A DNA stretch of 64,000 nucleotides from Beroe forskalii (lineage: Eukaryota; Ctenophora; Nuda; Beroida; Beroidae): NCBI GenBank assembly GCA_011033025.1, contig WFMF01000050.1:310001-374000 (forward strand), in the 5' to 3' direction. How positions within the stretch are numbered: position 1 is the stretch's first letter; the number at the start of each line of letters is the position of its first letter. Made by a program: the position numbers and the translations under genes. The notes under the pieces are model-generated. The model saw only the letters and a list, made by a program, of their open reading frames with translations, was not told the DNA's origin and did no database searches. This document shows, one piece after another, positions 1 through 64,000 of this stretch.

Positions 1-165
1 ACTAAGATGAGGGAAGTATGGTGAGGGGAATTAACTAATTAAGGTGAGGGGGAAGTATGGTGAGGGAATTAACTAATTAAGGTGAGGGAAGTATGGTGAG
101 GGGAATTACGGTGATTCGTGATGAGATGTAAGGTGAGGGGAAGTGAGGTGAGGGAAAAGCGATAT
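1..165. repeat. GTGAGGG-rich short tandem repeat
   Basis: The words GTGAGGGGAA, AGTATG and TTAACTAATTAA recur in a loose unit of roughly 35-40 bp, at least twice, then decay into GGTGAGGG-only copies. It runs off the left edge of the window. No coding signal is seen. Confidence 0.6.
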
Positions 166-229
166 GCCACAAGAGGAAAATACCGACCATTTTAAACTTT
201 TGTAATAGTTCAATGATAGATAATCGATA

Positions 230-935
230 GAAAATGCCTTTGGCAAGAAAAGGATTGTTAATCAAATTAAACATTACCAGATTGATCTCAGAGGCAGACA
301 CAGGCACAAAATTTGAAAATTTCCACTGCGGCGGGCTGTTGTGATTCAGTAATGTCACTAAATTGATCCAAGTACAATTTCAGATGCAATACTTTCACAA
401 TTTTTGCCTACGGCTGGCTATTTGAATCACATCATACATTAATAAACAAATTGATCTTAGAGGCAGATTCAAGCACAAAACCTTAAAATTTTTCGCCTGC
501 GGCGGGCTGTTGTGATCCAATTATGTCACTAACTTGATCAATCATAGACACAACCTAAGGTATAAAAGCTTCACACTTTTTTGCCAACGGCTGGCTGTTT
601 TAATCACATTATACATTAAATGGATTGATGTTAAGGGCAGATTCAGGTGCAAAACCTTGAAAATTTTCGCCTGCGGCGGGCTGTTGTGATCCAATTATGC
701 CACTAAATTGATCCTAGACACAATCTAGGGTATAAAACCTTCACACTTTTGCCAACGGCTGGCTGTTTTAATCACATTATACATTAAATGGATTGATGTT
801 AAGGGCAGATTCAGGTGCAAAACCTTGAAAATTTCGCCTACGGCGGGCTGTTGTGATCCAATTATGCCACTAAATTAATCCTAGACACAATCTAGGGTAT
901 AAAACATTCTCAATTTTTGCCTACGGCTACCAGCA
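230..935. repeat. ~170-bp tandem repeat made of two half-units
   Basis: The word GCGGGCTG starts at 331, 502, 676 and 843, a period of about 170 bp. Midway between these lies a diverged half-unit carrying ACGGCTGGCTG (near 411, 587 and 755). Each full unit therefore holds two ~85-bp halves, one followed by TTGTGATCC and the other by TTTTAATCACATTATAC. About four copies are present and no coding signal is seen. Confidence 0.75.
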
Positions 936-1023
936 GACCTATTGAGGTCTTGAAGTGTTCATTCAATTCGTCAGAATACAGGCAAGATTGAATGCCATGA
1001 CTTGAGGAGTAATTTCCTTATAT

Positions 1024-1048
1024 ATAATTGAATTGAATTGAATTGAAT
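1024..1048. repeat. (AATTG)n microsatellite
   Basis: About five consecutive copies of the pentamer AATTG. Confidence 0.85.
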
Positions 1049-1549
1049 TATACTGAATGGCACACCAGAAGCCAATGTTCTGTCAGTCATGCTTAGAAAA
1101 TGGATCCAAGAGACATCATGGTTGTTCATGGACAATGGAAGTCCAATCACCATCGCAAGTGTAACCATGAGACCACCATGTACAAACAACCATCTGAGTT
1201 GAACATTCCATTGAAATGCCTATGTAGGTATAGACTACAACAGGCCAGAAGATCTCTGCCATGTTTTGGACAGGATATTCAGGAGTATCATATTGCTAAT
1301 TGAGCTTACTAGTAACTTAATGATAAATATCAAATTCTTCAGCTCAGAAATTTTGAAATTCAGTAAAGAGAAAAAGTTTTGCAATCAGTTGGATCGGAAG
1401 AGTCAGTTGGATCAGGGCACTGCCATAACCAATGACATGATCTCTTAGAATAAACTCTGAATGGCAGAGTTTCTATCATCCACTCATGTTGTCGGATGAA
1501 AACAGGGAATTCAAGTGAAAATTGATCTTAAAATAGGTACCCACATACC
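1049..1549. other. Unassigned stretch
   Basis: Short open frames only. No domain, splice pattern or repeat is recognised. Confidence 0.4.
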
Positions 1550-1628
1550 GTAACTCTGTAATATGCATTACAGAGTTACATCAATCCACTGTATTGGCGG
1601 CTGTACAGCTGCCAATGCAGTGGATTGA
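1550..1628. repeat. Two adjacent near-perfect palindromes
   Basis: Bases 1550-1579 form a perfect inverted repeat (GTAACTCTGTAAT / ATTACAGAGTTAC around ATGC). Bases 1581-1628 form a second palindrome (TCAATCCACTG ... CAGTGGATTGA) that stays symmetrical to its centre apart from a few mismatches. They may be remnants of a short foldback element or a cruciform site. Nothing else nearby explains them. Confidence 0.75.
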
Positions 1629-1759
1629 TTGGTCCCTGTGGGTCCTAAGACTCCCACTACTAATCTTGAATGAATCTAGTGATCATTCTTTTAGTAGAAT
1701 GAATAGGAATTGGGCAGTATACCCTGCAGTCATGGAAAGGATAATTTAAGCATCCCAGC

Positions 1760-2125
1760 GTCCCAGGGAAAGGTTCTCACCTCATTTCTATAAGTTGACA
1801 AGCTGCATATAGAGCTTCCCTGATCCTGAGAGGGAAAGTTTCTAACTCAGGTCAGTCCTACTTCTGACCAAGAAGCATAGCGCCTCCTTGCTTCCGAGAG
1901 GGAGAGTTATAAATCAGTTATGAAAGTATAAACTGATCAAGCAACATGAACCTCCCTGCTTCTAAGAGGGAAGGTTTATAATTCAGTTCTATAAACTGAC
2001 CAAGCAGCATATGGAGCCTCTGCTTCCGAGAGGGTAAGTATCTAACTCAGTTCTAAAAAACTGATCAAACAACATACAGCCTCCCTGATTTGACAAGAAG
2101 GAAGGTTTTCAATTCATCAAACAGC
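1760..2125. repeat. ~70-75-bp minisatellite
   Basis: About five diverged copies of a unit containing CTCCCTGCTTCCGAGAGGGA, then AACTCAGTT, then AACTGACCAAGCAGCAT. The copies carry small indels, so the period varies. No coding potential is seen. Confidence 0.65.
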
Positions 2126-3537
2126 ATAAGAGCATGGATTTTGTTTCATAGGTTCATCATAGGAACCAGAAGGCATGTAATTTACCTTGACATTGCAGCT
2201 GAACTGCTCCTGCTGGATTTTTAGCCCACTGACTAAGTAATTTATAGCTTCTACCCCCAGGAGAACTATCCACCAGGGTAGCTAATGCTGAAGGAAATAC
2301 TTATTGATGTACCTACTTCCACAATTCCTTGGTCTCTTAACTTAGAGATTAAGGGAGTGAGATAAGGACTGTGACACAGGATCCAAAGTGATGTAAAAGT
2401 GTAAAGCAGTCCCAAGCTTTCTGATATGTTTTGCTAGCAATAAGTGACAGATAGCAAGGATAGAATTGTGAAGCAAGTTCAATTCTGTAGTATGACACTA
2501 GGAGATGGTTGCTTGTGGTTATGCACCACTGTTCATCAATGACAAGATGATGAGCAAGCCCTTCCCAGTCACTTTCTCTCAAGGGTAAAACGCAAGCAGG
2601 GACAGCAGGACGTCAGGACACCATGGTGTCCCTTGATGAATCAAGACAGGAGATCAAGCTGTGTGCATCAGGCTGATATAAGTCCTTGAAAAACCAACGA
2701 TCCTCGTCCTCTGCACTCTGTCATGAGGAAACAATCCTAGTAGTCGTGAAGTATCACCACCCATTGTACAGAGCACAGAGATCATGCATAGCTGCTTACA
2801 TAGATTTAGAGGGATACGCCCTCTGAACTTCTGGCCATTGAGCTGTTCGCTAGTATTCTTCTCCATTCGGAGTTATTACAACTTTAATATCACTACTATA
2901 ACAGTATAAGTCTCTAAAGGCTTTAGATTTTCGTTATATTCACTAAACTATAATGTGCGAGACCCCGGGTAAGTCCTCAATGAGTTGTAATACCTTGTAT
3001 CCTTCCCTTCAAGGTTCAGTGTAGCTATAGGTTTTCAACCCACGTGGGGTTAGAAAGAGAGTCTACATCGCAGTAGAAACGATCATTATATGATGACTTT
3101 TATTCATTGCTCAACGTGACTAGCATGGTATTGTACTGGCACTTTACAGTTACAGGCATACACATTCCACATTTCAATAATTGAACAGTCTAGATGTATA
3201 CAGTATACATTTTCCACACCGAGTAACGGTTGTTTCATTTTTCTACCCAACAACAAGTTGACGCAGTTCGAGAGCTTTGGGGGACTCCAATATAAGTGTA
3301 GTAAAGGTCTCAAAACCACTATCTTAAATTGTGTTAAATCTTCTGGGTTCTTTAAGACTTCTCGTATCATTGAAACTTCTTAAGTGAAAGTTTTGTCGTC
3401 TTGCCTTTCCCATCATTTGTTAGATGACGATGGACGAGGGGCTATAATTACAAGCTGCCTATTTCATTCTGGAATCTGGTTTGAGTCATCTTACCGGCTC
3501 AGTTCTCTCTCCTCTTACTATAAGTATGCTTCAAACA
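2126..3537. other. Unassigned stretch
   Basis: Only short open frames, the longest about 90 codons, and none has a recognisable motif. No tandem repeat stands out. Confidence 0.4.
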
Positions 3538-3638
3538 GGCTCATGTGAACGTATCCGTAGGAGAAATGCCCCTCACCCAAGCCCCCGAAGGGGGCGTTAA
3601 GGGTGAGGGGTTTCTCCGAGGAGAAGAGAACATGAGCC
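3538..3638. repeat. Nested hairpin
   Basis: An outer pair (GGCTCATGT / ACATGAGCC) encloses a second pair (GGAGAAATGCCCCTCACCC / GGGTGAGGGGTTTCTCC) and an inner CCCCCGAAGGGGG hairpin. The whole ~100-bp segment can fold into a single stem. It looks like a short foldback or MITE remnant; the function is unknown. Confidence 0.6.
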
Positions 3639-4589
3639 AATTGATTCCCTCCTCTCCTCCCTATTACCTACTGTTTATTTTCCAGTAACATGTGATGATA
3701 GAGGATCCGGTTACCCGTTTTCATGAAAAGAAAGTGGAAGGGAAGCGGAAGCTCACCTGGAGCTATACTTCAGATTTTCAACAGACTACGTACAAGTTTT
3801 GGTTATACAGGTATTAAACAGCTGCGATAATTATCGTAGACAGTGGACATGCCATTATGCAAGCGTCTCTGACATGTTTCTCGTCTAAACAAGAATTTTG
3901 TGCGTTTACACTGCTATTCGCATATACTCTGAACAGTCGACAGGACTGTTGCACTTATTATTGCATAACCAGTCGATACGGTAGCTACGTACAAATTGAG
4001 ATTATGGTTCAATCAGGTGGGACATTAATTCCCTCTCTATTTTACACTTTCAGTGTGAAGGATTATCTTGATGTTATCATCCCTTTTATTGGCACAGTCT
4101 TTGAGTTTAAAACAGTACTCTTGTTTTTCAGTGGTTAGTAATAAGCCCAACACAGTGATGGGCTTTTCATCTTGTGCCTTAGACATGGTTATCTTCCTGG
4201 TTTTATATTTATTGGAACTTATTTCTGCGTTTTTAATGCGTTCCTATACATAGTGGGACACTTTTGCAACATCACTTGCGCAACTAGCAAAATTTGCGTT
4301 TCGGATTCATACCAAATATGAAATTTTCAGCGGGCGCGCGCAATTAAATTATTGCGCGCGCGCGTCTTGGCCGACCGGAACGCATGTTTTGTGTGAGGCG
4401 TCAGACATTTGCTTCAAAAACTGACCTGTTCTTGGTGACGATCGAGATGTTGAGATATTCAGCGCTCGATTCTCAGACACATGATGATTCACGGAGTGCG
4501 CGGCTCCGACTAAGTAAAAAATTTAATTTTTACTTTAAATTGCAAACGGGGCTGAGTGACGTCACAAATCTAAAGGTCAATTTTTCTGT
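3639..4589. other. Unassigned stretch with a GC-rich inverted patch
   Basis: No gene is recognised. At about 4329-4366 an alternating CG-rich inverted patch (GGGCGCGCGCAAT / ATTGCGCGCGCGC) stands out in an otherwise AT-rich background. Confidence 0.4.
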
Positions 4590-4692
4590 ATCCTAAACCT
4601 AACCATAGCCCTAACCAAAACCTAACCTTAATCCTTACCTAAACCTAACAAATCCTGACCCTCACAGAACCTAACCTTAATGCTTAAAGCGC
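4590..4692. repeat. Degenerate telomere-like CCTAAC repeat
   Basis: Repeated CCTAAC, CCTAAACC and CCCTAACC words resemble a degraded C-strand of the animal telomere hexamer TTAGGG. This is an interstitial, imperfect array of about 100 bp. Confidence 0.55.
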
Positions 4693-5020
4693 TAGATGCG
4701 CTTAATTATATATTTCTGAGTGACGTCATTGTCATAGATAATGAAGGCTCCCGTTTACATGGGAGACGTACCCAACTAACCTTAACCTTAGGCTGAGTCC
4801 CTCAGTCTTACCTTGACTTAAAATAACTTTCATTGTGTACATAACCTTAATGGCAATGCTCTGCTTGATATTTGTCTGAATGCTACCACCAATAATGATT
4901 GACATATTGTCTGATTATATTTTACTGACATGGCTTATTATTGATAATTATTTAATTGAGTTTGATATGATTCTAATAAAGAAAATGTTTTCAGCTATAA
5001 ATTTCAATCTTTGTTTCACT
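4693..5020. other. Unassigned AT-rich stretch
   Basis: No gene, repeat or splice signal is recognised between the telomere-like patch and the heptamer microsatellite. Confidence 0.4.
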
Positions 5021-5112
5021 AATAATTAATTAATAATTAATAATTAATAATTAATAATTAATAATTAATAATTAATAATTAATAATTAATAATTAATAAT
5101 TAATAATTAATC
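5021..5112. repeat. (AATAATT)n microsatellite
   Basis: About 13 copies of a heptamer AATAATT. It ends exactly where the open frame of the downstream LINE ORF1 begins. It is therefore either a target-site-associated repeat or the point of 5' truncation of the LINE. Confidence 0.8.
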
Positions 5113-5995
5113 AATTAATGTTGACGATGATATATTCAAAGCACCTGGAGACCGTGCTCCTAAACGCCACTATCAACAAACCTATGAATATAAGTCTCCT
5201 TCTTCAAAACCTCCATGTCCTAAGAAACCTTATGGTGGTTCAAAGGATATGTGTCCTTGTCTGACCAATGTACCAGAATCTACATGGATCAAGTGTGCAA
5301 AGTGTGATCAGTCATTCCACTGTGCTTGTGTGGGGCTTGTTGGACTAAGGCAGAACGGAGTGGAACAAATTCCAACTTGGAACTGTTATGTCTGCTTCCA
5401 ACCAGCATTCCTGTGTGAGACTGTCATTCCAACCAAAGAAAGTGTTAGTAGAATTGTTCGTGAAGAGTTCTGTGATGTAAGGAATCAAATTGATGACATT
5501 GTAAGGAATGCTGTTTCTAAGAGCTCAAGTCCTAAAGGTTGTACCAAGGAGCAAGTTTCTGAAATTGTTGCTACCTATGCTGAAGTCACTGAGAAGAATC
5601 AGAAGAAGGTCATGGAAAATGTGGTTGAAACCCAGAAGAAGGCCCTGGAAATTAGTGCAGCACAAACTGCACAAGAAGTAGTAGAGAAAGTTGCAAGAAA
5701 AGTTGATGCAGATAATGTTGAAAGGGAAAAAAGAAAATCCAATGTAATTGTCATGAATGTTACTGAAAGTAAAGAGAAGTCTGGTAAAGAAAGAGCAGAA
5801 GCAGACATGAAGTTTTGCTTTGAAGAGTTGGGCATGGTCAAGAGTGATATTGTGACCCACTGGAGAGCTGGTAAGAAGGATATCAATAAACCAGACTTTA
5901 ACAGACCATTGATAGTTCAATTGAAATCAACTGAGTGTGTCAATAGCTTTACCAATAATGGCAGAGGAAGAGGACTGATTCAGGGTTTTGGATAA
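5113..5995 (+). pseudogene. LINE ORF1: PHD-like zinc finger and RRM-like protein
   Basis: This is the first ORF of a non-LTR retrotransposon, presumably an RNA-binding/chaperone protein of the element's RNP. The frame is open upstream of the first ATG (5249) back to about 5113, at the heptamer microsatellite, so the element may be 5'-truncated. A C4HC3 PHD-like finger begins at CPCLTNVPES and continues through CAKCDQSFHC to WNCYVC. A charged, probably coiled-coil region follows, then an RRM-like segment (SNVIVMNV ... VTHWRAGKKD) typical of LINE ORF1 proteins. The C-terminus (GRGRGLIQGFG) ends at 5995, shortly before the endonuclease ORF. That this is a mobile-element protein is fairly sure; its exact clade is inferred. 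Confidence 0.7.
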
Positions 5996-6007
5996 ACAGA
6001 GATCTCT

Positions 6008-9000
6008 GTGCTGCAGATAGAGCTGCAAATTTTTTGCCAGACAGCAGAAAAGAGAGAGAATGAAGTCAGCAGAAACCAGCCCATAAATTCTCTAAAGCTC
6101 TTATATACAAATGCTGATGGGCTGTGCAATAAACTTGATGAGCTACGAATGATGATCAAACAAAAATGTGTTGAAATAATCTGTGTAACTGAATCTCATT
6201 TTCATGCTGATATCCTGGAAGCTGAGGTTCAACTGGAGGGCTTTACTCTCTATAGAAAAGACAGAGATTTCAAGATAAATGATGAAAGCTCAAAAGAAGT
6301 TAGTGGGAAAGGTGGATCAGTAATCTATGTCAAGAATGATTTACCACAAGAAAAAGATGAACTATTCTTGAATGCACCTGACTCTGTGGCTGTAAAGATT
6401 GGAACTGATAAAGGTACAGTTTGTATTGCTTGTGTCTATAGGTCTCAAGCACTGTCAGAGAATCAAAATCATCAACTGATTGAATGTATAAATAGTGTAT
6501 GCCATGAGTCTAATCCTTGTGAAACTATTGTTGTTGGGGACTTCAATCTTCCTGATGTGTGTTGGAACAATTCCATTAGCCTTCCAGCTGGTATGGATTC
6601 AAATAACAAACTTCTTGTGCAGCAAGCTCAATTTGTTAGTTGCTTTAATGATCTTGGACTGTCATGGGTGTTAACCTCTGAAATCACACGTAAAAGATTA
6701 GTGGGAGGAGTTCTTCAAGAAAGTTCACTTGATCAAATTTTAATGAACAATGAGGGATTGGTTAATGGACATAAAATCTTTTCTCCCCTTGGAAAATCAG
6801 TTATTGTGTCTGTATATAACAAGACCGATGACTTTAATTTCTCTGTAGTTTCCTTAACATTTCCACAGAGTAATATCCCTCTAGAAGTAGGCCATAATGT
6901 ATTCTATAGTCAAATCCTTAGGTATGCTAACATCTGTACTGAATTAGAAACTTTCCTCTTCAATCTTCAAAAAGTTTTCCAAAACTGATTGAAAGAGGAT
7001 ATAGTAACTCAATCTTGTAGACATTATTAAACGTTGCCTTAATAAGAATAGCTTAGTTTTTCAGAAATATGCAATTTTAGATAACAGTACAATTTTAGAT
7101 CAATTTGTTTAGGTATTGGTGCGCGAGGTTCTTCACATTCTGTACTGGATAGTTGTGCAGCTTGTTGCTGACCTTGAGCAACTTACTGTATGATTAGCCT
7201 GGGACTGAATGTGGGGCTGGACAGGCAGATGCCTGTAACCTCCCATTCATTTTAATAACTTTCACTTTCAGGTTTTAGATAGTAACATTAAGATGTTTCA
7301 CCCGTATTTAACACTCATTGATCTTTTGCCTCTACTGAACTCTTTCCTTTTCCTCCCCCTTCCCTCTAAACTGTGTTGCTCAGGAATCCGGAGTCCTGGG
7401 TGGCCCAGCCCTGCAGTTGTAAGCTGTGAGGGGTACGTGGGCAGAAACCCCTCCGTTTCCCTTTGTCACCTGCTGATGGGACACCGACATCGCAGATGGC
7501 AGGGAGACCTTACAACTGTAGGGTAACCACTGATGATTCACAGTTTAGTCTCTTCCGCCTCTTATGTCAATCCTTGAATTAGAAAATCGATGTACAGTAT
7601 TTTGTTATTTTTGTAGTATACTCATACACCTCTATAGATAAGACATTGGATCATTCTAGTATATTGGTTCATCTGGGAGTTTCAAGATGCAATGAACTCA
7701 AAAATGAGATTATCCAGAAGAAATCTTGGAGTAAGATTTCAGCTGAGGAAATCTTAGACTTCAGTGTTAAAAACATTGAATGGGAATATTCTTGTGATGA
7801 TCTAGATGTTGAGGATATGGTGAATGAGCTCAATTCAAAATTGCAAAAATTGAAGATAAAATACCAACTGATAGATTTTATGAAAACAATGTCCCAATAA
7901 AATCACCTTGGTCAAACTCAGCATTGAAAAGAAAACTGAAGCTTAAGAATGATGCCTGGACAAAGTTTGACAGCAATCCATCTTCAGAAGCTTTTAGTTA
8001 TGCTGTGTCTAGACAGCAATTATATGAAAATGAAAATTTAAGGTTGAAGCTCAACTATGAGAAAAAACTTGCTTATCATGTTAAGGACAATTCTAAGGCA
8101 TTTTATAGTTACCTGCGGAATAAACGTTTGCTCAAATCAAGTGTTCCAAATTTAGAGTGCCAAGATGGTTCATTGACTAATAATGCTACTGAGGCAGCAG
8201 AGGAATTAGCTGAAGCATTCAGTTCTGTATACACACAGGAACCTGCTGGACCCCTGCCAGAGATTGTAAAACACAATGGATGCAGAGACAATATCAATGA
8301 TATTAATGAGCCTGAAGAATTTCAGTTATCTAATATAACTATTTCATCTGAAGAAGTTGCTGCTGAACTTGCTAAATTGAATGTTTTTAAGAGTATGGGC
8401 CCAGATAGAGTACATCCAAAGCTTCTTAATGCACTGTCTGGTGACATGTTTTTGTTAATGCAATATGCAAACTTTTTCAGAAATGCATTGATACAGGCAC
8501 TTTGCCTGAAGTGTGGAAAACTGCAACTGTTGTGGCACTGTTTAAATCAGGATCTAAATCTCAGCCTTTGAACTATAGGCCAGTATCATTAACTTGTATC
8601 ATTTGTAAAGTGCTTGAGCAGATAATACGTAAACAAATTATTTCATTCTTAGAAAATAGAATCACTAAGCAGCAGCATGGGTTTGTTAATAACAGGTCTT
8701 GTCTGACAAATTTATTGGAAACATTCGACACTATAATTAATATTCTTGAAGAAGGAGAGGCTGTTGATGTTTTTTATTTAGATTTTCTCAAGGCCTTTGA
8801 TACAGTGCCTCATTATAGACTTTTGAGCAAGCTAGAAAATTTAGGTATAACAGGTAAACTTCTTGAGCTGTTGAGGAGTTTTCTGAGTGATAGAAGTATG
8901 AGAGTTTATGTGAATGGAAAGTACTCTTCAGTCAGGAAAGTTTTGTCAGGGGTACCACAAGGGTCAGTTTTAGGCCCTTTATTGTTCATTCTTTTTATCA

Positions 9001-10007
9001 ACGATTTGCCTGAAAATATAATTAATACTGTTAAATTGTTTGCTGATGATTTAAAATTGATTGGCAGGGCAAACAGTGCTAAGACAATTAATGATGATTT
9101 GAGACAATTAGAAAGATGGGAAAACTTATGGCTTTTGAACTTCAATGCATCCAAATGTAAAGTTATGCATTTAAACTACAATAATAATCCAATGAATAGT
9201 TATAGTTTGAATGGTGAAATTATGGAAATATCTCATCAGGAAAAAGATTTGGGAGTTCTCATCTCAGACTCCCTTCTTTGGAATGATGAGATAAACAAGT
9301 CTATTAGTAAAGCTAATCAAATGTTGAATTGGATAATTAGAAATTTTACTCTTCGAGAAAAGAATGTTATGCTTAAGATATACAAAGCTTTGATAAGACC
9401 ACATCTTGAATATGGAGTTCAGCTGTGGTGCCCATCTCCTGAGCATGGAAACTGGTCTCTGATTCTTGGACTTGAAGGTGTCCAGAGGCGTTTCACACGC
9501 CTCATTGATGGGATGGGCCACCTCCCTTACTCAGAGAGACTTGGGTGTCTACAGCTGACAACTCTTGCTGAGCGCCGTTTCCGTGGTGATCTTATTGAAA
9601 CTTTTAAGGCTTATAATGATATAAATGGGTTGAAGCACATTTTTAAGTTCAGTAGTCATAGAAGTAAGATTGTTTCCTGTTTGAAAACAAGCAATAATGT
9701 TTCTAATGGTGTCAAAAAGTTACATAGAAGGTTTCTAACAGAGAGAGTAAGAGAACTTTGGAACAAATTACCCTCATATGTCCGTTTGTCAGATTCAGTG
9801 ATCAAGTTTAAATGTAACCTAGAATTGTTTAAATCCATTTGTTTGAGTGAAGGCATTTCCTCTGAAGGGTATTATTGGAATGTTTCAAATGAGTTATTAT
9901 CTAAGATTGAAACTCCTGGGTATTTATTGAGTAGATCTAGACAGGTTGATTTTTTAAGAGAACATCCATTCATTGCAAAGAAGAAGTATTTCAACTTACG
10001 GTATTAG
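6008..10007 (+). pseudogene. LINE ORF2 (endonuclease-reverse transcriptase), broken
   Basis: The second ORF of a CR1/Jockey-group LINE, encoding an APE-type endonuclease and reverse transcriptase for target-primed insertion. Endonuclease motifs appear in order: LLYTNADGL, CVTESHF, VVGDFNLPDVCW, SLDQILMN and PLGKS. The last motif should read PLGKSDH; the DH and what follows resume only near 7649 (DHSSILVHLG), after an ~850-bp insertion. A frameshift follows near 7855 and another near 8485. From 8502 the RT is open for 501 codons: NYRPVSLT, QHGFVNNRS, YLDFLKAFDTV, SGVPQGSVLGPLLF, the catalytic FADD, and a C-terminal region with LGVLISDSL and LEYGVQLW. The element is dead, but its catalytic RT residues are intact. 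Confidence 0.85.
6801..7648. mobile_element. ~850-bp insertion inside the LINE endonuclease
   Basis: The LINE frame reads G-K-S up to 6800 and resumes as D-H-S-S at 7649, so the intervening DNA is an insertion. It has no recognisable coding domain. It contains a C-rich patch (about 7320-7500) and a short inverted pair, GCAGTTGTAAG near 7412 and CTTACAACTGTA near 7508. No clear terminal inverted repeat or long target duplication was found, so its class is undetermined. Confidence 0.6.
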
Positions 10008-10437
10008 TAAGGTCTTATCTTTCATTGTTGCTCTGGTAATTAAGTATTTACTATAATCAACATTTTCATTTTTGTATATGAGGCAAACTTTTTATTTTTA
10101 TTTATAATTTCATAACAGTACTATTAATCTCTGACTGCTCTTTAATTTATTTGAATAATTTAATTTATTAATTCTCAAGTATTTATTTTTATGCATGCTC
10201 ATGGTAAAGCTTTTTAACTTTTTATAATTTCATAAGTTTGTGAGTTCCATAATGAATCTGGTACTTTTGTTAGCTGTAGGCTTGCCTTTTTTCCTAATGT
10301 TAATTTTCTATACTTAATGTGGTCTGGAAGATCCAGTTTAATGCCTAGTGAATCATAGAAACAGTTGTGTGACATTTGTTGATGTAATATCAAAATTGTT
10401 TATTTTATTTTAAACTTGTCCAATGCTTTTCAGTGAT
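10008..10437 (+). other. Probable LINE 3' UTR and flank
   Basis: AT-rich sequence after the RT stop with no open frame of note. It is probably the 3' untranslated region of the LINE, but no diagnostic poly(A) or microsatellite tail marks its end. Confidence 0.4.
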
Positions 10438-10776
10438 TTTTCCTGACATTCAAGGAGCTCGTCCTGCAACTCTATGGTTTTCTCAAACAAAGTCTCTTTG
10501 CCATCTTTTAGCTTCTTGATCAGATCTTTCTGCTTCAAGATGGTCCTCCAAGCCTCCATCATGAGGTTAATTGAAACTTTTCTCATGGTCGAGATATCTC
10601 TTCAGCTGGGTCTCTATGTGAGATCCAGTCAGCTCAAAATTTGGGCTGACACCGATAGCTTTTATCACTCCTCCAATCCACATCAGGGAAACTTCACCTG
10701 CATCATGAGGTGCAGGACTTTGATCATAAGTCATTATACAAGTATCAAGGCTACTTGTATAATCAAACCAGCACAC
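10438..10776 (-). pseudogene. Unrecognised coding-like fragment in two frames
   Basis: On the minus strand, one frame reads APHDAGEVSLMWIGGVIKAI... through HIETQLKRYLDHEKSFN and stops near 10567. The adjacent frame then gives a charged, coiled-coil-like tail (MMEAWRTILKQKDLIKKLK, LFEKTIELQDELLECQEK) ending in a stop near 10417. Together they look like one ~110-residue protein broken by a frameshift, so probably a retrocopy or a decayed exon. The family is not recognised, and chance open frames cannot be excluded. Confidence 0.35.
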
Positions 10777-10799
10777 TCAACAAGTTGTGATAAGCAGCT

Positions 10800-11536
10800 A
10801 ATTTAGCAATGTATATGAAAAGAGATAAGTCACAAACTCAAGAAAAAGTAAATTAGGACAGGGACAATTGGGACAGTGACACTCCTCCGATAAATACCTG
10901 CCAAATCGACGAAAATTTCTGTAAACTATGGATGTCTGCATTTGGCCAAACACCTCCCCCCCTATGTCGGCATGGGCCAAACTCCCCCCTCATTGCCGAT
11001 GTCCTTTAATAATGGCCCCTTGGCCTCTTATTTTCTTCTGTATTTCAATCAGAGGCCAAGATATTGCTTGTTGAGGTTAGTGGAGCTCAAAAAAGGGTTT
11101 CCCCAACTCAGAAGTAAGAGTGTTTTTTTGGTGAATCTATGACCCATTGCTACCAAAAAAACAATCTTCTCATACCTACTTAAATATTAATTTCACACTA
11201 TTATGTTACAGTTTGGTTCACATATAACCCTCACTAAATGACTTGCATATATTGATTGAGATATTCTTATCTTTAGTTGTTAACATATTATCTTTCTACA
11301 CCTACTATAAAGATTGAAACACAGATTGATGTCTTGAAGAAAGTTTTCTTTCTAATTCAAATAGATTTTAGATGAGGTTGAATATTTTGAACTTCTCGTT
11401 TGTACACTGTAATCATTAAGATTGATTTTTGGTCTGATATAAAAGTTTTAATCATGATAATCAAATTTTTGTGTCTACATTACAATATAAATTTTGTTTT
11501 AATGTGCTCATTGCTTCTAGGATATAATAGTTCGAC
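10800..11536. other. Upstream region of the HN1/Jupiter-like gene
   Basis: AT-rich with no gene recognised. A good 3' splice site (CATTGCTTCTAG, ending at 11520) sits 16 bp before the first ATG. At least one upstream non-coding exon is therefore likely, but it was not located. Confidence 0.4.
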
Positions 11537-11608
11537 ATGGCACAATCACTCCGTCAAGAATATGCAGCAAGATCTCAAACCAGCGATATATTCGGAGCAC
11601 AACAACAG
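11537..11608 (+). CDS. HN1/Jupiter-like gene, coding exon 1
   Basis: ATG to a GT donor (CAACAG/GTATTT), 24 codons, beginning MAQSLRQEYAARSQ and containing the SDIFG motif. It ends in phase 0. Confidence 0.7.
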
Positions 11609-14600
11609 GTATTTATTTGGGTGCATGTAATCAAGGATGTTTGTTTTCATGGTTTAGTTTGAATAGATATAATATTGGTCAAAAAATATGATGGTATGGT
11701 TCCCTTATCAACATTCTAACTTTAGGTATGGCTCTAGAGGTATGGCTCTTATTCAAGGTTCCAATCGAAAAATGTTGTTGGAATACGCATATGTGTGCAG
11801 ACTGCTCAATTGACAGAGGCCTCGATAAAGATGCGCAGATTTCCTCTGCATGCTTCAACTTTCTATAAAAATTCTGTCAAAAGCACACAATTTTTGCGTG
11901 TCTCTATCGAGCCCTTTTTCAATTGAGCGGTCTGCACACATATGAGTTATACTGTTTTATAAATATTTAGACTTCATTGTACCTCTTTCATGACGCAATT
12001 GAAGTTTAGTATAAAAAAGATCAAAACTCTGAATTTTGAATTAGAGATTTTGGATGAAATAGCACTGGCAGTATCATATTTCACAATTCATCTCCCAGCA
12101 GCCAGATATCCAGAAGCCTGGTAGACGTCTTGTTCAGGGACAAGGTGACAATGACATATTTGCTGACCGTGTCCACTCTGAGAGCAATGATAACCGCAAG
12201 AAGCCTGAGCCAGCCCCATTCCTGACTGAAACTAATGCTGTGAACACCCACGGTAGACGTGGAGGCTTTGTAGAGAAGTCTGACTCCATTGTTGAGGTTC
12301 GGGAGTAATTAGCTAATTAGTTTTTGTTGTTGCAGTATCTAAATTACAGTATTTCATCTAATAAATGGGTTCATCAAAATTCAAATCTTGCGTATTTTGT
12401 TCAATCATTTCAATTATAGTGAGTGATTCTAGCATCAGCCATTCAACTTTAAGTGATTACGTATTCTAAATACAATTGCCTTAATTTCCAGTCTGCTACC
12501 AATGGGAAGAAAGTTCACTATGAAGATGCTTATCCTGAACCAGTAGAAGAACAATTCACAGGTGAATATTTTATACTCCACGTGGATACTGTAATCAATG
12601 CTGATATGTTCTGATCTACACAGCTACCGATTTTACAGCATAATTACATGACTACCTTGTTAACTACAGTGCCATGATATCATGTGTGTAAAATGCATGT
12701 AGGATAACAAAAACAGTTTGATTTTGTTAAATTGGGTAAGCAAAAACCTAGCTATGGAATAAATGGACATTTTACTGTGTAATGTGTAGCCGTAAAGCTT
12801 AGGTTATAATATTAAGTCAAATAATATTAGGTCAAATTACTCCTTAATCATACTGAGTTTATTTAAATTACCTTTTGATTGTGGACTCCAATTGGATCGT
12901 CAAACCTTCAGTATGGGACATAATGAGCGTGTATGCAATATTATATGGCGGATGTCATTGCATTGTGTAGCTTATAACTTGGGATCTATGGAGTCTGATC
13001 TAATGCAACCTAAAACTTCTATCGAAAATTGTCTTTTGATGGACGGTGATTCTGCATTGAAAAGGAGCCTATTAGTTGTGAAACGTATAGCTGTAAGGCC
13101 TTTGCTATCCAAGAATTAAAATTTGGTGAAATAATTCCGAGAAATTGCAGTCTAATAAGCGATTAGAGTCAGTTATTAAAGTCAAGATACTTAGCTCTAC
13201 TACATTTGGGCGCATGAAGTGAGCAGACGTTTGCAAATTAAATCTTTTGTTGTCACAAAATTCACCATAACTCTATGTTGACACGCAGATTTCAGCTGAA
13301 TCTGATTGCATAATTCATATATATTTATGCCTGGCTCAGGTGGCTCGTATGTGGTTTTCCACTGCATGTAAAATATTACCTTGTGACTCAGCGGCTCTCC
13401 CTGCTGGAGAAAAGTTAGTCCATGTATTCGTCTCCATCCAATTATATATTGTGATGGAATCTAGTGGTCAGAGGTTGCCCAATCTAAAGATAAACCGTAG
13501 ATGAGTGCCTTTACTCCCTAATTCTGCACATTTATTAACCCTACTGCATTGGTCTGAAAGTGGGTAATATGTGGGAAGTGTCCGGTAGATTCATTAATAT
13601 AAATTGATAAAACGCCCTCCATTCTAGAATTAGAATTATAACTTTATACCTTGATTGTGTGTAATATGTGACGTCACTAAACACAGTTCACTATTTAATG
13701 TGTGAGGGTAGCCCAGTGTACTCATAAAACGCTCGAGCAATGAGCAAAGAGCAATGACAAAACACATCACACATCCTCAATGATGTGAGCATAATTCTTT
13801 AATCATTATATCTCAGTATCCCGACATTTGGATAATTCAGATAAATCAATGGGGTAGTTAATAAGCCCCTCTTCGTTAATAATATCTACCCGGAATCTCT
13901 TAACATATCCTTATTAATTCCTTCTCTAATTATTGTTAGGTAAATTATACAGTTCCATTCACGTAACTCAGTCAGCGGTACTCCTCCTGAATGTCTTGAA
14001 GGACTCAACTTCCTCTTCCCCCATGATACTGAGTAGAGTTACTCATCTACTGTATGACTTGCAGTTGTATTATGAAATTGTTTGAAATTGAAGTCCCCAA
14101 CTCTGGGCAAAGCCCTGGGGGTTGAATTTCTGTATTCCGTAACCATAGCCAGTGAAATGTATACTGCAAACACAATGTACAATGTACGAAGTGAATTATC
14201 TCTACCCGGCCCTACACAAACTTCAGTTCCCTGAAAGCCTGAATTTTGCAAATTAGCATATTATTAAACATATTTTGGCGGTCACCTGTTTTCTGATTAT
14301 TGATTATTCCCTTCTCAGTATAAGCCTCAGTGCCCGGTAACCCGTGCTATCATTAGCAAACGTAGATTACATGCGCATATTAACAGATTTAAGACCGGAA
14401 TAAAATGTACAATTCACATTTAACTCGTGTAGGATTGGATAGTTCCTACCTCTGAGGGAGCCCATCGGATTTTTAGATTCGTGTGTCAGTGTCTAGTGTC
14501 TACTGTCGGCATAAGTCAAAAATATACCGCACACTCAAAAATATACTGTATTCAAAAATATACCGCACTGAGATATTTAAACGATTCTAAAAGTAGAATC

Positions 14601-17600
14601 GGCAGAAATTGGTGGTTTTGGACTGAGCCATATTGTATGCATAAACTATAGTCTGTTCTACATAAAATATGAAATTTTGAACTAAACCTTTCACTGCTTA
14701 AAGTCTTATTTTCCTCAATTATTTGAGTCCATTGAGAATGGCTCAATTACTCAATTATATTTTGAGCCATTCTCTCATAACGTGTTGAGCATACAGGAGG
14801 GATTGAGACCATTTTCTTTGTCATGTATTTGTACACATGCGTAGCTATGACCAATCGCTGTATTTTCTATTGTTATACGTGTACGTAATGGCATGCATGG
14901 TCGCTTATTAGCTTATTGAATGTACCGATTCATGTTTGTGTCCGCTGTTGTCAAGTAGTATGTTGTTATACACACGGGAGGGATTAGCCAATCACATGAC
15001 GGCGTGCTGATCACGAGATCAAGGATGAGTATCAACTGTTGAGAAGGTGTGTTTGTGTGTCTGATAAATGCACTGCTCTCATGACACAGGAGCTGTTGAG
15101 CTGAGAGCCACATAACTAGCAAAATGCACCGAACTGAGCGCGAAGCGCGAGGCATAATAACACATTGAGACCGAGGCCGAAGGCCGAGGTTTAATGGAAG
15201 GTTTGCAGTTTTGCGAGTTCTAAACCGAATTATGCAACGACAATACATGAAGGTATATATTGAGTAATTATGTATAATTCAAGCAAGAATATGAGAATAT
15301 GTAGTGTTATTGGCGTGTCTAGTATTTGAGCTTTATTGTAAAAAAGTGCAGCTACTGTATCCTTCAGTGTGAAATCTGCGGTCACAACTCCTAGTGTTCA
15401 TTTCTAACACCTCTCCTCCTAGTAAGGGTCACAGCTTGTTTGTTGCCACAATGCCAAAATGGTTTTATTATCAACTGGTTCCACTTTTTTGGCACTGTAG
15501 TTGTACACTTTTTAAAAAGTGTAACTGTTTTAGCGTGCATAATGGGTATAAAGGAGCACTGCGTAAACCTCCTTAGAAGCTAGACATGAGAGGTTTTTGT
15601 AACTAGCAAAAATTGCAACCGCGATATTAGCCGCACCGAGCGCGAAGCGCGAGGGCATAATAACACATTGAGACCGAGGCCGAAGGCCGAGGTTTTAATG
15701 GAAGGTTTGCAGTTTTTGCGAGTTACAAAACCGAATTATGCAACGACAATACATGAAGGTATATATTGAGTAATTGTGTATAATTCAAAGCAAGAATATG
15801 AGAATATGTAGTGTTATTGGCGTGTCTAGTATTTGAGCTATTGTAAAAGTGCAGCTACTGTATCCTTCAGTGTGAAATCTATGGTCTGTCACCCTAGTGT
15901 TCATTTCTAACACCTCTCCTCCTATAGTAAGGTCACGTTTTGAAAAACACCAGAGTACAATGCCAAAATGGTTTTATTATCAACTGTAGTTCCACTTTTT
16001 TGGCACTGTAGTTGCACTTTTTAAAAAGTGTAACTGTTTTAGCGTGCATAATGGGTATAAAGGAGCACTGCGTAAACCTCCTTAGAAGTTGCATAATTGT
16101 TCTTATTGAACACCATTCAAACTGCCTAAAGCTCTAAAAATACCAGTGTGCTAGAGCCTCAGCTCCACTAAGTCACTCTGTAACTAAAAACTTTATCATT
16201 GAAAATTACTCATTGTTACCATGTACAACTCACTGTTACCATGTACAACTCACTGTTACCATGTACAACTTACTGTTACCATGTACAACTTACTGTTACC
16301 ATGTACAACTCACTGTTACCATGTACAACTCACTGTTACCATGTAAAACTCACTGTTGCCATGTACAATTCACTGTTACCATGTACACTCACTGTTACCA
16401 TGTAAAACTTACTGTTACCATGTACAACTTACTGTTACCATGTAAAACTCACTGTTGTCATGTACAACTCACTGTTACCATGTACAACTCACTGTTACCA
16501 TGCACTACTTACTGTTACCATGTACAACTCACTGTTACCATGTACAACTCACTGTTACCATGCACAACTCACTGTTACCATGCACAACTCACTGTTACCA
16601 TGTACAACTCACTGTTACCATGTACAACTCACTGTTACCATGTACAACTCACTGTTACCATGTACAACTCACTGTTACCATGTACAACTCACTGTTACCA
16701 TGCACAACTCACTGTTACCATGTACAACTCACTGTTACCATGCACAACTCACTGTTACCATCTACAACTCACTGTTGCCATGTAAAACTTACTGTTACCA
16801 TGCACAACTCTCTGTTGCCATGTACAACTATTGTTACCATATACAACTTACTGTTACTATGTACAACTCACTTTTACCATGCACAACTCACTGTTACCAT
16901 GCACAACTTACTGTTACCATGTAAAACTCACTGTTACTATGTACAACTTACTGTTACCATGCACAACTCACTGTTACCATGTACAACTCACTGTTACCAT
17001 GTACAACTTACTGTTATCATGTACAACTTACTGTTACCATGTACAACTTACTGTTACCATGCACAACTCACTGTTACCATGTACAAACTCACTGTTACCA
17101 TGTACAACAACTCACTGTTACCATGTACAACTCACTGTTACCATGTACAACTCACTGTTACCATGTACAACTCAACTTGTTACCATGTATGTACACTGTC
17201 ACTGTTACCATGTACAACTCACTGTTACCATGTACAACTCACTGTTACCATGTACAACTCACTGTTACCATGTACAACTCACTGTTACCATGTACAACTC
17301 ACTGTTACCATGTACAACTTACTGTTACCATGTACAACTAACTGTTACCATGTACAACTTACTGTTACCATGTACAACTCACTGTTACCATGTACAAATT
17401 ACTGTTACCATTTACAACTCACTGTTACCATGTACAACTCACTGTTACCATGTACAACTCACTGTTACCATGTACAACTCACTGTTACCATGTACAACTC
17501 ACTGTTACCATGTTCAACTCACTGTTACCATCCACCACATTCACTTTGTAATTTGTATAGCATGAAATGTCGCTCACAGTACAATTTTCGGCCTGTGGAG

Positions 17601-19749
17601 ACACTTCTGCACCTATACATTGAACAACTCGACGGACAGTATAGGAATTATAGAATATGTCGGGGCGCGGTAACAGGTGGAAAAGATGAAATGCGACCCA
17701 ATTGAATTGAATCCTAATTCAATAAGAAAATGTTTCGACCTATCACAGATCATATAACCATGTTAGCCATAAACCAGTTTCACTCCTTAGTCTTTCACAG
17801 CTGCATAACGGTCTGTAAGTAATTAAGTAGCCAGAATGCTAGCCACTGACCCACAATATTTTCACAAGAGTCATGCAGCTTTAATTTTAAAGTTTTAAAT
17901 CTGGATTCTGGTAACCATATACTAGGTATACCAGTTCAAGACCCTGGTATTGGGCCCTATAAGTCACAGGACACTTGGTACATTTAATGCCGGCCACACA
18001 ATACTGTCGGATAACGTCTAGCACCAAGACTGAAATACTCTTCCTTCACTCCATTTCACACCCACTACAGTCCCTCTAACACCCGTCTGTTTTTCAGATA
18101 ACGATGAAGGAAACACTACAGTCCCTCTAACACCCGTCTGTTTTTCAGATAACGATGAAGGAAACACTACAGTCTCTCTAACACCCGTCTTTTTTTCAGA
18201 TAACGATGAAGGAAACACTACACACTCACTACAGTCCCTCTAACACCCGTCTGTTTTTCAGATAACGATGACGGAAACACTACAGTCTCTCTAACACCCG
18301 TCTTTTTTTCAGATAACGATGAAGGAAACACTACACACTCACTACAGTCCCTCTAACACCTGTCTGTTTTCAGATAACGATGACGGAAACACTACAGTCC
18401 CTCTAACACCCGTCTGTTTTTCAGATAACGATGACAGAAACACTACAGTCCCTCTAACACCCGTCTGTTTTTTCAGATAACGATGACAGAAACACTACAG
18501 TCCCTCTAACACCCGTCTGTTTTTTCAGATAACGATGACAGAAACACTACAGTCCCTCTAACACCTGTCTGTTTTTTCAGATAACGATGAAGGAAACACT
18601 ACAGTCCCTCTAACACCTGTCTGTTTTTTCAGATAACGATGAAGGAAACACTACAGTCCCTCTAACACCTGTCTGTTTTTTCAGATAACGATGAAGGAAA
18701 CACTACAGTCCCTCTAACACCTGTCTGTTTTTTCAGATAACGATGACGGAAACACTACACTCTCTCTAACACCCGTCTGTTTTTCAGATAACGATGACGG
18801 AAACACTACAGTCCCTCTAACACCCGTCTGTTTTTCAGATAACGATGACGGAAACACTACAGTCCCTCTAACACCCGTCTGTTTTTTCAGATAACGATGA
18901 CGGAAACACTACAGTCCTCTAACACCCGTCTGTTTTTTCAGATAACGATGACAGAAACACTACAGTCCCTCTAACACCCGTCTGTTTTTTCAGATAACGA
19001 TGACAGAAACACTACAGTCTCTCTAACACCCGTCTGTTTTTTCAGATAACGATGACGGAAACACTACACTCTCTCTCTAACACCCGTCTGTTTTTCAGAT
19101 AACGATGAAGGAAACACTACACTCTCTCTCTAACACCCGTCTGTTTTCAGATAACGATGACGGAAACACTACACACTCTCTCTCTAACACCCGTCTGTTT
19201 TTTCAGATAACGATGACGGAAACACTACAGTCCCTCTAACACCCGTCTGTTTTTCAGATAACGATGACGGAAACACTACAGTCCCTCTAACACCCGTCTG
19301 TTTTTTCAGATAACGATGACGGAAACACTACACTCTCTCTCTAACACCCGTCTGTTTTTCAGATAACGATGACGGAAACACTACACTCTCTCTCTCTAAC
19401 ACCCATCTGTTTTTTCAGATAACGATGACGGAAACACTACAGTCCCTCTAACACCCGTCTGTTTTTTCAGATAACGATGACGGAAACACTACACTCTCTC
19501 TCTAACACCCGTCTGCTTTTCAGATAACGATGACGGAAACACTACACTCTCTCTCTAACACCCGTCTGTTTTTCAGATAACGATGACCCGAGGTACAGGT
19601 TCGACGAGGACAAGTTCAACGAGAACTCGACGACCGCCAAGAACCACAAAGCGAGGAACATGACCAGTCACATATTCGATGCTGCTGGCACCCCTGAGGT
19701 GGACGACAAGCCGGCCTACAACCGAGACAACATGTCTAACATCTTCTAG
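11537..19749 (+). CDS. HN1/Jupiter-like small protein, four coding exons
   Basis: A spliced gene of 170 codons plus stop: exons 11537-11608, 12099-12296, 12492-12561 and 19577-19749, total 513 nt with consistent phases (0, 0, 1). The product is hydrophilic and probably disordered, and repeats a short hydrophobic motif: TSDIFGAQ, DNDIFADR, TSHIFDAAGTPE and a terminal NMSNIF. The same spacing of SDIFG/ASNIF motifs characterises the Jupiter/HN1 (JPT) microtubule-associated family, so a cytoskeleton-associated role is suggested by resemblance, not proven. The ATG has a purine at -3 and lies just after a good acceptor. The last intron (7 kb) carries a 20-bp satellite and a tandem array of 3' splice sites. 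Exon reading is strong; family assignment is tentative. Confidence 0.6.
11788..11944. mobile_element. MITE-like element in intron 1
   Basis: Terminal inverted repeats of about 26 bp (CATATGTGTGCAGACTGCTC at the left, GAGCGGTCTGCACACATATG at the right) enclose ~100 bp without coding capacity. No clear target duplication was found. Confidence 0.6.
12099..12296 (+). CDS. HN1/Jupiter-like gene, coding exon 2
   Basis: 66 codons, phase 0 to phase 0, with the motif DNDIFADR and a basic HGRRGGF patch. The acceptor is a tandem NAGNAG (CCCAGCAG), so one glutamine may be included or skipped. The donor GAG/GTTCGG is weak. Reading on past it meets a stop four codons later, so retention would give a truncated protein. 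Confidence 0.7.
12492..12561 (+). CDS. HN1/Jupiter-like gene, coding exon 3
   Basis: 70 nt, from acceptor TTTCCAG to donor ACAG/GTGAAT, encoding SATNGKKVHYEDAYPEPVEE and QFT and leaving one base for the split codon completed by exon 4. Confidence 0.7.
12562..16198. other. First half of intron 3
   Basis: No coding exon was recognised between exon 3 and the 20-bp satellite. The main structure is a ~480-bp direct duplication (15114-16088), given separately. Short frames here have no recognisable motif. Confidence 0.45.
15114..16088. repeat. Direct tandem duplication of a ~480-bp unit
   Basis: Two copies, 15114-15578 and 15601-16088, begin near ACTAGCAAAA, carry the self-complementary patches GAGCGCGAAGCGCGAGG and CCGAGGCCGAAGGCCGAGG, and end with GCGTAAACCTCCTTAGAAG. 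They differ by small indels and homopolymer length. No open frame is shared, so this is probably a non-autonomous repeat duplicated in tandem. Confidence 0.75.
16199..17535. repeat. 20-bp satellite in intron 3
   Basis: About 66 copies of the 20-mer CTCACTGTTACCATGTACAA, with variants ACTTACTG, TGCACAAC and TGTAAAAC and a few short indels (for example 17090-17200). Long open frames here are by-products of stop-free 20-mers read in three phases (period 60 bp); they are not genes. Confidence 0.95.
17536..18050. other. Intron 3 spacer between two tandem arrays
   Basis: Single-copy-looking sequence between the 20-bp satellite and the splice-site array. No motif or repeat is recognised. Confidence 0.4.
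18052..19576 (+). repeat. Tandem array of ~28 copies of the exon-4 3' splice site
   Basis: The 51-60-bp unit contains a branch-point-like CTCTAAC, a pyrimidine tract (CCCGTCTGTTTTTCAG), the AG and then ATAACGATGA, the first bases of the real exon 4. About 28 copies precede the genuine junction at 19576/19577. Unit lengths differ mainly in the number of T residues (four to seven) and in CT expansions (ACACTCTCTCTCTAAC in place of ACAGTCCCTCTAAC). A 51-bp unit is open in the exon frame (DNDDGNTTVPLTPVCFS). The final unit carries an in-frame TAA, and 52-bp units shift frame. Confidence 0.9.
19577..19749 (+). CDS. HN1/Jupiter-like gene, coding exon 4 (C-terminus)
   Basis: Begins at the last of the tandem acceptors and completes the split codon (G + AT = Asp). 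It encodes DNDDPRYRFDEDKF, then the motif MTSHIFDAAGTPE, and ends NMSNIF-stop (TAG 19747-19749). The sequence after the first 12 bases departs from the repeat unit, which marks this as the parental exon. Confidence 0.75.
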
Positions 19750-19904
19750 AGTGGCTGTGTGGAGGGGGGTGTGTGCCTTGCTGACGACTCAGGGCTGAGT
19801 CTCTGAGCGGAGAACTTACTCCGTCAAAAGGCATGGATCTAATGAGCCTGGACTGGCTGGATCCTTTACCTTTTATAAACCGTTAGCAATGTGTACACCC
19901 CGGG

Positions 19905-20073
19905 GCTCAGATGCTGAGCACTGTTCAGATGCTGAGCCCTGCTCAGATGCTGAGCACTGCTCAGATGCTGAGCACTGTTCAGATGCTGAGCACTGCTCAG
20001 ATGCTGAGCACTGCTCAGATGCTGAGCACTGCTCAGATGCTGAGCACTGCTCAGATGCTGAGCCCTGCTCAGA
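19905..20073. repeat. 18-bp minisatellite just 3' of the gene
   Basis: Nine or ten copies of CAGATGCTGAGCACTGCT with minor variants, starting about 155 bp after the stop codon and so perhaps in the 3' UTR. The unit is a multiple of three, giving apparent open frames on both strands, which are not taken as genes. Confidence 0.85.
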
Positions 20074-20273
20074 TGGTGGATAGACAGTGAATGTGTGACA
20101 TTGTGTGCCAACGAATTCCTCATGCACTCACCTGAGTGCTTCGTGTTGTAATATACCAACAACTTAAAGGACAAATTAACTATTTGTTTTGAGTTATTAA
20201 TTACTTAATTGTTACACCAACATCAATAATACAATACTGTTTGTATCGCACAGTAATTTTCTCAAAATTAGTA

Positions 20274-21027
20274 CCGGGTGGGCCAAAAAGAACGTTACAA
20301 AAGTAACGCGCTGTAACTTTGGTTGTGTTTGGAGTTCATTAATGAAACTTTGGGATGTCATAGGTATGTTTGATACAATTTTGCACCAAAAATTTGAAAT
20401 GTCTACCTCAAAAAATGCCTGAGTTATCAACGAAAAACCGGTTTATTTGCCATATCTCAGCTTCTGAGACTCGAAAATGTTAGCTACTCCAGGATCATTT
20501 GCCCACATATTGCCCGTAATATCCTGGAAAGTTTCATCAAGATTGCTTAAAAACCTCGGAGATATGCGCCTTTTTGTACCGCAGAAAGTGTACATAAAGC
20601 ACAATTAAAGGTATGCAAGCTTGCATAGTTTTACATGTCCAAATATGGAGATAAGCACGGTGTTTGTTTACATTTCGTCTGCAGAGTGTATAAAAGCTTG
20701 CGTATACACGCTTTTTTGCGATACAAAAAGGCGCATATCTCCGAGGTTTTTTAAGCAATCTTGATGAAACTTTCAGGATATTACGGGCAATATGTGGGCA
20801 AAATGATCCTGGAGTAGCTAACATTTTCGAGTCTCAGAAGCTGAGATATGGCAAATAAACCGGTTTTTCGTTGATAACTCAGGCAATTTTTGAGGTAGAC
20901 ATTTCAAATTTTTGGTGCAAAATTGTATCATACATACCTATGACATCCCAAAAGTTTCATTAAGAAACCCAAACACAACCAAAGTTACAGCGCGTTACTT
21001 TTGTAACGTTCTTTTTGGCCCACCCGG
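20274..21027. mobile_element. Foldback element with ~305-bp terminal inverted repeats
   Basis: The left arm (20274-20578) and right arm (20722-21027) are near-perfect inverted copies starting CCGGGTGGGCCAAAAAGAAC. The element is flanked on both sides by TA, compatible with a TA target duplication as made by Tc1/mariner-type transposases. The ~140-bp centre has no coding capacity. It is probably a non-autonomous long-TIR element. Confidence 0.8.
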
Positions 21028-22004
21028 TATATTAATATTCAGAAATATGGTTAATATCATCAAAAATGTTATATTCATTTATATATCTAGAACTTATAGC
21101 AAACACCAAAGTATAATTTTTTGAAGCAGCTGCACCATTATAATAATCTGATATTCGACGATTAAAGTATACAAGTCTTGGGCTGGATACCCATTTTTCA
21201 TTGTCATTCGATTTTAATGATGCATGCTGATCATTATTTTATTTATTGAAACAGAGTTTGTATATTAATATTTTTTTGTTTTTTTCTTCGAAAGTCACGA
21301 AATAAATATTCGAAATAGCCGAAAATTTTCAATTCAGTATTAATCACCTATTTGTTTTTATTACGCATAATTAACATTAACTTGTTTTTATGATGAATAA
21401 CAATTTGTTGTATGAACACAATAATATATGGTTATTATTTGAATCATAATTAAGTATAATATATTACAGTATTATGAATAAACCCGTTTAAAAAGTGTTT
21501 CAATTTATCACTTAGTCTCTTGTTTCACTGAATGAATATTGAATATGGCAGTATTACTGGATCCAAAATTAGCATGACCTTCAAAAGCTTACTACCTAGT
21601 CAATATTAATATTTTAATCAAATTTAATCGAGCAACTTATTTGAACATTGAATTTTATCTTGCGAGCTGAGAGCACCTGAGCACACCGATTACATTAATG
21701 CAGGTAAATACGTTAGCTTACATAACAATTAAGTACCAATTCCTCGAAAGGACTTAATTACAGTAGTTAATTTCATGTATCGTAATTATGTAGTTATCTT
21801 AATGTATCTGGTAAGTTATGTACATGAGTTAATGACATATGTATTTAATTTTATGACGGTACATTTGAAACATGAAACAAAATTTAACTTCGGAGAGTAA
21901 TACAGATCTATGGGTGCAAGAAAAGAAAAATGAGGTAATTGAACACTGAAAAAATGATTTAAGTCTGTTACAAAAAACATCCCTCTGTTAGAACAGATTA
22001 GAAG
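21028..22004. other. Unassigned AT-rich stretch
   Basis: Strongly AT-rich with no gene, repeat or exon recognised. Confidence 0.45.
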
Positions 22005-22645
22005 TTAGACCCCGCTGCTGTTCAGTGACAGAACCTGCTGCTGTTCTGTGACAGAACCGCCGAGGTTCTTTAACAGAACCGCTGCAGTTCTGTGACAGAA
22101 CCGCCGCAGTTCTGTAACATAACCTGCTGCTGTTCAGTGACAGAACCGCCGCAGTTCTGTGACATAACCTGCTGCTGTTCAGTGACAGAACCGCCGCAGT
22201 TCAGTGACAGAACCGCTGCAGTTCTGTGACAGAAACTGCTGCAGTTCAGTGACAGAACCGCTGCAGTTCTGTGACAGAAACTGCTGCAGTTCAGTGACAG
22301 AACCGCCGCAGTTCTGTGACAGAACCGCCGCAGTTCTGTGACAGAACCGCCGCAGTTCTATGACAGAACCGCCGCAGTTCTTTGACAGAACCGCCGCAGT
22401 TCTGTGACAGAACCGCCGCAGTTCTGTGACATAACCGCCGCAGTTCTTTGACAGAACCGCCGCAGTTCTGTGACAGAACCGCCGCAGTTCTGTGACATAA
22501 CCGCCGCAGTTCTTTGACAGAACCGCCGCAGTTCTGTGACAGAACCGCCGCAGTTCTGTGACAGAACCTGCTGCAATTCTGTGACAGAACCTGCTGCAGT
22601 TTTTTGACAGAACAGCAGAACTGCCGCAGTTATGTGACAAATCCT
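22005..22645. repeat. 22-bp minisatellite with an internal palindrome
   Basis: About 28 copies of CAGTTCTGTGACAGAACCGC plus CG, where GTTCTGTGACAGAAC is a near-perfect dyad. Variants are CCTGCTGCTG at the edges and TTTGACAG in the middle. A higher-order triple-unit pattern (GACAGAACC, GACAGAACC, GACATAACC) shows around 22380-22560. Open frames here are repeat artefacts. Confidence 0.9.
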
Positions 22646-22869
22646 GACGCAGAACTATTTTTTCCTGTTCCCAATCGCGTTTTTGTTTTACAAAAAGGCA
22701 TTGAGAAAAGGTTAGCAGAGATCGTGTTTTGTGGGGGTTGTGTGTATACTACCTTTACGCGTACTGTTAAATCTGAAATAGGTGGTGCGACGGAATTTGG
22801 TATGTAATGTGTATGTGTGTATGCATGCTCCATTTTCATACATTCAACTGCTCCTTTATAATATCACTC

Positions 22870-22960
22870 GCGCCAATATAGCTTGGTGTAGTGGCATCCG
22901 GTACGGTGTGCACTGCAGCTAGCTTACTGAGTTACTGGTATTCCGGTTCGATCCTCTGTC
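22870..22960 (+). repeat. Possible tRNA-derived SINE head
   Basis: An RNA polymerase III box A-like TGGTGTAGTGG (22884-22894) is followed about 50 bp later by a box B match, GGTTCGATCC (22945-22954). A full cloverleaf is not evident, so this is read as a SINE head, not a tRNA gene. Confidence 0.4.
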
Positions 22961-23376
22961 AATCCTAATGTAGAAATTTGGAAATTGATTCTTTTTCAAA
23001 ATCTTCATATTTTACCAAATTTGTCAAGGACAAGAGGTGCACGAATGTCTAACGATTTCCTAGGAAACTCCATCAAATTTGATTGGGTTTCGATCAAATT
23101 AACATTTTTTCTATTAAATAAGAGACAATTGACAATGAGCAATTTGAGTTCGATCAATGATGATTGACCTTAGCAATTGTACTGAGGAAAGTGAGAGATG
23201 AAATTTACTCCCGGTACCTGATTAATTTACGATATCCGTTCCTTCGATCTTGGTTAGTAATCCTTCTCTTTATCTTCAAGTTGGTAAGGTTGATCTTAAA
23301 ATCACATATTTCGACGCCCAGGAAGTACATTGCATTTGGTTGAATATCAATAGTCACCATGAGAAATCCTTGATCA

Positions 23377-23378
<2 letters not shown>

Positions 23379-23410
<32 letters not shown>
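23379..23410. repeat. Poly(T) tract
   Basis: An uninterrupted run of 32 T. It could be the poly(A) tail of a minus-strand retroposon, though no body was recognised next to it. Confidence 0.85.
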
Positions 23411-23412
<2 letters not shown>

Positions 23413-24019
23413 TTAAGTGAGCTCTGACTGTGATAGCTGAGCATTATACTATTATAAACTCAAACTGCAGAAACTTGCAAAGACAGAAAATAATGTGATT
23501 TCGTATGATATAATCATTGTCATAAATGGAAACGCTTGATAAATAAGAGCACGAGATATCACACAAAACTCAAAAGGAAACAACCAAGAATGAATGGGTA
23601 CGCGCGTAAACGGGAAACAGAACATGGCAGGTGTTGCGCGCAAACAGAACATGGCAGGTGTTGCGCGCGCAATAAAATGCACGTGCGATTTGTGATCACG
23701 TACGAACTTTCCTGAAATTTAAGCGCTCGCCGATGTTAGAGAAAATGAGCACAATTATTGTTTTCAGTCTATACTTATGAACGAATATTTATAAAATTGA
23801 TTCAATGATATTGGTACTTTGGTATTATGATGTGACAGTGTGACACTTGATAGCAGTGTTTTATCGTCAACTCATCATGTCAGTAAATGAGACGGACAAT
23901 GGTCAACGATCAAATGACGGCATGTTTTATACCAGCCCCGGGGAACAGGAAATTAAGCGCCTGCATACCGCCATACCGGAACAAAGGGCACAAGAAATGC
24001 GCCGGCAGGCGCAATTCTT
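23411..24019. other. Unassigned stretch
   Basis: No gene recognised. Scattered GCGCGC words and a short direct repeat (AACAGAACATGGCAGGTGTT, near 23618 and 23644) are present. Confidence 0.4.
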
Positions 24020-24053
24020 GTTATTTTTATTTTTATTTTTATTTTTATTTTTA

Positions 24054-24084
<31 letters not shown>

Positions 24085-24189
24085 TTATTTTTTTTTATTT
24101 TTATTTTTATTTTTATTTTTATTTTTATTTTTATTTTTATTATTTTTATTTTTATTTTTATTTTTATTTTTATTTTTATTTTTATTTTT
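24020..24189. repeat. (TTTTTA)n hexamer microsatellite
   Basis: About 28 copies of TTTTTA with a few slips (TTTTA, TTTTTTTTA). The Phe/Leu/Tyr-rich frames are spurious. Confidence 0.9.
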
Positions 24190-26213
24190 CACTCCCAGTT
24201 GTGGAAGTGAAGAAATGGTAGTGGGCGGCCTCTTATAAAGGAGTTTGCTGACACCACTATGACGCGTGCAATGCTAGGAATGCTTGACACCACTTTACGT
24301 CAGAATACGTTACTCCGGAGTTCATACGTCACAGCATGTTTCTTTGGTTTCCTTGACACCACTATGGCAGACTTTGTGTCGGGCATTTATCCCTATCAGA
24401 CCATAACTAGGTGTTTCAGATAAAAGTGCGTCATACCAATCGTCCCGAATAGATGAACTGATGATTTTCTCATGATTTTCTCATGATTGCTTAGATTTGA
24501 TAATTACTTGCTGAGAATTGGTGCTATTACATACTTGTAGAATAATAAAATGGTCAATAAAAATCGGCCCAGTTCCAGGAAAGCTGGCTCACTGCTCAGC
24601 CTCAGTGTCGAACCACTCAACCACGTAACTGGAATACCTAACAGACAATTTGCATATTATTCGTGATCATAAAAATGATAATCGATTAATAGATACTACA
24701 AGGATATTGAAGAAGCAACAGGCTCATAGCTGGCCGGCCGGACTGCTTGGCGTTTTTGAACATCTTCACCCGTACTTATACAATATTCGTTTAATATTAA
24801 TTGGAAGTACATGCAATTAGGAATGAAGTTTACTTACTACTAGCTTACGTACATCTTTACATGTAATTAGGCATCGGACCTTACAAAAGGCTTAATTTCA
24901 TGCGGCTTAATGACGTCGTGTATGCTGATTTCTTCGAAAGCAAAATATTTTTAAAATTATTTCACATGAATGATTTGGGAGCTAGTAGATTTTGTAAGAG
25001 TATGCACAATGTGACCCCGACAACACGAGACATGAATGTACCGTAACATTCCGAAGTATTAAGTTACCATGGCTTCCAAACAGTAGAGGGCATGTTCCGT
25101 GTTTTGGTGATGGAAATCATGTGTTGTAATTTACCATGGTAACATACACACAGTATTACTATATACTACATCAGTACCTCTAGGCTATAGCAAAACCAAT
25201 CAGTGTTATAATTGTAGAGCCATCCTCTCTGCTACTTGAAATAAGCCTTCCAAGTAGCTTTCATTATACCGAATGTAATACAAATTGTCTCTAAGATGGG
25301 ATGCCCGTATAATTGATCAAGTTCGGGTAATTTCAGCCCCGAGCATTGCTTACATAACTGCGGGATTAAAATTCAGCCGACCTATCTAAATCTCTACACC
25401 TACACTCGGACATATTACTGTCTGTGTGCGCATGGTAATCGTCTTCGGTATGTTCATTAATTTGAATCCACCCCGGCACGGCAATACGGTTAATTTCGAG
25501 GTTGTTGTCATGACAATTAATGTGAGTGTGGCACAATGCTGCCATTTTGTTTTACATGCTGGAGGCCGCGAAATATTTATTGTGTGGCCGGGTGCCGCGC
25601 AAACTCGATCTGCACTGGAATTTGCGCGCACAAATTTGCCGCCATATTAATTGTGCGCGCAAATTTGTGTGAAATTCTTTCATTTTCTCGTTTTTGATAC
25701 GCTCTTGCTGTGTGACTGGTGAAGTTTAATTCGGGTTCCTGAGGCCATCAGAAAATATGAGAGCATTGTTCCTGAGATTAAAATCTATAGACTGTAATAA
25801 GCCTGATTAAAATTGAACCAAAAGTCGAATATCGAATGATCACAAATTGGTAAATTCAACAGAACCTCTCGGCTCTCGTGCTATTTCAATTTGATCGGGA
25901 GGGCCAGGGTGAATTTGAGATAAAAATGTTAATGTATCTGAGAAATTGATGGGTTTGTCTGACTGGCATGGTTGTTGTGCTCATGATTTAAATGCATCAT
26001 GTCGAATGGAATTGTAATTGCATGAGTAGGGTTTATAGAAACAAGCCGAGCAATGAATGCAAATGGTCAACTCAGGTCTGCGGTCAGTTGTATTCATTCC
26101 ACTTCTCTCCTGAGTGATGACTGCAGTATAAAGGCTCAGAAAGGTAGCCACCCAGTTCTTTCTTGATCTTAGTACGTATCAGTCCTTTCGATGTGTCGAC
26201 CGATAAGCAGTGA
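24190..26213. other. Unassigned stretch
   Basis: No gene, splice structure or repeat family was recognised over 2 kb. An AT background with a few GCGCGCAAATT words around 25600-25670. Confidence 0.4.
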
Positions 26214-26549
26214 TATTAGGGATTGTTGACAATTATGAGGGATCGTTCACATATTGACTACGTTATCAATTTATAATTTTTGGCCATTTTCGACCCCCTC
26301 CTTCCCCCTCGTAATCAAACGTTATCAAAGTTTTTAGGAAAATTTTGAAAAATGTTGCTTTTGAGTCGGTTTTCTGAAAATTTTGACGAAAAATACGAAA
26401 TACTGAGAGGCAAGAATTTATGGCAAAAATTGTGTCGAATATTTGATCAAGTAATCAACCACCGAAACCCCTCCCCGTAATCAAACGTAACCATTTGATA
26501 ACACCATCCCCCTAGATGATTACGTAATATGTAAACGATCCCTAATATT
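26214..26549. mobile_element. MITE-like element with ATTAGGGAT termini
   Basis: The left end holds two versions of the terminal word (TTAGGGATTGTTGACAAT, then AGGGATCGTTCACATATT). The right end (AATATGTAAACGATCCCTAA) is its inverse. The ~300-bp interior repeats CCCCTCCCCGTAATCAAACG-like words and has no coding capacity. Confidence 0.6.
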
Positions 26550-26684
26550 AAAAACATGTTTGAAAAACACATGTCTGACATCCAATAACATCAAAGTCAC
26601 ACTTTGCAGAACCTTCCCGTGATTTTAAATGAAAATATTGAATCAAATCCTGTTTCGTGTGCTGCCGGCACATGTGAGATCGTC

Positions 26685-26760
26685 TCTCACGAAATCTTTA
26701 TACTGTACGAAATCTTTATACTGTACGAAATCTTTATACTGTACGAAATCTTTATACTGG
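26685..26760. repeat. 18-bp tandem repeat
   Basis: Four exact or near-exact copies of ACGAAATCTTTATACTGT. Confidence 0.9.
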
Positions 26761-27523
26761 ATCATTCAAGTTTTGAATTTGGCTCTTGCATGATTTTATT
26801 CATATCATGTGGCATAACGCCTGAGACAAACTTAAAAATTCTCAATTTTGGGCCTATTTCATGATATTTGAGCAATCGTATGCCGTTTAAACTATCAATT
26901 TCATTCGAACAAAAGAAAAATGATCCTTTATTATACGTGAAATCGTACGATAATTTAAACAAATACATTCACTGAGTGATAGCTATATGATAAAATAAAA
27001 GTTCAGTCAAACATCATGTCATTATAAGTTTCAGTACCAATCATGAATTAACAAAGATGTTCAGCGTTCTATTAAACTATGTTATGTCTTCTGTGAAACA
27101 TGTCCAATATCGGCTATCGAGGTTTAGGGAATAATGGACAATGATATTAGAACAAGATCTACTCATCAAAAAGTGGATAATCTTCACTCTCTATTAGATT
27201 TAAATTAAAATTATATAATTCTACCAATCTGTCAAATAAAGGGTACTCAGGTACCCTAAATACGTAATGTCTCGACATGATCTGTCCCTCGATTGTGTCG
27301 CTATAATTCTAACTTTTATCTTCTTTGCTTCTTATTTCACTAACAGCACTTTTCTTAGCAGTAGCAGCATGTTATCGGATGGCTTGCCACTGAGTGGATC
27401 GCTGGAAGAAGTGGACTGTGGAGTGGGTAGTTGGATCTGGATGAGTTTATCGCTGGAAGAAGTTGAGTTGGTATGTTGGATCTGGAGGACAGTGTTCCTA
27501 TGCCCCCCTGGAGCTCCCCACCG
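26761..27523 (-). other. 3' flank of CBFB
   Basis: No coding exon is seen. A minus-strand AATAAA is present near 26927, about 600 bp after the CBFB stop, and could be a polyadenylation signal. Positive evidence for transcript extent is lacking. Confidence 0.35.
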
Positions 27524-27622
27524 CTAGTAGGGATTATATCGGTGCAAGTGGTGGGACCGGGAAGCTTCAGGACCCGTACTCGACGACAGCTGGTTGCTCT
27601 GGATCGGCATTAACTGAGGACT
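27524..27622 (-). CDS. CBFB: CBFB terminal exon
   Basis: 32 codons plus TAG, after a pyrimidine-rich acceptor ending CTGTAATCTCAG. The serine-rich tail (SPQLMPIQSNQLSSS...) is not conserved, so this exon rests on splice signals and phase. Confidence 0.7.
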   Translation of the reverse strand, partial: SPQLMPIQSNQLSSSTGPEASRSHHLHRYNPY

Positions 27623-28639
27623 CTGAGATTACAGTGTTGTGAAGGAGGAAAGGGACGAGTTCATGATGGTACTCAGCCAGGTAAGACGATGTAAAGCAAC
27701 CATTTTAAGACCCATCTTGTTTTAGATACTTCGCTGATTTTAGACAGTTTCATTTGATACTTTCATAGAAACTATCTTGAGTACTCACAGCGAGGGAAAA
27801 TTCGTTCTTCAACTGTCTCTCTTCATAGTCTCTGATTCTAGCTCTCACCATCCTGTCTTCTTGCTGAAATCAGTGAATTGGAATAAATCGATTAAAATAT
27901 AAAAGTCGCCCTTTTTGTTTTTCAAAAGGCATTGAAGGGCTAGCTAAGAGGACTATTCATGGGGACTGTTTGCATACTGCATAGTATTAGTTTAGTTGAT
28001 TGCATTATTGTGGGCATCTTTTTCTAATTCTTCAGAGTTGAAATTCGAATGAAATAAAACAACCATTGATCCATGCCGAATGTGGGCAATTGCCCCTTTG
28101 ATAGAGAAACTGGAGGTAATATACCTAAGTTTTAACTCACATCTGCTAAATCGTAGTCGAACTCCAGTCTAGCAATGCCGTCGAGTCTCTTGATGTCAAC
28201 CCATCCCTTGAACTGAACGCATACTCCGTTCATGATGAACCGACTCTTTAGTACCACCTGTTGAAATGAGGGGAGATTTACATAGGTTTACATGTTACGT
28301 AATCAGTCAGGGGGGAGAGAGAGGGATTTTCAAATAATTGCACTACGTGTTAAGCTGGAAAATTGATCACGTAATATTTGAATGATATGCATTATTTAAA
28401 TCCTTGCTATCGCATTGGTTATTAGATAAGGCCTAGATGATACTGATAGTGATTGATCTTGTGCAATAAAAGCAAATTCGCCGTGTTACAACCTACAATG
28501 TAGAATTAAGGGATATAATAGCAGTCAGTACCTTGCCGATGTCTTTCTCAAAGTCCACATATTCCTTGGTAACTTTGTCTGTCGGGCCCGAGGGAGGGAA
28601 GAACTGCAACATGAGATTTACTCCCGTGTTCACGAACGC
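27524..28639 (-). CDS. CBFB: Core-binding factor subunit beta, last four coding exons
   Basis: CBF-beta is the non-DNA-binding partner of Runx transcription factors; it stabilises the Runt domain on DNA. Four minus-strand exons join in phase 0: 28532-28639, 28141-28257, 27789-27863 and 27524-27622. Recognisable family blocks are NTGVNLMLQFFPPSG, KEYVDFEKDIGK, MNGVCVQFKGWVDIKRLDG and LEFDYDLADQEDRM. The C-terminal helix (RIRDYEERQLKNEF) is followed by a divergent tail ending HLHRYNPY-stop. The junction after DIGK and the 39-codon exon after it match the vertebrate gene layout as known. The N-terminal exons (the region before AFVNTG) were not found and must lie upstream, possibly across the gap or outside the window. 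Confidence 0.9.
27789..27863 (-). CDS. CBFB: CBFB exon QEDRMV...FSLA
   Basis: 25 codons, acceptor ACTGATTTCAG, donor GTGAGTAC. Encodes the charged C-terminal helix. Confidence 0.88.
28141..28257 (-). CDS. CBFB: CBFB exon VVLKSR...DLAD
   Basis: 39 codons, acceptor TTTCAACAG, donor GTGAGT. Holds the most conserved block, MNGVCVQFKGWVDIKRLDG. Confidence 0.92.
28532..28639 (-). CDS. CBFB: CBFB exon AFVNTG...DIGK
   Basis: 36 codons from an acceptor (CGATCAG/GCGTTC) to a donor (GGCAAG/GTACTG). An ATG further upstream (28720) keeps this frame open. The residues between that ATG and AFVNTG do not resemble CBF-beta, so they are read as intron. Confidence 0.8.
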
Positions 28640-28705
28640 CTGATCGTTGTGGTTAATGTGAAATGAAAATAACTCGGGGGGCAAGGCAAATTGTGCTAAC
28701 TTTTG

Positions 28706-29695
28706 GAGTAGGCTTTCCATTATCGGTTACAAATTTTTTATCTAGATAAACCGATAATTATTTCGGTTTTATCTAGATAAAATTTTTATCTAGATAAAAT
28801 CTATCAGTTTTTAATTTTTTTGCCACTGTCAATCTGGTTACTTTCGTTAAATATACATCAGTCTGATATCATGGTGATTGTTGATTCACCCAACTGGCGT
28901 TAGTGGAAAGTGAGACTGTTGTTATTGATAACACTATGTCCAAAAATTGTCAATGATACGTAATAGTGGTGATTCCGATTGGTATCAGAGTTCATTCAGG
29001 TCGATATCATTGATTTGTCAGTGTTAGACTGATGCAATTTATCCGTCAGAACGGTATTAGGAATACTATACAGCAGACTAGGTCAGAGATGCGCCCGAAA
29101 GGTATCAATCATGCATCAGATTGGTGTCAGTGATACGGCAGACTGGTGTCAGTGATAAGTCAGACTGGTGTCAGTGATACGGCAATTACGGCAGACTGGT
29201 GTCAGTGATAAGGCAGACTGGTGTCAGTGATACGGCAGACAGGTGTCAGTGATACGGCAGACTGGTGTCCGTGATACGGCAGGCTGGCGTCAGTGATAAG
29301 TCACACTGCCAGACTGTTGTCATTGATACGGCAGACCGGTGTCAGTGATAAGTCAGATTGGTGTCTGTGATACGGCAGACAGGTGTCAGTGATACGCAGA
29401 CTGGTGTCAGTGATACGGCAGACTGGTGACAGTGATACATCAGACTGGTGTCAGTGATACAGCAATTACGGCAGACTGGTGTCAGTGATAAGGCAGACTG
29501 TTGTCAGTGATACGGCAGACTAGTGAAAGTTGAAACCAGTCCAATTTTACAAGCACTTTTCAACGCCAGCTATTTTGCTATTTTATCTAGATAAAAATAA
29601 TTTTTATCTAGATAAACCGATAATTTATTTTGACGAATTATCGGAGATAATTATCGGTTACGATTATCGGACTGGAAAGCCTATTTTGGAGTTTG
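28706..29695. mobile_element. Minisatellite bounded by inverted TAGGCTTTCC / TTATCTAGATAA flanks
   Basis: TAGGCTTTCCA, CCGATAAT and the palindrome TTTATCTAGATAAA occur at the left (28706-28805), and in inverted order at the right (29575-29695). Between them, ~22-bp units (CAGACTGGTGTCAGTGATAC plus GG) repeat about 20 times, best preserved from 29090 to 29525. The arrangement looks like a non-autonomous transposon with an internal minisatellite. It lies just upstream of a CBFB exon and so is probably intronic. Confidence 0.6.
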
Positions 29696-30445
29696 CCAAA
29701 AAAGTGTTTACTTTATTTATCAACTTCCCCCGCCCCTATTAACTATGGTTTTTCAAATAGCTCCTACACAGGTTTATAGAATCCGCCATCTTAAATCGAT
29801 GAGCTTGTGATAAGTGATTAAAAATCTTCGTTGATTAATCCTAACAGAATCCTAACTCGTAAGATGATTCGTAAAATGACTCATAAAATGACTTTCAGCT
29901 CGGCTTCCACCTCTTTTAGGCTTTTAACATGTAAATCCTGGATTGTGCTCGTGCATGTATAGATTTAAACTTCATTTTAGCAAGGAAACGCGGTGTTAGC
30001 AACTTGGTGTCACTTTTAACCGTCAGCAATGAATTCTGATGCATGATGTGAACCCCAGTCATCAGTTGGAACCTGTGATCCGCTGCGTAAAGTGTATGAT
30101 GCGTTGTGGTTTCGCGATGAATAAATGAGTTGATGCACTGTTGACCATACTATTTTATAATGAAATAATGATGCGAGAAATTAGAATCGGAAAATTAGAT
30201 AAGCTTAATCTGAGAAGCTAAATACCATTAAAGCATTAGGTAATAGGTATATTCCTAGTCTATTCCAGATTCCTACGTCTATTCAGTACCTAAACCCTTT
30301 CCATTCTTATTTACAATCCAAAGGCCGGTTATTGGATTTTATGCCAGATAAGTTGGGTCCAGTGACATTATGTACATACGAGCAAAATGTAACATACGAA
30401 TCGCCTTAAATTTAATTGAACGTTTTGACAAATACCCATTCAGGA
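29696..30445. other. Unassigned stretch before the assembly gap
   Basis: No CBFB N-terminal exon, other gene or repeat was recognised. Confidence 0.4.
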
Positions 30446-30545
30446 NNNNNNNNNNNNNNNNNNNNNNNNNNNNNNNNNNNNNNNNNNNNNNNNNNNNNNN
30501 NNNNNNNNNNNNNNNNNNNNNNNNNNNNNNNNNNNNNNNNNNNNN
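30446..30545. other. Assembly gap (100 N)
   Basis: Exactly 100 undetermined bases, the usual placeholder for a scaffold join of unknown size. It immediately precedes a poor-quality satellite block. Confidence 0.99.
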
Positions 30546-31090
30546 AAATATTAGCATATGGGGAAAGGGAAAAAACAATAGAAATATTAGATATGGGCCC
30601 AGGGAAAAGGAAAAAAACAATAAAATATTAGCATAAGCCCGGGGCCCAAGGGGAAAAAATAAAAATATTAGCATATACCCCAGGGAAAAAGGGAAAAAAC
30701 AATAGAAATTTTTTGGATTTTTCCGGGAAGGAAAAAAACAAAAAGAAATAAGATATAGCCCATGGCAAAAAAAACAATAAAGATTAAAATATAAAAGAGG
30801 AAAAGGAAAAAAATAAAAATTTTGGATATCCCCGGGGAAAGGGAAAAAAAATAAAATATTTGGGATATAGCCCAGGGCAAAGAAAAACAATAGAAATATT
30901 AGCATATAGCCCATGGCAAGGAAAACAATAGAAGTATTAGTTTTAATACCCCGGGGGGAAAAAAAACAATAGAAATTTTTGGGATATGGCCAGGGAAAGG
31001 AAAAAAAAGAAATTTTGGGCATATAGCCCATGGAAAGGGAAAAACAATAAAGTATTAGCAATACCCCAAAGAAAAAAAAAACGGTTTAAA
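30546..31090 (+). repeat. 39-bp satellite, degraded copy block
   Basis: About 13 units of the same satellite as at 33.4 kb, but with stretched homopolymers (GGGGAAAAAAA, CCCCGGGG) and irregular length. The pattern suggests low-accuracy consensus next to the gap, not biological decay. Confidence 0.75.
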
Positions 31091-31104
31091 AAAGGGGTTA
31101 CTGG

Positions 31105-33400
31105 CTGGGGGACCGCTGCGGCCCCAGACCAGCTGCGGGTCCGCGCGGACTCACTAAAGTCCTGGGAAAATTTTTTGGTGAGAAGCTTTGGTGGACCATA
31201 GCGGACTTTCGAAACTCCGCCCGGCGGAGTGGTGAATCGCTACGGGTCCGCTCGGGCTCCGCCAGCGCACTGGTGGACAGTCCACCGAAAAAAGTCCACC
31301 AAAAAGTCCACCAGGGAAAAATAATTGTGGAGGGTAAGTCCGCCAGCGGAGTCGTGGACTCCACCGGCGGAATCCACTAGCGGAGTCGAGTCCACTGGCG
31401 GACTCCACCAGTGGAGTCCACTGGTGGACTCCACTCCACCAGTGGACTCGACTCCGCCAGTGGACTCGACTCCGCCAGTGGACTCGACTCCGCCAGTGGA
31501 CTCGACTCCGCCAGTGGACTCGACTCCGCCAGTGGATTCCGCCGGTGGAGTCCTCCAATGGACTCCGCTCAGTTTATGTATACAAATTTTGTTCCAATTT
31601 CTTAATTTATTAACTACTAGCAGGCCCGTTCGGCGCTGCTACGCAGCATCACACTCGCCAATTTAGAACCTAAACAGTTCAAATTAATTTAAAAAAAAAC
31701 TGTTAACCGCATCGAAAAATTCGAATCAGAACCAAAGTTGTTCAGTGGAGTGGCGCAGCAAAATCAACAAAAGCCAGAAATGAAATTACACCCTTCTCAT
31801 ATTACCATAGCAACGCAAGCATTTCCCACTATCTGCACGTGCATGCCGACACAAATCCATACACACATCGACACAGTGCCCATACACATGGTTTTCCCAT
31901 TCTATTCTATAATGCCGACACAATTACCCATACACACGCCGACACAAAATCCACACACACGCCGACGCAGTGCCCATACACACGGTTTCCCCATTCTTAT
32001 CCATGATGCCGACACAATAATCCACACACACGCCGACACAAAATCCATACTCTTACCAAATCTTATATAATTATATAAAGTAAAGTCACACGTGAATAAT
32101 GTTTGTCTGTGCTTCCGTATACAATTAAATCTGAGCTTGCCAAGAAAATATCAAGAGAAACGAAGGCTAAGCTGGGCTAAGTCAACGCCGTTGCTATGGA
32201 TACAGATATTCTGCACGTGCAGATTATATGATCAGTTCTATCACGAGTGCTTTCTGATACGTTGTATATTGCTGCGGTTTAGCGTCTGAAAGAACGACGT
32301 GTTTACTGTTTTCATTTGAAATTCAAGATCTGAAAATAGAGAACGGGTATGGCTGGCATCGTGGAGGCTATTTCCGTTAGCATCTCAAAATATTTGTGAC
32401 AGACGTCGGTCGATTTAAATCAATGCTGAGTTGATGGTAACGGAAAAATGTGAATTTACAGCAGTTTAAGATTGAACAAAATCAAAATCAAACTGAATCG
32501 AATTTGGGCATAGCTCATTGCGATATTGAATACTGCTCTTGGCGTAAATCAATGCTTTGATTCAACGTTCAGTATGAGTACGATCATCGGTTTTAATTTT
32601 CAGATTTAAATTCATCATAAAAAGCAAATTATAATGATCAAAACTTGCACGGTCCAACATGACTAAAAGTAACAAACGAATAATGGTAAATTCTGCTCCT
32701 TCATAAACTTTTTTGAGAGCTTATTATTTGGTCCTGTATTATCTAGCAGGCCCAACGGGCCTTTCTAGTTATATATAAAGACTAGCAGGCCCGTTGGGCC
32801 TTCAAAACACAGCTCACTTGGCTGTTACGCAGCACCTCGTTCAGCTATTTTTAAGCACATGTTAAATTCATATTGATTGAATACTTTTTACCGCATCAAA
32901 AATTCCAATCAGATCAAAAGTGAGTCGGACTCGTCCGGTGGAGTCCGGCGAGAGGACTCCGCTGGTGGAGTTTTGTCCACCGGTGGACTCCGCTGGTGGA
33001 CTCCACCTGTGGACTCCGCTGGTGGAGTTTTTGTCCACCGGTGGACTCCGCTGGTGGACTCCACCTGTGGACTCCGCTGGTGGACCAAAGTCCGCTGGTG
33101 GAGTCCGCTGGTGAAGTCCTTCGGTGGACAAAAACTCCACGGTGGACTCCATTCCACGGCGGACTTTTTCCCTGGTGGACTTTTTTAGGTGGACTTTTCG
33201 GTGGACTGTCCACCAGTGCGCGGCGGAGCCCGAGCGGACCCGCAGCGGACCCACCACTCCGCGGCGGAGTTTCGAAAAGTCCGCTGTGGGTCCACCAAAG
33301 TCCACAAAAAATTTTCCTGGTGGACTTTAGTGGAGTCCGCGGCGGACCCGCAGCGGGTCCACCGGGTCCGCAGCGGGTCCGCCATGAGTTGAGTCCACCA
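31105..33400. mobile_element. Element with long inverted arms of GGTGGACTCCGC words
   Basis: The left arm (about 31105-31570) and right arm (about 32925-33400) are inverted versions of each other. They share GACTTTCGAAACTCCGCC-, GCGCACTGGTGGACAGTCC- and AAAAAGTCCACCAGGGAAAA-like blocks. Both arms are built of short words (TCCACC, GGTGGA, TCCGCC, GGCGGA) iterated on both strands. The centre (31570-32925) is AT-rich. It holds CTAGCAGGCCCGTT sequences and a small CCCATACACACGCCGACAC minisatellite. Satellite DNA of the same orientation lies on both sides, so the element seems to sit inside the satellite. Confidence 0.65.
31618..32860. repeat. Core of the word element: CTAGCAGGCCCGTT repeats and minisatellite
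   Basis: CTAGCAGGCCCGTT(C/G)GGC ... ACGCAGCA ... ACCGCATC starts at about 31617 and again at about 32782. An inverted GGCCCAACGGGCCTTTCTAG lies at 32751-32770. A hairpin followed by CTAG is what a Helitron 3' end looks like, but no Rep/helicase is present. A CCCATACACACGCCGACACA minisatellite covers about 31845-32045. No gene is recognised in the remainder. Confidence 0.45.
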
Positions 33401-33409
33401 TTTTTTAGC

Positions 33410-34925
33410 CAAAAAAACAATGGAAATATTAGCATATAGCCCAGGCCAATGAAAAACAATAGAAATATTAGCATATAGCCCAGGGCAAGTAAAAACAATA
33501 GAAATATTAGCATATGGCCCAGGGCAAGGAAAAACAATAGAAATATTAGCATATAGCCCAGGGCAAGGAAAAACAATAGAAATATTAGCATATAGCACAG
33601 GGCAAGGAAAAACAATAGAAATATTAGCATATTGCCCAGGGCAAGGAAAAACAATGGAAATATTATTATATAGTCCAGGGCATGGAAAAACAGTAGAAAT
33701 ATTAGCATATAGCCCAGGGCAAGGAAAAACAATAGAAATATTAGCATATAGCCCAGGGCAAGGAAAAACAATAGAAATATTAGCATATAGCCCAGGGCAA
33801 GGAAAAACAATAGAAATATTAGCATATAGCCCAGGGCAAGGAAAAACAATAAAAATATTAGCATATAGCCCAGGGCAAGGAAAAACAATAGAAATATTTG
33901 GATATAGCCCAGGGCAAGGAAAAACAATAGAAATATTAGCATATAGCCCATGGCAAGGAAAAACAATAGAAGTATTAGCATATAGCCCAGGGCAAGGAAA
34001 AACAATAGAAATATTTGGATATAGCCCAGGGCAAGGAAAAACAATAGAAATATTAGCATATAGCCCATGGCAAGGAAAAACAATAGAAGTATTAGCATAT
34101 AGCCCAGTGCAAAAAAACAATGGAAATATTAGCATATAGCCCAGGCCAAGGAAAAACAATAGAAATATTAGCATATAGCCCAGGGCAAGTAAAAACAATA
34201 GAAATATTAGCATATAGCCCAGGGCAAGGAAAAACAATAGAAATATTAGCATATAGCCCAGGGCAAGGAAAAACAATAGAAATATTAGCATATAGCACAG
34301 GGCAAGGAAAAACAATAGAAATATTAGCATATTGCCCAGGGCAAGGAAAAACAATAGAAATATTAGCATATAGCCCAGGGCAAGTAAAAACAATAGAAAT
34401 ATTAGCATATAGCCCAGGGCAAGGAAAAACAATAGAAATATTAGCATATAGCCCAGGGCAAGGAAAAACAATAGAAATATTAGCATATAGCCCAGGGCAA
34501 GGAAAACAATAGAAATATCAGCATACAGGGCATATAACAATAGAAATATTAGAATAAGCCTAGGGCAATAATAAATATTATTATAGTCCAGGGCAAGGAA
34601 AAACAATAGAAAATATTATATAGTCCAGGGCATGGAAAAACAGTAGAAATATAGCATATAGCCCAGGGCAAGGAAAAACAATAGAAATATTAGCATATAG
34701 CCCAGGGCAAGGAAAAAACAATAGAAATATTAGCACATAGCCCAGGGCAAGAAAAACAATAGAAATATTAGCACAGCCCAGGGCAAGGAAAACAATAGAA
34801 ATATTAGCATATAGCCCAGGCAAGGAAAAACAATAGAAATATTAGCATATAGCCCAGGGCAAGGAAAAACAATAGAAATATTAGCATATAGCCCAGGGCA
34901 GGGAAAACAATAGAAATATTAGCCG
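33410..34925 (+). repeat. 39-bp satellite, about 38 copies
   Basis: The unit is TTAGCATATAGCCCAGGGCA then AGGAAAAACAATAGAAATA, 39 bp. Most copies differ by one or two bases (GGATATAGCCC, CATGGCAAGG, GTAAAAACAA). Because 39 is a multiple of three, frames stay open for hundreds of codons on both strands; these are not genes. Confidence 0.95.
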
Positions 34926-35750
34926 AAATACTAAAAGGTGGAACCATATAGCTCCAACAATAGAAACCAGCCGAAAAACAATAGAAATATTGAAACTACC
35001 CGAAACCACCCCCAGAAACCACCCAACATAACTCCGAAACCACCCGAAACCACCTGAAACCACCCGAAACCACCCAACCCACGAAACCAGGAAACCACCC
35101 AACCCAAAAATATTGTTTTTACTATAACATTTTGTCAAAAAATACGAAACCAGCCCGAAACCAGCCCGAAACCAGCCCGAAACCAGCCCGAAACCAGCCC
35201 GAAACCAGCCCGAAACCAGCCCGAAACCAGCTGATATTTAACTAAAATGTGGAACGACCCGAAACCACCTGAAACCACCCAACCCACCCGAAACCACCCA
35301 ACCCACCAGAAACCACCCAACCCACCCGAAACCACCCAACCCACCCAACCCACCCGAAACCACCCAACCCACCCGAAACCACCCAACCCTCCCGAAACCA
35401 CCCAAAACACCCGAAACCACCGAATGCACCCGAAACCACCGAACCCACCTGAAACCACTCAACCTTCCTGGAACCACCCAACCTTCCCAGAACCACCCAA
35501 CCCACCCGAAACCACCCAGTTTCGACTGTTGATACTATTGCCTGTCAATAAATTTTTCAATTGGTCTGGATAAGGTTGGAAAATCTGATTATCGTCTAAA
35601 AGTGTAGCACCTCTGTTACAACATTTTCGTTGATACTAAAAGCTGGAACCACCCGAAACCACCCGAAACCACCCGAAACCACCCAACCCACCCGAAACCA
35701 CCCAATATAGCCCCGAAACCACCCAACCCACGTGAATCAACCCGATACAC
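34926..35750 (+). repeat. CCCGAAACCACC word repeat
   Basis: Short words (CGAAACCACC, CAACCCACC) repeat irregularly, with a clean run of the 11-mer CGAAACCAGCC at 35146-35232. Gaps of unique DNA (35521-35640) interrupt it. It grows directly out of the 39-bp satellite through hybrid sequence around 34920-35000. Confidence 0.8.
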
Positions 35751-36960
35751 TGTGAATTCAAGGAAAGCCCATGGCAAAAGTTTCCAATTCGGATGGTATA
35801 ACTGTAGTACAGTATCAGTAGCGTGACTTCCATCCTCCAGCATGTTGCACAGTTGACACTGACATGGGCTATTTCACTTCGTGTGTGCAAGTAAGAATTG
35901 AGATTCCTCATGGATATGTCCAGTGTCCACGGCTCTGCTCAAATTCAGCGTGACCCAATCCATACGTGTATCAATAATATGTATAATACCTGGAGAGCGA
36001 ATTTTGCGGCAGATTTTATATTCATGTGACACTGAATAATAGTCTGGGCCAATGAATTGACTGTGATATATCCATTATCCAATACCTATCATTCTCGGGA
36101 GCTTATTTGAGAGATTTACCCTTTTAGAAAGGAAATGTTGAAAGTTTGAGTATCAATCTTCAAAGAATTTTAAAACCAACAGAAAGTTCTTGTGGCAAAA
36201 TACAACGACTATTCAATGCAAACGAGCGAGGTTCGAGAAATAACATGGCATTATTATATTATCACTATTAACATGGGTTGAACACTGAGCTCGACTTAAA
36301 CTCGTTAATCAGGAACAAGACGTGTATTGACTTATTGATGACCTCTGGCAGCTTGAGCTACGAAGAACGAGCCCGACGGCCTAGCTCGTTATTGATATGT
36401 ATCTTCATAAATCATACGTCAGAAGCATCAGATTGTAAAATAAGTTGAAAGGGTGAAAATGGCTCACGAAAGATCCTCAGTGGCCGGGTAGTTGCATATA
36501 TGGTGGTTTTAATCTACAGAGAAATAGGTAGTTCTCGTAAAGAAAATCGTCACACTGGGGCTGTAGTCTACGGCAAACCAAACGACCATTCAACGTTTGA
36601 GAAGTTTTACTGTAAAAGAGTAAAGGAGCAAAGGTGCTTTGAACTTTTGAAAACCATGCGTGATAACAATTTTTGACCCAAAATGTTCTTAAAACAACAC
36701 TATCACTTATGATGATTGCATCACTTTACTTGAGCCCGAGTGTGCAAATTCTGATTCATTAAAACATTCAAAATATAATTCACAACGAAACATCTGACAT
36801 TTGTTTGAAATGATGGAAGATTTTGCCGAGGGTAACATCGCACACAAATAGTAAGCCCACACGAACAATATGCCCCTGACACTACTTATCAGTTTCATTG
36901 CTACTTATCAGTTTCATTGCTACTTATCAGTTTTCTTGTGCGTGTTAAATTAGCAGCTCT
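35751..36960. other. Unassigned stretch
   Basis: No gene is recognised. A 22-bp direct repeat (TTGCTACTTATCAGTTTCA-like) occurs three times at about 36885-36935. Confidence 0.4.
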
Positions 36961-39057
36961 CTTGGGGTCCTTGGGAGGATATTGCGCAGCATGTTCTCTT
37001 ATAAGGTGGTCTTGTCTCTGGCACTTCTTGTGTCACGAGGCAGCCAGCTAAGTCCTGTTCCACCCTCCGGCTTACTTCGCTCTGCCAGGTGCACCCCGGG
37101 TCATGCTAAGGTTCAGGCAGCACAGAGCTGACTCTCATCCAGCTCTGTGTCCATATCATCCCACTTCTCTGTCCCCCCCCCTGTTTTCACCCTCGTCACC
37201 TTACTTCACACCACGCAGCCCTTTCCTTGGCTCTCTTCTTCCTTCCCTCGTAACCCCCTTCTTCCCCAGTTGCCTTGAATCCCTTTTCTTGCTTACAGTT
37301 CTGCTACTTTCCTCCTCTCTTCCCCCTTCAGGCATCTCCCAGAGACTGGTGATCTGACACCCAGATTAACACAAGGTATACTATAAAAAAAAAATTAATA
37401 TATACTATGAGTCACAACTCCACTTTGATCGCAAACAGATGCAAACGAACACACCCAGATCCCACCAATTACACCTATTCAAATCATTTTCGAGCTTATC
37501 AAGAGCACAGCACATGCGCATGCAGTGCGTGCGCATGCTGCATGCAGCTTATCAGTTATGTTGTTACCATATAAGTCTCAACAAGCAACCCTTTCAGGAA
37601 ACCCTTCAGCAACTCTTTCAGGACTACTCCCTAGGTACAATCGATCATGTCCCCTGTGCAGTGTGCAGACTGCAGGCCTCCCTGTACGGCTGTGCATAGG
37701 CACTAGCCAATGGAGAACCTGTGCGCAGCACTAACTTTTTGAGGGCATTGTTGCAGCAGTTGGAGCATGTGGAACTACCAGAACACTGGATCCAGTCTAG
37801 TTATAGAGACCCCACATCCTACCTGGTTTCACTAGACAGGGCCGACTGCAGTCATCACAATCATATCTCTGCACTAGAGCTATGCTAATGCAGAGACGTA
37901 CTCACTGGAGTACTAAATATGATTACTGCTCGCATACCACCAAGGAACCATGTCGGCCAATGTTTCTGGAAGGGTATGGTCGGGCATATATGTCCTCCAA
38001 TCCTGTGTGTTGGGGGCACTATGGGGGCTTTAGTAAGCTTTCCGTCAACTATCTATCTATCTATCTATCTATCTCTAGCAGATCTCTTATCAGCAAGCTG
38101 CAACTTGTTCGCACTGATTTCTCTTTGGAAAAACTATACAGCGTGGAAAAGGACGTGGACTCCGTTTTCGGTGCTGTTTTCGGAGTCAACTGGACTGGTG
38201 TCAACAAGACTACGGTGATGAAATGTGACAAGACGGCTCTTACCAATCTTGTTCTATCAGCTGTGAGTGTCCTAGGAAAGAGCAAGGAAATGTTGCGATC
38301 AGCTGCTATTTGTGTTGAGAAGCTGAATCAGGAACAGATTGGAAACCAGAAGACGTTGCTGAACCTCCAGGACGAACTACTGAAGAGTAAAACAGAGCAG
38401 GTAGAGGTGGTGCAGAAAACCCTGGAGACTGAAATCCGGAGTTTCAGTGACGTCGTAAAGCAGGGATGCGAGGGGAGATTGACATCAACTCAAGTAAAGG
38501 CTGCTGTTAAATCTGCTAAAATGGAGGATATCAAGAAGCGAACAGTGATGGTGTTTGGACTCGGAGAAGGCCCTGATGAACACCTCAGGTCTAAGGTAGC
38601 AGACTTGATGAGTGTGAGCTGTTCGACTTCGAATCCTTCTGTCAGAGACTGCTACCGTGTTGGGAAAGTGAAAGAAGGAGCAGAGCGACCCGTTAAGGTG
38701 ATTCTCGGCAGCATTGAGGCAGCAGCTACAGTATTGAGGAATGGTAAGGTGTTGCGAGAGTCGACGCGTTTCAGGAAAGTGTACGTCGCCCCCGACAGGA
38801 GCCGTGAAGAGAGAGAAGAGAGAAAGAATCTTGTTGCGCAGATTAAGGAGAAGATGAGCAGCGATCCTCGACAGTATTACTTCATCAGGAACGGTGCTGT
38901 CTGCAGCAGGGAGAAGGACCAGGAACCCTCCAAACTGTCAACCAACTCTTCCTCATCATCATCTGCCATGAGGACTGTCCCGTCATCAGTCATCCCGGGG
39001 ATTGCACCACCAGGCCGGACTTCAACACCCGCGCGTAGTCTGCATCCTAATTCGGGG
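36961..39057 (+). pseudogene. LINE 5' region with ORF1 (coiled coil + RRM-like)
   Basis: The open frame 37882-39099 encodes an L1-ORF1-like protein, truncated at its 3' end by the palindromic element. Its first ~70 codons may be leader. A (TATC)n tract is translated as SIYLSIS. From about residue 75 there is a charged coiled coil (KLNQEQIGNQKTLLNLQDEL), an RRM-like part (RTVMVFGLGEGPDEH, DCYRVGKVKEGAERPVKVIL) and a C-terminal-domain-like block (RKVYVAPDRSREEREERKNL, QYYFIRNGAV). It would bind the element RNA. The upstream C-rich segment (36961-37880) has no coding match and is probably 5' UTR. No endonuclease/RT from this element remains here. Confidence 0.65.
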
Positions 39058-40340
39058 GCACAATCCCACTTGTGCAAACCGCCGATTCGGCGCCTATAGG
39101 CGCCTATAAGTTTTTTTCGGCGCCGATTCGGCGCCTATAGGCGGTACCGCTTTTAGGCGCCTATAGGCGCCTATAATTGACATTTTCCAATTTTTCGGCG
39201 GTCATCGGCGCCTATAGGCGCCGATAAGCGCCGATAAGCGCCTATGGACCGCCTATCGGCGCTGTCGGCGCTTTTCGACCGCTTATCGGCGCCTATTTTT
39301 TCAACCGTCTATAGGCGCCTATAGGCGCCTATAGGCGCCGATACTGTTTCTTCGTCCGATTTTGCGCCGATTTTGCCTTCTAGCAATCTGTGCTCTTCCG
39401 CTTTTTTTTCGGCGCCTATAGGCGCCTATAGGCGCCGATGAATTAAAAGTAAAACAGTCCTAAATTGGCGTGCGCTTTCGTTTCACGGTATGTCAGGTTA
39501 GGTTTGGGGTTAGGATTAAGGTTTGGGTTGGGGTTAGGGTTAGGGTTAGGGTTTGGGTTAGGGTTTGGGTTAGGGTTAGGGTCTGGGTTTGGGTTTGGGT
39601 TAGGGTTTGGGTTAGGGTTTGGGTTAGGGTTTGGGTTAGGGTTTGGGTTAGGGTTTGGGTTAGGGCTTGGGTTAGGGTTTGGTTAGGGTTTGGGTTAGGG
39701 TTTGGGTTAGGGTTTGGGTTAGGGTTTGGGTTAGGGTTTGGGTTAGGGTTTGGGTTAGGGTTTGGGTTATGGTTTGGGTTAGGGATTGAGTTAACCCTGA
39801 CCCTAACCCCAACCCTAACCCTAACCCTAACCCTAACCCTAACCCAACCCTAACCCCAAGTTTAGCCCTAATCCTGACCCAACGATGTTGCGGGCCAATT
39901 TAGGACTACTTTAATTCATCGGCGCCTATAGGCGCCTATAGGCGCCTGTAGGCGCCTGTAGGCGCCTATAGAATTTAGGCCAATGAATATAGGTCATAGA
40001 CTCGGAGCTCAGCTAATAAAACTCATCCTCGCCAGTTCATGACTGTCTTAATTCATCGAAAAACGAGGAATAACATAGATTGCTAGAAATCAATATCGGC
40101 GCCTATAGGCGCCTATAGGCGCCGAAATATAGGCGCCGATAAGCGGTCGAAAAGCGCCGACGGCGCCGATAGGCGGTCCATAGGCGCTTATCGGCGCTTA
40201 TCGGCGCCTATAGGCGCCGATGACCGCCGAAAAAATGAAAAATGTCAGTTATAGGCGCCTATATAGGCGCCGAATCGGCGCCGAAAAAACTTATAGGCGC
40301 CTATAGGCGCCGAATCGGCGGTTTGCAAGTGGTAATGTGC
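39058..40340. mobile_element. Palindromic GGCGCCTATA element, copy 1
   Basis: Runs from GCACAATCCCACTTGTGC to its inverse CAAGTGGTAATGTGC. The arms consist almost wholly of the decamer GGCGCCTATA and variants (GGCGCCGATA, AGCGCCGATA, GGCGGT), themselves palindromic. The core (about 39490-39880) is telomere-like: TTAGGGTTTGGG on the plus strand, then CCCTAACCCTAA after about 39795. No coding capacity was recognised. Confidence 0.8.
39490..39880. repeat. Inverted interstitial telomere-like repeats, copy 1 core
   Basis: A ~300-bp run of TTAGGG/TTTGGG (mostly a 12-bp TTAGGGTTTGGG) switches at about 39795 to CCCTAA. Glycine/valine-rich frames here are artefacts. Confidence 0.85.
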
Positions 40341-41629
40341 ACATTCCCACTAGTGCGAACCGCCGATTCGGCGCCGATCAGCGCCGAATCGGCGCCTATA
40401 GGCGCCTATAGGCTTTTTTCGGCGCCGATTCGGCGCCTATAGGCGGTACTGCTTTTAGGCGCCTATAGGCGCCTATAATTGACATTTTCCAATTTTTCGG
40501 CGGTCATCGGCGCCTATAGGCGCCGATAAGCGCCGATAAGCGCCTATGCACCGCCTATCGGCGCCGTCGGCGCTTTTCGACCGCTTATCGGCGCCTACGT
40601 TTTCAACCGCCTATAGGCGCCTATAGGCGCCGATGCTGTTTTCATCTTACGTATCGGCGCCTATAGGCGCCGATATTCTTCCTCTTTTTTCGATGAATTA
40701 AGACAGTCCTGAAGGAGCGAGGATGAGTTTTATTAGCTGAGCTCCGAGTCAATGACCTACATTCATTGGCCTAAATTCTGTAGGCGCCTATAGGCGCCGA
40801 TGAATTAAAGTGGTCCTAAATTGGCCCGCAACATCGTTGCACGGTATGTCTTCCACATTTGGGTCAGGATTAGGGCTAGGCTTGGGGTTGTTAGGGCTAG
40901 GGTTGGGTTAGGGTTAGGGTTAGGGTTAGAGTTAGGGTTAGGGTTAGGGTTAGGGTTGGGGTTAGGTTAGGTTAGGTTAGGGTTACAACAAACCCTAACC
41001 CAAACCCCTAACCCAAACCCTAACCCAAACCCTAACCCAAACCCTAACCCAAACCCTAACCCAAACCTTAACCCAAACCCTAACCCAAACCCTAACTCAA
41101 ACCATAACCCAAACCCTAACCCAAACCCTAACCCAAACCCTAACCCTAACTCCAAACCCTTACCTGACGAAAGCGCACGCCAATTTAGGACTGTTTTAAT
41201 TCATCGGCGCCTATAGGCGCCTATAGGCGCCGAAAAAAGGTGGAAGAACACAGATTGCTAGAAGGCAAAATCGGCGCCTATAGGCGCCGATACTTAGGAC
41301 ATCGCCGGGGACGAAGAAACAGTATCGGCGCCTATAGGCGCCTATAGGCGGTTGAAAACTAAGGCGCCGATAAGCGGTCGAAAAGCGCCGACGGCGCCGA
41401 TAGGCGGTGCATAGGCACTTATCGGCGCTTATCGGCGCCTATAGGCGCCGATGACCGCCGAAAAATTGGAAAATGTCAATTATAGGCGCCTATAGGCGCC
41501 TAAAAGCAGTACCGCCTATAGGCGCCGAATCGGCGCCGAAAAAAACTTATAGGCGCCTATAGGCGCCTATAGGCGCCGATTCGGCGCTGATCGGCGCCGA
41601 ATCGGCGGTTCGCACTAGTGGGAATGTGC
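40339..41629. mobile_element. Palindromic GGCGCCTATA element, copy 2 (inverted)
   Basis: Runs from GCACATTCCCACTAGTGCG to its exact 23-bp inverse. Its unique islands (GAGGATGAGTTTTATTAGCT, TAAATTGGCCCGCAACATCG, GAAAGCGCACGCCAATTTAG) are the reverse complement of those in copy 1, so this is the same element in opposite orientation. The core (40850-41165) is TTAGGG-like, then CCCTAA-like. The two copies share the GTGCAC centre at 40337-40342. Confidence 0.8.
40850..41165. repeat. Inverted interstitial telomere-like repeats, copy 2 core
   Basis: A ~130-bp TTAGGG-type run switches at about 40987 to an ~170-bp CCCTAACCCAAA run, the mirror image of copy 1. Confidence 0.85.
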
Positions 41630-41651
41630 CGGTCAGTCGACAATATCTACC

Positions 41652-43034
41652 AGATGGGTGGTGACCCATAAAGGAGAAGTTGTTAAAGCTCGTTTAGTAG
41701 CTAGAGGTTTCGAGGAATTTTCCTATGCCCAGTGTGATGCTCCTACAGTGACAAAACCTTGTTTGAGAATGGCATTCTTCATTGCAAGAAGCAATAGATG
41801 GAATGTGGAGTCATTGGATGTGACAAGTGCATTCTTACAGTCAGATGACATTGTTAGAGAAGTCTATATCAAGCCTCCTGCTGATATAAGAACTTCAGGA
41901 GTTGTATGGTTGCTAAAGAAACCATTGTATGGTCTTGGCGAGAGTGCAAGGCTATGGTACATGACATTGAAGAGACAGCTTATTGAGTTAGGATGTAAGA
42001 TGTCAATGCTTGACAAATCAGTTTTCTTGTATTTTGGTAACAGCAACAAGTTGCAAGGACTTGTAGTTACTCATGTGGATGATTTGTTCTATGCTGGAGG
42101 AACAAATTTCAAGAAGAATATCATTCAATCAATCCTCAATACCTTCAAGATCAGTAGAATGAAGACAGGTGTATTAATTGTTTATCTTGGTTGGTCAGTT
42201 CGACAAGAAGATGAATACATATCAGTTGATCAGAATGATTATGCTAGGACGATAAAGCCTACTACTGTTTCTCCTAGTAGGAAGAAAGCATTGGATGACA
42301 ATTTGACAAAGGAAGAGCAGAAAGAGTACCAGAGCATGCTTGGAAAACTTCTATGGTTAAGCTCACAGACCAGACCTGATCTAAGCTATGATACAATGGA
42401 ACATTCCACACTTGGAAAGAATCCTAAAGTGAAAGATCTCCTGTCAATCAACAAAGTGTGTAAGAAAGTTTGTGAAGGACACAAACAGATTGTGTTTAGA
42501 GCCATGGACCTGCAGAAAGATCATCTTCAGATTTTGTTCTATTCTGATGCCTCTTTAGGAAATCTACCTGACAGGAAGAGTAGTGGTAGAGGATACTTTG
42601 TTTTCGTGACAAATGGTAAAGTTGTTGTACCGATTTCTTGGTCAAGTAACAAAGTGAAAAGGGTTGTACATTCTGTGTTCGGTGCTGAGACACTAGGATG
42701 TGTTGATGGAGCTGCAGCTGCCATCAATGTTCGACAGCAGTTGTCTGAAATGCTGTTTAATAACCCAAGATCAGAGATCATTCCTATAGTTGGACTTGTT
42801 GATTCCAAACAGTTAAGTGATTCCATTGTCTCGACAACCCAGTGTCAAGACCAGAGAGTACGTTTGGATATAGCTGAATTACAAGAGAGTATTGCTAGAA
42901 TATCTTGGATACCTACATCTGAGATGTTAGCTGATAGTTTGACCAAGAAAGGAGCATGTACTAAGAAACTATGTGATGCCATGGAGATGGGTTACATAAG
43001 AGGACTTGAAAACTATTTAACTATGAATGGTTAA
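41652..43034 (+). pseudogene. Ty1/copia pol fragment: reverse transcriptase and RNase H
   Basis: The C-terminal ~460 codons of a copia polyprotein. RT motifs in order: KARLVARGFEE, LDVTSAFLQ, PLYGLGESARLWY and the catalytic VTHVDDLFYAG, then YQSMLGKLLWLSSQTRPD. RNase H motifs follow: YSDASLGN, SWSSNKVKRVV...AETLG, LVDSKQLSDSI and WIPTSEMLADSLTK. The frame is open to its natural stop (43034). Gag, protease and integrase are missing: the 5' side is cut off at the palindromic element pair, about 25 bp upstream. A short 29-bp repeat, PPT and LTR follow, so the 3' half of the element is preserved. Confidence 0.88.
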
Positions 43035-43185
43035 TGAAAACAACGAGTTTTAAATCTTCTTTGTTTTAACGAGTTTTAAATGATTGTTTATGACAATATA
43101 GTTGACCAATTATTGTCACAGACAAGTTTGTTTGCCACGATTTTTAAACACTGCTAAAGTTTGTTAAAGATTGCTAAAGACTGTT

Positions 43186-43279
43186 AAAGACAACTTGGAT
43201 TGCCAAAGACTGTTAAAGACAACTTGGATTGCTAAAGATTATCAAAGACAACTTGGATTGCTAAAGATTGTCAAAGACC
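43186..43279 (+). repeat. 29-bp repeat between pol and the LTR
   Basis: Three copies of CAACTTGGATTGCTAAAGA plus a ~10-bp tail, with looser copies before (43150-43185). Confidence 0.75.
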
Positions 43280-43335
43280 CAGTATTTTCAGCAGTTTCGT
43301 TGTTAACCAACACATGGTTAACATCTTAAAAAAAT

Positions 43336-43354
43336 AGAAAGAAAAGAGGGGGAA
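43336..43354 (+). promoter_or_regulatory. Copia polypurine tract
   Basis: AGAAAGAAAAGAGGGGGAA directly precedes TGTTAATATTCC, the expected arrangement for plus-strand priming next to a 3' LTR. Confidence 0.75.
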
Positions 43355-44430
43355 TGTTAATATTCCTGACTTCAAGTTACCATTTTATGACTTGAATTGA
43401 TATGTGATTTTTATCTTTGAATTACCCCTTCTATCTCTTGATAGTGACATGACTGGAAACCACTGTGAGAGAAGCTAGATGACGTGGTGAACGTGTGAAC
43501 AGGCTTGGGTGAAGTCGAGGTACTAAGTGAGTACAGTCGGATCTGAGTCTGCTGTCAGAAGAAGTTGCGGACGTACCTGGCAGGCAGTAAGGGGATCGTC
43601 GTGTGCTACTAGGGTGAAGATCAGGGACTAAGTGACTGTTACCAGTATCGGAGTGGCTGTCTTTCAAGTGGTAAGTGAAAGTTCGTTGATTCAGAGATCT
43701 GTTCAAGATAGCGGGTATTTGTTATAGAATAACAACACTGATTCTATGATGAGTTTATGATATCAAGTTTATTGATATACTTTTACCTACCCAGGTTTTT
43801 TATCTATTGTTGTGTGGCACACTACAGAACTAAAGATACTCAACAGTGATCTACTAACAACACTAAAGATTGGATTGATAACTACAACCTGTTTATCAAT
43901 TTGCTTCGATAGTTCTAATTCAACTTTTACTACTTATCTCATTCCTACCATTCTCATATCCATCATCCTGACATGGAATCCTAATTGGATTGAGTTTACC
44001 ATTGATTCTTGGATATCAGTTATTTGTGTATCTGAGAAGAAACCCATATTGGAATTGTTAGTGCACCTGAGTGTACTATTACCCTACATTAAATTATCCT
44101 TGGAGAAGTTACTTGTACTCCAAGTGAATCAATCTAACTTATTCTATCTGAAGAATAGACTTCAACCAAATTGTGTCAACAACCATATTGCGTGATATTT
44201 GATATTGATTGAATATATTATTGTGTGGAATCTGGTTTTACAGATTCAGATTGGTATTTATATTTGTGAGAGAGTTCAGAGTTCACTTTCACTGATCACA
44301 ATTCACAGAGTGAGTTTATTGATTGGTATTAACATTGATTCATATTCACTTTATAGTTTTATATTCTTGAATAAAACTATCGTGAGTTCATTGATTTACG
44401 CTTCTCTGTATAGCTATACTCTGCCCCCAA
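43355..44430 (+). repeat. Copia 3' LTR (right end uncertain)
   Basis: Begins TGTTAATATTCC after the polypurine tract. Two possible ends are seen: ...GGTATTAACA near 44333, which mirrors the start, or ...CTGCCCCCA near 44430, which would keep the AATAAA at about 44370 inside. There is no 5' LTR in the window for comparison. Open frames inside (for example 43812-44195) have no homology and are taken as LTR sequence. Confidence 0.6.
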
Positions 44431-44442
44431 AATACCCATTTA

Positions 44443-44636
44443 ACATATAGCACAGGGCAGGGAAAAACAATAGAAATATTAGCATACAGCCCAGGGCAAG
44501 GAAAAACAATAGAAAAATTAGCATATAGCCCAGGGCAAGGAAAAACAATAGAAATATTAGCATATAGCCCAGGGCAAGGAAAAATAGAAATATTAGCATA
44601 TAGCCCAGGGCAAGGAAAAACAATGGAAATATTAGT
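44443..44636 (+). repeat. 39-bp satellite, five copies
   Basis: Same unit and orientation as at 33.4 kb. Abuts the LTR region on the left and the poly(T) of a minus-strand LINE on the right. Confidence 0.92.
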
Positions 44637-47600
44637 TTTTTTTTGAAAACCCCGAGGGGCACCACTAAGGGCTTTTGAACTTTATTTCAATTATATCAAA
44701 AACAGTATATTATGCACTTTCATCACACAAACGTTCACATCAATACCTGCACGCAATACGTCATCTAGTCACTTAATTATTTCCATATTTTCCGAAAAAT
44801 TATTCATATGTAAAAATGCAAAATCAGAAGATTAATTGGTTGAGCTACATGTATTTATTCAATAGAGTTATAAAGCGCCTAATATGTAAATGGTAATGGT
44901 GACTGGTTGTACGTTGCGTATTGAAATGAAATGATTTTCACTTATGTGGTGGCAGTCAAAAGTTGTTTGTACGTGTGCGCTGCTGTGATTCTGCGATTAA
45001 GTTGATAAGTGGCTGGAGATATGAATGTAGTGTTGCTAAGATTACTGCTCAGTCATTAATTTTGTCCAGCTTGATAAAACTGAGTTTGATTACGTTTCCT
45101 ACTACTTATTCTGATGCCTGGTGTGTTGTGAAGAATGAAATCAGGCCATGATTCGGGTTCGCCTTTACTCTGCTCGCGTAACGCTGTACGTTTAAGGTTA
45201 TTCTTGTAGACAGTTAAGGAGAGCAAACTGCTCGGAGATGTCGTGTCAATATTTAGTTGGCTTATTGCCAGTAGGGGACCTTTATAGAAAAATGATTTTT
45301 TGTAATTCGCGGTACCAAAATGGTTAAGCCATATTTTGTTGCTGTCTTCAGTAGAGTAGGAAGTGGGAGCGTTCTCCGGTAAAAGATTTTTGATAGACCT
45401 GGGAAGAGATTGAGAAAAATATCTAATTCTATGCATGAGTAGTAAGGCATTATTCGCGATAATTCCGTGAACAGTCAGAATTTTGTATTCAAAAAAGCTC
45501 GTCTTTGTGTGCGCTGGGAGTTTACCATCTTTATAGTAATAATTTACGTATCCAGGCATAATGGCACGCATTGCCTTTTTTTGACAACGGAATAAAAGTT
45601 CAATTTGTGATTTGCACGAAAAACCCCATATGAGGGAACAGTAGTTAAGATGTGATTGGACAAAACTATGGTAAATTTGAATACGTATGTTCAGTGGAAG
45701 CCTCTTTTTAATTTTATACATAATTCCTATATATCTCGACATTTTGCTCTTTATTGTCGAGATATGCTTGGACCAGTTTAACTTATCGTCAATAATTACT
45801 CCGAGAAAACGTGCTTCCTTTTTTCTTTCAATACTTGTGCTGCCAATTTTTATTTCGCGGACGTTTTCCATATTTTTGTTGCAAATATCATATATTTTGT
45901 TTTCTTGAGGTTTAACAACAGACCGTTTGAATTTACCCATTTCTGCAAATCAGACGAAAGTGCGTTAAATTTGTCAAGAGCTTCCTGTAAAGTTTTGGCT
46001 CTGATGAATATGTTCGCGTCGTCGGCATAAAGTATAAAGTGGGCAAATTTTGCTACGTTAGGGATGTCATTTATATATATTATAAACAGTAGAGGCCCTA
46101 AAATTGACCCCTGAGGCACCCCATATTGTATCGATTTTGTTGATGAGTTGGAGTCCTTTATGCTAACATACTGCTCCCGTTGATGTAGATATGACTCGAA
46201 CCATTTTAAGACGATACCCCTAACACCATAATGCTGTAATTTACTCAGAAGAATAGGGTGTTCAATCGTGTCGAAAGCCTTGCTAAAGTCTACTAGAAGG
46301 AGAATCGCTACCTCTTTTTTTGACAACGCATCTAGGATAATGTTTTGGGCATTTAATAAAGCGTGCTCACATGAGCGTCCTGGTCGAAATCCATACTGTA
46401 ATTCATGGAGCGCGTCTGTCTTGTCTAAGAATTCTAAAAGCCTCTTATGCATTACCTTTTCGTATATTTTGGAAAAACAGCTAAGTAGTGATATAGGGCG
46501 GTAGTTTTCCACATCTGACTTGCTTCCTTCTTTATGTATGGGGATTACTTTCGCTAGTTTCAAAGCCTTAGGAAATACGCCCTCGACAAAAGAATTATTT
46601 ATTAGACTGGCAATAGTGTCAGTGAATGTGAAGTTTTCGTTCGCTAATTTTAGTGGATCAATCTTGGTATCCAGAGTGGCTTTGTTTTTAAAGCCCTTAA
46701 TTATCTTATGTACCTCGCTGGAATTTACTGGCTCTAGATACATGCTATTCACTGCAGGAGTGCGACTGAGATAGGCTGTATGTCCCCCAGGATCAAATGT
46801 TACATTGCCGTTGTTGGCTTTAGTCTTAAGATTGGCGGCAATACTTGAGAAATAATCATTGAATCTTTCAGCCACGTCGATACTTTTGTTTAATAACCTG
46901 CCTTCTGCGCTTTTTACTCGAAGCTGCTCGTTGCGATAAATTTTGCAACCCAGTAGGTTGTTGATCATTTGCCACTGTTTTTTCGAGTTGTCGCCGTGTT
47001 GCTTGAAGTATTTTTTTGTGTACTGCTCCTTTGCTATGTTGACATGCTTCTCACAGAATTTTTTCATTTTTTTGTATGCTTCTACATTTTCAGTTATGGG
47101 AAATTTAACAGAGAAATGGAAGAGCTCATCTTTCCGTGCTATTGCGTCCTCCAGCCATGGTAAAATCCATGGCTTGGAATTAAGTCGTTCATTTTTCCTA
47201 CGAGAACGTTTAGTTTTCAGGGGATATGCGTTATTGTTAAATTTGGTATTTGCATCAGTATTTTCGTTAATTGATTCCCAGCGCTCCTCGTTAATAAGCT
47301 CTTGAAACTTTTTATCGTTTGCATCATTGAAAATTCTCGTATTGCAACTTTCGGATGGCTCAGCTGGCAGATGAAGCTTGCGGTTGAATTTCGTAGACGA
47401 GAAATTTTTGTCGAGGCAGATTGTGGTTAGGGTTCCGAGGTGATCTGATAAATCAAGCGTTATTATATTACTGCTTTGCGTGTAATCGAGGTTATTAGTG
47501 TAAACATGATCTAGTAAAGTCGCGGACGTATCTGTAACACGGGTGGGACGGGATATTATTTGAGCAAAGCCGTGGTTCGACATAACGTTAATGAGGTCTT

Positions 47601-48770
47601 GAAAATCTGATGTACATTCATGTTTTAACAGATCCATGTTGAAGTCGCCGGCAATTATTATATGCTTTTTCGAATGCCTATTGATTTTGTAAAGCACAGA
47701 GTCAAGTAGAAGGTTGAATGCGTCCGCTTTACGCGAGGGTGAGCGATATATGTTAGCAATGATTTTAGTTTTATTAAAGCCTTTGCAATTGTGTAACTTG
47801 ACAAACTGAAATTCACCATTAACGTTATCTGGATCGGGATTTGGATCGTAAACTTCAATTTGGCTATCTAATTCTGCAACTCGTTTGTTTATGTATATTG
47901 CCAAGCCTCCCCCTTTACAACTGATTGGATTTTGTAAGATGGGCTCATGAAAATTTTCTAATAAGATGTCGCTCATGCCGTTGGGGAGTTTCTCAGATTT
48001 AAATTTAAGACTGCCATTCGCAAGCTTCTCGAATCTTAGGTTTGTTTCGTTAAACGCAAGAACGTCGTATTTATTATAGATATCTATGTCGTCTCTTAAT
48101 TTCGAGATATTTTTCGCGAGAGATCGTACGTTGTGTGAAAATATATTGAGCTGCGCAGGGGTGCTACGTTTTACGTGTTTTTGTTGCTTATATTTACAGT
48201 TAATTAAAAGCTCCGAAACATCGTTCCACATAGAGTTATGATGCTCTTCATTAGATATAGCGTCTCCAATCATGTTTGTAAAATGATCGCGGACGTACGG
48301 ATTATACGTTTCGTTATTTAGTCGCGTAAAATCGTCATAAAGTTCGTACAGGTTGACATGGTAACCTGGAATCATCGCTTCACAGCATGCAATACAGCCG
48401 AGGTCATTTTTGAAACATTTCGCGTGGACTGTGTTATCGCAGTGGTAACATGTTCGAATGTTAGTTTGAGAATAGCAATAGCCCTTACAACTAAAACACT
48501 GAACTTTGAAAGTGGCTGGTGAGGAACCTTTTGGTCTTCTGCACGCATTTATCGGTAGGATATCGGATAAACAATCTATACATGTCCATGATACTTTGTT
48601 GTGAACTATGTATTCTGCGTCCGTTTTGGAAAGACCTTGACAGCTAAAATGTTTTATTTCGTCGCATATCGCACAATAAATTTTTGGCCGATTTTTCGGT
48701 ATACGCTTGCTGCATTTCGGGCATTTTGTTTGGCTATTAATATTCCTCGCGGGCATGATGTGTACGCGTT
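44637..48770 (-). mobile_element. Nearly intact LINE (PHD fingers, endonuclease, RT)
   Basis: The element's 3' end is the T run at 44637-44644 (poly(A) on its own strand), directly against satellite. The 5' end is near or beyond the ATG at 48756. Between RT stop and tail is ~400 bp of 3' UTR. Only one frameshift (about 45875) interrupts an otherwise continuous reading frame, so the insertion is young. Confidence 0.8.
45056..48756 (-). pseudogene. LINE polyprotein: PHD-like fingers, APE endonuclease, RT
   Basis: A Jockey/CR1-group retrotransposon protein, 968 codons then a frameshift (about 45875) into a further ~275 codons. N-terminal cysteine-rich modules: CPKCSKRIPKN...CAICDEIKHFSC and CFSCKGYCYS...CYHCDNTVHAKC. 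Endonuclease (about residues 205-450): SHNVRSL, FNETNLR, YRSPS, IAGDFNMDL, LLDHVYTNN and SDHLG are all present. RT (about 690-960): ENYRPISLL, QYGFRPGRSCEHALL, LLVDFSKAFDTIEHP, YGVPQGSILGPLLF and catalytic YADD. After the frameshift: ARFLGVIIDDKLNWSKHI and LNYCSLIWG. All visible catalytic residues are intact. Fusing zinc fingers and EN-RT in one ORF differs from the two-ORF LINE at 5-10 kb. Confidence 0.9.
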
Positions 48771-50690
48771 TAATTAAAATAAATACAAAAAAAGAGTAGT
48801 TGAAATTAAATAATAGAGTTTGGGTGTGTCGAAGTCACTCAGCTAGAGCTGACAGCCCTGTGTGTGAGGAAACCCGACGACTCCTACTTCAAATACCTAC
48901 GGTTATTACCTGTTTACCTACACTTTCTAGCTCCTACAAATAAGTTAGTATTTGATATAAATATAAATATTCAAATTTAAGTTGTGTATACTTTATCGCG
49001 TCAAAACTTGTTCTGTAGCTTGTTCTGTACTTATAACGTGCCTGAGCGCCGCTTGGCTAAGTCTACTCTCCTTACTAGACGCTAAGTGGCTCTTCCTCAT
49101 GGCCTGTGTAGTGTGTAATGTGATCATGTATTAGATTTGAATTCTAAATTTCCTTGCGATGATAATGATATTTTCCAAGAAAGTTATTGTGCCTAATGTG
49201 ATGTTACTGCGTGATTCTGATGCGAGTAGCTGTGTTATCAGATGTTAAGATAAGATCTTGATATGATAACAGGGTAATTAAATCATTCATATCATATCAT
49301 AATGTTATGTGTGAGCATGAAATTATGTTGCAGACCAGCTGATAAAGAATAATGAGAATTGAATATAGAAAAGGTTGCAGAGAGATATAAATTATTCATT
49401 AAGTTTATATTATAGTTCTGTTGTGTTTGTTGAGTTATGATAAGTTCTGTAGTCCAAAGTGTTAGTTGTAACTGATGTTGATGGGCATTGTGGATACAGA
49501 TACGTAAACTTGTAAATTATTGACAAGTAGCTCAATCAAAAGAGTTGTGCAGCAGCTCGGAGTTAACAGTAAAGGGACGGCTGTATGGCAAAAATGCCCG
49601 CACACACATAAACCGTTATGTGGCGAAGCCATTTTTAAAGCTAGAGTTCTGGTTTTTTCAGTAGCTTAGGTTTTGCCTATCTAGTACACGACAAAATTAA
49701 AATCATTCCTGTGGTTTAATTAATTTCTTAATGAGAGCTAATTCAATTGAGGAGGGTGTAAAAAGATACCCGGAATGAGTACCTTCCAAGGGCTCAGACC
49801 TCCTCAAACGATCTTTGTACTTCTATCACCGTTTAATTCAATTTATTCACTTTTATCTAAAAGGACTTAAATTGGCTTAAAACCTTTTTGCGATATTTTA
49901 CTGGGCCTATTCCGAAAAACAGAAAGGACTTACATCAACATAAGACCTTTTGTCGTCATATGTTAACATGTTATAGAGTATTTTAGGAAATCATCAATAA
50001 AAAGCATAAAGGTCTTAAGTTAACTTAAGGCATTTTGCTGATTTTTTGTTCAAAATTGTTTTTCTGCGATATCTCAAAAGTACAAACATACACATAAGAC
50101 CTTTTAGCTTGTAGGTGACGATATGTTTGTGTGTAGAGAAAGATATCTCTTATTACACAAAATTTGAGACTGTGAGATCGAGACAATGTCCGTGCGCTGA
50201 AGGTGCCTGCAGCTCGACGGATAAATCCTAAAATTGCAAAGTTGCAAATCAACTGCAAACTGCGACTTGAAATTGAGAACATAAATTATTACACATAACT
50301 CGGGCGTACTACTTTTTAGGTACATGAGCCGAACCGAATTATGGACAGACATAATTGTGGGCGCTCGAAGGTATAGTTGAAAAATCAGAAAGTTGGGCGA
50401 ACTTTTCTTGAATTTTTGATTTGGGAAATCTATACTTTTTAGAGGTTCATAATTGGCAACTATTAATTCCATTGTCCATAAGTCGATTTCCTCTAACTGC
50501 TTCATATGGATCATCGTTAAATGGGTAATAGTATAATCTTATAATGAAAAATTCAGCAGTTTTTAATAGTTCAATGTTCGGACAATTTGATTATGGGCGG
50601 TATCAGGCATCATTCATCAGTCTCTTTTAGCAAAATTGTTTAACTCACTTTTTATTAACCATAAACATGTTACAGAAACGTGGAACATAC
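48771..50690. other. Unassigned stretch
   Basis: May begin with LINE 5' UTR. Otherwise AT-rich, with repeated ACTTAAGACCTTTT-type words at about 49920-50105 but no clear period and no gene recognised. Confidence 0.4.
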
Positions 50691-51645
50691 TTGAGTGGTG
50701 ATCTCGTGTTACGCACAGTGCACTCGTGTTAAGTAACATACTGTGGGGCGAGCTCTAGTGACACACACTCTTTTGTTGAGTGTAACATACTTGTGGTCGA
50801 GCTCGTGTTACACACCTGTGTTGAGTGTAACATACTCGGGTGGTGAGCTTGTGACACACTCGTGTTTAGTGTAACATACTGTGGGGCGAGTTTTTGTGAC
50901 ACTCGTGTTTAGTGTAACATACTGTGGGCGAGTTTCTAGACACACTCGTGTTGAGTGCAATATACCATTGGGCGAGCTCTTGACACACCTGTTTTGAGTG
51001 TAAATATACCATTGGGCGAGTTTCTTGTGACACACTCGTGTTTAGTGTAACATACTCGTGGGTCGAGCTCGTGCTACACACTCGTGTTGAGTGTAACATA
51101 CCGTGGGGCGAGTTTCTGTGACACACCTGTTTTGAGTGTAACATACTCATTGGGCGAGCTCTTGACACACTCGTGTTTAGTGTAATATACTCGTGGGGCG
51201 AGCTCTTGTGACACACTCTGTGTTTAGTGTAACATACTCGTGGTCGAGCTCTGTGTGATACACTCGTGTTTAGTGTAACATACTCGTGGGTCGAGCTCGT
51301 GTTACACACTCGTGTTGAGTGTAATACCATTGGGCGAGCTCTGTGACACTCGTGTTTAGGTAACATACTCGTGGGGCGAGCTCTTCTGACACACTCGTTT
51401 TGAGTGTAACATACTCATTAGGCGAGCTCTTGTGACACACTCGTGTTTAGTGTAACATACTGTGGGTCGAGCCTGTGTTACACACTGTGTTTAGTGTAAC
51501 ATACTGTGTTACACACTCGTTTTGAGTAACATACCTACTGTGGGCGAGCCTTGTGACACACTGTGTTTAGTGTGACATACCATCGGGCGAGCTCTTGTGA
51601 CACACTCGTGTTTAGTGTGACATACTCGTGGGGGCGAGAGCTCGA
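50691..51645. repeat. ~45-bp satellite with CTCGTG words
   Basis: About 20 copies of a 42-48-bp unit: GTGACACACTCGTGTTTAGT, GTAACATACTCGTGGG, CGAGCTCTT. The unit is internally repetitive (ACACTCGTGTTGAGTGTAAC is partly palindromic) and its length varies by losses of CTC/TC. Confidence 0.85.
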
Positions 51646-52246
51646 AATCGAACTCCTTTATTCGAGCGGATTCGTGTATCAGAATAGGGGTAAAGGAGTA
51701 ACAGCCTCTATGAGTAAATATGTAACGACTTACAGGTAGATACCAGCATCTAGGTAAGAAGGTAGGTACCTATAGTGTAGCGGATACGTCTCAGCACGGC
51801 TTCAATCAACTCATTAATTACAATTATTGATTTTCTTAAATAAATGGCATCATACCTACTCCCGTCACCCAGTGGCCTGCTTCAAGAATCAAACCGGATA
51901 TTATTGTGTGTAAACCTTGTGTGTGTAAACCTTGTGTGTAGCATTCTACTACAGTGGTGTGACTTGATTGAATGACACACAAAATTGATTGTTATTCTTT
52001 CAAGAGAAAACGATGAAGGTGTGAAACAATACCGCAATCAAAGGAATTCGGGCCGTGACAGATCTAATTACGCGCCCACACATAGCGGCTAGTAGGAAAT
52101 ATATAGATTGATGCTGATCGAATTAACGACAGAGTAAAGTGCAGAGGGAACCACTGGTATAGTTTAGCCGATGTTTTTTCGAAAAACTAATGAAAGCTGA
52201 TTACAGATCCTTGTTGAGATTGAAATGGGTTTTTCAGAGATATAAA
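51646..52246. other. Unassigned stretch
   Basis: No gene recognised. A short direct repeat, TGTGTGTAAACCTTG, occurs twice near 51905. Confidence 0.4.
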
Positions 52247-53945
52247 TTATAACTTCAAAAGACATCGGGAAATTGTAGGGCAAATTTGCCATACAGCCGT
52301 CGACTCTATATAACGTTCAGTCCACTTCGTGTTAAGAAGCCACCTAAAGTCTCTGAATCTAGGTGACCCAGAGTGTGGTCTAGTGAGCTTACCAACGGAG
52401 CTCACTAGTCCTCTCACCACCAGCCGCTGCACATCAAAACACAAATGAATTCCGTTACCCTTCCTGTCCCATACAATATTAGGCTGTTCATGAATAATCA
52501 TAGCATGGGAGTCGTAAAACTAAGATTGGTTACATGTTTTGAAAGATTGTACATGTAGTCATTAAATAAATCTATCTCATGGTTAAGCCATGCTCGATTT
52601 TTTGGCATGAGTAATGGTGTTAAAACAAAGTTTTTGTATCAGGATTGTTTTTACAGCACGACTTCAGTTTATTGTAAATCAAGTCCATGAGAGAATTCGC
52701 AGTTTTCCCATACCTGCTCAAATCATTCACACCACAAGAGAAAATAACAGTACTGCATGCCTAAACTCGGTCTCATGATCAAAAACATCGCAAAGCTGAT
52801 AGCATTCCCTCTTCACGCATGTCACGCCGGGAATCTGTTCAAAAAACTGTCTCGGGGTCTGCTTCAGTATTGAGTCAGTAAGAAAAAGTACTCTTGTTGA
52901 TCTACGAGGGATGTGGAAAGAGGGGCGATTCACGGGAGGAATAGGGGAGGTAGGCGGGGCAGGAGGGGTCGTGTCCAACAGCTTTCTGAACGTCAGGGAG
53001 ATGCGTGGCTCACGGACTGAGGTGTCCCTGTCGATGCCATGACGCCAGTTGTCTTGGCTAGCTCTCGTCATGGCATAGACAGAGCAGTTCTCCAGGGGAA
53101 TGCAGTGTTCTGTGAGGGGACCAACAGTGTTGTACACCTTAAGTACTCTCTTGGCACCGAAAGAAACAGTAAAAATGGTGCTGAGGGGATCAATGGAAAT
53201 TTCATCGTCATGGTGGAGGGGTATTGACACGTTACCGTCCTCGTACAACGTGCAGAGGCACGTGTACTCGTCCTTGTTTACCCCAAGTACACTCAACTGA
53301 TCGAGAATCTTATCGAAGACTGGCAGGTCAGGATAGGGTTTGGGTTGGTGGGTTACTCTGCCGTATTTGTAGGCCAATGTACCGTAGTAGGCTGTCGTAC
53401 GTCCGCCAGGATGACTTTGATTGAAGTTGATAGCCTGTTTGACTTCGTCGAATGTGATGTCACGGACTGTCACGGGACAAACTCTTACCGGACATGTTGA
53501 GTCTCTGTTAACCGTCATATCTGTGTCGGGTAGCTGAGAGGCGTAGGGCGAGTCTCGGAGGGAACAGGTGCGGAGTCTCTGCTGGCGAGTGTCTTGTCTG
53601 CTTCCTCTGCACTCTTGCACAGCTTGTTTGCTGCCTGGTTGCAGTGTCGATAACGCTCGTCAGATTGACAACACTAACAGTCCGCTCCTTGAGCTCGTTC
53701 ACTGCCACCGTAGCTGACTCGAGGGTGGAAGTCAATTTAGTGGTTAGATCTTGTATGTTACACAAAGCATTGTTAAACTTGAGAGGAGCTCGATTGAGAG
53801 AGGCCTTCAGAACATCTCTCTTACCATCGATATCAGTAACTCCATGCTCACTGAGCGAAGGGTCAATACTAAGGAGGTGGGAGTACTCATACTCAACTTG
53901 TGCGTCACTTAGTAGATGTAGGATCTCCAGACAAGTAGTTGATGA
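52247..53945 (-). pseudogene. AlkB-type dioxygenase / SGNH hydrolase fusion, broken copy
   Basis: The central frame (53620-52727) carries an AlkB-like 2OG-Fe(II) dioxygenase core: LYEDGNVSIPLHHDDE (iron ligands HxD), NWRHGI (second His) and RISLTFRKL (2OG-binding Arg). Then come a Pro-rich linker and the start of an SGNH hydrolase (VLFLTDSIL). The hydrolase continues in other frames: SCGVNDLSRYG at about 52740, and DRKGNGIHL (catalytic Asp/His block) near 52440. There are thus at least three frameshifts (about 52745, 52630 and 52503). An N-terminal part (53945-53640: LLSDAQVEYEYSHLLSID, LTTKLTSTLESATVAVNELK) is also out of frame. The 5' end is cut by 39-bp satellite. AlkB enzymes demethylate nucleic acids; any substrate here is unknown. 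Paralogue of the intact copy at 54680-56191. Confidence 0.75.
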
Positions 53946-54252
53946 GAACAATATAAACATTAGCATAGAGCCCAGGGCAAGGAAAAACAATAGAAATATT
54001 AGCATATAGCACAGGGCAAGGAAAAACAATAGAAATATTATCATTTAGCCCAGGGCAAGGAAAAACAATAGAAATATAAACATATAGTCCAGGGCAAGGA
54101 AAAACAATAGAAATATTAGCATATAGCCCAGGGCAAGTAAAAACAATAGAAATATTAGCATATAGCCCAGGGCAAGGAAAAACAATAGAAATATTAGCAT
54201 ATAGCCCAGGGCAAGGAAAAACAATAGAAATATTAGCATATAGCCCAGGGCA
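53945..54252 (+). repeat. 39-bp satellite, eight copies
   Basis: Same unit and orientation as at 33.4 kb. It interrupts the 5' side of the broken AlkB-SGNH copy and separates it from the intact one. Confidence 0.93.
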
Positions 54253-54457
54253 ATTTTAATTTAAAATCACAAATAGTATACACAACAAATTATACATTGT
54301 CATTTGCCCTATATAAAATCATTCATGAAACATGAGGGTGCCCCAACCAAAAGATTTGAATAATCATAGTTGAATAAAACATAAACATAGTAAAGCCTAA
54401 CTTGTTGCAGAGAGGCTTATACATTGCAAAATTGTAGAGTAAGATAAGAAAGTACTT

Positions 54458-54587
54458 ACAGGATCCTGTGTTTTCCTCCTTTTGCCTGTCCCTCCTCCGA
54501 ATAAACCTGTCACCTGCCTGTGATGTTGTGCTGAAACTCCCATGATGGTTGAGCCAGTTGATAATGAAGGGGCAGGATTACCTGAGT
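54458..54587 (-). CDS. Possible exon of unknown gene
   Basis: On the minus strand an acceptor (TTTAATACTCAG) and a perfect donor (GATCCT/GTAAGTAC) enclose 130 nt, open as NPAPSLSTGSTIMGVSAQ... and ending TGKRRKTQDP. It lies just downstream of the intact AlkB-SGNH stop, so it may belong to a host gene that the AlkB-SGNH unit sits in, or to an alternative transcript. The family is not recognised. Confidence 0.35.
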
Positions 54588-54679
54588 ATTAAAGGCAATT
54601 TAGTTCATTTTAAGATTTACCACCGAAGATAGTAGCCAAATCCGAAAAAATCCCCATCAACATCATTTAATTTAATAAT

Positions 54680-56191
54680 TTAATGCCCATTTAAAAATGG
54701 TCGATATCCACAGGGTTCTGCCTGATGCCAACTTATGTGAACTTCTTTCATCAGTTTCTTACCACGCTCATTCATGTGCAACCCATCTCTAACATATAAA
54801 TCTAAATTAATGAAGCCATTAGGCTGCAGATACTGGTAAAAGACATTGACCAACTTTACCCTCTTAAAAGAAATTTCTAAATCGAACAGAAAATTATTGA
54901 AGGACTTAATTCTAACTAGGTGATTGAACCTGTGGCAAATTCTTGGGGGTACATTGAAGATCATGATGCGTGCATTAGGAAACAATTTTAAAAGCTCGTT
55001 AATAAGTTTATTATATTCGTTCATGATCTTCAGCTGCGATAAGTTTAAGTCACTGAGGTCATTGGTACCTACGCATACCGTCACCGACTTGATTCGCGCA
55101 TACTCTGAGACTGGTAGCTCGTCCCGGTTGTCCTGGAGCATCGGGATGATGTCTGGTATCTCTCCACCTCCTCTGGTGATGGTGAGGCAGTTGGCGATGT
55201 TGATGCCGCGAGTCAGGGAATCCCCAATGATCAGGTGCTCGGGGACCTCTGACATCGAAACCACCTGGCTCCTGCCATTAGTCCTGGAGAAGGCAGGGAC
55301 GATGGCCCGTCTGGTCACTGGTAGGGGTAGCCTACTAGGGTCTGCTTGGCTGTCACCTTGCGGGGCTGGTGTGGCAATAGGTGGCTCCTGCTGCTGCTCG
55401 CCACTGACCGGGGTTTCCTCTGGGTCAGATGCCGCAAGCCTCCTGAAGGAAAGACACCACCTGGTAGCCCCCGCTGAACCTGTGTCATTTCTAGACACCC
55501 CATGTCTCAGATTACTCTGGCACCCAGGAGACATGACCAGCAACGATCTGTGCTTCAGCTCCTGTGTGATGATCGGAGCACTGCAAGTGAGATCGTAGAA
55601 ATCTATGGATCTCGAAGCACCCAGCGAAACATTGCAGATTGGGTGCTGCTGATCAATGACCCTTTCATTGTCCTGGTGCGGTTTGACCTGAGCACCTCCT
55701 CCCTGATAGCAGGACACAAGGCAACAGTCCAGGCTAGTGTCCATGGTCCTGTTTAGTGTCCTCATCAGCATATCTATCTGAGGGTAGGAGTTGATGGGGG
55801 AGGCTTGATGTTGGGTGCCCCCGAACTTATAGGGCTGATCTGACCTGGCTAGCCACTTGTAGCCCAGCTGCCCATTGTCACAGCCAACAAAGAGACCCCT
55901 CACTTCATCGAGCAGTTGTTCTTCGAGGTCCCCACTAATCCAGTCCAGGCTCTCTGCAAACTGGACGAAGTCATGCAGCTGTCTCATCTGAGGGGGTGAC
56001 ACGTCCTGGCACGGTAGTTCCTCAGACTCAGACTCAGTGATCTGACCGTCTGAAATGTCCTCCTCATCAGACGCAGGGTTGGAAAGATGCTCGACCCTGT
56101 CTTCCATGACCTTAATCAATTTGATGAGCAAATCGATGTCTTGAGTCTCCTTAATTAAGTTTTTGTAAGTTTCTAGGTTTGTAACTTCCAT
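54680..56191 (-). CDS. AlkB-type dioxygenase fused to SGNH hydrolase, intact
   Basis: A single 503-codon frame. After an acidic N-terminus (SDEEDISDGQITESESEE), residues ~95-255 form an AlkB-like 2OG-Fe(II) dioxygenase: YKFGGTQHQ, CLVSCYQGGGAQVKPHQDNE (H172, D174), LRHGVS (H230) and RWCLSFRR (R244, R250). A Pro/Gln linker leads to an SGNH hydrolase (~318-485): HLIIGDSLTRG (Ser325), VCVGTNDLSDL (block III) and VRDGLHMNERG (D469, H472). Both active sites look complete. By family, the first domain oxidises alkylated bases or other substrates with 2-oxoglutarate and iron, and the second is an esterase/acyl hydrolase. The combined role is unknown. It has a probable 5' UTR exon junction at 56370. 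It could be a host gene or an accessory ORF of a mobile element; the degraded paralogue next door favours the latter. Confidence 0.8.
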   Translation of the reverse strand: MEVTNLETYKNLIKETQDIDLLIKLIKVMEDRVEHLSNPASDEEDISDGQITESESEELPCQDVSPPQMRQLHDFVQFAESLDWISGDLEEQLLDEVRGLFVGCDNGQLGYKWLARSDQPYKFGGTQHQASPINSYPQIDMLMRTLNRTMDTSLDCCLVSCYQGGGAQVKPHQDNERVIDQQHPICNVSLGASRSIDFYDLTCSAPIITQELKHRSLLVMSPGCQSNLRHGVSRNDTGSAGATRWCLSFRRLAASDPEETPVSGEQQQEPPIATPAPQGDSQADPSRLPLPVTRRAIVPAFSRTNGRSQVVSMSEVPEHLIIGDSLTRGINIANCLTITRGGGEIPDIIPMLQDNRDELPVSEYARIKSVTVCVGTNDLSDLNLSQLKIMNEYNKLINELLKLFPNARIMIFNVPPRICHRFNHLVRIKSFNNFLFDLEISFKRVKLVNVFYQYLQPNGFINLDLYVRDGLHMNERGKKLMKEVHISWHQAEPCGYRPFLNGH

Positions 56192-56371
56192 GATTGATGT
56201 TGACGGGGTGAGTCCGGATTGGGATGCACCAGGGGGCAGTCAGAGGGATGGGTCTCATGGGGCGCAGGGATGTGCACATCAGAGGGATGGACGAGATTAG
56301 CAGAGGGAGCCGCCTCCCAGGCAGTCAGCACACAGCGGCAGCGTGCGGGGTGTAGCCACCAGCAGTCACCT
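56192..56371 (-). other. 5' UTR exon part of the intact AlkB-SGNH gene
   Basis: A minus-strand acceptor (TTCTTTTCCTGACAG) at about 56371 precedes ~180 nt of leader before the ATG at 56191. An upstream non-coding exon is therefore likely; it was not found. Confidence 0.5.
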
Positions 56372-57065
56372 GTCAGGAAAAGAAGAAAGCAGTCGAAACT
56401 AAACAAAATTGGTATAGGGAGAAATAATTTTTCAGCTAATCAGCGCTTGAATAATTTTCACTGTCAGGGGTAAATTTGCTTATCGTTATAATAACTATTT
56501 AAAATTGGATACATACATACAGACTGTAACACAAATACACAGGTTTATTGAACACTGATTACAGTGTTCAATAAATAGTTGCCTAATATAAGTGGCATTA
56601 TTAGGCATTAAACAATGGCTAATGGTTATGACTAAATGATGTGATAATGAAGGGGGCAGGGGCAGGGGAAGGGCAGGGGAAAAGTTACTGTAAGTCAAAA
56701 TAATATCATAAAAATAATATCAGCAAATAAATAATTCATATAAGAACCTAGCAAGTCACAAATTTGCCATCTCTATGATGGGGATTAGTAAATAGTGCCC
56801 TATTGGCAGCCGAATTTCTAAACCCTATGTGCTATATCTTCAGGCAGTTTAATCAAAAACATTGCAGAAAAGGAACTAATCTTAAAAATTTTTAAAGCCG
56901 AAACAGTAAAACACATGTTGACTGAATATTGAAATAGTAATTGGTTGTTAATTTTGTATACTAATTTTATAATTGGGTGACACACATTCTGCAGGTCTGG
57001 CCACTGAGGGTAAACGAAGTTCCATCAGGGGGTTAACTGACCTGCAAAGGGTGTCACTCAATTGT
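56372..57065. other. Unassigned stretch
   Basis: No gene recognised. It contains a short self-complementary patch (TTATTGAACACTG / CAGTGTTCAATAA, about 56546-56577). Confidence 0.4.
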
Positions 57066-57069
57066 GGCA

Positions 57070-58687
57070 GAGTATTAGCATATAGCCCAGTGCAAAAAAC
57101 AATGGAAATATTAGCATATAGCCCAGGCCAAGGAAAAACAATGGAAATATTAGCATATAGCCCAGAGCAGGGAAAAACAATGGAAATATTAGCATATAGC
57201 CCAGGGCAAGGAAAAACAATAGAAATATTAGCATATAGCCCAGAGCAAGGAAAAACAATAGAAATATTAGCATATAGCACAGGGCAAGGAAAAACAATAG
57301 AAATATTAGCATATTGCCCAGGAAAAGGAAAAACAATAGAAATATTAGCATATAGCCCAGGGCAAGTAAAAACAATAGAAATATTAGCACATAGCCCAGG
57401 GCAAGGAAAAACAATAGAAATATTAGCATAAAGCCCAGGGCAAGGAAAAACAATAGAAATATTAGCATATAGCCCAGGGCAAGGAAAAACAATAGAAATA
57501 TCAGCATATAGCACAGGGCAGGTAATGAACAATAGAAATATTAGCATATAGCCCAGGGCAAGGAAAAGCAATGGAAATATTACATAGTCCAGGGCATGGA
57601 AAAACAGTAGAAATATTAGCATATAGCCCAGGGCAAGGAAAAACAATAGAAATATTAGCATATAGCCCAGGGCAAGGAAAAACAATAGAAATATTAGCAT
57701 ATAGCCCAGGGCAAAGAAAAACAATAGAAATATTAGTATATAGCCCATGGCAAGGAAAAGCAATAGAAATATTAGCAAATAGCCCAGGGCAAGGAAAAAC
57801 AATGGAAATATTAGCATATAGCCCAGGGCAAGGAAAAACAATAGAAATATTAGCATATGACCCAGGGCAAAGAAAAACAATAGAAATATTAGCATATAAC
57901 CCAGGGCAAGGAAAAACAATAGAAATATTAGCAAATAGCCCAGGGCAAGGAAAAAACATTTGAAATATAAGCATATAGTCCAGGGCAAAGAAACAATATA
58001 AATATTAGCATATAGTCCAGGCAAGGAAAACAATAGAATTATTAGCATATAGCCCAGGGCAAGTAAAAACAATAGAAATATTAGCATATAGCCCAGGGCA
58101 AGGAAAAACAATAGAAATATTAGCATATAGCCCAGGGCAAGGAAAAACAATAGAAATATTAGCATACAGCCCAGGCAAGGAAAACAATAGAAATATTAGC
58201 ATATAGCCCAGGCAAGGAAAACAATAGAAATATTTGTATATAGCCCAGGGCAAGGAAAACAATAGAAATATTAGCACAGCCCAGGCAAGGAAAACAATAG
58301 AAATATTAGCATATAGCCCAGTGCGAAAAACAATGGAAATATTAGCATATAGCCCAGGCAAGGAAAACAATAGAAATATTAGCATATAGCCCAGGCAAGG
58401 AAAAACAATAGAAATATTAGCATATAGCCCAGGGCAAGGAAAAACAATAGAAATATTAGCATATAGCCCAGGCAAGGAAAACAATAGAAATATTAGCATA
58501 TAGCCCAGGGCAAGTAAAAACAATAGAAATATTAGCATATAGCCCAGGGCAAGGAAAACAATAGAAAATAGACATAGCCCAGGGCAAGGAAAAACAATAG
58601 AAATATTAGCATATAGCCCAGGGCAAGGAAAAACAATAGAAATATCAGCATATAGCACAGGGCAGGTAATGAACAATAGAAATATAC
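57070..58687 (+). repeat. 39-bp satellite, about 41 copies
   Basis: Same unit and orientation as at 33.4 kb. From 58010 onward many units lose a G or an A (CCCAGGCAAGG, GGAAAACAA), giving 37-38 bp. A variant with GGGCAGGTAATGAACAATAG ends two sub-blocks (about 57515 and 58660), hinting at a higher-order repeat. Confidence 0.94.
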
Positions 58688-58789
58688 AAAGTTTCCCAGC
58701 AACAAAGTTCGAAGTTTGAGCTTTTACTGGGTGTAGGTGATTCAATAGCTCAGACTTTGTTCATGGGCTCCATGTTGTTTCCATGACCA

Positions 58790-59405
58790 TTGAGAATTCT
58801 ACTTACAGATCATCTTGAAGCAACAAGCAGTCTTCAAGGCAGCCAATCTGTTTAGAAACTCTAGTATCGTCGGCAAAGCTGACCTTAGATGAAGCCACCA
58901 CTTGTTCTAAGTCATTATTGAACAATATGAACAGGAGTGGCTTCTGCCTTCCTGAGGGTACCGCTCAAAACAGCGAGGTCTGAGTGAACACCATTCAGAA
59001 CCACCATGATCTCGATCAGTGAGGAACGACTGGATCCATTCTATAAACTTATTGTGAAACCCATATCTCTTAAGCCAGAGATAAGTTCAAGTCAGCCTTA
59101 TCAAACTTTTGTAGTCCAGGTAGATGGAATCTGTGTCTTTACCATTTGTTAGCCCTTCAGATATACCATCGAAATGGTCAAGCATTTGAGTGAGACAGCT
59201 TCTGTTTGATCTAAAACCATGTTGCTTCTCAGTTAACAGGTTGTTAGATTCAAGATGGTGTACCATGTGTTTTCTGACCACTCTCTCGCCACTTTCACCA
59301 CATGTGACGTCAGAGTTACAGGCCTGTTGTTGGCAGCTTCACATCTACTACCTTTCTTAAAGAGTGGTGTAACCAGCCCTTTCTTGTAGAAGCTCGGTAC
59401 TTTAC
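58790..59405 (-). pseudogene. LINE reverse transcriptase fragment
   Basis: On the minus strand, in shifting frames: LVTPLFKKGSRCEAANNRPV, LTEKQHGFRSNRSCLTQML, DTDSIYLDY, MGFHNKFIEWIQSFLTDR, PLLFILFNNDLEQ and SKVSFADDTRV. These are CR1/Jockey-type RT motifs including FADD. At least three frameshifts and two stops make it a dead fragment. Both ends run straight into 39-bp satellite. Confidence 0.8.
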
Positions 59406-59407
59406 CA

Positions 59408-60585
59408 GTAATATTTCTATTGTTTTTCCTTGCCCTGGGCTATATGCTAATATTTCTATTGTTTTTCCCTGCCCTGTGCTATATGCTAATATTTCTATTG
59501 TTTTTCATTGCCCTGGACTATATGCTAATAATTCTATTGTTTTTCCTTGCCCTGGGCTGTATGCTAATATTTCTATTGTTTTTCCTTGCCCTGTGATATA
59601 TGCTAATATTTCTATTGTTTTTCACTTGCCCTGGGCTATGCTAATATTTCTAACGTTTTTTCCCTTCCTGGGCTATATGCTGATATTTCTATTGTTTTTC
59701 CTTGGCCTGAGCTGTATATTTCTATTGTTCATTCCACCCTTTCGCCCTTTTCTTTAATATTTCTATTGCTTTTTTCCCCAACCCTGGGCTTTTGCTAATT
59801 TTTTTTATTGTTTTCCTTGCCCTGGGCTTTTCTAAAATTTTTTTTTTGTTTTCCCGCCCTGGTCCTATTTTTTTTTGCAAATTTTTTCTATTGTTTTTTT
59901 TGCCCACTTTTCTTTTTTATTGTTTTTTCCCTGGGCTATAAAAGCTTTTAATTTTTTTTTTTCCCCATATTGGGTTTTTCCCAAGGGCCCTTTGGGGTTT
60001 TGCTAATATTTCCATTGTTTTTTTCCCGGGCTATATCCCTATTTTAATATTTTTCCCTGCCCCGGGGAATATATAAAATTTTTTTTGCTTTTCCCTTTCC
60101 CCGGGCTTTGCCTTTTAAATTTTTATTTTCATTCCTGCCTTTTTTCTATATCTTTTTTATTTCTATTGTTTTCCTTTCCCCCGGGGATATGCTAATTTTT
60201 TTATAGTTTTTTCCCTTGCCCTGGGCTATATAATATTTCTATTGTTTTCCTTGCCCTGGGCTATATGCAAATATTTCTATTGTTTTTCCACCCCTGTGCT
60301 ATATGCTAATATTTCTATTGTTTTTCATTGCCCTGGACTATATGCTAATAATTCTATTGTTTTTCCTTGCCCTGGGCTATATGCTAATATTTCTATTGTT
60401 TTTCTTGCCCTAGGCTATATGCTAATATTTCCATTGTTTTTCCATGCCCTGGGCTATATGCTAATATTTCCATTGTTTTTCCTTGCTGTGGGCTATATGC
60501 TAATATTTCAATTGTTTTTCCTTGCCCTGGACTATATGCTAATATTTCTATTGTTTTTCCTTGCCCTGGAATATATTCCTATTTT
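59408..60585 (-). repeat. 39-bp satellite in inverted orientation, about 30 copies
   Basis: The complement of the unit at 33.4 kb. Sharp copies flank a badly degraded middle (about 59690-60235) with stretched homopolymers like those beside the assembly gap. Confidence 0.9.
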
Positions 60586-60794
60586 ATGATTTAGGTGGGA
60601 GTAAAGTACAATTACTTTTTATTCTGTAATCGTGTATTCAATGTATACTAGATACCTACACTTAAGACTTCACTCCAAAGGTTTGTCTGGCGGTTGTGTT
60701 TAATATCAGATATTAATGTTTTTGGGTGGTAGGGCCTTTTCCTTGGTAATGCTCAGTTATTAGGCACATAGTGTCGCAGCAATCAGAAAATCAA

Positions 60795-60873
60795 GGGCCG
60801 TTGCCGGGCGGGACTTGAACCCGACCTCCCGCGATAATGCATCGGGTGCTCTACCACTGAGCTATCACGGCCC
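60795..60873 (-). pseudogene. tRNA-like head of the repeat unit (reverse copy)
   Basis: GGGCCGT and ACGGCCC can pair as a 7-bp acceptor-like stem. Box A (TAGCTCAGTGG) and box B (GGTTCAAGTCC) are intact. Spacing between the acceptor stem and T arm is too long and the anticodon arm is irregular, so this is a tRNA-derived sequence, not a clear tRNA gene. Confidence 0.5.
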
Positions 60874-61522
60874 GATACACTTCGAAATCTTTCATGCTAC
60901 ATACACATTAACATGCCATTCGTCACGCATTACCATTATCGGCTGCCCCACATGTTGCCAGACAGAGTGTGTATTGTGATATATTATGATTTAGGTGGGA
61001 GTAAAGTACAATTACTTTTTATTCTGTAATCGTGTATTCAATGTATACTAGATACCTACACTTAAGACTTCACTCCAAAGGTTTGTCTGGCGGTTGTGTT
61101 TAATATCAGATATTAATGTTTTTGGGTGGTAGGGCCTTTGCTTGGTAATGCTCAGTTATTAGGCACATAGTGTCGCAGCGGAGGTCGTGGGTTCAAGTCC
61201 CGCTCCCGGCAACGGCCCTTTGATTTTCTGATTGCTGCGACACTATGTGCCTAATAACTGAGCATTACCAAGGAAAGGCCCTACCACCCAAAACATTAAT
61301 ATCTGATATTAAACACAACCGCCAGACAAACCTTTGGGTGAAGTCTTAATGTGGTATCTAGTATACATTGAGCTACCCGCGACCAGAATAAAAAATAATT
61401 ACTTCTCCCACCTAAATCATAATATATCACAATACACTCTGTCTGGCAACATGTGGGGCAGCCGATAATAATGCGGTGACGAATGGCATGTTAATGTGTA
61501 TGTAGCATGAAAGATTTCCATC

Positions 61523-61598
61523 GGGCCGTGATAGCTCAGTGGTAGAGCACCGATGCATTATCGCGGAGGTCGTGGGTTCAAGTCCCGCTCAACGGCCC
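61523..61598 (+). pseudogene. tRNA-like head, forward copy 1
   Basis: Same box A and box B as the reverse copy, with a few bases lost (GCACCGATG, CGCTCAACGG). Confidence 0.5.
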
Positions 61599-61907
61599 TT
61601 TGATTTTCTGGTGCTGCGACACTATGTACTATAACTGAGCATTACCAAGGAAAGCCCTACCACCCAAAAACATTAATATCTGATATTAAACGCCGCCAGA
61701 CAAACCTTTGGAGTGAAGTCTTAAGTGTAGGTATCTAGTATACGTGAATACGATTACAGAATAAAAAGTAATTGTACCACCTAAATCATAATATATCACA
61801 ATACACACTCTGTCTGGCAACAGCCGTAGGGGCAGCCGATAATGGTAATGCGGTGACGAATGGCATGTTAATGTGTATGTAGCATGAAAGATTTCAAGAA
61901 GTGTATC

Positions 61908-61987
61908 GGGCCGTGATAGCTCAGTGGTAGAGCACCCGTGCATTATCGCGGAAGATAGGTGGGTTCAAGTCCGCTCGGCAACGGCCC
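61908..61987 (+). pseudogene. tRNA-like head, forward copy 2
   Basis: Box A intact; the segment before box B is altered (GAAGATAGGTGGGTTC). Confidence 0.5.
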
Positions 61988-62312
61988 TTTGATTTTCTGA
62001 TTGCTGCGACACTATGTGCCTAATAACTGAGCATTACCAAGGAAAGGCCCTACCACCCAAAACATTAATATCTGATATTAAACACAACCGCCAGACAAAC
62101 CTTTGGGTGAAGTCTTAAGTGTAGCCAGGTATCTAGTATACATTGAATACACGATTACAGAATAAAAAGTAATTGTACTTTACTCCCACCTAAATCATAA
62201 TATATCACAATACACACTCTGTCTGGCAACATATTGGGGCAGCCGATAATGGTAATGCGGTGACGAATGGCATGTTAATGTGTATGTAGCATGAAAGATT
62301 TCGAAGTGTATC

Positions 62313-62394
62313 GGGCCGTGATAGCTCAGTGGTAGAGCACCCGATGCATTATCGCGGAGGTCGTGGGTTCAAGTCCCGCTCCCGGCAACGGCCC
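62313..62394 (+). pseudogene. tRNA-like head, forward copy 3
   Basis: Longest copy, with intact box A and box B and the GGGCCGT/ACGGCCC pair. Confidence 0.5.
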
Positions 62395-62476
62395 TTTGAT
62401 TTTCTGATTGCTGCGACACTATGTGCCTAATAACTGAGCATTACCAAGGAAAGGCCCTACCACCCAAAAACATTAA

Positions 62477-63705
62477 TATGCTAATATTTCTATTCTGTTT
62501 TCCCTGCCCTGGGCTATATTCTAATATTTCCATTGTTTTTATTGCTCTGGGCTATATGCTAATATTTCTATTGTTTTTCCTTGCCCTGGGCTATATGCTA
62601 ATATTTCCATTGTTTTTCCCTGCCCTGGGCTATATGCTAATATTTCCATTGTTCCTTGCCCTGGGCTATATGCTAATATTTCTATTGTTTTTCCTTGCCC
62701 TGGGCTATATGCTAATATTTCTATTGTTTTTCCCTGCCCTGTGCTATATACGAGTGTTTCTATTGTTTTTCCTTACCCTGGGATATATGCTAATATTTCT
62801 ATTGTTTTTCCTTGCCCGGGGCTATATGCTAATATTTCTATTGTTTTTCCTTGCCATGGGCTATATGCAAAAATTTCTATTGTTTTTCCTTGCCCTGGGC
62901 TATATGCTAATTTTTCTATTGTTTTTCCTTACCCTGGGCTATATGCTAATATTTCTATTGTTTTTCCTTGCCCTGGGCTATATGCTAATATTTCTATTGT
63001 TTTCCCTGCCCTGTGCTATGGTGTTTCTATTGTTTTTTCTTGCCCCGGGCTATATGCTAATATTTCTATTGTTTTTCTTTGCCCGGGGCTATATGCTAAT
63101 ATTTGTATTGCTCTTCCTTGCCTTGGGCTATATGCTAATATTTCTATTGTTTTTCCTTGCCCTGGACTATATGCTAATATTTCTCTTGTTTTTCCTTGCC
63201 CTGAGCTATATGCTTTTATTTGTACTGTTTTTCCCTGCCCTGGGCTATATGCTGATATTTCCATAGTTTTTCCCTGCCTTGGGCTATATGCTAATATTTC
63301 TATTGTTTTTCCTTGCCCTGGGCTATATGCTAATTTTTCTATTGTTTTTCCTTACCCTGGGCTATATGCTAATATTTCTATTGTTTTTCCTTGCCCTGGG
63401 CTATATGCTAATATTTCTATTGTTCTCCCTGCCCTGTACTATATGCGAGTGTTTCTATTGTTTTTCCTTACCCTGGGCTATATGCTAATATTTCTACTGT
63501 TTTTCCATGCCCTGGACTATATAATAATATTTCCATTGCTTTTCCTTGCCCTGGGCTATATGCTAATATTTCTATTGTTCATTACCTGCCCTGTGCTATA
63601 TGCTGATATTTCTATTGTTTTTCCTTGCCCTGGGCTATATGCTAATATTTCTATTTGTTTTCCTTGCCCTGGGCTATATGCTAATATTTCTATTGTTTTT
63701 CCGGC
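62477..63705 (-). repeat. 39-bp satellite in inverted orientation, about 31 copies
   Basis: The complement of the unit at 33.4 kb. Sub-blocks recur (the CTATATACGAGTGTTTCTAT variant near 62750 and a similar one near 63440), so a ~700-bp higher-order segment seems to be duplicated. Confidence 0.94.
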
Positions 63706-63729
63706 AATGTTGTACCACAGGAACATGAC

Positions 63730-64000
63730 GAAAATTAGTATCCATTAGTTACCATTAGTATCCGTGGTAACTGGGTGGATACTGGGTGGATACTGGGTGG
63801 ATACTAAATTTCAGATTTAGTATCCACGGATACTAATGGATACTGGTGGCTAATTTTTCTAAAATAGTATCCACCATGGATACTAAATTAGTATCCATTA
63901 GTTACCATTAGTTACCATCAGTTACCATTTAGTATCCACCCAGTTACCACGGATACTAAAAATTGCCGTTATTTACCATTTAGTATCCATCAGTATCCAC
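63730..64000. repeat. GTATCCATTA / GTTACCATTA word repeat
   Basis: Ten-base words (AGTATCCATT, AGTTACCATT, TGGATACTGGG) are iterated on both strands, with local dyads such as GGATACTAAATTT / AGATTTAGTATCC. The block runs off the right edge of the window. Confidence 0.8.

What the first reader, a model, noticed from the sequence alone, without database searches (positions are those of the whole stretch)
18052..19576. An intron carries ~28 tandem copies of its own 3' splice site
Each 51-60-bp unit contains a branch-point-like CTAAC, a polypyrimidine tract, CAG, and the first ~12 bases of the real exon. The array ends exactly at the genuine exon 4 acceptor. It appears to have grown from the exon boundary itself. 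Using an upstream copy would give either a 17-residue repeat peptide (51-bp units) or a premature stop (the last unit reads TAA in the exon frame). This could be a splice-site buffer, a source of 5'-extended exons, or a transcript-length clock varying between individuals.
Basis: partly seen in the sequence, partly recalled or inferred. Interest (0 to 1): 0.92.

Follow-up and report, generated by a model that had tools for sequence, protein, structure and literature searches.

The report
Splice-site arrays in a comb jelly
An intron in a comb-jelly gene ends in 28 extra tandem copies of its own splice acceptor, and similar arrays turned up beside more than a dozen other apparent exons of the same genome, so this looks like repeat growth at exon edges that splicing probably ignores, which would make the animal a natural test of how splice sites are chosen.

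Summary
Window 18063-19587 has 29 acceptor modules (CTAAC, pyrimidines, CAG|ATAACGATGA); the last is the exon acceptor, so 28 are extra; units are 51-62 bp and carry 10-11 bp of exon head. The exon is real: two homologues run through the junction, and only acceptor 29 keeps the frame; all 28 others meet a stop. COX1 of the assembly is identical to that of the ctenophore Beroe forskalii. The structure matches amphioxus 'mirages', minisatellites spanning intron-exon boundaries (PMC3087553, passages). It is not alone here: of the 14 multi-hit TTTCAG arrays listed, 7 end at an apparent exon start; of the 9 multi-hit AGGTAAG arrays listed, 6 begin at an apparent exon end, three with Pfam support. 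Most likely: minisatellites seeded at splice junctions and tolerated because the exon-proximal site is used; which site is used was not observed, since no RNA data were available. Regulatory roles (buffer, clock, extended exons) have no support here. Tandem repeats in general are not shown to crowd exon acceptors (6 of 32 against 18 of 160 windows, p 0.25).

The parts
11537..11608 (+). first coding exon (MAQSLRQEYAARSQTSDIFGAQQQ), donor GTATTT
   Evidence: homologues P0002/P0003 begin with the same 21 residues
12099..12296 (+). second coding exon; start 12099 or 12102 (CAGCAG), end at GAG|GTTCGG inferred; if not spliced it reads into a stop at 12306-12308, with AATAAA near 12360
   Evidence: continuous in homologues
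12492..12561 (+). third coding exon (SATNGKKVHYEDAYPEPVEEQFT + G), phase 1 donor GTGAATATT
12562..19576 (+). intron that carries the array
   Evidence: phases at both ends agree; homologues read across
16208..17531 (+). unrelated 20-bp minisatellite x65.8 in the same intron, no acceptor module
18063..19587 (+). tandem array of 29 acceptor modules; the last 11 bp lie in the exon
19574..19576 (+). CAG of the genuine acceptor (number 29), the only one that keeps the frame
19577..19749 (+). last coding exon, stop codon at 19747-19749

Best explanation
A 'mirage': a minisatellite born from a tandem duplication that spanned an intron-exon boundary and grew by unequal exchange or replication slippage. 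The copies carry a complete acceptor, but the mature mRNA stays normal because the acceptor next to the full exon is used; each upstream copy is followed by only 10-11 bases of exon before the next unit begins. Shown: the array, its acceptor modules, the exon-derived heads, the frame argument for this gene, and similar arrays at other apparent exon boundaries. Inferred: use of acceptor 29, the growth mechanism, and near-neutrality.
For: 29 of 29 modules complete. Scored with a matrix from 32 kinase acceptors the copies (5.1-10.7) lie in the normal range (0.8-16.1, median 7.8) and the real site (9.3) is not the strongest, so strength alone does not single it out. Only acceptor 29 preserves the conserved C-terminus. 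Same structure elsewhere: tetraspanin gene in L015 (19 CAGs upstream of the exon-2 acceptor, 15 of them followed by a 6-9 of 9 match to the exon head, two by 9 of 9; a 66-bp x4 donor array after the same exon; gene model PF00335 7.3e-39); 7 of 14 multi-hit TTTCAG arrays end at an apparent exon, among them a PDZ exon (PF00595 1.5e-7) with the first 16 bases of the exon copied; 6 of 9 multi-hit AGGTAAG arrays begin at an apparent exon end with exon tail copied, three with Pfam support: citrate synthase, lamin tail, WWE. Genome counts: TTTCAG triples 6302 against 1087 for the reversed pattern, AGGTAAG triples 1567 against 509. Published mirages: Adh3 data and globin RT-PCR suggest regular splicing (PMC3087553, passages).
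Against: No RNA evidence for this species. The classical proximity rule (Reed and Maniatis as told in PMC9225289, passages) favours the upstream of two competing acceptors, the opposite of what is needed. In a kinase survey tandem repeats as such were not enriched in the last 60 nt of introns: 6 of 32 against 18 of 160 control windows, p 0.25; background 484 of 1992 windows. Many arrays with splice-like words are not at exons that I could see: 6 of 14 and 2 of 9 in the inspected sets (1 more unclear in each), and 15 of 16 donor-like clusters in a 248-kb scan. The matrix is not very selective: 16 of 236 other AGs of the same intron reach the lowest array score. Copy number could be affected by assembly. 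That the exon-proximal copy joins the exon body is geometry, not evidence of use; the frame was tested copy by copy only in the window gene.
Confidence: 0.77

Rival explanations
1. Regulated alternative acceptor: upstream copies are used in some tissues and swap the 57-residue C-terminus for short repeat tails, a protein-truncating switch in the last exon.
For: All 29 sites look usable; every upstream site gives a short alternative tail of 10-52 residues; the array is at the last coding exon, so classical exon-junction NMD may not remove such mRNA (inference).
Against: 28 near-identical sites are not needed for a switch; the tails are arbitrary and differ between sites; arrays of this kind occur at unrelated genes, where, for example, the 46-bp steps at the citrate synthase exon would shift the frame (inference).
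Confidence: 0.1
2. Selected buffer or decoy: the array protects against loss of the acceptor or slows splicing by sequestering U2AF.
For: Branch point and AG invariant in all modules.
Against: The units are so alike (mean pairwise 87%) that invariance of 8 bases proves no selection; loss of acceptor 29 would not be rescued, since all others give stops.
Confidence: 0.06
3. Assembly artefact: tandem copies added by mis-assembly of noisy long reads.
For: No reads could be inspected.
Against: 18 distinct units among 28, and arrays with different units at many loci on different contigs.
Confidence: 0.04
4. The reverse origin: a satellite supplied the acceptor and the first codons of the exon.
For: The array end coincides with the exon start to within 11 bp.
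Against: Homologues have D-N-x-D or D-N-x-N at the same codons; a search of the assembly with the array found only this place (a search that skips very common words).
Confidence: 0.03

Closest known systems
Mirage minisatellites of amphioxus (Adh3, globins BflGb6 and BflGb9, troponin C; imperfect ones in PGBD5)
   Same: Tandem duplications that span an intron-exon boundary, at acceptor or donor side, with splice signals in many copies; unit lengths 10-72 bp in Adh3 (PMC3087553 and PMC3902484, passages).
   Different: Other phylum (Ctenophora); 28 extra acceptors here, and at C2:82001-83585 33 listed triple hits over 1.6 kb, about 40 units by length, against 3 and 6 units in the two haplotypes of BflGb6; found here beside many apparent exons of one genome. 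The Adh3 paper itself was not held.
Human IFI6 (6-16) minisatellite that supplies several splice donors
   Same: A minisatellite across an exon boundary whose repeats act as splice sites (PMC4526556, passages; the original, Turri 1995, not held).
   Different: Donor side; there two downstream repeat units are reported as used, giving three mRNAs, whereas here upstream use would truncate the protein.
NAGNAG and other tandem acceptors (recalled)
   Same: Several AGs compete for one donor.
   Different: Those are a few nt apart and share one branch point; here each copy has its own branch point and pyrimidine tract.
Recursive splice sites (recalled)
   Same: Acceptor-like sites inside a long intron.
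   Different: A recursive site needs AG followed by a donor GT; here it is AG|ATAACG in 29 of 29.

Membership tests
Mirage minisatellite (amphioxus type) | tandem repeat unit contains an intron-exon boundary | tested here: met
   CAG|ATAACGATGA in 29 of 29
Mirage minisatellite (amphioxus type) | array adjoins the genuine boundary of a coding gene | tested here: met
   array ends 11 bp inside the last coding exon
Mirage minisatellite (amphioxus type) | regular splicing despite the copies | not testable with these tools
   no RNA reads of this species; only the frame argument
Mirage minisatellite (amphioxus type) | length instability between haplotypes or in the soma | not testable with these tools
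   one place only found in the assembly
Recursive splice site | AG|GT at the junction | tested here: not met
   AG|AT in 29 of 29
Coding tandem-repeat exon | units keep the reading frame | tested here: not met
   20 of 28 units not divisible by three; stops from every upstream acceptor

The most novel reading that the evidence does not exclude
Tandem amplification in this ctenophore is targeted to splice junctions: hundreds of exons carry arrays of their own acceptor or donor, made by a process coupled to splicing or transcription, and the spliceosome follows an exon-proximal rule that hides them. Pointing that way: TTTCAG is 2.2 times as common as its reversed control in 100 kb (105 against 48) but its tandem triples are 5.8 times as common, and 7 of 14 and 6 of 9 inspected arrays lie at apparent exons. 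Pointing the other way: kinase acceptors show no general repeat enrichment, arrays of period 15 or more cover 17% of a 120-kb sample anyway, and no control was made for how often any array edge lies beside an open frame. 'Many genes, both sides of exons' is fairly well supported; the targeting is not yet.
Probability: 0.22. Interest if true: 0.9.

Novelty: new member of a known kind. Interest (0 to 1): 0.74.

Why it matters
Identical splice sites in competition are normally built a few at a time in minigenes. Here an animal genome seems to offer them at many genes, on both sides of exons, from 2 to about 40 copies. RNA reads alone would show whether the intron-proximal or the exon-proximal site wins, how leakage grows with copy number, and whether such arrays give rise to new exons or introns, as proposed for the amphioxus mirages (PMC3087553). 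It would also move mirages from a lancelet oddity to a process seen in one of the earliest-branching animal lineages.

Tried and rejected
Pfam, PDB and the first protein search gave no family or homologue for the last exon, and Pfam none for the joined gene (two sub-threshold matches). A link to the Jupiter family was a guess from memory and its genome search (PF17054) did not complete. RNA structure of a piece of the array is unremarkable (z -0.01). The idea that tandem repeats in general crowd the ends of introns came from the first 13 kinase acceptors (5 of 13) and was given up after 32. In a formal scan of those 32 for an upstream copy of intron end plus exon head, 1 of 32 own and 2 of 992 cross comparisons passed; L038 was added because 20 exon-head bases recur exactly. 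L016 4823-5290 (43-bp unit with TTTTAG and GTAAGT) is not at a recognised exon and was dropped. L011 ends at an ORF with a GTAAGT donor but without copied exon head and without a Pfam match; kept only as possible. L014 is not at an exon that I could see. Of the 14 acceptor-type arrays L089 is uncertain and L090, L093, L095, L096, L099, L100 are not at exons that I could see; eight single-hit places in the same listing were not read. Of the 9 donor-type arrays L101 is unclear, L107 and L109 are not; one single-hit place was not read. Listings show only the first places of each search. Literature searches listed, as relevant, the two amphioxus papers, IFI6 papers, two Beroe papers and one on splice-site competition.

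Full report
What is there. The window is part of a 216-Mb assembly (contig C581, 310001-374000). Its contig C1134 of 13,339 bases carries a COX1 that is 100% identical over the whole query to the protein named for Beroe forskalii, so this is a ctenophore. At 18063-19587 lies an array with 29 modules: CTAAC, 13-15 bases of which 10-12 are pyrimidines, CAG, then ATAACGATGA. The last module is the acceptor of the last coding exon, 19577-19749. Unit lengths are 51-62 bp and 18 of 28 units are distinct.

The gene. Exons at 11537-11608, about 12099-12296, 12492-12561 and 19577-19749 were each found once in the assembly. Two proteins of 167 and 169 residues, whose longest contigs are about 1 kb and so probably stem from transcripts, share 67 and 65% identity with the 104-residue query of exons 1, 3 and 4 and align along the 170-residue model of all four exons. 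At the junction they read DNCD and DNCN where this gene reads DNDD: the codons copied into the array are old coding sequence. That gives the direction: the array came from the exon boundary. The donor of the second exon (GAG|GTTCGG) is weak and inferred; unspliced, that exon ends in a stop followed by AATAAA, so an early polyadenylated form is possible.

Consequences of using a copy. Splicing of 12561 to each acceptor was translated in turn: 28 of 28 upstream acceptors meet a stop after 10-52 residues, only acceptor 29 gives the 57-residue tail that the homologues keep. A position matrix built from 32 kinase acceptors of the same genome, themselves picked partly for their pyrimidines, scores the copies at 5.1-10.7, the kinase sites at 0.8-16.1 with median 7.8, and the genuine site at 9.3; 16 of 236 other AGs of the intron reach 5.1 too. 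So the copies are of ordinary strength and the real one is not the best; something other than site strength must decide.

Not alone. In 20 further stretches of the genome (184 kb) a tetraspanin gene (PF00335 7.3e-39) has the same structure before exon 2: 19 CAGs upstream of the acceptor at L015 3873, 15 of them followed by a 6-9 of 9 match to the exon head, and after the same exon four copies of 66 bp that repeat its end with the donor. To sample exons without looking for repeats, 60 pieces next to protein-kinase matches were read. Of 40 acceptor pieces 32 gave a usable site; two, from paralogous genes (L038, L066), have one upstream copy that includes exon head, 20 nt exact in L038. Of 20 donor pieces 14 gave a usable site; two (L078, L084) have copies of exon tail plus donor downstream, against 2 of 182 cross-comparisons between loci; the donor positions of these two were set by eye. 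In a scan of 248 kb for clusters, ten acceptor-like clusters (three of them parts of the window array) and sixteen donor-like clusters appeared; beyond the window and the tetraspanin gene only L011 may be at an exon.

Genome-wide. Three TTTCAG hexamers 15-45 bases apart occur 6302 times, the reversed pattern 1087 times; the single hexamer is 2.2 times as common as its reverse in 100 kb. The 14 arrays with at least two listed hits, on C1 and C2, were read at their downstream edge: 7 end at an apparent exon (L087, L088, L091, L092, L094, L097, L098). In five of them (L087, L091, L092, L094, L097) a copy matches 19-23 of the first 24 exon bases; in L088 and L098 only a few bases beyond the AG recur. 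Of the six exon translations put to Pfam (L089 among them, L087 and L092 not) only L094 matched above its cut-off, a PDZ exon (PF00595 1.5e-7); the others rest on open frames and splice consensus. For donors, AGGTAAG triples occur 1567 times against 509; of the nine multi-hit arrays listed six begin at an apparent exon end (L102-L106, L108) with exon tail copied (18-24 of the last 24 exon bases per copy): citrate synthase in L105 (PF00285 5.2e-7), lamin tail in L103 (PF00932 2.8e-8), a WWE-containing exon in L104 (PF02825 2.6e-16); L102 and L108 had no Pfam match, and L106, which resembles a cathepsin by eye, was too short to test. The two donor-side kinase exons matched PF00069 at 1.1e-7 and, below the cut-off, 0.00027. 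From the five exon-linked arrays on C1 (2.5 Mb) one would extrapolate some 400 TTTCAG-type arrays in the genome (140-1000 by Poisson); this is a rough figure from one contig.

How splicing could cope. The copy that joins the body of the exon is, by geometry, the last of an acceptor array and the first of a donor array. That the protein needs that copy was shown copy by copy only for the window gene; at the tetraspanin donor array the 66-bp unit is in frame, so later donors would lengthen rather than truncate. Use of the exon-proximal copy fits exon definition: in five minigenes with two identical donors under exon definition the upstream, exon-proximal donor was used exclusively, although the older intron-centred rule predicts the opposite (PMC9225289, passages). 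Whether this holds with 29 competing acceptors is unknown and is what RNA reads would tell.

Known or new. Amphioxus 'mirages' are the same kind of thing: minisatellite-like duplications spanning intron-exon boundaries, on both sides, with splice signals in many copies, length differences between haplotypes and, by RT-PCR, apparently regular splicing (PMC3087553, passages; PMC3902484, passages). The human IFI6 minisatellite is a donor-side case (PMC4526556, passages). No report in ctenophores came up in the searches named under Tried and rejected; in the Beroe ovata genome paper the words intron, splice and tandem repeat do not occur in the main text (word counts). The array is therefore a new member of a known kind; its number of copies, the phylum and the spread over many genes are new as far as these searches reach.

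Limits. No RNA, no reads, no second individual. Most exon calls rest on open frames. No control was made for how often the edge of any array lies beside an open frame. Tandem repeats cover much of this genome (17% of a 120-kb sample for periods of 15 or more), and kinase acceptors as a class show no significant excess of repeats (6 of 32 against 18 of 160), so a targeted mechanism is not shown.

Noticed in passing
window 19905-20075 +: 18-bp unit GCTCAGATGCTGAGCACT x9.5 downstream of the stop codon, probably in the 3' UTR; 19905-20040 folds into a long, very stable hairpin (z -5.59).
   Followed up: partly
window 12099-12308 +: The second coding exon can be read through its weak donor to a stop with AATAAA downstream: a possible early-terminated short isoform.
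   Followed up: no
window 54680-56239 - and 52727-53659 -: Long ORFs that by eye look like an AlkB-type oxygenase domain, in the first with a hydrolase-like part, possibly of mobile elements; no family search made.
   Followed up: no
window 5996-10007 +: LINE-like element: endonuclease (PF14529) and reverse transcriptase (PF00078) matches.
   Followed up: no
window 30564-63702, seven places: A 39-bp satellite (AACAATAGAAATATTAGCATATAGCCCAGGGCAAGGAAA) in both orientations; one array gives a very likely spurious Rfam match to HIV_GSL3.
   Followed up: no
window 39496-39856 and 40861-41159: Telomere-like repeat blocks, twice a G-rich block followed by a C-rich one.
   Followed up: no
L016 4823-5290: 43-bp unit x10.8 that holds both TTTTAG and CGACCGT|GTAAGT, i.e. 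an acceptor, a possible 7-nt mini-exon and a donor, but not at a recognised exon.
   Followed up: partly
L015 3988-4253: The 66-bp donor array of the tetraspanin gene is in frame (open frame through it): using a later donor would add copies of the third membrane helix.
   Followed up: no
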